A stretch of DNA of 35,212 bases, from assembly GCA_022560375.1 (NCBI GenBank), contig JADFTK010000006.1, positions 1-35,212 on the forward strand, in the 5' to 3' direction. The position numbers were made by a program, and so were the translations under genes. The stretch comes from Patescibacteria group bacterium (GTDB lineage Bacteria > Patescibacteriota > Patescibacteriia > UBA10025 > JAHIVO01). Under the pieces are notes generated by a model. That model saw nothing but the letters and a program-made list of their open reading frames with translations, searched no databases and had not been told where the DNA came from. Shown here one piece after another: positions 1 through 35,212 of this stretch; position 1 is the stretch's first letter, and every line of letters begins with the position of its first letter.

Positions 1-90
1 TCTTTCAACTTGTTTCTTGTTTTTATTGGTAAAATAATTGCCTCTTTTACACTGAGAGCACTTCAATTTTATAAGATTATCTTGTGACAT
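1..90 (-). CDS. rpmG: 50S ribosomal protein L33 (bL33), N-terminal part, runs off the window
   Basis: Minus-strand translation from ATG at 90: MSQDNLIKLKCSQCKRGNYFTNKNKKQVER, matching the bL33 N-terminus (CxxC, NYxTxKNKK). Not in the ORF track because truncated. Confidence 0.85.
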   Translation of the reverse strand, partial: MSQDNLIKLKCSQCKRGNYFTNKNKKQVER

Positions 91-143
91 ATCAACAAAT
101 TAAAAATTATAATTCAAAATTTAAAATCTTTTTATTCTCTATG

Positions 144-216
144 AGCCGAGAGCGAGATTCGAACTCGCGACCTTTCCCTTACCATGGGAGTGCTCTACCA
201 GCTGAGCTACCTCGGC
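144..216 (-). tRNA. tRNA-Thr (anticodon GGT), copy 1, U73, no encoded CCA
   Basis: Cloverleaf read by eye: GCCGAGG/TCTCGGC acceptor, GCTC..GAGC D-arm, CTCCC-ATGGTAA-GGGAA anticodon arm, GCGAG-TTCGAAT-CTCGC T-arm. Confidence 0.93.
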
Positions 217-219
217 CAC

Positions 220-305
220 TGGTGGGTAGGGAGGGATTCGAACCCCCGAAGGCCGGAGCCAGCAGGTTTACAGCCTGCCCCGTTTGACCGCTTCGGTACC
301 TACCC
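220..305 (-). tRNA. tRNA-Tyr (anticodon GTA) with long variable arm and encoded CCA
   Basis: GGGTAGG/CCTACCC acceptor, anticodon arm GCAGG-CTGTAAA-CCTGC, variable arm CTCCGGCCTTCGG, T-arm GGGGG-TTCGAAT-CCC, 3' ACCA. Confidence 0.93.
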
Positions 306-312
306 ATGTTAA

Positions 313-555
313 CTATTTTTTTAATCTACTATCTAAATACTTTCTGCCTTTACCTGTTTTCAAAAACGTCTCTCTTTTTATTGCCTGGGACCGTGATGCA
401 AATTCCTCTTCGTAAACCAAGTGCCACGGTACCCTGCCTTTTGTATATCTACTTTTTCTTTGATTATGCTCTTTAACTCTCTTAGCTACATCTTCAGTGC
501 TGCCAATATACCTACTCAAGTATTTTACACTTTTAATTACATATACATAATACAT
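313..555 (-). CDS. GIY-YIG nuclease superfamily small protein
   Basis: MYYVYVIKS...RYIGSTEDVAKRVKEHNQ...KGRVPWHLVYEEEFASRSQAIKRETFLK: typical single-domain GIY-YIG fold sequence. Confidence 0.92.
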   Translation of the reverse strand: MYYVYVIKSVKYLSRYIGSTEDVAKRVKEHNQRKSRYTKGRVPWHLVYEEEFASRSQAIKRETFLKTGKGRKYLDSRLKK

Positions 556-570
556 ACTTTTTGTGTACCA

Positions 571-722
571 GATTCCCCGCCTGAGGCGGGTGCGCCTCCG
601 GCGCAGAACCCCCGAAGGCCGGAGCCAGCAGGTTTACAGCCTGCCTTTGGTTTGACTGTCCGCCCTTTGGCGGAACCGCGGAGCCTGTCCTGACGAATGT
701 CAGGAGTACCTACCCATGTTAA
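571..722 (-). pseudogene. Disrupted second copy of tRNA-Tyr with palindromic insertions
   Basis: aacccccgaaggccggagccagcaggtttacagcctgcc (607-645) and tacctacccatgttaa (707-722) are identical to the intact tRNA-Tyr; D-arm and T-arm regions are replaced or expanded by palindromes at 576-590, 591-605, 659-674 and 688-705. Confidence 0.88.
576..705. repeat. Cluster of four short perfect palindromes
   Basis: CCCGCCTGAGGCGGG (576-590), TGCGCCTCCGGCGCA (591-605), TCCGCC-CTTT-GGCGGA (659-674), TCCTGAC-GAAT-GTCAGGA (688-705). Confidence 0.9.
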
Positions 723-748
723 TCTAATTGTAATGTTCACCCCGTCTG

Positions 749-821
749 AGCCGTCGCGCGGAATCGAACCGCGGACCTACTCCTTACCATGGAGTTGCTC
801 TACCAGCTGAGCTACAACGGC
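749..821 (-). tRNA. tRNA-Thr (anticodon GGT), copy 2, U73, no encoded CCA
   Basis: GCCGTTG/CGACGGC acceptor, ACTCC-ATGGTAA-GGAGT anticodon arm, CGCGG-TTCGATT-CCGCG T-arm. Confidence 0.93.
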
Positions 822-866
822 TCGGGCGGGGTCAGCACACAAATGTTATCTCTTAATTTATGGTGT

Positions 867-892
867 CCCCGATCCACAGCGGTGGATTGGGG
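867..892. repeat. Hairpin, CCCCGATCCAC-agcg-GTGGATTGGGG
   Basis: 11-bp inverted repeat with one G-T pair, visible directly. Confidence 0.75.
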
Positions 893-969
893 AAAGCGGG
901 AATGTTGTGAAGGGTGGAGTGTACACAATTGAATTGTGGACGCGGAACCCATAGCAACTATTCACGCGC

Positions 970-1009
970 GGAGTTGCTCTACCAGCTGAGCTACAACGGC
1001 TCGGGCGGG
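970..1009 (-). pseudogene. 5'-half tRNA-Thr fragment
   Basis: 40 bp identical to 791-830 (5' half of tRNA-Thr copy 2 plus upstream flank); no 3' half follows. Confidence 0.88.
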
Positions 1010-1061
1010 ATCAACCACTGTCCTGCGCCATACATAAACGAGAAACTAAGTATAAATATTA

Positions 1062-1937
1062 TTATTTTAAATTGCGGATTTCCTTTTGCAACTCCTTTAG
1101 TTTATCATTCTCTGGATTAGCCTCTTTCAGCTGATCATAATACTTCTTAGCTAGTGCTTTGTCTTTCAGACTAATACCCAACGCCACTAAAGCATCCAGT
1201 ATTCTGGGGTTATTAGGCTCGAGCTTGACCGCCTCCTTCAAACTGGCTAAGGCGCTATCTGCCTCATCCAGTGCCAGATAAACTTCCCCTAGTTCAAAAT
1301 GGTAGCCGGCCACCTGACTATTGAGAGAAACTGATTGGGCAGGTTCATTACTATTCATCCTGTCTGATCCGGGAGTTGGAGCCTCCCGATCGTTGGTGAC
1401 ATGGATTTTTATTAAGTACTGATAGATTTCCTTGGCGTGCTCCGGATCTTTCATTTTTTGGTACAACTCAGCTAATCCCTCGTAGGCAGCTATAAATTTA
1501 TTATCCAGGCTTACCGCCTCTATAAATTTATCCTCAGCTTCTTTTAATTTATCCTCAGCTATTAAAGACTCTGCCTCCTTTAGGACAAGAGATTTATTCT
1601 TAGCCACCGTATCCTCTTCCTGGGGTTCTATAGCTTTTATCTTAGATTGATATTTTTTTTCTAGCCCTTTCAAAGATTTATACAAATTACCTAGCAGCGA
1701 CCCCTTGTCCTGGGCTTCACCTTCATGGTCCTTTTTAAATAACGATGTTAATTTGAAGGCTGTCAATTTCCTTTTCAGCCTATGTTCGATAATTTCCTTT
1801 TTAACCTTGTTCTGTCGATGTTTTTGCAGCGTATCTGTATTGATAGAAGATATTACGGGAAACTTTCTAGAAATAATATATATTATTATCCCCATGCTAG
1901 CAATGATGACTCCAATGGCGATATAATTGTAGATCAT
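1062..1937 (-). CDS. TPR-repeat protein with N-terminal membrane anchor
   Basis: N-terminal hydrophobic segment IAIGVIIASMGIIIYII; TPR-like repeats (AAYEGLAELYQKMKDPEHAKEIYQYLIKI, GYHFELGEVYLALDEADSALASLKEAVKLEPNN). Confidence 0.8.
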   Translation of the reverse strand: MIYNYIAIGVIIASMGIIIYIISRKFPVISSINTDTLQKHRQNKVKKEIIEHRLKRKLTAFKLTSLFKKDHEGEAQDKGSLLGNLYKSLKGLEKKYQSKIKAIEPQEEDTVAKNKSLVLKEAESLIAEDKLKEAEDKFIEAVSLDNKFIAAYEGLAELYQKMKDPEHAKEIYQYLIKIHVTNDREAPTPGSDRMNSNEPAQSVSLNSQVAGYHFELGEVYLALDEADSALASLKEAVKLEPNNPRILDALVALGISLKDKALAKKYYDQLKEANPENDKLKELQKEIRNLK

Positions 1938-1965
1938 AACTAATTTTTAATAGCCAAGATTTTTT

Positions 1966-2556
1966 TTATAACGACAACCTCTTAAAAGAATTGATACGTA
2001 TATTTTCCCCAAGCTTTAACACATTTTCCTGAATCAGCTCCTGGATACTCTTGGAATCATCCTTGACAAAAGGCTGGCTAAGCAGGCAGGTTTCACTATA
2101 AAATTTTTTCAGCTTTCCTTTCACTATTTGATCCCATATCTTATCCGGCTTTTTTTCCTGCTTTACCTGAGCCAGATATATTTCCTCTTCTTTCGCCACT
2201 ATATCCCGAGGCACATCCTCGGCGGATAAATATTGGGGATCCGCAGCTGTAATATGCATCGCAATATCGTGGGCCAGATCTTTAAAATCATCCGTTTTGG
2301 CCACAAAGTCAGTTTCACAGGCCAGGGCTACTTGCGCTCCGATCTTGTTATTAGCGTGGACATAATACCCTATGACTCCTTCATTGGCAGTCCTGCTTTT
2401 CTTCTGCGCAGCAATTTTCTGTCCCTTCTTTTTCATGATTAGTATGGCTTTGGCTAAATCACCCTGGGACTCCTCCAGTGCCTGCTTGGCATCCATAATA
2501 CCCGCACCTGTTTCCTCGCGAAGCTGCTGAATCATTTTTGTATCCACTTTCTTCAT
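1966..2556 (-). CDS. tsf: Elongation factor Ts
   Basis: MKKVDTKMIQQLREETGAGIMDAKQALEESQGD...; start placed at the internal Met (2556) rather than the ORF-track start. Confidence 0.95.
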   Translation of the reverse strand: MKKVDTKMIQQLREETGAGIMDAKQALEESQGDLAKAILIMKKKGQKIAAQKKSRTANEGVIGYYVHANNKIGAQVALACETDFVAKTDDFKDLAHDIAMHITAADPQYLSAEDVPRDIVAKEEEIYLAQVKQEKKPDKIWDQIVKGKLKKFYSETCLLSQPFVKDDSKSIQELIQENVLKLGENIRINSFKRLSL

Positions 2557-2557
2557 A

Positions 2558-3349
2558 CTATTTCTTCTCCTCTTTCTTGTTCTTCTCCTCTTCCTTGGCT
2601 GCTGTGTCTGTTTTAGTTTCCTGGGTGGCGGCTTTATCAGCATCAGATGTCGTCGGTGGTAACTTTTGTTTACTTTGCCCCTCTTTGACCGCTTCAGCTA
2701 CGATGGTGGTGATTAATTTTATTGACTTAGTGGCGTCATCATTGGCTGGGATCGGATAGTCTATCAGATCAACATTCACATTAGTATCAGCCATGGCTAC
2801 TACCGGAATTTTCTTCTTTCTCGCTTCTCTCAGAGCAGTTTTATCTTTCTTGATATCAATCATAAATATGGCATTGGGCAGCTTATCTAAACTCTCTATG
2901 CCACCAACCAATTTTTCCAAATTGGCAATCTCCTCGCTGAATTGTAATTGCTCCCGTTTGGTATATTTATCAAGAGCACCAGATTTCCGTTTTTCTCTTA
3001 AATCCTTTAGCCGACGTACCAGCTTAGTTATATTGTCAAAATTAGTCAAGGTGCCGCCGATCCACCTCTGGGTCACTGACGGCATGCCGACTGAGTCAGC
3101 CATCTGTTTAACAATTTCTGTGGCCTGCCTTTTGGTGGTGACGAAAAGTACCGTCCCCCCTTTAGCCACAATACCAGACACAAAAGAACAAGCCTGGCGC
3201 AGCATAGGCACTGTCTTTTCTAAATCAATAATATGAATTCCACCCCGCATCGTAAAAATATAGGGCTTCATTTTAGGGTGCCAATTCTTGGCCTGGTGTC
3301 CGAAATGGACGCCGCTTTTCAGCAGTTCTAACAAAGATACTTCTTTCAT
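2558..3349 (-). CDS. rpsB: 30S ribosomal protein S2
   Basis: LLKSGVHFGHQAKNWHPKMKPYIF...RWIGGTLTNF...ANDDATKSIKLI. Confidence 0.97.
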   Translation of the reverse strand: MKEVSLLELLKSGVHFGHQAKNWHPKMKPYIFTMRGGIHIIDLEKTVPMLRQACSFVSGIVAKGGTVLFVTTKRQATEIVKQMADSVGMPSVTQRWIGGTLTNFDNITKLVRRLKDLREKRKSGALDKYTKREQLQFSEEIANLEKLVGGIESLDKLPNAIFMIDIKKDKTALREARKKKIPVVAMADTNVNVDLIDYPIPANDDATKSIKLITTIVAEAVKEGQSKQKLPPTTSDADKAATQETKTDTAAKEEEKNKKEEKK

Positions 3350-3438
3350 ATAATTTCCTTTACAACCTCTGTTTTCCTCAACCTGTTTTTTTAATCCCCC
3401 ATAATGAAGGACAAGGGCAAAAGACAGTCAAAAAACAT

Positions 3439-3492
3439 GAGTGATTATTAATAAAAAGATGTATATACCTGTATATACATATAGAGTGATTA
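3439..3492. promoter_or_regulatory. Candidate operator: 10+2+10 bp palindrome flanked by direct repeats
   Basis: ATGTATATAC-CT-GTATATACAT (3459-3480) between two GAGTGATTA copies (3439-3447, 3484-3492), in the divergent rpsB/rpmE intergenic region. Confidence 0.5.
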
Positions 3493-3589
3493 ATATTGTA
3501 ACACAAATATAATATATGACAAGTATCATCACGCCAGTCTTGCCTGATTGCGAAAGTTCTGCTACACTGTCCACTACAAGTAAAATAAT

Positions 3590-3850
3590 ATGAAAAAAGA
3601 TATCCATCCCCAATACAATCCCCAAGCCACAGTAGTGTGTGCCTGCGGCAACAAATTTACTACCGGATCTACTGTCAATGAGATTCGCGTGGAAATTTGT
3701 TCGGTATGCCATCCTTTTTATACTGGCAAACAAAAATTGCTTGATGACCGAGGTCGCGTTGAAAGATTCCAAAGAATGCTGGATAAAAAATCAACATTGA
3801 GCGCCAAGAATAAAACTAAAACCAAGACCCCTAAAAGCAAAAAAAGTTAA
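3590..3850 (+). CDS. rpmE: 50S ribosomal protein L31
   Basis: [49 protein letters not shown]. Confidence 0.96.
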
Positions 3851-3900
3851 GCTAGTTAAGCTCCCCAGCCATTTTTCACCATGGGGGATTTTTTACGTTT

Positions 3901-4950
3901 ATGGATACTAAAATCCAAGAATTACAAAAAAAATTTGATCAGCTAGAGCGGGACATGCAAGATCCTGAATTTTTTAATAACCCCCATCAGCAAAAAAAAC
4001 TTACCCAGCAATATAACGAAGTAGGCCAGATTTTAAAAAGATATAAAAAACTAAAAGAAATTACCACCAGCATTGTTGAAATAAAAAAAACCCTGCTAGA
4101 AGACAACGATGCCGAGCTTCATCAGATTGCCCAGGAAGAGATTCAAACCCTGGAGCGCCAAAAAAAAGAGATTAATCAAGCAATCCAAGAATCCATAAAC
4201 CCCGCCGACCCACTGAACAAAAAAGATATACTAATTGAAATAAGAGCTGGTACCGGAGGTGACGAAGCGGCCTTATTTGCGGCGGAACTTTTTCGCATGT
4301 ATTCGCGCTTCGCCGAAGAGCAAGAATGGAAAACTCACCTGGTAAGCTCCAGCCCAACCGGCATCGGAGGTTTTAAAGAGGTTATATTTGAAATTAGCGG
4401 TACCAACGTCTATAGCCATTTAAAATATGAAAGTGGTGTCCATCGGGTCCAGCGAGTACCGGCCACTGAAAAAAGCGGGCGGGTACATACTTCAGCGGCC
4501 ACTGTGGCAATTTTGCCAGTAGCCGAAGAGCTGGATATAATATTAAAGCCTGAAGATTTAGATATACAAGCAACCACCGCCTCCGGGCACGGCGGTCAGT
4601 CTGTGAATACTACCTACTCCGCCATACGCATTGTCCATAAACCCTCCGGTTTAGTAGTCATCTGCCAAGACGAGCGCTCCCAAAAACAGAATAAAGAAAA
4701 AGCGCTACAAGTTCTCCGTTCACGCCTGCTGGCGGCTAAGCAAGAAAAAATCTCCCAAGAGCGGTCTGATAAGATAAAAGGCCAGATCGGAAGCGGTGAT
4801 CGATCAGAAAAAATTCGAACCTACAACTACCCCCAGGATCGCATCACTGACCATAGGATAAAAAAGAATTTCTCAAATATCCAGTCTATACTTGAGGGAA
4901 ATTTAAACAAAATAATCAGGGAATTACAGAATGCTGATAAAAAATCATGA
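3901..4950 (+). CDS. prfA: Peptide chain release factor 1
   Basis: [58 protein letters not shown]. Confidence 0.95.
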
Positions 4951-5804
4951 CTATTCAGAAAACATTATTGACTGCTATTAACAAATTGCGCCAAGCAAGC
5001 ATAACCTCAGCTACCCTAGATGCTGAGATTTTATTATCACATGTATTAAAAAGGTCTAAAGAATATTTATTATCCTACCCAGAAAAAAAAATATCCGCCA
5101 ACCTAAGCCGGACTTATAAATCGTTAATTCTACGGCGGCAACGGGGCCTACCCACAGCCTACCTGACTAATAACAAAGAGTTCTACGGGCTCAACTTTTT
5201 TGTAAACCAACACGTTCTGATCCCCCGGCCGGCCACGGAAACAATTGTCGAGGAAGCTATTAAAGAAGTTAGGCAGCTACAACTGGCTGATAAAGCGAAA
5301 AAAATAATAATTGCTGATGTAGGTACGGGCTCTGGATGTATTGCCGTCACTCTGGCCAAGTATTTAAAAAATGTCAGGCTATACGCTATTGATATTTCCA
5401 GCTCGGCATTAACCGTCGCTAAAAAAAACGCTCAGTCCCATAAAGTGAGCAGTAAAATTTCTTTTGTGGCAGGTAATTTGCTTACGGCCATCAAAATAAC
5501 CAAAAAAAATCCAGCTATTGATCTTATCGTGGCCAACTTACCATATCTGACTAAGTATGAACTATCTGCCGTGCGGTATGAACCAAAACTTGCTCTCCTG
5601 GGCGGCAAGATGGGCTTAGAATATATCGATCAGTTAATAGCGCAGGTGCCTAGGGTCTTAGCTGACGACGGCGTTATTCTCCTAGAAGTTTCTCCGACTC
5701 AGGTAACTGTGGTTGAACATGTTGCTAAGCAACATTTTCCAGATAAAAACATTTCCTTTATCAAAGACTTGTCCGGACAGGAAAGAGTAGTCAAGATTAA
5801 ATAA
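4947..5804 (+). CDS. prmC: Release factor glutamine methyltransferase (PrmC/HemK family)
   Basis: [25 protein letters not shown] in the (N/D)PPY position, NxxEFYGLxFxVNxxVLIPRPxTE; overlaps the prfA stop. Confidence 0.93.
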
Positions 5805-5826
5805 AAATCTTTCCTATAATCTTAGC

Positions 5827-5854
5827 TTGACACTGACGCCTCAGCATATATAAT
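5827..5854 (+). promoter_or_regulatory. Consensus sigma70-type promoter
   Basis: TTGACA (5827-5832), 16-bp spacer, TATAAT (5849-5854). Confidence 0.8.
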
Positions 5855-5923
5855 GTATGGGCTATTTTTTGCACTTACAGAAACAAACACAAAAAACCGT
5901 TCTTTGAAAGGAGGTGAGACCTC

Positions 5924-6403
5924 ATGAAGGGATTTAATTTAAACTGCTTACGGAAATTTTCCGAAGTGGTGCAGAACTACATGTTAGATGCCACGCCGGG
6001 CAAGCACTTCGGTGCCATACTACAGGCTACCCCATTGGCAGAAGAAGGGAAGAGAGGCCCAGAATTCTCCGCTGCGGAGGCAGCTGGACTGTTTCTAGCC
6101 CACCTGACTATCCTCGAGCGAGGAATGATTAGTGGCATGGTGACTGACCTTGATTACGATGGTAATAACCTCAAGGTAATCATCTACGATCCCAAGCTGA
6201 CCACGCTTGATATCCCGCTGGCGCAACTCCGGAGTTTTGCCATTATGCAGCAACCCCGAGACGGGACACAATTCGTTATAAGAAACGGAACACTAATCAA
6301 AATCGATTGTAACGAACCAATCAAACCCGAGGGGATCCGCCATGGAACAAGAGCAACTCATCCGCCGTACGATTGCTTTAGTGCTTTGCCAATGGAGCAT
6401 TGA
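5924..6403 (+). CDS. Hypothetical protein
   Basis: ORF with strong Shine-Dalgarno (aaaggaggtga) and upstream consensus promoter; no family recognised. Confidence 0.75.
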   Translation: MKGFNLNCLRKFSEVVQNYMLDATPGKHFGAILQATPLAEEGKRGPEFSAAEAAGLFLAHLTILERGMISGMVTDLDYDGNNLKVIIYDPKLTTLDIPLAQLRSFAIMQQPRDGTQFVIRNGTLIKIDCNEPIKPEGIRHGTRATHPPYDCFSALPMEH

Positions 6404-6428
6404 ACAATTCAAAAAAGCCGCTTACTAA
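6342..6428 (+). CDS. Possible nested small ORF (28 aa)
   Basis: MEQEQLIRRTIALVLCQWSIEQFKKAAY*, +1 frame relative to 5924-6403, GAGGGG upstream of ATG. Confidence 0.35.
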   Translation: MEQEQLIRRTIALVLCQWSIEQFKKAAY

Positions 6429-6461
6429 TTTTCTACCATTAGAAATTTACAAGCGGCTTTT
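6411..6461. terminator. Bidirectional intrinsic terminator
   Basis: AAAGCCGCTT ... AAGCGGCTTT stem, T-rich on both strands; between convergent genes. Confidence 0.8.
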
Positions 6462-6462
6462 C

Positions 6463-7599
6463 TTATTGGTAGGTTACGTCCTGTGTTTTGGTAATGACAT
6501 GCACCCAAGTATTGCCCCGGTTGAATTCTATTTCCTCGCCGCTCTCATGAAAAAACCTGGTCCGGGAAGTCCTCGAATCTTTTTGCCAGGTAGCTTTAAT
6601 GATTTCTCCATCTCGCAAGACCCAGGCGTCACCGGTACCGCCAACGTAAATATCTAATCGTCCTTTTCCGCCGTTCAAGGCAGGATTTTCGACAAGCTGA
6701 ACTACCACATTTTTTACCATGATCTGCTCGCCGGTATTATTATCTAGGTGAGGCTGATTAGCATTGGAGCGAGCATAGGCATTAGCTCCGAGATGATAAG
6801 CATAATCCACCTTATAGGTGACCCCCGATGAGAAATTAAAACTTAGTATTTTCCCATTGTCCTCGCGTTCAGCCTCCGGTGCCTCATCTTTAAACAACCA
6901 AGGAGAATAGCTAGACTGCTTGGACGCCAAGGATTTATCCCTGAGGGCATAATTCATTTTTTCCGATGAAGTCACCAAATTATGTGGGGCATATTTTGAC
7001 GTGTCTCGCCAAAAATATACTCCATCACTGGAAAGCGCTTCGAGACTATGTATATCCGGATTCTCCCAGAGTACAGTCAGAGCCTTGGGACTACCGCCAG
7101 CATGGACGTATAAACCGGCATACTCGGAAACCCATTCTATATAATACGGCCTGGCCGAACGCACCGGCATGATAGCTGGTATCTCTTCCGACGGGTCAAA
7201 AATTGCCATAAATCTGGTAGCTCCACCCTCTACCAGGGCCTCATAGACGACTGATGCCTGAGACAAACCACTTTGCGGTCTGACTGATAATAAATTTTCC
7301 ATCATTACTGCATAGGGTACCAGTCGGGCCTTATCATTTGAGGTTATCACCCCATCAATTAATCGGGATGAAGTGTCAGATTTCTCACCGACAGCACTAG
7401 CAGCTCCGATTATTAAACCGCTATTACTACCACTAAAACTAAGGTATTTACCAAGCATATCAATGCTGGCACTTATGGAGGTGAAATAAATCCACCAAGA
7501 AAAAAATATTGCCACAGCAAAAAATAAAACTACCCCCCACCAGCTAGTATGTTGGTTAATATATTGCCACGATAAAATATCTTTATTTTCTTTTTTCAT
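6463..7599 (-). CDS. DUF3048 family (YerB-like) protein, membrane-anchored, paralog 1
   Basis: VRPQSGLSQASVVYEALVEGGATRFMAIF...PVRSARPYYIEWVSEYAGLYVHAGGSP; N-terminal TM. Confidence 0.88.
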   Translation of the reverse strand: MKKENKDILSWQYINQHTSWWGVVLFFAVAIFFSWWIYFTSISASIDMLGKYLSFSGSNSGLIIGAASAVGEKSDTSSRLIDGVITSNDKARLVPYAVMMENLLSVRPQSGLSQASVVYEALVEGGATRFMAIFDPSEEIPAIMPVRSARPYYIEWVSEYAGLYVHAGGSPKALTVLWENPDIHSLEALSSDGVYFWRDTSKYAPHNLVTSSEKMNYALRDKSLASKQSSYSPWLFKDEAPEAEREDNGKILSFNFSSGVTYKVDYAYHLGANAYARSNANQPHLDNNTGEQIMVKNVVVQLVENPALNGGKGRLDIYVGGTGDAWVLRDGEIIKATWQKDSRTSRTRFFHESGEEIEFNRGNTWVHVITKTQDVTYQ

Positions 7600-7623
7600 T
7601 TTTATTTTTTTTAAACTACTTGG

Positions 7624-8700
7624 CTAGTTGTAGACAATCTCACGGTCAGTTGGCACCACCTCAATCCAGGTGCTACCTGGATTCAGCTCAATCTCACTGC
7701 CATCCATGTCGCTGAAAATTGTTCGATCTGTTTTTGATTTTTTTTCCCAGGTGCCTACCGTAGCCACACCATCACGGAATATGATCGCGTCGCCCTCCCC
7801 TACCGTATCCATAGCTAATCTAATTTCATCTGCTAAACGGGTTTTTACTTTTTGAACGATTACGTTCTTGGGACGTATAGCTGTACCATCTTTATCTTTG
7901 TGAATTTCCCCGGCCATATAACGCAGATATTCGTTGGCATTAGGGTCATACTTATATTCAACATTGTAGCTAAAAGAAGAAAAATCAATGATTATATTTT
8001 TTTCTTCTACCGGTCTGGCAGATTTCTTAGCCTCCTCTTTATATTTCCAGGACTGATAATCTCCCTCTTCAGGCGCCTCTAAATCACGAAGGGCAAAGGT
8101 CATTTTTTCTCCCGAAGTAAACAAAGTGTGCTCACTGGCAACGTTCAACGTAGTATCTCTCCAATAATACTGAGAATTAAAAAATTGATTCAGGTCAAAA
8201 ACATCATTCTGTCTGATATCTGACAGAGACTGCGGACTGCCGCCAGCATGGACGTATAAAGCATTATACTCCAGCACCCAATCCACAAAATAAGGTCTAG
8301 CTGATCTTACCGGGCCTATGGTTCCTACCGTTTGACCAGCATAAATCGCCAAAAACCTAGTAATTCCGCCCTCGGCTAGGGCTTCATATACTATATTAGC
8401 GCCGGCTAATCCAGACTGTGGACGGGAGACAACTAAATTCTCTATCACTACGGCTACCGGATAATAGTTAGACTCTTCAGCCGGCACGAGAACACCATCG
8501 ATAGCCCGAGCCACTAGCCCTGACTCACCCGTACTACCCCCAGATTTATTAGACACCTGATCACTGACGTCTAGGCCAAAAATTATATAACCAACTGCTG
8601 CGGCAACTATGACCACTGCCACAACACTAATAATTATCCATTTCTTACTTTTACGTTTCCCCCAAACTAAATCTTTTGTTAATTTTTTGTCCTTAGCCAT
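7624..8700 (-). CDS. DUF3048 family (YerB-like) protein, membrane-anchored, paralog 2
   Basis: SRPQSGLAGANIVYEALAEGGITRFLAIY...PVRSARPYFVDWVLEYNALYVHAGGSP. Confidence 0.88.
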   Translation of the reverse strand: MAKDKKLTKDLVWGKRKSKKWIIISVVAVVIVAAAVGYIIFGLDVSDQVSNKSGGSTGESGLVARAIDGVLVPAEESNYYPVAVVIENLVVSRPQSGLAGANIVYEALAEGGITRFLAIYAGQTVGTIGPVRSARPYFVDWVLEYNALYVHAGGSPQSLSDIRQNDVFDLNQFFNSQYYWRDTTLNVASEHTLFTSGEKMTFALRDLEAPEEGDYQSWKYKEEAKKSARPVEEKNIIIDFSSFSYNVEYKYDPNANEYLRYMAGEIHKDKDGTAIRPKNVIVQKVKTRLADEIRLAMDTVGEGDAIIFRDGVATVGTWEKKSKTDRTIFSDMDGSEIELNPGSTWIEVVPTDREIVYN

Positions 8701-8754
8701 ACTGCCTCTGCTCCACCAGAATGATACACATCATGGTGCAGCCTAATAAGTATA

Positions 8755-9495
8755 TTATTTCTCCTTAGATTTTTTTTCTTTACCATCATCAGACGGCTTG
8801 TTCCCTGACTCTTTATCTTCGGTTGCTTTATCCTCTTCCTCTCCCTCTCCCTCTTCTCCGCCTTCTTTTTCACCTGACTTCTCGACATCGGCAACAGCTT
8901 CTTCCACTTTTTCTTCCAAGGCTTCTATCTCAGCCTCGGTACGAGGTGGTTGGATACTGACAATTACTGCCTCTGCCCGATCCTTGACAGTGATGCCTGG
9001 AGGAAATTTCAAATCTTTGACTCTAATAATATCATCAAAAGTTTTTAGTAAAGATAAATCTACCTCGACTTCCGGAATTAAATCTTGGGGTAATGTTTCT
9101 ACTTTTACTAAGCTAGCGCCTTTAACTAAAATACCACCCTTCTGTTTAACCGCCTCAGATTCACCAATATAGACTAGGTTTATATCTGCTATAATCTTCT
9201 CAGTCATTTTTACCTGATGAAAATCAGCGTGGATAAACTTATCAGAAACTGGATCCCGCTGTATCTCCTGAATTAAAACTTTAACAGTTTTGTGGCCACC
9301 AATCTGAAGGTCAATTAAGCTACTACCCCTGGCTTTTCTATATAATGATTCAAAAGATTTGTAGTCAACGAAAAGATTAATATTTTTAATGCCATGCCCA
9401 TATAAAACTGCAGGAACTTTATCACTCCTACGCAGAGATTCCGCGGCCTTGCCAACTTCTTTCCTGATAGTCGCAACTAACTGATGCGTGTCCAT
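8755..9495 (-). CDS. rplY: 50S ribosomal protein L25 (CTC family) with acidic tail
   Basis: RKEVGKAAESLRRSDKVPAVLYGHGIKN...IQEIQRDPVSDKFIHADFHQV; C-terminal Glu/Lys-rich low complexity. Confidence 0.93.
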   Translation of the reverse strand: MDTHQLVATIRKEVGKAAESLRRSDKVPAVLYGHGIKNINLFVDYKSFESLYRKARGSSLIDLQIGGHKTVKVLIQEIQRDPVSDKFIHADFHQVKMTEKIIADINLVYIGESEAVKQKGGILVKGASLVKVETLPQDLIPEVEVDLSLLKTFDDIIRVKDLKFPPGITVKDRAEAVIVSIQPPRTEAEIEALEEKVEEAVADVEKSGEKEGGEEGEGEEEDKATEDKESGNKPSDDGKEKKSKEK

Positions 9496-9558
9496 ATTAA
9501 CAAATTAGTAGATAAAAAAAACAATTCTGCTACGCTTTTATTGTATTAAAGATAGGCT

Positions 9559-9882
9559 CTAGATGAGAGATGGTAAATCCCTATATAAATTTAGTACATC
9601 GTCAGCACTAATAGGCTCTGCATCTTTAAATTTACGAACATCCCCCTCAGTCAAATCAGTTATTAGGCCAACCGATCCCGAGCCCAGCTCACTCATTAGA
9701 AGTAGAAGCACTATTGAACTGGCACAATGGTTGCACGAAACATGGAGAAGTTGCGTTTTATCCCCTTCTCCAATGACTGAGACTTCCTTAGGCGTGAATG
9801 ATACATTACATAATGCACAAAAGGAAGTTAGGCTTGAAGCGTCTATATTTCGCCCACTTTGATTTTTCCTTTTTATTTTCAT
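9559..9882 (-). CDS. Hypothetical protein with CxxC...CxxC putative zinc site
   Basis: FCALCNVSF...HVSCNHCASSIVLLLLMSELGSGSVGLITDLTEGDVRKF. Confidence 0.7.
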   Translation of the reverse strand: MKIKRKNQSGRNIDASSLTSFCALCNVSFTPKEVSVIGEGDKTQLLHVSCNHCASSIVLLLLMSELGSGSVGLITDLTEGDVRKFKDAEPISADDVLNLYRDLPSLI

Positions 9883-9978
9883 ATTTACTTATGCTAATAA
9901 TTTATTACCATCAACGTAATATTTTATCACTTTTTGTATTATATCACAAAATTGCCTATTGTGTCAAATGGTTACAAC

Positions 9979-11085
9979 CTAGGTAGTAGCTTGATGAATC
10001 TTAACACTCTGAACGACTCCTATGGCAATCAAGCTGGCAATCAATGAACTACCACCATAGCTAACCAGCGGTAAGGGAACTCCGGCAATTGGCAAAATTC
10101 CTATGTTCATTCCAATATTCAAAATGCTCTGAGAGGCAAAATAAATTATTACCCCACTCAGTAAAAATAAACCAAAATCATCACTGGCTTTTCGTGCTAT
10201 CCTGATCAGACGATAAATAAATAAAGTTATAACCAGCAAGACAAGTGACGAACCAACAAAACCTAATTCTTCAGCTATAACGGCAAAGATAAAATCTGTT
10301 TCCTGAACTGGTAAAAAATCTAGGCGACTCTGGGGTCCCAGGGACAAACCGCGCCCCAATAAATTGCCTGATCCCACGGCGATGATGGACTGTTTAATGT
10401 TATAGCCACTGCCGTAGGGATCACGACCCGGGTCCAAAAATGTTGCTACTCTCTCCTTCTGATAATCCTGTAAAACAAACAACCAGCTCCCTACTATGAC
10501 CACCAGCAATATCAAACCTATCCCAAGAAGATACGACCTCTTCATCTTCACAATTAACAGCATGCCAAGAAAAATTGCGGACATGATAAATGCCGAACCA
10601 AAATCTGGCTGAAGGAACACTAATAATATAATCAAGCCCGCCACGCCGAAAGCTAGAGCCACCTGTTTAATAGACGCCAGCTCGGCTCGACGGTCATAAA
10701 AAAACTTACTCAGTATAATTATCATTATTATTTTTACTGCTTCCACTGGCTGAAATCCCAAATCGCCAAATAAGATAAACCAGCCTCTAGTTCCCCGAAT
10801 AGTTGTTCCAAATAATAATACGGCCAATAACATCAGTCCCCCGGCCACATATAGAACCCACCCGTAAGTCCGCAGATATCGGTAATCAAGCAAACTAAAA
10901 AATACCAATGCCACCAGGCCCACTCCGAAAAAAATTAATTGCTTTTTAAAATTTAAATAATCGGGCGATTCGGCTGCCGCTTCAATACTATAAATCGCAA
11001 TTAAACCGAAAACTACTAAAAAAATAGCTATCAATGATAGCGCCCAATCTGATTTCTTTAGTAATGCTAAATATTTAGTAAACAT
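9979..11085 (-). CDS. rodA: RodA/FtsW/SpoVE (SEDS) family protein, probably RodA
   Basis: GTRGWFILFGDLGFQPVEAVKI, LQPDFGSAFIM, IAEELGFVGS, GMNIGILPIAGVPLPLVSYGGSS. Confidence 0.92.
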   Translation of the reverse strand: MFTKYLALLKKSDWALSLIAIFLVVFGLIAIYSIEAAAESPDYLNFKKQLIFFGVGLVALVFFSLLDYRYLRTYGWVLYVAGGLMLLAVLLFGTTIRGTRGWFILFGDLGFQPVEAVKIIMIIILSKFFYDRRAELASIKQVALAFGVAGLIILLVFLQPDFGSAFIMSAIFLGMLLIVKMKRSYLLGIGLILLVVIVGSWLFVLQDYQKERVATFLDPGRDPYGSGYNIKQSIIAVGSGNLLGRGLSLGPQSRLDFLPVQETDFIFAVIAEELGFVGSSLVLLVITLFIYRLIRIARKASDDFGLFLLSGVIIYFASQSILNIGMNIGILPIAGVPLPLVSYGGSSLIASLIAIGVVQSVKIHQATT

Positions 11086-11109
11086 TGTTATGCTTCATCT
11101 ACCCTCCTC

Positions 11110-11937
11110 TTACTGCATTATGTTATTCAAGTCAAGTAAATCGATTTCCGGCAGAATAGCTACCCCACTTACCGCACCGCCAATTTGATCCCACTGAACG
11201 GAAATAGATTTAGTGTCGTCCGATTGGAAATTATCAAAGTAAGCATAATTAACTCCTACAATATCATTGCCACTGTATAACAAAACTATAAATTTAGTTT
11301 GCCAAAATCCCAGATGCGAATTATTGGTAATACTGGCCCTCACACGATGGACAATCACATCACCAGCTGAAGCACTGGAGTAAGCTATATTATCGATGCC
11401 AAAATCTACCCTCGGTAGATCACTCGTCTTGACGATTCTACGCCACTCTACATTTTGTAAGCTCATAGAGACGTTGAGATCACCTCCGTCAGTCGGACCA
11501 CTTACATTTAGAGAGGTTAAAAAAGCTTCCTGGCCGTTCATAATCTTCTGGGATGATAACTCTTCTTCTTGTCCGTTGAACGAATAAGTATAGTCGACGG
11601 AACTGGCAATCCAACTTTTATTAGAGTTTATTGCTTTGGTAATCAAATCAAACCGACCCACCCCTGACGGTATTATTACCGTATCATTCAGCTGCAAAGG
11701 AACGGGTTTATTAATTTCACGAACGGTTGAATAATCCACTTGGCTGCTAGCCATAGCCAACATTAAATTATTTCTCCTGGGAATATCGACCAGGTAGACA
11801 GTGGCGCTGGTAATAGCAAAGACCACAATAAAAACAGTAAAGGCAATTAATAATATGATGTACCACTTTCGAAAATCTTGTTTATGGGTCAGGCCAAAAT
11901 AATTTAATTTTAGCCACACCGTATTTAAATCTAGCAT
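11110..11937 (-). CDS. Hypothetical membrane-anchored protein
   Basis: Single TM WYIILLIAFTVFIVVFAITSATVYLV followed by an extracytoplasmic-looking domain. Confidence 0.7.
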   Translation of the reverse strand: MLDLNTVWLKLNYFGLTHKQDFRKWYIILLIAFTVFIVVFAITSATVYLVDIPRRNNLMLAMASSQVDYSTVREINKPVPLQLNDTVIIPSGVGRFDLITKAINSNKSWIASSVDYTYSFNGQEEELSSQKIMNGQEAFLTSLNVSGPTDGGDLNVSMSLQNVEWRRIVKTSDLPRVDFGIDNIAYSSASAGDVIVHRVRASITNNSHLGFWQTKFIVLLYSGNDIVGVNYAYFDNFQSDDTKSISVQWDQIGGAVSGVAILPEIDLLDLNNIMQ

Positions 11938-12057
11938 ACATTTTACCCTATTGGCGCATACATTTTACCACAATTCATCCCTATTGAAAATTATATTGTC
12001 CTAATCCCATAATATGGTATAATAACCAAGATCTCAAATACATAATCTTAAATAACT

Positions 12058-12378
12058 ATGTTTGACACTAGCAAAGACGTTCTCAACTGGGTAATCTCCG
12101 GGAGCGTTGTACTTTTGACCATATTTGTCACCTGGGGTCTTTATTATATAGTTATGCTGCTAAAGAAAGGCTATGCCACTGTCAAAGAGGTGAGTGATTT
12201 CATTGGTAGCCTCAAAGAAAAACTGGAGCGCTTGGAAAAATTATTTGATGCCATCGAAGACAAAATTAAAAACTCAGCCTCTTATCTGCCATTGCTGTTA
12301 AAGGGAGTTACTGAATTGCTTGATTATTTCAAAAAGAAAAAGGATAAGAAAAAAACAAAGAAGCTGTCTAAAGAATAA
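12058..12378 (+). CDS. Hypothetical small membrane protein with coiled-coil-like region and Lys-rich tail
   Basis: TM VISGSVVLLTIFVTWGLYYIVMLL, then charged helix; TTGTCC-N16-TATAAT-like promoter upstream. Confidence 0.65.
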   Translation: MFDTSKDVLNWVISGSVVLLTIFVTWGLYYIVMLLKKGYATVKEVSDFIGSLKEKLERLEKLFDAIEDKIKNSASYLPLLLKGVTELLDYFKKKKDKKKTKKLSKE

Positions 12379-12401
12379 ATAACGGGAACAGAACCCACGC
12401 A

Positions 12402-15400
12402 TTGCCCATGTCGGACTTTGTCCATCTTCATGTCCATAGTCATTATAGTCTCCTGGATGGTCTTTCCAAGGTTGATGAGCTGATTGCCAAAGCCAAAGAA
12501 CATAACATGAAAGCTCTAGCTCTGACCGACCATGGGGTGATGCATGGCGCTATTGAGTTTTACCAAAAAGCCAAACAAGCCGGCCTTAAACCGATTATCG
12601 GAGTGGAAGCTTACGTGGCTAGAAATGGACTCCACAATAAAAGGGCTAAAATAGATGAGCGACCCTATCATCTAATCCTGCTAGTAAAAAATGAGATAGG
12701 TTATAAAAATTTAATCAAGCTGACAACCATTGCCCACCTCGAGGGATACTATTACAAACCGAGGATGGATTTTGATTTGCTCAAAAAATATTCGGAAGGG
12801 CTAATAGCCCTGAGCTCATGTTTACAAGGTTACATTTCCCAAGCAGTCATCGCGGGTGATCTGCCGCGAGCCAAAGCCAATGCCTTAGAACTTCAAAATA
12901 TATTTGGAGCTGAAAATTTTTACCTAGAAGTGCAAGACAACCCGTCAATTAATTATCAGAATGAAATTAATGACTATATCTTTTCCTTAAGCGACGAACT
13001 AAATATACCCGTAGTAGTAACCAACGATGTTCACTATACCAACAAGGAAGATGATCAATACCAGGATATCCTTCTTTGTATCCAGACAAAAAGGAAACTA
13101 AGTGATACGGACAGAATGAGTTTCATGGGAGAAGATTTTTCATTCAAGAGTCAGGCTGAGATGGCCAAAGCCTTCCCCGACCATCCAGAGGTTATCCAAA
13201 ACACCAAAAAAGTAGCGGACATGTGCAATCTCGAGATCGACCTGGGAACTATCCAGCTCCCCCACTTTGCGGTTCCGGATGGCAAATCAGCGGATCAATA
13301 TTTAAAAATATTATGCCAGCAGGGACTCAGCTACAGATATCCGGGACGGGAAAATGATAAAGAAGTCTCCCAACGCCTTGATTATGAGCTAGAAGTAATA
13401 GCCAAAATGGGCTTTGCCTCCTATTTTTTGATAGTTCAGGACGTAGTCAACTGGGCCAAGCAACAAGGCATAGTTGTCGGGCCTGGGCGGGGTTCTGCGG
13501 CCGGCAGTATCGTATCCTACCTGACCAATATAACTAATATCGATCCTCTCAAATACGGACTTCTCTTTGAAAGATTTCTAAATCCAGCCAGGGTATCTAT
13601 GCCTGATATTGATTTGGATTTTGCTGATACTAGGCGTGATGAAGTGATACGTTACGTCGAGCAGAAATACGGAAAAAATCATGTGGCACAGATAATCACC
13701 TTTGGCACCATGGCAGCCCGGGCTGCTGTTCGGGACGTAGGACGGGTTTTGGATTTGTCCTATAATTTCTGCGATAAGGTAGCCAAATTGATCCCCATGT
13801 TCTCATCGATAAATGATGCTTTGAATATTGTTCCTGAATTAAAAGAAATATACATCTCCGACCCAGAGGGAAAAAAATTACTCGACTCCGCCAAAAAACT
13901 CGAGGGGGTGGCCCGACATGCTTCTACCCATGCCTGCGGCGTAGTTATAACCAAACAACCTCTCAATCATTACGTACCCGTTCAGAACGCCCCCCAAGAC
14001 AATGATACAGTCATCACCCAATATTCTTTACATGCCATTGAAGACCTTGGCTTGCTAAAAATGGATTTTCTGGGACTGAAAAACCTCACCGTTCTAGAAA
14101 ATACAATTAATATTATAAAAAAAGCCAGAGGAGTTAGCATTAATATAGACACCATTCCGCTGGACGATAAAAAAACATTTAAACTGTTACAGCAGGGGAA
14201 AACCACCGGCGTCTTCCAGCTTGAATCATCAGGCATGAAACGATATTTGAAACAACTGAAGCCTAATGAGTTAGAAGACATCATTGCCATGGTCGCGCTG
14301 TACCGCCCGGGTCCGATGGAATTTATCCCCGACTTTATAGCTGGCAAGCACGGGAAGAAAAAAACTATCTACCTCCATCCAAAACTGAAACCTATTCTGG
14401 AAAAAACCTACGGGGTGGCCGTCTACCAAGAACAGCTCATGAGGATAGCTCGCGACCTGGCGGGATTTACAATGTCGGAAGCGGACATACTTCGCAAAGC
14501 AGTAGGTAAAAAAATTAAAGAATTACTAGATCAGCAACGGGATAAATTAGTTGATGGCATGGTCAAAAATAAAATTAATAAAGCGGTAGCGGAAAAAATT
14601 TGGAAGATGGTGGAGCCATTTGCCCGCTACGGATTCGTTCGGGCGCACGCAGCCTGCTATGCGTTAATTGCCTACCAAACAGCCTATTTTAAAGCAAACT
14701 ATCCGGATGAATTCATGGCCTCACTTCTGACATCGGACTATGGGGATATTGATCGGATTGCCATTGAGGTTGAGGAAACAGAGCAAATGGGTATTCAGGT
14801 ACTGCCACCAGATATAAATGAAAGTTATTCGACGTTTACTGCGGTTTTTGACACGGCCACGAAAAAACCACTAAAAAAAATTCGTTTTGGACTATTGGCC
14901 ATAAAAAATGTCGGCGCCAATATTGTCAAAACTATCATCAAAGAAAGGAAGGAACATGGCCAATTCAAAAATCTTGAAGACTTTTTAACCAGAGTCAGAT
15001 CAAAAGATTTAAACAAAAAATCAATGGAGAGCCTTATTAAAACCGGGGCTCTCGACATTTTTGGAGAAAGAAATCAACTTCTGAACAATCTTGATTCACT
15101 ACTATCCCTAGCTAAGACTGCTGCCAAGGAAGCAGCCAATGGCCAAATAAATTTATTCGGCACTTTGCCGACACAAAACGCTCCCCAATTAAGGCTCAAA
15201 CAATCAGAACCCTCATCCAAAAAACAAAGGTTGGGCTGGGAAAAAGAATTTCTGGGTCTCTACATTTCCGAGCATCCCTTAGAAGAATACTCCGAACAAC
15301 TAAAGCAATTGGCCACCCCCATCAAAGAAGCTTCTATAAAAAATCAAACCGTAACAATTGGTGGAGTCATCACCAAAATACAAAAGGTCATCACCAGAAA

Positions 15401-15854
15401 CAAACAGTCTATGCTATTCGTCAAGCTGGAAGATATGTCCGGCCGTATAGAGGTGTTAGTCTTCCCGACCGTACTACAATCGAATCCCGAAGTCTGGGTA
15501 GAGGATAATATTGTCTTAGTAAATGGAAAAATATCTGACAAGGATGGCGTACCAAAACTATTGTGTCGGGACGTGAAATCCATTAACTTGGAGCAGCTGG
15601 AAAAAATTAAACCAAAAAAAATAAGCGCCGGTAATATTTATATCAACCTCCCGGAGCAAACTAACAAACAAACTTTTGACGAACTTAAACAAACCCTGGC
15701 CAAATTTCCGGGCTCATACAAAGTTCATCTGAAAATTAATTATGCCAATACAGTAAAGCAAATCACGACAACTACACAAATCAGCAAGGACTCACTCAAA
15801 CCCATTAGCCTTCTCATTGGCCAGGAAAATATTACCGTTACAGAAATACAATGA
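12402..15854 (+). CDS. dnaE: DNA polymerase III subunit alpha
   Basis: FVHLHVHSHYSLLDGL (PHP), GPGRGSAAGSIVSYL, PDIDLDFADTRRDEVIRYV, C-terminal OB-fold. Confidence 0.98.
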   Translation: MPMSDFVHLHVHSHYSLLDGLSKVDELIAKAKEHNMKALALTDHGVMHGAIEFYQKAKQAGLKPIIGVEAYVARNGLHNKRAKIDERPYHLILLVKNEIGYKNLIKLTTIAHLEGYYYKPRMDFDLLKKYSEGLIALSSCLQGYISQAVIAGDLPRAKANALELQNIFGAENFYLEVQDNPSINYQNEINDYIFSLSDELNIPVVVTNDVHYTNKEDDQYQDILLCIQTKRKLSDTDRMSFMGEDFSFKSQAEMAKAFPDHPEVIQNTKKVADMCNLEIDLGTIQLPHFAVPDGKSADQYLKILCQQGLSYRYPGRENDKEVSQRLDYELEVIAKMGFASYFLIVQDVVNWAKQQGIVVGPGRGSAAGSIVSYLTNITNIDPLKYGLLFERFLNPARVSMPDIDLDFADTRRDEVIRYVEQKYGKNHVAQIITFGTMAARAAVRDVGRVLDLSYNFCDKVAKLIPMFSSINDALNIVPELKEIYISDPEGKKLLDSAKKLEGVARHASTHACGVVITKQPLNHYVPVQNAPQDNDTVITQYSLHAIEDLGLLKMDFLGLKNLTVLENTINIIKKARGVSINIDTIPLDDKKTFKLLQQGKTTGVFQLESSGMKRYLKQLKPNELEDIIAMVALYRPGPMEFIPDFIAGKHGKKKTIYLHPKLKPILEKTYGVAVYQEQLMRIARDLAGFTMSEADILRKAVGKKIKELLDQQRDKLVDGMVKNKINKAVAEKIWKMVEPFARYGFVRAHAACYALIAYQTAYFKANYPDEFMASLLTSDYGDIDRIAIEVEETEQMGIQVLPPDINESYSTFTAVFDTATKKPLKKIRFGLLAIKNVGANIVKTIIKERKEHGQFKNLEDFLTRVRSKDLNKKSMESLIKTGALDIFGERNQLLNNLDSLLSLAKTAAKEAANGQINLFGTLPTQNAPQLRLKQSEPSSKKQRLGWEKEFLGLYISEHPLEEYSEQLKQLATPIKEASIKNQTVTIGGVITKIQKVITRNKQSMLFVKLEDMSGRIEVLVFPTVLQSNPEVWVEDNIVLVNGKISDKDGVPKLLCRDVKSINLEQLEKIKPKKISAGNIYINLPEQTNKQTFDELKQTLAKFPGSYKVHLKINYANTVKQITTTTQISKDSLKPISLLIGQENITVTEIQ

Positions 15855-17032
15855 AAAAATCCAGAATATCCAGAACCAAAACATCCGGTCTTTATAAAAG
15901 GTTAGCTATTATCTTCACTACTTTAGTAGTACTATTGTTAGCGCTGATTATATACTTTTCAGTCGGTAAAACTGTCATCACCATTACTCTGGAGCCCCAA
16001 GATATAATGGTATCCTTTACCCAAAATATTGGACCCCTAGTAGAGGAGGAGCAGGATGACGATCGGCCCAAAATCAAAACTAGTAAAATCGAAGGCTACT
16101 CGATATCGGCAGAAATATCTGGCACCAAGGAATTTCCCATTACTGGCGAAGGTAATACAGTGGCCGCACCTTCAATCGGCACAGTAACGATTTATAACAA
16201 TTGGTCTGAGGTGCAACCGCTTACCGCAACTACCCGGCTCCTCACGCCAGATGGAATCCTTTTTCGTATTAAAGAACGAGTTGATGTCCCAGCCGGAGGT
16301 AAAATAGAAAATGTAGATGTTTATGCTGATGAGGAGGGCACCGCCGGAGATATAGAACCAACCACCTTTACTATACCAGGACTCTGGGCCGGTCTTCAGG
16401 ATAAAATTTATGCAGAGAGTTTCCAAGCTATGACCGGAGGAGAACGTACCATAAATACTCTTACCCAATCTGACGTAACTGAAGCCCGCCAATCGATGAT
16501 TGATAAACTTGCTCTAGAGGCTCGATTAGAAATAGAAAAAAATGAAAAACTAGTAGCTAATCAGGATATTTTACCTGAGCAGACTTTATCTCCAACGGCG
16601 CTATATGTCATAACTAATCCAGCCCTAGGCGAAGAGGCCGGCTCTTTTGACTTAACCATGACCATCAGATACGTAGGGGTAGTATTAAATGAAAAAGAGC
16701 TACTCGAGCAAGCCATCAATCAATTAGAATCGTCTTTGCCAAATGACGAAAAAATACACACCTACAACGAAAATGATCTTAAATTTTCGATGATGAATTA
16801 TGACCTGGAAGCCGGCACCGCCTTAGTACAAATTACTATGCCTGCTAAATCTATTCCCCTGCTGGCCAACCCAATTTTCAATAAAAAAAATATAGCTGGC
16901 AAGAGCCAGTCAGAAATACAATCGTATCTTACTAAGTATGATGCCATTTCCAGTGTCGATATTAAATTCTCACCATTTTGGGTTTCCCAAGCACCCAACT
17001 TAATTGATCATATAAATATAGTCATCAAATAA
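15851..17032 (+). CDS. Membrane-anchored protein, possibly baseplate J-like domain
   Basis: N-terminal TM; VDVPAGGKIENVDVYADEEGTAGDIEPTTFTIPGL resembles baseplate J-like repeats; ATGA overlap with dnaE stop. Confidence 0.6.
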   Translation: MKKSRISRTKTSGLYKRLAIIFTTLVVLLLALIIYFSVGKTVITITLEPQDIMVSFTQNIGPLVEEEQDDDRPKIKTSKIEGYSISAEISGTKEFPITGEGNTVAAPSIGTVTIYNNWSEVQPLTATTRLLTPDGILFRIKERVDVPAGGKIENVDVYADEEGTAGDIEPTTFTIPGLWAGLQDKIYAESFQAMTGGERTINTLTQSDVTEARQSMIDKLALEARLEIEKNEKLVANQDILPEQTLSPTALYVITNPALGEEAGSFDLTMTIRYVGVVLNEKELLEQAINQLESSLPNDEKIHTYNENDLKFSMMNYDLEAGTALVQITMPAKSIPLLANPIFNKKNIAGKSQSEIQSYLTKYDAISSVDIKFSPFWVSQAPNLIDHINIVIK

Positions 17033-17074
17033 AACAACCGTGCCAGGGAGCTACCACCACCAACGAATTTCTTG

Positions 17075-17103
17075 TTGACATTACAATGGCTGAGTTGTAT
17101 AGT
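17075..17103 (+). promoter_or_regulatory. Consensus promoter for thrS leader
   Basis: TTGACA (17075-17080), 17-bp spacer, TATAGT (17098-17103). Confidence 0.85.
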
Positions 17104-17109
17104 TAAAAA

Positions 17110-17284
17110 ATACTAAGGGTGATTGGGGCGTCTACCAAACGCCTTAGCTGAATAAGTTAGCCCACCAACAGGCCCAAACTCTTAGCAGACTATAATAAAG
17201 TGCCTTTACTTATGTGGAGGAATTTGGGTGGAACCACCCTAAAAAAAATGGGGTCCCAGAATTTATATGTTTTGGGATTTTTTT
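17110..17284 (+). promoter_or_regulatory. T-box riboswitch (transcriptional) controlling thrS
   Basis: Antiterminator TGGG(17225-17228)-TGGAACC bulge(17229-17235)-ACCC...GGGT-CCCA(17255-17258); mutually exclusive terminator TCCCAGAA(17254-17261)/TTTTGGGA(17270-17277) plus T7; directly upstream of thrS. Confidence 0.93.
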
Positions 17285-17295
17285 AGATTAATAAA

Positions 17296-19062
17296 ATGGA
17301 CAAAGATCTCCACAATTTACGCCATTCATTAGCTCACATTTTAGCTGCGGCTGTCCAGCAAATATTTCCAGATGCAAAATTCGGGATTGGCCCGGTCATA
17401 GCCAACGGTTTTTATTACGACTTCGATCTGGACAGGCCTCTAATACCTCAAGACCTTCTAAAAATAGAAAAACGGATGAAAAAGTTGATCAGCCAAAATC
17501 TAAAGTTTGAATTCAGCGAGCTAAAGCCGGATGAAGCCAAGGAAAAGTTTAGTGGCCAGCCATATAAATTGGAATTAATAAATGACCTAGTCACCAAAGG
17601 TACCACCATCTTTGATGAGTTGGAAAAAAAAACTGTAGTAAATTCTTCAACTAAAATAACTGCCTACCGGACAGGAAAATTTCTGGACTTATGCCGCGGT
17701 GGACATGTAGATTCTACTAAAGAAATAAATGCTAAAGCCTTTAAGCTGATCAAAACAGCAGGGGCCTATTGGCGCGGTGATGAGAATAATAAAATGCTCC
17801 AAAGAATCTATGGTGTAGCCTTTAACTCGGAAAAGGATCTGAAAGAATATTTAGAGCTGCAGGAAGAATTAAAAAAACGAGATCATCGAAAACTCGGACA
17901 AGAACTCGAACTATTCTCATTTCATGACTTTGCTCCCGGCGCCCCGTTTTGGCTTCCTAAAGGCATGGTGATATTCAAGGAATTAGAAAAGTTTTCGCGA
18001 GACATCCAAGCCCAGCATGGATACCAAGAAACCTCCACTCCCATATTAAACAAAAAAGAACTATGGGAAAAATCGGGCCATTGGCAACATTACGCTGATG
18101 ACATGTTTAAACTAAAAGTGGATAAGCAAGAATACGCTCTCAAGCCAATGAACTGTCCTGCCTCAACATACATCTACTCCTCTAAGCTAAGAAGCTATCG
18201 GGACTTGCCTATCAGATTATCAGAAATAGGCCGGTTGCATCGAAATGAAATAAGCGGCGCGCTAGGCGGGTTATTCAGAGTTAGACAACTAACCATGGAC
18301 GATGCCCACATATACTGCCGGACCGACCAGGTAGAGCAGGAAATAACCGGGGTTATAAAATTAGTGAAACAATTTTATAAAATATTTAATTTTAAACCTG
18401 AATTCATATTAGCTACCATGCCCCCCGACCACTTAGGTGATGCCAAAACCTGGCGCTATGCAGAAAAGGCCTTGGAGCAATCGCTGAAAAAGAACAAACT
18501 AAAGTTCAAATTAAATTCGGGCGACGGCGCTTTCTATGGTCCAAAAATAGATATTAATATCAAAGATAGCCTAGGTCGTGAATGGCAGATGGCCACTATC
18601 CAGCTTGATTTCCAATTACCCCTCCGTTTTAAGCTGTCTTACGTGGATGATAAGGGCCATAAGCAAACTCCGGTAATAATCCACCGGGCAATCTTTGGTA
18701 CCTTTGAACGTTTCATCGGCATACTGACCGAACACTACGCCGGTAGTTTCCCTGTATGGCTGGCCCCGGTGCAGGTCAAAATAATTACCGTCGGGAAAAC
18801 TCACTTCAAGAAAGCCAACGAGCTCCATAAACAATTCATTGCGGCCGGTATCCGATCTGAGCTGGACGATGGTAATGATACAGTCAGCTATAGAATCCGC
18901 CTGTCGGAGAAACAAAAAGTACCCTACACCCTGGTAATCGGCGACCAGGAAGTCAAAAGCTCCTCTCTGAATGTCAGACTGCGGGGGCAAAAAAAAATCA
19001 AGAAAATGACCTTGAAAAAATTTATTACCACTGTTAGTAAACAAATCGAGTTAAAAAAATAA
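17296..19062 (+). CDS. thrS: Threonyl-tRNA synthetase, apparently lacking the N-terminal TGS domain
   Basis: Starts at the editing domain (LRHSLAHILAAAVQQIFPDAKFGIGPVIANGFYYDF); catalytic motifs MNCPASTYIY, RLSEIGRLHRNEISGALGGLFRVRQLTMDDAHIY, HRAIFGTFERFIGILTEHYAG. Confidence 0.97.
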   Translation: MDKDLHNLRHSLAHILAAAVQQIFPDAKFGIGPVIANGFYYDFDLDRPLIPQDLLKIEKRMKKLISQNLKFEFSELKPDEAKEKFSGQPYKLELINDLVTKGTTIFDELEKKTVVNSSTKITAYRTGKFLDLCRGGHVDSTKEINAKAFKLIKTAGAYWRGDENNKMLQRIYGVAFNSEKDLKEYLELQEELKKRDHRKLGQELELFSFHDFAPGAPFWLPKGMVIFKELEKFSRDIQAQHGYQETSTPILNKKELWEKSGHWQHYADDMFKLKVDKQEYALKPMNCPASTYIYSSKLRSYRDLPIRLSEIGRLHRNEISGALGGLFRVRQLTMDDAHIYCRTDQVEQEITGVIKLVKQFYKIFNFKPEFILATMPPDHLGDAKTWRYAEKALEQSLKKNKLKFKLNSGDGAFYGPKIDINIKDSLGREWQMATIQLDFQLPLRFKLSYVDDKGHKQTPVIIHRAIFGTFERFIGILTEHYAGSFPVWLAPVQVKIITVGKTHFKKANELHKQFIAAGIRSELDDGNDTVSYRIRLSEKQKVPYTLVIGDQEVKSSSLNVRLRGQKKIKKMTLKKFITTVSKQIELKK

Positions 19063-19102
19063 TACCACTTTAATACTAAGTTAGTAGGCTTATTTTTTTT
19101 AT

Positions 19103-19137
19103 AAAAAAAGAGGGCAGTACTTGGAAGGTACTGCCCT
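19103..19137 (-). terminator. Intrinsic terminator on minus strand
   Basis: Perfect 10-bp stem AGGGCAGTAC/GTACTGCCCT, followed on the minus strand by CTTTTTTT. Confidence 0.85.
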
Positions 19138-19142
19138 GGAAT

Positions 19143-19500
19143 GGGGAGGAAAATTTACGGCGAGGAAAGTGTGCCGTTACTTGGGACATTGAATGATCAA
19201 CCGTAGTTGAACATAAGTCGGAGCATTAGCTCCGCACCATCGGATAGCGACTAGGTCGTTCCTGCATAGCAAGATAATAGCCGATAGTTTACCGCCTAAC
19301 GAACAGGAAAACCGGATCGATAATGAACCAGAATAACCAGCATCGTAGCTAGGCGCTGCCACTTGTTCCCGAAGGAGCGGTCGGCAGGACAGTCTCGTAA
19401 CGGTAGACACTGGGTGCCCATCTGTTTCGCTGTTTAGCGATTACTCACTAAATGTAGCGTAGCAAGAAATGGGCTCCACGAGCCGAATAAGTTCCTTCCC
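19143..19500 (-). ncRNA. Candidate structured noncoding RNA, family not identified
   Basis: Closing helix GGGAAGGAA (minus, from 19500) with TTCCTCCC (to 19143, one bulge); internal hairpins (CGGAGC-TAAT-GCTCCG, TCGCT-AAAC-AGCGA, GGCTC-GTG-GAGCC, ACGGC..GCCGT); TTGACT/TAGATT promoter-like elements upstream, terminator downstream. Confidence 0.6.
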
Positions 19501-19634
19501 AAAAATTTAAAAGATCAAAAGTCGGATTATTAATCTATCAAATATCTACATAGAGTCAAGTACCTAAGTTGTGGATAACTAAAAAATTGCATTAATCTAA
19601 AAAAATACGTGTCTAAAAAAGAATCAACGTATTG

Positions 19635-19796
19635 CTACTTAGCCAAAGACAAAGCAGCTAGTACTCCCGCTACTACAGCTGTAGTGACAATAGTTAATAG
19701 TAATACTTTTACTCCCAAACCCATTTTCTTCTCAGTTGTCACCTCAGTTAACTTTTTTTCTTCCTTATATTGTTCTACTTCATCCATATAATCCAT
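19635..19796 (-). CDS. Small single-TM hypothetical protein
   Basis: MDYMDEVEQYKEEKKLTEVTTEKKMGLGVKVLLLTIVTTAVVAGVLAALSLAK. Confidence 0.5.
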   Translation of the reverse strand: MDYMDEVEQYKEEKKLTEVTTEKKMGLGVKVLLLTIVTTAVVAGVLAALSLAK

Positions 19797-19873
19797 AAAA
19801 TTTAATAAGGTATACCTGAAGTATAACACATCTACTTGCCACAAAGCATAAAAATGCCTACAATGACTCTACT

Positions 19874-21250
19874 ATGAAATATTATCCATTCGTAATTGGC
19901 TGCCAAATGAATGTGTCAGACGGAGAGCGTCTGGCCAATTTATTAGAATCTCACGGATGCACCAGAGCTACCAAAGAAAAAGATGCCGATATAATAGTCG
20001 TGGTTTCTTGCTCCATCAGACAAAAAGCTATGGACAAATTATTTGGTAAACTGCCAACTTGGCGTAAATGGCGCCAGCAAAGAGGTGTCCGGACAGTATT
20101 GACCGGATGCGTACTACCGTCTGACCGCCGGAAACTAAAAAAGGAATTTGATATATTTATAGAAATGAAAGACATAGCCGACTTACCTTCATTACTGAAA
20201 CTGACTCCTAGTGATGCCGATCAGGGTGAAGTCACCAACGCCGACTACTTAGCTCTCAAACCTGACTACAAATCAAAAATCCAGGCTTATATCCCAATTA
20301 TGACCGGTTGCAATAACTATTGTACCTTTTGTGTAGTACCGTATACCAGAGGCCAAGAAAGTTCACGATCTTCATCAGAGATAATTAGTGAAGTAAAAAA
20401 ATTAATAAGTAAAGGGTATAGTGAAATAATATTACTCGGCCAAAATGTCAACGCCTATATTGATCCAGATAAATACCACGATCAGGACACCATATATTCA
20501 CGCTCTAGGTATTTCTGGGAATTTAAAAAAGATCAACCAATCCAATGGCGGATGGCCACCACCAAAGTACCTAAAGATTTTGCCATGCTGCTAAAAAAAA
20601 TTAACAGGATACCGGGAAAATTTTGGGTTCGATTTCTAACTTCTAATCCCCAGGATGTATCTGATGAACTTATTGACACGCTAGATAAATGCCACAAGCT
20701 AACTAAATATTTTCACTTACCTATTCAGGCTGGTGATGATGAAATTTTACGACGCATGAATAGAAGACATACTAGAGACTACTATTTAAAACTTATAAAA
20801 AAAATCCGCAAGGCTAGACCAGGCACAGCCATTACCACTGATATTATTGTTGGTTTCCCAGGTGAAACAAAAAAGCAATTTGAGGAAACTGCTAAAGTCA
20901 TGAGAGAAGTAAAGTATGACATGGCCTATATTGCTGAATACTCCCCTCGCCCCGGTACTTCAGCTCAAAGATTTTTCAAAGACGATGTATCTAGGCAAGA
21001 AAAAATTCGTCGCCGAAAAATACTAAATAATATCTTAGCCGAAACGGCCTTAGCTAATAATAAAAAATTGGTGGGACAAACTATTACGATGCTGGTAGAT
21101 AAATATAACAAAGAAACAAAGAGTAATAGCGGAAAAACGGGTACTAATAAAACGGTACATTTTAAAGGTAAAAATTTTGTAGGTAAATTCACTAATGTCA
21201 AGATCAACCAGGTGAGCGCCTGGGGTCTAGCAGGTGAGCTGAGCAAATAA
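19874..21250 (+). CDS. miaB: tRNA-2-methylthio-N6-dimethylallyladenosine synthase (MiaB family)
   Basis: GCQMNVSDGERLANLLESHG, radical-SAM MTGCNNYCTFCVVPYTRGQESSR, FHLPIQAGDDEILRRMNRRHTRDYY, TDIIVGFPGET. Confidence 0.94.
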   Translation: MKYYPFVIGCQMNVSDGERLANLLESHGCTRATKEKDADIIVVVSCSIRQKAMDKLFGKLPTWRKWRQQRGVRTVLTGCVLPSDRRKLKKEFDIFIEMKDIADLPSLLKLTPSDADQGEVTNADYLALKPDYKSKIQAYIPIMTGCNNYCTFCVVPYTRGQESSRSSSEIISEVKKLISKGYSEIILLGQNVNAYIDPDKYHDQDTIYSRSRYFWEFKKDQPIQWRMATTKVPKDFAMLLKKINRIPGKFWVRFLTSNPQDVSDELIDTLDKCHKLTKYFHLPIQAGDDEILRRMNRRHTRDYYLKLIKKIRKARPGTAITTDIIVGFPGETKKQFEETAKVMREVKYDMAYIAEYSPRPGTSAQRFFKDDVSRQEKIRRRKILNNILAETALANNKKLVGQTITMLVDKYNKETKSNSGKTGTNKTVHFKGKNFVGKFTNVKINQVSAWGLAGELSK

Positions 21251-21253
21251 AAA

Positions 21254-21289
21254 AAGCTGTACCGATAGTTGGTATCTATGATACAGCTT
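21254..21289. terminator. Bidirectional intrinsic terminator
   Basis: AAGCTGTA...TACAGCTT; minus strand followed by a T-run. Confidence 0.7.
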
Positions 21290-21788
21290 ACTTTGAGCTA
21301 CCATTAAGGCTACTATCCTGCCACCAATAAAATACTCTGACGACTAATAGTGCCACGATAAGAACCCATACTAACTGCCCGAGAATCGGATAAAAAAATA
21401 AACGGACAGTTCCACCTAGTGACATAGCCATAAAACCACGCCAACGAAGTTGCTGCCACCGTGCGTACAGGGCGATTGATCCAAACTTCTGCATGCTCGG
21501 AGTAAAGGAAAAAAGAAACAAATCCTGATAAGAAACTGGTTTATTATGAGTCAATTTCTTAAGGATTCCAGGAGTCCTAATCCTGGACAATAGCTTCCAT
21601 TTGGACAGAATATGTATTGCCAATAACTCAATGGTAATAAGTAGCATATTAGCCAATGATAAAACTAAAATCTGCAACCATATAGAAATACCCTGTCCAC
21701 CCATCCATAGAGCTAAACGCTCTTCGGAGGCTAAAATCCATGTCAGCGCCTCCCAAGAAAAATGTAAAACAGTAGTAATGAAATCCAC
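21288..21788 (-). CDS. Hypothetical multi-pass membrane protein
   Basis: Several hydrophobic segments (WLQILVLSLANMLLITIELLAIHIL, LVWVLIVALLVVRVFYWW). Confidence 0.65.
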   Translation of the reverse strand: MDFITTVLHFSWEALTWILASEERLALWMGGQGISIWLQILVLSLANMLLITIELLAIHILSKWKLLSRIRTPGILKKLTHNKPVSYQDLFLFSFTPSMQKFGSIALYARWQQLRWRGFMAMSLGGTVRLFFYPILGQLVWVLIVALLVVRVFYWWQDSSLNGSSK

Positions 21789-21967
21789 GTACCCTCCTAG
21801 AAAATGGTTTGATTATTTTGATTGTATAGAACTATTTTTGTCTTATAGCCATGCATGATACAACGAAAGCACCACTTTGTCAAGAAGACAAAGGTAATTA
21901 TATTTTAGCACTCCCTATTTTATTGAAGTTAATGTACACTTTATATTAAGACAAATTAAATAAAATC

Positions 21968-22861
21968 ATGCCATCTACTAAACCCCCTTTAATCGTGATA
22001 GTTGGCCCGAATGCCTCGGGCAAAACAGATTTGGCAATCAAACTAGCTAAAAAATTTAACGGCGAAATTATCTCCGCTGACTCACGGCAGGTCTACCGCG
22101 GCCTGGACATTGGCACAGGTAAAGCGACTAAAAAAGAGCAGAAAATAATTAAACACCATCTCATTGACGTCGCCTCTCCAAAACGCGATTATAATGTATC
22201 CCATTTTAAAAAAGAGGTAACAGCTACCATTAAGCTAATAATTAAAAAAGGTAAGCTCCCATTTTTAGTGGGTGGAACTGGTTTTTGGGTACAGGCTGTG
22301 GTAGATAATTTAAATTTACCAATAGTGAAGCCTAATAAGGTTTTACGACTCAAATTAAAGAACAAAACTTCACAACAACTTCTAATAATGCTAAAAAAGC
22401 TTGACCCTACGCGAGCAAAAAATATTGACCCACAAAATCCCTACCGACTAATCAGAGCCATAGAAATAGTCAAAGCTACTCATCGGCCAATTCCAGAATT
22501 GAAATCAAATTCTCCATACAACGTCTTAATGATTGGCATCACGCATCCTCGAGAGAAACTTTATAAAAGGATTGACCAAAGACTAAAAAAGAGATTGAAG
22601 CAAGGCTTAATCTCTGAAGTGAAAAGATTACATAAAAAAGGAGTAAGTTGGCATCGTCTGAATAATTTTGGACTAGAATACCGATTTGTTAGCCTCTATC
22701 TCCAAGATAAGTTAACCCGTCAGGAAATGTTAGAGCAATTACAGTTTGCTATCCAAAATTACGCTAAGAGGCAAATGACATGGTTCCAGCGCGATAAAAG
22801 GATACACTGGAACAACAACTTAAATTCTGCCAGCAAACTGTGTAAAAAATTTATCAAATAA
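21968..22861 (+). CDS. miaA: tRNA dimethylallyltransferase
   Basis: IVIVGPNASGKTDLAIKLAKKFNGEIISADSRQVYRGLDIGTGKAT; LVGGTGFW; YAKRQMTWF. Confidence 0.97.
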   Translation: MPSTKPPLIVIVGPNASGKTDLAIKLAKKFNGEIISADSRQVYRGLDIGTGKATKKEQKIIKHHLIDVASPKRDYNVSHFKKEVTATIKLIIKKGKLPFLVGGTGFWVQAVVDNLNLPIVKPNKVLRLKLKNKTSQQLLIMLKKLDPTRAKNIDPQNPYRLIRAIEIVKATHRPIPELKSNSPYNVLMIGITHPREKLYKRIDQRLKKRLKQGLISEVKRLHKKGVSWHRLNNFGLEYRFVSLYLQDKLTRQEMLEQLQFAIQNYAKRQMTWFQRDKRIHWNNNLNSASKLCKKFIK

Positions 22862-22895
22862 AAAAATAGCGCAACTTTTGGAGAGTCGCGCTATT
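22861..22895. terminator. Intrinsic terminator between convergent genes
   Basis: AATAGCGC/GCGCTATT stem with T-run on minus strand. Confidence 0.75.
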
Positions 22896-22913
22896 AGTAA
22901 AAGAAAATAGGTG

Positions 22914-23432
22914 CTAACATTTGTCAGGCTCGAGTCCGAGTATGATCTCTTTGAAATCCGAAGTAGCATCAGGATTATACGCCAAGACACTAACGAGGCT
23001 GACCATTATCAGAAAACCACGCCCACTCTCATCTGTGGAAAATGTATCCGAAACGCAAAGATTGATATCCTCAATCTTTATATGTCCACACTCATCTGTG
23101 ACTGAGACATAAAGCATTTCCTCAGGAATGTAGAGGATGTCTATACCAACCCTGCTTCCAGTTCGTTCACGACTGGCATTAACAGCATTATTTACTGCCT
23201 CTGATACTGCGATAGCTAAATCTGTTAAACGAGATTTGGAGAAGGGAAAATCTTTTATAATCTCCTCGAGTCTAGCGTCGACTTTTTGCACACTATCGCC
23301 CTCTGCCGGGACCTCGAAATGTTCCATGACAATATCATCGACATTTATCTTTTTGGGAGGACGGAAAATTATATCCTTACCCACAAATATTACGTTTCCA
23401 TTTGGAAACTTATATGGCTTAATATTATCCAT
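22914..23432 (-). CDS. GHKL/HATPase domain protein, anti-sigma factor (RsbW/SpoIIAB)-like
   Basis: DLAIAVSEAVNNAVNAS (N-box), VSVTDECGHI, GRGFLIMVSLVS; SD AAGGAGG before ATG at 23432; promoter TTGACA(23509-23504)-N17-TAAGCT. Confidence 0.78.
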   Translation of the reverse strand: MDNIKPYKFPNGNVIFVGKDIIFRPPKKINVDDIVMEHFEVPAEGDSVQKVDARLEEIIKDFPFSKSRLTDLAIAVSEAVNNAVNASRERTGSRVGIDILYIPEEMLYVSVTDECGHIKIEDINLCVSDTFSTDESGRGFLIMVSLVSVLAYNPDATSDFKEIILGLEPDKC

Positions 23433-23518
23433 GACAGCCTCCTTGTATATAAATGAACGTTCACTTTTATTTATCAAGGCAGCTTAGCACTAGACAAGCT
23501 ATTTGTCAAGATAAAAAG

Positions 23519-23547
23519 AAGCGCGACACTGCATTAGTATCGCGCTT
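23519..23547 (-). terminator. Intrinsic terminator
   Basis: AAGCGCGA/TCGCGCTT stem followed by CTTTTTA on minus strand. Confidence 0.75.
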
Positions 23548-23568
23548 AAATTGTGGCCCCGACTTTCA

Positions 23569-23712
23569 TCAAGACATCTGCGCCTCGTACTCGTCTAGAG
23601 TTGTCGCCGTCAATCCATGAGGGCAAATCTTGTTACCCTTCTCATCAACCAGTACGTAAATATCGCAGCGTTGGCATAAAACAGTCTGTTCATCAACCTT
23701 AACCTCTGACAT
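23569..23712 (-). CDS. 47-aa putative zinc-binding small protein
   Basis: MSEVKVDEQTVLCQRCDIYVLVDEKGNKICPHGLTATTLDEYEAQMS; SD AAGGAGG upstream, terminator downstream. Below the ORF-track length cutoff. Confidence 0.7.
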   Translation of the reverse strand: MSEVKVDEQTVLCQRCDIYVLVDEKGNKICPHGLTATTLDEYEAQMS

Positions 23713-23809
23713 AAATTCCTCCTTGAAAAAAGTTCTCTTCTTTACTTTTCAGATAAGAATATAACAAATTAACAAATTTGTCAATAGTAGTGGCTAATCA
23801 ATCCCCTTT

Positions 23810-24850
23810 TTAGTACATCCTTTCCCGATTGGAGGGAAAGGTGACTACTTTCGTTATGTCTGTTTCAGCCATTAAATACTGAAAAATGCGGGACATGCCA
23901 AAACCGCATCCCGCATGTGGCACTGATGGGAAATCTTTTAGCATTTGTAAATACCAAGCAAAACCCGCCTCGGCATTTGGGTCTTTGGCTTTTAGATTTT
24001 TAAACATCAGGGAGTTAAATAGTCGATCCCGGAACTCTTCCAATTTCCATATCCGGGCGGCTGACCCCACGCACTCACCGCCGAAAGGAACGATACAATC
24101 CGCACTCAGAACATACTCTGGATCGTTCTCGTCGGGCAGCATATTAAAAAATTTTATGGCCAAGTTATCCTTCTTTTGCGCGAAAAGTTTCTGCATACGT
24201 TCACTCTCAGGATTAGGAAAACGGACTATTAGTATGGGGCCGCCTCCATGATTAGTTATTAATAGCTTTTCTTGGCTAGAAGAAATATCATCCCCCCACT
24301 CCAGTCCCAGTTCATTAATGGCATCATTATATTCAAGCTTGGGAAAAATAGAGCTATGGTGCTCCAGATGAGATAAATCCTGAGGTAGCCCATACCGGCT
24401 CCTCTCAAATTCAGGCACCGACTTTACTGCTTGGACTAAACTCGTAATGAACGATTCAATTTCACTAAGTAGCTCCTCAAATCCTCCACGAAACTCAATC
24501 TCAATCATTTCAAATTCAGTCAGATGTCTAGTGTCCACCTCTGGCTCGGCACGGCCTGACGGACCAACGCAATATATTTTAGCAAAGCCCCCTTGGCCCA
24601 ATAATGATTCAAGATATAGCTGTCCGGTTTGAGCCATATAGGCACGGCTGGCGCCATTTTTAAACCAATTAATATCACCACCCACTCCTACTTCGAATAA
24701 AGTATCAATACTCTCGCAGGCTCCACTGGCGGGTACTATGCGAGGTACGGTTACCCTCAGAAAATCCCGGCTGCGTAATTGGCGTTCACCTGCATTTATC
24801 ATCATATCAACGAAGGGAATGGTAGTTAGCTTGGGTTCATGAAAACTCAT
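23810..24850 (-). CDS. Class II aminoacyl-tRNA synthetase-like (AsnRS/AspRS catalytic core) without anticodon-binding domain
   Basis: AQTGQLYLESLLGQGGFAKIYCVGPSGRAEPEVDTRHLTEFEMIEIEF (motif 2 region), HAGCGFGMSRIFQYLM (motif 3); no N-terminal OB-fold. Confidence 0.85.
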   Translation of the reverse strand: MSFHEPKLTTIPFVDMMINAGERQLRSRDFLRVTVPRIVPASGACESIDTLFEVGVGGDINWFKNGASRAYMAQTGQLYLESLLGQGGFAKIYCVGPSGRAEPEVDTRHLTEFEMIEIEFRGGFEELLSEIESFITSLVQAVKSVPEFERSRYGLPQDLSHLEHHSSIFPKLEYNDAINELGLEWGDDISSSQEKLLITNHGGGPILIVRFPNPESERMQKLFAQKKDNLAIKFFNMLPDENDPEYVLSADCIVPFGGECVGSAARIWKLEEFRDRLFNSLMFKNLKAKDPNAEAGFAWYLQMLKDFPSVPHAGCGFGMSRIFQYLMAETDITKVVTFPSNRERMY

Positions 24851-24889
24851 ATTTTTTCCTTTCCTTATTTATTAATTATATAAAAAAAA

Positions 24890-24909
24890 TAACCCCATTA
24901 TCTGGGGCT
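24890..24909 (-). terminator. Terminator 2 in leader of AsnRS-like gene
   Basis: CCCC-agataat-GGGG followed by TTATTTTTTTT on minus strand. Confidence 0.75.
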
Positions 24910-25006
24910 ACTTGGCTGCGAGTTTAAAAAAAATCCCGGGATTTCCCGGGGCCCTACCTGGACCGAGCAGACATAGTGCGTATAATTGTCCGACTCTTAT
25001 TTTCAT
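24908..25006 (-). CDS. Possible leader peptide (32 aa) overlapping the terminators
   Basis: MKIRVGQLYALCLLGPGRAPGNPGIFFKLAAK*; starts just downstream of a promoter-like TTGACA-N17-TATCTT (25047-25019). Confidence 0.35.
   Translation of the reverse strand: MKIRVGQLYALCLLGPGRAPGNPGIFFKLAAK
24925..24950 (-). terminator. Terminator 1 in leader of AsnRS-like gene
   Basis: CCCGGG-AAAT-CCCGGG followed by ATTTTTTTT on minus strand. Confidence 0.85.
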
Positions 25007-25125
25007 ACTCTGCTTTCCAAGATACATTACATATTGGATGTTGTCAAATGAGCTATGGTTAGCCGATAATATAATATATGCTACCAAAAATTCTATAGCT
25101 AAAAGTTATCCACACAATTAATATT

Positions 25126-26676
25126 CTACTTAAGGCTGTCAATTAATTTTTTTTCTACCTCCTGTGCGTTTGCACGTCCCTTAGTTTCTTTCATTATTTG
25201 CCCGATCAAAAACTTCAATACTGTTGTTTTTCCTGACTTATACTGCTCTACAATCCCTGGGTTACTGTTTAACACCTCCTTCACTATTTTTTGTATATCT
25301 TTACTATCAGCTATCTGTACCAGGTCTTCCTCTTCCATGATATCTGAAGGATCCCCGCCAGTTATATACATTTTGCTTAAAACGACCATAGCCGTTTGAT
25401 TATTAAGCCGGCGCTCATAAACTAGCTTAACCAGCTCAGCAAAATTTTCCGGAGTAATATTCACTTCACTGATGGAATGTCCCTGCTTATTCATCAAGCC
25501 CATCAGGCGGCTGATAATCCAATTAGCAACTGCTTTGACTAATTTCTTTTTTTCTTTTTTCCATATCTCTTCCTCGGTGCCAGTGAATTGCTCTAGGGCC
25601 ACCAACCAGGCTCGCAACTCGGATATCACCTCTTCAAAAAAATTAGCAAGTTTTTTATCAGCCACTAATATGTTGGTGTCATAATCACCTAATTCAAACT
25701 GCTCAATGAAGCGCTGATACTTTTGGTAGGGCAGCTCGACCATTTGTTTTTTTATATCATCTACGAATTCATCAGTCAGCTGGAGTGGTGGCAGATCCGG
25801 TTCAGGAAAGTACCGATAATCATGATGCTCTTCTTTCTGACGCTGCTCAGTGGTTACGCCATTTTTATCATCCCAGCCCCTAGTGGACTGTATCCTCGGC
25901 TCTTTGTTGGCATCCCAAAGCTTGGTTTGTCTTTTGATTTCATAATCAAGCGCGCGCTCTACAGAGCGGAATGAATTTAAATTTTTTATTTCTGTCTTGG
26001 GATAGAGTTTCTTGGGATCTAGTCCGATAGCTGCTTGATCAGCTTTAGCCTGGAAATATTCAGGATTTGGTCGCAGGGAAATATTCGCATCACAGCGTAG
26101 TTGGCCCTTCTCCATGTCAGCATCAGAAATGCCCAAATACCTCATTATCAACCGTATGTCCTGTAAAAATACTTTAGCTTCATAGGGGGTTTGCAGATCG
26201 GGTTGGGACACTATTTCTACTAGAGGAGTACCAGCCCTGTTATAGTCCACATAGCTAGCGCTTTTATCATCTTCATGCATCAATTTCCCAGTATCCTCCT
26301 CTAGGTGCACTCTCTCGATACGGACGCGACGCTTGGCATCTCGTAATTGTATTAGTAAATGTCCATCGTGACCAAAAGGAGCGGCCAACTGTGATATCTG
26401 ATATCCCTTAGGTAAATCCGGATAAAAATAGCTTTTGCGATCAAAATGCGACTTCTGATTTATTTCGCAACCCAAAGCCAAAGCTGCCATCACCGCCCAC
26501 TGAATGGCTTGGTCATTAATCACCGGCAGGACGCCAGGATGACCCATGCAAACTGGGCAAATAGTAGTATTGGGCGGCTGATTTTCTCCAGCGTTATCAC
26601 AAGTACAAAACATTTTACTGGCTGTCTTGAGTTGAACGTGAATTTCTAGTCCAATTACCGGCTCATATTTATTCAT
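25126..26676 (-). CDS. gatB: Asp-tRNA(Asn)/Glu-tRNA(Gln) amidotransferase subunit B
   Basis: YEPVIGLEIHVQLKTASKMFC, CPVCMGHPGVLPVIN, SHFDRKSYFYPDLPKGYQISQ, YRYFPEPDLPPL. Confidence 0.98.
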   Translation of the reverse strand: MNKYEPVIGLEIHVQLKTASKMFCTCDNAGENQPPNTTICPVCMGHPGVLPVINDQAIQWAVMAALALGCEINQKSHFDRKSYFYPDLPKGYQISQLAAPFGHDGHLLIQLRDAKRRVRIERVHLEEDTGKLMHEDDKSASYVDYNRAGTPLVEIVSQPDLQTPYEAKVFLQDIRLIMRYLGISDADMEKGQLRCDANISLRPNPEYFQAKADQAAIGLDPKKLYPKTEIKNLNSFRSVERALDYEIKRQTKLWDANKEPRIQSTRGWDDKNGVTTEQRQKEEHHDYRYFPEPDLPPLQLTDEFVDDIKKQMVELPYQKYQRFIEQFELGDYDTNILVADKKLANFFEEVISELRAWLVALEQFTGTEEEIWKKEKKKLVKAVANWIISRLMGLMNKQGHSISEVNITPENFAELVKLVYERRLNNQTAMVVLSKMYITGGDPSDIMEEEDLVQIADSKDIQKIVKEVLNSNPGIVEQYKSGKTTVLKFLIGQIMKETKGRANAQEVEKKLIDSLK

Positions 26677-27299
26677 AAAATATCATCTACCTTATTTTGA
26701 ATTTTCTCGGCAATATCATCAATCGACCCAATAGCTGACACGACAAACCACTTATCATTGCCCTCCGCCTGCTCTAAATAACTCTGCCGGACAACTTCGT
26801 GGAATTCTTTAGTTTCAGCATCCAGCCGGTCATGTTTTTCATCACGTCGTCTGACGGCTGCCTGCTCAGGAGTAATATCAATATATACTGTCAAATCCGG
26901 CGCTAGGCCATATTTTGCCCAATCATTAATTGACTTAATAATGTCCGACTCAATTTGCCGGGCTGCTCCCTGATAGGCAAAAGTCGATGCATCAAACCTA
27001 TCACAGATTACTATTTTACCAGCTTCCAGAGCAGGCTTGATGACTTCGGACACATGCTGGGCACGTGAGGCTAAATATAATAGTAACTCGGTTCTGGCAT
27101 CCATCTCTTGATGCCTAGGGTCCAATATTATGGCACGAATCTTTTCGGCAATGGCAGAGTTAGTTCCACCGGGCTCACGAGTCAGAAAACAATCTATTTT
27201 TTTGGAATCTAAAAATTTTTTTAATAGTTCGATCTGAGTAGTCTTCCCAGATTTATCCCCCCCCTCTATGACAATAAATTTTCCTCTTGGCTCGGGCAT
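26673..27299 (-). CDS. tmk: Thymidylate kinase
   Basis: GKFIVIEGGDKSGKTTQIELL, FLTREPGGT, VICDRFDASTFAYQGA. Confidence 0.95.
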   Translation of the reverse strand: MPEPRGKFIVIEGGDKSGKTTQIELLKKFLDSKKIDCFLTREPGGTNSAIAEKIRAIILDPRHQEMDARTELLLYLASRAQHVSEVIKPALEAGKIVICDRFDASTFAYQGAARQIESDIIKSINDWAKYGLAPDLTVYIDITPEQAAVRRRDEKHDRLDAETKEFHEVVRQSYLEQAEGNDKWFVVSAIGSIDDIAEKIQNKVDDIL

Positions 27300-27300
27300 A

Positions 27301-27786
27301 TTATCTGGTTAATTCTAAAAAAGTATAATCATAACGTTCATTACTGCTCTCCCGGCGGCTAACCTCATTATTAAACTCCGCATAGTCAGGAAAGTAGGCA
27401 TCTCCCTCGATAGTGGTCTTGACCAGCGTTAAATAGAGCTTATCAATAATCGGCATGGCCAGTTTAAATATTTCTCCGCCACCGATAATGAATATTTCAT
27501 CTTTTTCTTTAGACCGAGCTATAGCCATTGCTTCATCCAATGAAGCGACAACAAAGCAACCCTCGGCCTTATAATTTTTATTTCTCGTTATAATAATGCT
27601 AATACGGTTGGGCAAGGGGCGGCCGATAGATTCATATGTTTTACGACCCATTATCATAACATGCCCACTAGTCATCGACCGAAAAAACTTTAAATCTTCC
27701 GGAATATCCCAAGGCAGCTTACCATCCCTGCCAATCACTCTATTTTCTGACATGGCCACTAGGGCGCTAACTGATGCCTGCTTCAT
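27301..27786 (-). CDS. folA: Dihydrofolate reductase
   Basis: VSALVAMSENRVIGRDGKLPWDIPEDLKFFRSMTSGHVMIMGRKTYESIGRPLPNR. Confidence 0.96.
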   Translation of the reverse strand: MKQASVSALVAMSENRVIGRDGKLPWDIPEDLKFFRSMTSGHVMIMGRKTYESIGRPLPNRISIIITRNKNYKAEGCFVVASLDEAMAIARSKEKDEIFIIGGGEIFKLAMPIIDKLYLTLVKTTIEGDAYFPDYAEFNNEVSRRESSNERYDYTFLELTR

Positions 27787-27790
27787 AATT

Positions 27791-28603
27791 TTAAATAGCT
27801 ATGGGAGCTTTAATGCGAGGATGCGGAGCATAATTTTCTAAGGTAAAATCCTCACATTTGAATTTAAAAATGTCATTAACCTCCGGGTTAATCTTCATAG
27901 TCGGCAATTGGCGTGGCTCACGACTAAGCTGCGTCTGAACTTGTTCATGATGATTATTATAAATGTGGACGTCACCAAAAGTGTGAACAAAATCACCTAA
28001 CTCCCTACCCGTTACCTGAGCCATCATCATAGTTAATAATGCATATGAGGCGATATTAAAAGGCACACCGAGAAACACGTCCGCACTGCGCTGATACAGC
28101 TGGCACGACAGTTTATTATCAGCTACATAGAACTGGAACATGGTGTGGCACGGAGGCGGAGCAGTTTTCTTACCGCTGATCAATGTTTGCAAATCGGCTA
28201 CATTCCACCCGCTGACCATGATGCGCCTGGCGTCGGGATCATTTTTTATCATATCCACCGCATTGGCAATTTGATTTATCTCACTGCCGTCGTATGATTT
28301 CCAACGAATCCACTGTTGCCCGTAAATTGGACCCAGCTCACCATGCTCATCAGCCCACTCATTCCAAATAGAAACGCCATTATCATTTAAATATTTAATG
28401 TTGGTATCCCCTTTTAAAAACCAAAGTAGCTCATAAGTAATGGATTTAAGGTGGACTTTCTTGGTGGTCACTAAAGGGAATCCGTCAGCTAAATTGAATC
28501 TCATTTGATAGCCAAAAATACTTTTCGTCCCAGTACCGGTCCGATCATCTTTATCCACGCCCTTATCCAAAATCGTTTGAAGTAAATCTAAATATTGCCG
28601 CAT
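27791..28603 (-). CDS. thyA: Thymidylate synthase
   Basis: [46 protein letters not shown]. Confidence 0.98.
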
Positions 28604-28683
28604 AAGACTTTAAGTATACCTTATCACCTGTCAAACAGCCAAACGCCGCCAACTATTGTTTATAATTCTTTCGATTCATTATT

Positions 28684-29265
28684 TCACTTAACCATTTTAT
28701 TTAAATACTTAGCAATTATATCCAGCTCAATATTAACCCGATCACCCAGGCGAAGTGAGTCTAATGAAGTATGGTGAAGCGTATGATCAACTAGGGAGAT
28801 GGTAAACCATGTCTTTTTGCTATCCACCAGCGTCATACTAACCCCATCAACGGTAATTGATCCTTGTGGTGCCACTAATTTCATCATTCGTTTTGGCAAA
28901 GTAATGGCGATTACTTTTGAACGACCACGAACATTTACTTCTTTGACGCGACCTCTGCCATCAACATGCCCAGTAACAAAATGGCCCCCTAATTCATCAC
29001 TGAGACGCAGGCTTGGTTCCAGATTTACCATTTTACCAGCAATAAATGTGCTAGCCGTTGTCTGCTTGACCGTGACTGGCATATATTCCACAGATATTTT
29101 TTTTGCGGTAAAAGCAGTAACCGTAGAGCATACTCCGCTGATATTAATACTTTGGCCTTTGACTAGCTTCCATCCCCTAGGTCGAGCCAGTTTGATTTGT
29201 AATCCACCCCGGAGCTTTTTAACATCCGAGATTTTTGATTGGGCAATAATGATTCCTGTAAACAT
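28684..29265 (-). CDS. ribE: Riboflavin synthase alpha chain family
   Basis: MFTGIIIAQSKI, GVCSTVT, HFVTGHVDGRG, SITVDGVSMTLV, HTLHHTSL. Confidence 0.93.
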   Translation of the reverse strand: MFTGIIIAQSKISDVKKLRGGLQIKLARPRGWKLVKGQSINISGVCSTVTAFTAKKISVEYMPVTVKQTTASTFIAGKMVNLEPSLRLSDELGGHFVTGHVDGRGRVKEVNVRGRSKVIAITLPKRMMKLVAPQGSITVDGVSMTLVDSKKTWFTISLVDHTLHHTSLDSLRLGDRVNIELDIIAKYLNKMVK

Positions 29266-29271
29266 AGGGTA

Positions 29272-29694
29272 CTATTTCCCACTCGATAGCCAAGCGCCAG
29301 ACCCTCGCTTGGTGTCAGACAATTCGTCAACCTCAGTAAACTCCACAGTTTCGTGCCGCTGTATAACCAGCTGAGCAATTTTATCTCCTTGCTTTATTGT
29401 ATATGGCTGGTCAGTGGTATTATACAGGACCACTCCAACTTCTCCACGATAGGTGCTATCAATTACCCCGGCCATGGAATGAATTCCCATTTTAGCGGCC
29501 ATGCCACTACGATCCCAGACATGGGCAACCATACCCACAGGTAATTCCATAGCAAACCCCAGAAAGATTTGTTTTCGCTGTCCAGCGGGAATAACAATGT
29601 CATCCGGTGCATAAACGTCCATACCCGCATCCCCTGATCGGCCGTACTCGGGTACCTTAGCCTCTGGTCGTAGTAATTTAATCTTAGCTTTCAT
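29272..29694 (-). CDS. dut: dUTP diphosphatase
   Basis: GDAGMDVYAP, DRSGMAAKMGI, GVIDSTYRGEVGVVLYN, GDKIAQLVI, RGSGAWLSSG. Confidence 0.96.
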   Translation of the reverse strand: MKAKIKLLRPEAKVPEYGRSGDAGMDVYAPDDIVIPAGQRKQIFLGFAMELPVGMVAHVWDRSGMAAKMGIHSMAGVIDSTYRGEVGVVLYNTTDQPYTIKQGDKIAQLVIQRHETVEFTEVDELSDTKRGSGAWLSSGK

Positions 29695-29701
29695 GCTTTT
29701 A

Positions 29702-30235
29702 TTACTTTAATAATTCAGTAACCCGGACATGCAATTCGCCAACAGTACCGTTGTTATTTATAGTGGCATCAGCTTTTTCCATAAGATTGGGAATCATTTG
29801 TTCAGTAGGAAGAGTATGTTGCTCTTTAAATTGATTCATAGTTAATTCCTTGTCCCCGGCATTTTCACCGCGTTTCTTAATACGTTCAAATCGAAGCTCT
29901 AAGTCAGTATCTACTGCCCACATGATAAAATCATCACGCTCTTTAAGCGCATTAAATTCATCATCATAACGTATCCCATCAAATACCGCGATTGACACAT
30001 TCATCTTTTCTAGATCTTTTATGAGGGTACGGACTAAAATATCGTTACCGTATTCTGCACGCATTAGTTCAGCCAATTTTGACATGGACTCGCGCGTTTC
30101 CTTCACGTACAAGCGGTTAATCATATCACGCAAAGGCTGCGAAAACTTCACTGCTTGTGCACCGTGATGCTTCACTAAATAATCGGTGATGGTACCTTTA
30201 CCAGAAGCGAGAGGGCCTGTTAGTCCAATAATCAT
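29702..30235 (-). CDS. P-loop kinase, probable deoxynucleoside monophosphate kinase-like
   Basis: MIIGLTGPLASGKGTITDYL (Walker A), VFDGIRYDDEFN. Confidence 0.75.
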   Translation of the reverse strand: MIIGLTGPLASGKGTITDYLVKHHGAQAVKFSQPLRDMINRLYVKETRESMSKLAELMRAEYGNDILVRTLIKDLEKMNVSIAVFDGIRYDDEFNALKERDDFIMWAVDTDLELRFERIKKRGENAGDKELTMNQFKEQHTLPTEQMIPNLMEKADATINNNGTVGELHVRVTELLK

Positions 30236-30711
30236 TACTTCTTCTTCTGTCCACTAATAACGTACTCGCGGTATTTCACCCCAGCCGTATCCAACAAACG
30301 TCGCGATGCTTTCCAAGCTGGTTCATCATGATATTTATCACTCTCATATATAATCTCAGTGATACCATTTTGTATAATAGTTTTGGCGCACTCATTACAC
30401 GGAAATAATGTAGTATAAAGCTTACACCCGTCTGTTTTGGCGTTAGCGTTGTAAATAGAATTTTCCTCAGCATGCACCACGTAGGCATACTTAGTATCAT
30501 CCAAGGCGCCTGAACGTTCCCAGGGAAAAGCATTATCTTCAGCACCTCTAGGCCAGCCATTATACCCTAATCCCACCACTACATTTTTTTGATTAGCAAT
30601 TACCGCTCCAGCATTAGTGCTGGGATCTTTAGAGCGCTGTGATATGAGATGAGCCATACGCATAAAACACTCATCCCATGAAATATAGTTGGATCTGCTT
30701 CTCTCACTCAT
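30235..30711 (-). CDS. dCMP deaminase
   Basis: GLGYNGWPRG, YVVHAEENSIYNA (HAE), LFPCNECAKTIIQNGI (PCxxC). Confidence 0.93.
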   Translation of the reverse strand: MSERSRSNYISWDECFMRMAHLISQRSKDPSTNAGAVIANQKNVVVGLGYNGWPRGAEDNAFPWERSGALDDTKYAYVVHAEENSIYNANAKTDGCKLYTTLFPCNECAKTIIQNGITEIIYESDKYHDEPAWKASRRLLDTAGVKYREYVISGQKKK

Positions 30712-30805
30712 AATGCTTGGCTATTTAAAAGGCTAACCACCATCAAATAATCATCACAGGATATTCTTCTTTTATACTCTATCATATTAATTACCTTTTT
30801 AAATG

Positions 30806-31489
30806 CTAAAGGCTAACTTTGATGCCTGGCCCCATAGTAGCCGAAATACTTATATTTTTTATATAGCTTCCTTTCACTCCACTAGGTTTGGCTTTTTTCA
30901 CCGCCTCCACAAAGGTTTCATAATTGGCTACCAGTTTGTCCTGGCCAAAAGACATTTTGCCTATTAACTGGTGCATATTACCCGAATCATCGTTACGGAA
31001 TGTAACCTTTCCTTCGCTTAGAGCCTTGATTGATTTGGCGACGTCTTTGGTAACCGTGTCATTGCGCGGGTTAGGCATCAAACCCTTAGGGCCTAAGATC
31101 TTGGCGATCTGACCCATCTTGGGCATCATATCAGGTGTAGCCAGAGCAATATCAAATTCACATTTACCTTTTGACTTAATTTCTTTGATTAGTTCCTCGC
31201 CGCCAACTAAATCGGCACCCGCTTTTTCAGCGACCTCCTGATCTTTACCCTCAGCAAAAACCGCAATCCTTTTTTTCTTGCCGGTGCCATGTGGCAGGGT
31301 TACTGATCCTCGAACTACTTGATCGGCTTTTTTGGGATCTACACCTAAACGAAGATGTACCTCAAGTCCGCCATCAAATTTTACGGTGGATGTTTTTTGT
31401 GCTAAGGCAATGGCTTCCTGAACTGGATAAGATTTATCCGGCTCTATTAACTTTTTAGCCTCGGCATACTTCTTAGAATGCTTTTTCAA
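30806..31489 (-). CDS. rplA: 50S ribosomal protein L1, probable TTG start at 31489
   Basis: KKHSKKYAEAKKLIEPDKSYPVQEAIALAQ...ILGPKGLMPNPRNDTVT; AAAGGA SD upstream of TTG; the longer ORF (GTG at 31543) adds a non-homologous-looking N-terminus. Confidence 0.92.
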   Translation of the reverse strand: MKKHSKKYAEAKKLIEPDKSYPVQEAIALAQKTSTVKFDGGLEVHLRLGVDPKKADQVVRGSVTLPHGTGKKKRIAVFAEGKDQEVAEKAGADLVGGEELIKEIKSKGKCEFDIALATPDMMPKMGQIAKILGPKGLMPNPRNDTVTKDVAKSIKALSEGKVTFRNDDSGNMHQLIGKMSFGQDKLVANYETFVEAVKKAKPSGVKGSYIKNISISATMGPGIKVSL

Positions 31490-31546
31490 ATTATTTGTCC
31501 TTTCGTGGTACAAGCCCGCTCGGTGACAACCGAACAGTCCCACAAA

Positions 31547-32512
31547 TTAATTATTTTTCTCTTCTAAATTAGAGTTTTGATCAGTATTCTTTTTTGATTC
31601 CCTGCGAACAACTCTCCAATGATATAAGAATAAGGGTATACCAAGTATTACATACGGTAAAGTAGCCGCACCCTGCCGCTGGGCGTTATCACGAATTTGA
31701 TAAGACTGCTGCCACAAATCATAATCAACCAGCCACTGCTCGGCATCGGATATTGTTTCTTCGCTGAGTTCACAATCGTCAGCACAGTTTATCACACTAT
31801 GAATGCCATTACGGCTAATATCAAACGGATCTAGCTCTCGGATTGCTACCTTTTTGTCTATTTCCCCTGCACTGGGGAATACCCAGGTCTTTAATGCTAG
31901 ATTTATCAAAATACCTCCGGTAATAACAATCATCAATAAGGACGCTAATGATACTAAATAAAAATATGTATTACGTACCACCCCTCGTCCGTTAGCTCCT
32001 TCTTTTTTGGCGTCTTTCTGCACCACCCGGAAATGAATCAGGAAAAATGGCAAGGCCACTATCAAAAATGAAAAGGCGGCAATGGCACCTCTGGCACGTT
32101 CTGCTCCAGGGTTGTCTCGCCTGACCTGCCAGGCAGCATAATTAGTCTGCCAACGCTCGATATCACTTTTTTGACTAGGTGTAAGTTCGCACCCCTCGTC
32201 GCAAGTTAAAACCGATTCTGAAATTTCCCTTACTGGTTCGGCTTTAGTAGTAAAATATATGCTGGGCGGAGAGCCGATTCGCGCGTGTATGGGATCAGCC
32301 TCGGTAAACACCCACGACTGAAAAGCTAAAGTTATTAAAAATACCAGGGAGCCAATAACAATCCCCAGGGTAATAAAAGAAGTCAGATAAAAATAAACGC
32401 TCCTAACTACTTTACCTTTATTATTGCTTGATTTTCCTTCCATAATGGCGGCTATAGTAAATATGATTAATGCTATAATCCCCAATGGGACAAGAAAAAA
32501 AAGATTAGCCAT
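31547..32512 (-). CDS. Multi-pass membrane protein with internally duplicated DUF5671-like unit
   Basis: KVVRSVYFYLTSFITLGIVIGSLVFLITLAFQSWVF and GVVRNTYFYLVSLASLLMIVITGGILINLALKTWVF. Confidence 0.75.
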   Translation of the reverse strand: MANLFFLVPLGIIALIIFTIAAIMEGKSSNNKGKVVRSVYFYLTSFITLGIVIGSLVFLITLAFQSWVFTEADPIHARIGSPPSIYFTTKAEPVREISESVLTCDEGCELTPSQKSDIERWQTNYAAWQVRRDNPGAERARGAIAAFSFLIVALPFFLIHFRVVQKDAKKEGANGRGVVRNTYFYLVSLASLLMIVITGGILINLALKTWVFPSAGEIDKKVAIRELDPFDISRNGIHSVINCADDCELSEETISDAEQWLVDYDLWQQSYQIRDNAQRQGAATLPYVILGIPLFLYHWRVVRRESKKNTDQNSNLEEKNN

Positions 32513-32587
32513 AATAATTTATTTGATTAGCCCTCAACCTCAATTCCCATATTACGGTCGTCGACTTAAACTCGCTATACTAATATA

Positions 32588-32944
32588 TTACAGAGACTTC
32601 CTTAATTCGTCCAGTTTTTTCTGGTCCTGCTGGGTGATTTCTTCATCCATAATCGCGACCAACTGCTTACTTAGATCAGCTTTTTCTTCCTGAAGTAATT
32701 CTGCCCAAGCCTTTTTATCATTTGATTTTATGACTATATTCTTTTTATAGGCTTGCTTGGCTAGTCTTTGAAGAATACCAGGATTATTTAATACAATGCT
32801 GACTAATTGAAATAATTGCTTTTCTGATAAATTTGATAACCCCTCAAGAAATACCTGTTTTTCATTGTCATCTCTTACGGTTAGCTGAACCCAGTTCCTG
32901 AGTTTATTTTCTAACTTAATTTTACGCAGATGATCTTTATTCAT
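32588..32944 (-). CDS. Hypothetical protein
   Basis: 118-aa ORF in operon context; no family recognised. Confidence 0.65.
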   Translation of the reverse strand: MNKDHLRKIKLENKLRNWVQLTVRDDNEKQVFLEGLSNLSEKQLFQLVSIVLNNPGILQRLAKQAYKKNIVIKSNDKKAWAELLQEEKADLSKQLVAIMDEEITQQDQKKLDELRKSL

Positions 32945-32948
32945 AGAT

Positions 32949-33914
32949 TTATTTTAATACTTGACCTGGTTGCACGTTAACTTTAGCCTCGAAAAACTTA
33001 ATCCCATTTTGCTCAACTTCATTAACTTCTAATACTTTATAACTATCAATTGCTTGATCATAAGTACCCTGCAGTTGTCTCGATGTCTCATTTTGAAATG
33101 TATCTTCTGACTCGATGGTTTGACTGGTCATTTGACTTTCGACAGAAATTTCTATTCTTTGCCCGGCATTTTGCAAAGCATCTCTAATTGCATCTTGAGA
33201 ATTTTCTCCCATACCTGAAATTTCAAAAGGCTCTCCAATTGGTTCAACATTTTCTACGCTCACGACTTCTTCATAAGATCCCCAATTATTATAAAAATCT
33301 TCACTTTCTCCTTGTGCTTCATAAACAGTATTTATTATGCCCCCCCGTACAATTACATTCTCTGCCTCTGTAGGTAATTCACCCTGTGTATCTTTATTAA
33401 AATCACCTTCACTCTCGAAAATTTCATGAGTAACCAACCTCTCACCTTCCGGTCCACTAGTTTTTAAACTATCAGTAAAATTAGCTACAACTTCCTTCGC
33501 TTCATCTTCAGACATAAATTTAACTTCAAATCCCAACATCTTCTCCAGATCAGGCTCTGTGTAATCACCGACTTTCTCCTGCTGATCTTTATCTTGGTCT
33601 AAATCCGCAGCATATGATTTTTCCGACACCATTCCAGCTATAGTTGTCGCTAAAAAAACAACCATTAGGGCTTGGGCCACCTTTTGTTTAGCAGTAGCGG
33701 TTAAATTATCTAATTTATCCTTAAATTGTTCCCTAAAACTATCTACAGAACTTTGAACTACCTCCTGTTCCATAATAGCCGCTTCCTCCATACCAAAAGA
33801 CTCTGATTCTACATCAGATTGCTCCGCTTGCTCGTTAGTTAATACTTCCCCGGTTTCCAAATCATCATTATCTATCTCAGACTGAGGAGGTATATTACGC
33901 TCAAACTCGTTCAT
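32949..33914 (-). CDS. Hypothetical acidic single-TM protein
   Basis: Hydrophobic segment VAQALMVVFLATTIAGMVS; long acidic exported-looking region. Confidence 0.65.
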   Translation of the reverse strand: MNEFERNIPPQSEIDNDDLETGEVLTNEQAEQSDVESESFGMEEAAIMEQEVVQSSVDSFREQFKDKLDNLTATAKQKVAQALMVVFLATTIAGMVSEKSYAADLDQDKDQQEKVGDYTEPDLEKMLGFEVKFMSEDEAKEVVANFTDSLKTSGPEGERLVTHEIFESEGDFNKDTQGELPTEAENVIVRGGIINTVYEAQGESEDFYNNWGSYEEVVSVENVEPIGEPFEISGMGENSQDAIRDALQNAGQRIEISVESQMTSQTIESEDTFQNETSRQLQGTYDQAIDSYKVLEVNEVEQNGIKFFEAKVNVQPGQVLK

Positions 33915-33941
33915 AGAAATAATTTAAAAAGTGGAAAACTA

Positions 33942-34370
33942 TTACCCCTCCACTTCAATGCCCATATTACGGGCCGTACCCTCAATAATCTTCATGGCCC
34001 CGGCAATATCCTTAGCATTGAGATCGGGCATTTTTATATTAGCAATTTCCTCAACCTGCTTACGGGTAACTTTGCCTACCTTCTTTTTGAGAGCGTCACC
34101 AGAGCCTTTTTCTATGCCAGCTGCTTTTTTCAGTAAAATCGCAGCTGGGGATGTCTTCATTTTGAATGAATAGGTCCGATCCTCGTATACAGTTATCTCC
34201 ACTGGTATGATATCACCTGGCTTATCTTTTGTCTCGGAGTTGAACTTAGTACAGAATTCTTGGATATTCAGTCCATGCTGACCCAAAGCTGGTCCGACTG
34301 GCGGCGCAGGAGTAGCCTTACCACCAGGCAACTGAAGTTTAATAATTGTTTTTACCGGTTTGTCAGCCAT
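33942..34370 (-). CDS. rplK: 50S ribosomal protein L11
   Basis: [34 protein letters not shown]. Confidence 0.98.
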
Positions 34371-34373
34371 TTT

Positions 34374-34919
34374 TTAAATCTTTTTAATTTGTAAGAAATC
34401 AAGCTCGACTGGTGTTTCCCGGCCAAACATGGATACTAGTACCTTGATCTTGCCGCGAGCCTCATCAACCTCACTGACTTTACCTTCAAATTCTTTGAAT
34501 GGCCCGTCAGTAATCTTGACTGGTGATCCAGCGGAAACGTCAATTTTATATTTAGGTTCTTCAACGCCCATGCGTTTCTGAATCTCCTTGACCTCATCTT
34601 CCGAGATAGGAGTCGGTGTGGTACCAGATCCCACAAATCCAGTTACGTTTGGGGTATTACGAACTACAAACCACGAATCATCAGTCACCACCATTTCTAC
34701 CAAGACGTAGCCAGGAAATATTTTCTCAGTAACCACCCGTCTCTTACCATTTCTAATCTTAATTTTATTCTCGGTGGGGATTAGCACGCTAAATATTTTA
34801 TCCTGCATATCCATAGATTCTATCCGCTGGCGCAGATTCCTGGAAACATTTTCTTCATAGCCAGAATAGGTATGCAAGACATACCAACGGCGACCCTGTT
34901 GTATAGTTTGTTTAGGCAT
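34374..34919 (-). CDS. nusG: Transcription termination/antitermination protein NusG
   Basis: RRWYVLHTYSGYEENV, FPGYVLVEMVVTDDSWFVVRNTPNVTGFVG, KOW GSPVKITDGPFKEFEGKVSEVD. Confidence 0.98.
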   Translation of the reverse strand: MPKQTIQQGRRWYVLHTYSGYEENVSRNLRQRIESMDMQDKIFSVLIPTENKIKIRNGKRRVVTEKIFPGYVLVEMVVTDDSWFVVRNTPNVTGFVGSGTTPTPISEDEVKEIQKRMGVEEPKYKIDVSAGSPVKITDGPFKEFEGKVSEVDEARGKIKVLVSMFGRETPVELDFLQIKKI

Positions 34920-34920
34920 A

Positions 34921-35106
34921 TTAGCGAAATACTTGCTCGACCACCTTATCTAATCCAAAATCCAAAATACCCAAAAATATAGCCATGCCAACGCTGATGG
35001 CCATTACCAATAAAGTGTACTTAATAGTCTCACTGCGAGACGGCCAGATGACTTTTTTCAATTCATCTTTGGATTCTTTGAAATAGCTGATTAGTTTATT
35101 TGCCAT
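34921..35106 (-). CDS. secE: Preprotein translocase subunit SecE
   Basis: SYFKESKDELKKVIWPSRSETIKYTLLVMAISVGMAIFLGILDFGLDKV. Confidence 0.93.
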   Translation of the reverse strand: MANKLISYFKESKDELKKVIWPSRSETIKYTLLVMAISVGMAIFLGILDFGLDKVVEQVFR

Positions 35107-35148
35107 AATTTTTGGTCTTTAAAATCCCCACAGCTGGGGGACAGTGGT

Positions 35149-35177
35149 ATCATATAACAGAGTCGTTTTTATGTCAA
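35149..35177 (-). promoter_or_regulatory. Promoter of secE-nusG-rplK operon
   Basis: Minus strand TTGACA (35177-35172), 17-bp spacer, TATGAT (35154-35149). Confidence 0.75.
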
Positions 35178-35212
35178 ATTCAGCTAAATATAAAGGTTTT
35201 TGATCACTAAGG

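Follow-up and report, generated by a model that had tools for sequence, protein, structure and literature searches.

The segment at 571-722 of the window (the whole 35,212-nt stretch of DNA analysed, contig C8 of a 1.107-Mb assembly with 97% completeness) is probably a remnant, the displaced 5′ part of a tRNA-Tyr gene that a free-standing, homing-like GIY-YIG unit has invaded, and the palindromic doublet in its T-loop probably marks the target site. This reading draws on sequence comparison. The layout of the locus, in which a broken 5′ tRNA part is followed by a GIY-YIG open reading frame (ORF) and then by an intact version of that tRNA, recurs with many tRNA types across the class, whose genomes in the pool used here range from 0.5 to 1.5 Mb. 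A sequence-only reading had described 571-722 as a tRNA-Tyr copy cut up by palindromes, and the sequence indeed reads as claimed. It had further taken the palindromes for mobile units that accumulated in a redundant copy. They do look like mobile units because their insertions are precise, and they recur; however, simple, random accumulation does not describe the T-loop pair, which has a preferred target, a fixed orientation and a fixed place upstream of the GIY-YIG gene. The nuclease gene and the site specificity were missed in that reading, and the redundant copy is accounted for by the nuclease unit.

The broken copy comprises the 5′ part of the tRNA only, without the 3′ acceptor strand (Table 1). 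Two blocks match the intact tRNA-Tyr locus perfectly, as had been stated, although they measure 40 nt (606-645, identical to 240-279) and 17 nt (706-722, identical to 296-312 and taking in 7 nt of the 5′ leader) rather than 39 and 16 bp. The proposed D-arm replacement likewise stands, with the minor correction that the tRNA copy lies on the minus strand: about 7 nt of the tRNA D-loop (CGAAGCG) have been exchanged for about 50 nt containing TCCTGACATTCGTCAGGA-CAGGCTCC and TCCGCCAAAGGGCGGA. Perfect palindromes occupy 576-590, 591-605, 659-674 and 688-705, and the first two abut and split the T-loop exactly where the earlier reading had placed the break. Excision of this doublet from the window in silico leaves a perfect tRNA-Tyr T-arm (35 nt, 100%). 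Since the joined flanks restore the tRNA exactly, without gain or loss, there is no target duplication.

Table 1. Features of the broken tRNA-Tyr copy and its surroundings (window positions).
Feature	Position	Strand	Remarks
Second tRNA-Thr (GGT), downstream neighbour of tRNA-Tyr	143..216	-	
Intact tRNA-Tyr (GTA)	220..305	-	Begins 7 nt past the GIY-YIG stop codon
GIY-YIG nuclease ORF, 80 aa	313..555	-	Between broken and intact tRNA-Tyr
Broken tRNA-Tyr copy	571..715	-	tRNA positions 1 to ~71; D-loop and T-loop interrupted
T-loop palindromic doublet	576..605	-	TGCGCCGGAGGCGCA (605-591) + CCCGCCTCAGGCGGG (590-576), at TTC^GAATC
D-loop palindrome TCCGCCAAAGGGCGGA	659..674	-	Similar copies in loci L084 and L187
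D-loop palindromic unit TCCTGACATTCGTCAGGA + CAGGCTCCG	679..705	-	Relatives at C28:8091, C28:8227 and L121
Duplicated 5′ leader, 7 nt	716..722	-	Equals 306-312
tRNA-Thr (GGT), upstream neighbour	748..821	-	
tRNA-Thr 5′ fragment (1-31), another broken copy	970..1000	-	Followed by palindromes at 924-938 and 867-892

Five of the window's 26 GC-rich palindromes (stem of at least 6) crowd within 130 nt at the broken tRNA-Tyr; shuffled windows hold 12-26 such palindromes per whole 35 kb, with about 0.1 expected in a 130-nt stretch. This crowding, together with the excess of palindromes upstream of GIY-YIG ORFs (119, compared with 11 in shuffled sequence and 17 in control stretches), rules out chance palindromes at 571-722. 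An assembly artefact was rejected as well, given the equal anatomy in many other genomes. Elsewhere in the window, at 867-1000, a tRNA-Thr 5′ half is followed by the palindromes CCCCGATCCACAGCGGTGGATTGGGG and CACAATTGAATTGTG without an ORF; this is probably a decayed unit of the same GIY-YIG/broken-tRNA sort.

Broken tRNA copies are frequent around the tRNAs of the same genome, for which the analysis covered named stretches around tRNAs and pattern matches. Six GIY-YIG genes were found there, and the four closest to the window's protein are each immediately followed by an intact tRNA (Tyr, Val, Glu and Lys) and preceded by 5′ fragments of that tRNA. A class-wide protein search located GIY-YIG relatives in 242 of 286 genomes, from which 110 loci were sampled by protein similarity alone (30 top, 40 next and 40 later held out, the last fetched only once the hypothesis was fixed). 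Among these relatives, which were picked by similarity and are not independent by descent, a same-strand tRNA lies just downstream of the ORF in 65 of 110 loci (22/30 top, 23/40 next and 20/40 held out), compared with roughly 0.5% estimated from tRNA density, and in 51 loci (19/30, 18/40 and 14/40) the ORF is preceded by a 5′ fragment of that tRNA. About 40% of the sampled ORFs had no adjoining tRNA detected. In two loci (L194 and L195), the halves of a tRNA-Gln split at the anticodon loop flank the GIY-YIG gene and an intact tRNA-Gln. Broken copies are also contained in 28 of 69 tRNA-Tyr loci of the class, where upstream fragments are mostly 5′ parts and downstream fragments mostly 3′ parts.

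Empty and filled sites, whose comparison had been suggested earlier, could be told apart across genomes rather than within one species: the gap between tRNA-Thr and tRNA-Tyr is 0-3 nt in ten class genomes lacking the ORF, and its median is 436 nt with a GIY-YIG ORF versus 70 nt without. In relatives carrying the ORF, the spacing from tRNA to tRNA is 0.33-0.67 kb. Breakpoints of tRNA fragments fall in loops in 117 of 212 cases (55%, versus 38% expected), with sharp peaks in the anticodon loop and T-loop. The proposition that all breakpoints lie in loops was rejected on that overall figure, and reliance is therefore placed on the exact peaks and the doublet sites.

The ORF at the centre of the locus encodes a GIY-YIG domain (PF01541, E 9.4e-14, above the cut-off). 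Its product is a bare domain whose nearest PDB match is UPF0213 (1zg2, E 2.5e-7), with a weak match to SLX1, a structure-specific nuclease. It is the sole gene between the broken and the intact tRNA-Tyr, the other listed ORF being an opposite-strand overlap, and no integrase gene was found in this interval. The ORF is not encoded in an intron or intein, as judged from an Rfam search of the window, which matched tRNAs only, and from its position between the two tRNA copies. A viral origin of the palindromes found no support in IMG/VR, where neither palindrome pattern was matched, and viral matches of the protein were confined to two weak Staphylococcus phage records.

The T-loop doublet is 30 nt long and consists of two abutting palindromes in one orientation, with the general form NNNGCC-NNA-GGCNNN followed by NNNGCC-TNN-GGCNNN; the palindromes P1 (NNNGCCNNAGGCNNN) and P2 (NNNGCCTNNGGCNNN) are each the inverse of the other. 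The search pattern left two outer pairs of P2 free, and these are complementary in 38/38 and 37/38 copies, with C-G and T-A states both common; the stems thus show compensatory changes. Recurrence, on which the mobile-unit reading depended, was found for both kinds of palindrome: TCCTGACATTCGTCAGGA occurs three times in the genome, and exact-pattern doublets number 62 in 34 of 286 class genomes (reversed control 0). At 0-7 exact doublets per genome, the element is not of high copy. Doublets joined to GAATC occur in 4 of 22 same-class genomes and in 1 of 265 genomes of other classes. Insertion takes place at TTY^GAA in tRNA T-loops, in the tRNA-Gln anticodon loop and at unrelated intergenic sites, where the flanks form inverted repeats (inverted-repeat test, P = 0.0015); some sites lie in a stem and not a loop, e.g., tRNA-Asn GCAGTT^GGCT. 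For 17 of 38 sites, there is no clear tRNA match.

Of the 43 doublets in the 73 GIY-YIG loci considered, 26 are situated upstream of the ORF at a distance of no more than 90 nt, and most of the ORF-proximal ones end 15-33 nt ahead of it, with NNA/TNN loops in a single orientation. The 3′ remnants downstream also contain doublets. Among GIY-YIG loci, the doublet is frequent only beside the closest relatives (about 19/30, then 4/40 and 3/40); it is also present away from GIY-YIG genes or tRNAs and thus may be an independent element. In L265, upstream of a GIY-YIG gene, a doublet is nested in the loop of a palindrome of the same type, at CCCGCCTT^GGGCGGG.

Insertion is site-specific, and the enzyme lineage matches the site. 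The nearest protein neighbour of a GIY-YIG enzyme has the same tRNA isotype in 28 of 58 cases (3.4 expected) and the same doublet site class in all 19 members of multi-member classes, which were hand-assigned from the flanks after some neighbour pairs were known and hence not blind. A Mantel test of protein score against the identity of the 12 flanking bases gave r = 0.61, and r = 0.55 when only pairs of different tRNA isotype were used, with 0 of 5000 permutations as high. Likewise, a tRNA-Gln T-loop unit is closer to tRNA-Tyr T-loop units (65%) than to tRNA-Gln anticodon-loop units (53%). Such a match is what a site-specific endonuclease predicts, unlike random palindrome accumulation.

In the mechanism that we favour, the GIY-YIG enzyme would cut in or close to a loop sequence of a tRNA gene, and repair would install the GIY-YIG gene while duplicating the 5′ part of the tRNA or supplying a whole tRNA. 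This would leave a remnant on the upstream side and a complete copy of that tRNA on the downstream side, and the cell would thereby retain a working tRNA. One clade of these units would have the doublet as a typical component, placed at the site apparently recognised by the endonuclease lineage (here TTC^GAATC in the T-loop). Because it sits exactly at this apparently endonuclease-specific site, it probably marks the site of cutting and insertion, which it destroys in the remnant. It may be an end of the element itself, an insertion that confers protection, or a miniature element with the same target as the nuclease. The direction of insertion, the joint movement of nuclease and doublet and a role in self-protection are all presumed here, and the intact downstream tRNA still has the presumed target sequence, which counts against this explanation. 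The D-loop palindromes are other, REP-like units, which would have entered the redundant copy later.

A more far-reaching model, which we put forward tentatively and with some doubt, is a two-part mobile system. A minimal, structure-selective GIY-YIG nuclease of UPF0213/SLX1-like type would open the hairpin loops of tRNA genes, and the 30-nt doublet would be inserted by or with it; the doublet would also spread alone as a miniature non-autonomous element, and the unit would spread over essential tRNA genes by virtue of the intact replacement tRNA. If true, such a system has not been described previously: it would work in a REPIN/RAYT-like manner, although its nuclease would be GIY-YIG and its target a hairpin loop. 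In the open-access literature on GIY-YIG proteins with Patescibacteria, tRNA genes or palindromes (a scope that left subscription literature mostly outside), the unit is not described.

An unlikely account is that REP/MITE-like mobile palindromes favour hairpin loops and pile up in a redundant tRNA copy, the GIY-YIG gene being unrelated or merely sharing the tRNA target. The doublets that lie outside tRNAs and away from GIY-YIG genes, in hairpin loops with TTY^GAA (P = 0.0015), would fit it, as would the doublet nested inside another palindrome in L265 and the recurrence of the D-loop unit in other tRNA clusters without a GIY-YIG link. Nevertheless, the fixed distance and orientation of the doublet before GIY-YIG ORFs and the match between nuclease lineage and doublet site argue for the nuclease unit, and the redundant copy itself requires that unit. 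The breakpoint peaks in the anticodon loop and T-loop, which integrases reportedly prefer, could instead point to remnants of tyrosine-integrase elements attached at tRNA genes, with the palindromes as leftover recombinase sites. Fragments of tRNAs are usually ascribed to integrative elements, from which they are common, or to CRISPR capture (PMC9897764). This origin is nonetheless quite improbable for units of 0.3-0.45 kb in which GIY-YIG is the only gene seen, 5′ fragments precede and 3′ fragments follow the same intact tRNA, and the doublet is an insertion within a loop rather than a crossover junction.

Selection on a functional structured RNA, in which the hairpin-bearing, tRNA-like leader forms the 5′ UTR of GIY-YIG mRNA or acts as a tRNA decoy, is highly improbable, even though the distance to the ORF is fixed, the stem changes are compensatory and the segment at 571-722 folds more stably than shuffles (z -3.6). 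Its best fold is not a tRNA cloverleaf, and doublets are also found in downstream 3′ remnants and at intergenic sites that match no tRNA. Moreover, the tRNA part hardly differs from the genome's own tRNA, which indicates a recent duplicate and not a diverged, selected RNA.

Several known systems resemble parts of the homing-like unit. The closest parallel in gene content is SegB of T-even phages, a free-standing GIY-YIG homing endonuclease tied to tRNA genes, including tRNA-Tyr, that is implicated in breaks within tRNA sequences and drives recombination of the tRNA region (PMC13096335; Brok-Volchanskaya et al., 2008). Like SegB, the unit here has a small stand-alone GIY-YIG gene adjoining tRNA genes, tRNA-Tyr among them; unlike SegB, it resides in bacterial chromosomes at many tRNA isotypes, includes a broken 5′ tRNA copy with a palindromic doublet at the target site, and encodes a protein that is no more than an 80-aa domain, closest to UPF0213. 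In rRNA genes of CPR bacteria, homing-endonuclease insertions have been reported, mostly LAGLIDADG genes in group I introns and mostly at the tops or bases of stem-loops, and the GIY-YIG cases were judged not to have spread by homing (PMC11270868). Both settings involve selfish nuclease genes, GIY-YIG included, in structural RNA genes of small-genome bacteria, but no intron is present here, and the tRNA is replaced rather than spliced.

With regard to the palindromes, REPINs are inverted REP doublets tied to the HUH transposase RAYT (PMC3116915), and the doublet system shares with them the inverted pairing of short palindromes, the presence of non-autonomous copies and a nuclease partner whose gene has palindromes next to it. 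However, the linked protein is GIY-YIG and not a Y1/HUH transposase, copy numbers are low (0-7 doublets per genome and three D-loop units), and the doublet targets mostly a TTY^GAA hairpin loop. The GTAG/GGAG tag at the palindrome foot is absent from the T-loop doublet. RAYT as its mobiliser was rejected, as the genome's own two Y1_Tnp genes are flanked by different palindromes. The D-loop palindromes are REP-like and dispersed; for the doublet, no RAYT/REP link was found. The sequence-only reading's comparison with Rickettsia palindromic elements was a poor fit in size and location: those elements are 100-150 bp long, many of them in protein genes, and the units here, although also palindromic and dispersed in a reduced genome, are 15-30 nt and lie in tRNA loops and intergenic hairpins. 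At L051 (C66), a RAYT-like Y1_Tnp gene is immediately followed, at 1772-1825, by two longer palindromes in inverted arrangement with CCTT/AAGG loops, which looks like an ordinary REPIN/RAYT arrangement in the same genome.

The D-loop palindromes are separate units from the doublet. The other two genomic copies of TCCTGACATTCGTCAGGA both lie in the C28 tRNA cluster, where one replaces the anticodon loop of a broken tRNA-Thr. On the other strand, the unit reads GGAG-NNNN-hairpin in its own-genome copies and in L121, and relatives in C28, C37 and a Patescibacteria record keep the GGAG foot with stems that are changed yet paired. A clade-special status was rejected, since the palindrome occurs in 42 GTDB stretches, many in unrelated bacteria, versus about 8 expected from 18 bases; it therefore belongs to a wider class of dispersed repeats. 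The second D-loop palindrome, TCCGCCAAAGGGCGGA, may be a lone, degenerate version of the doublet's first palindrome.

The nuclease unit would offer a simple cause for the many broken tRNA copies in reduced genomes, namely a selfish element that spares the working tRNA, and it cautions that such an element shapes tRNA gene counts and pseudogene calls in these genomes. It also provides natural enzyme/site pairs in which protein lineage predicts a 12-nt target, which allows direct tests of GIY-YIG specificity and of how palindromic miniature elements arose.

Further patterns were seen around tRNAs. At the tRNA-Lys locus of the same genome (G000, C22:14844-15304), a 5′ remnant, a GIY-YIG ORF, an intact tRNA-Lys and a 3′ remnant follow in order, and the anticodon arm of both remnants is swapped for CTCCGC...GCGGAG hairpins. 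In three genera, the anticodon of broken tRNA-Thr copies (L083, L088 and L073, in G002, G004 and G005) is interrupted at CCATG^GTAAGG by an inserted hairpin, TCCCGTC/CCCCGTC-GAAT-GRCGGGR. In a second pattern, the final 16-20 nt of a tRNA gene are duplicated about 110-170 nt downstream of that gene, as in G000 (C37:4367-4523, C44:1618-1634, C45:24496-24512 and C60:24323-24342) and in the relatives L073, L087, L088 and L100. The GC-rich DNA between the tRNA and this duplicate often starts with the reverse complement of the T-arm (GGATTCGAA-GGGC...GCCC...GAATCC), forming a conserved hairpin.
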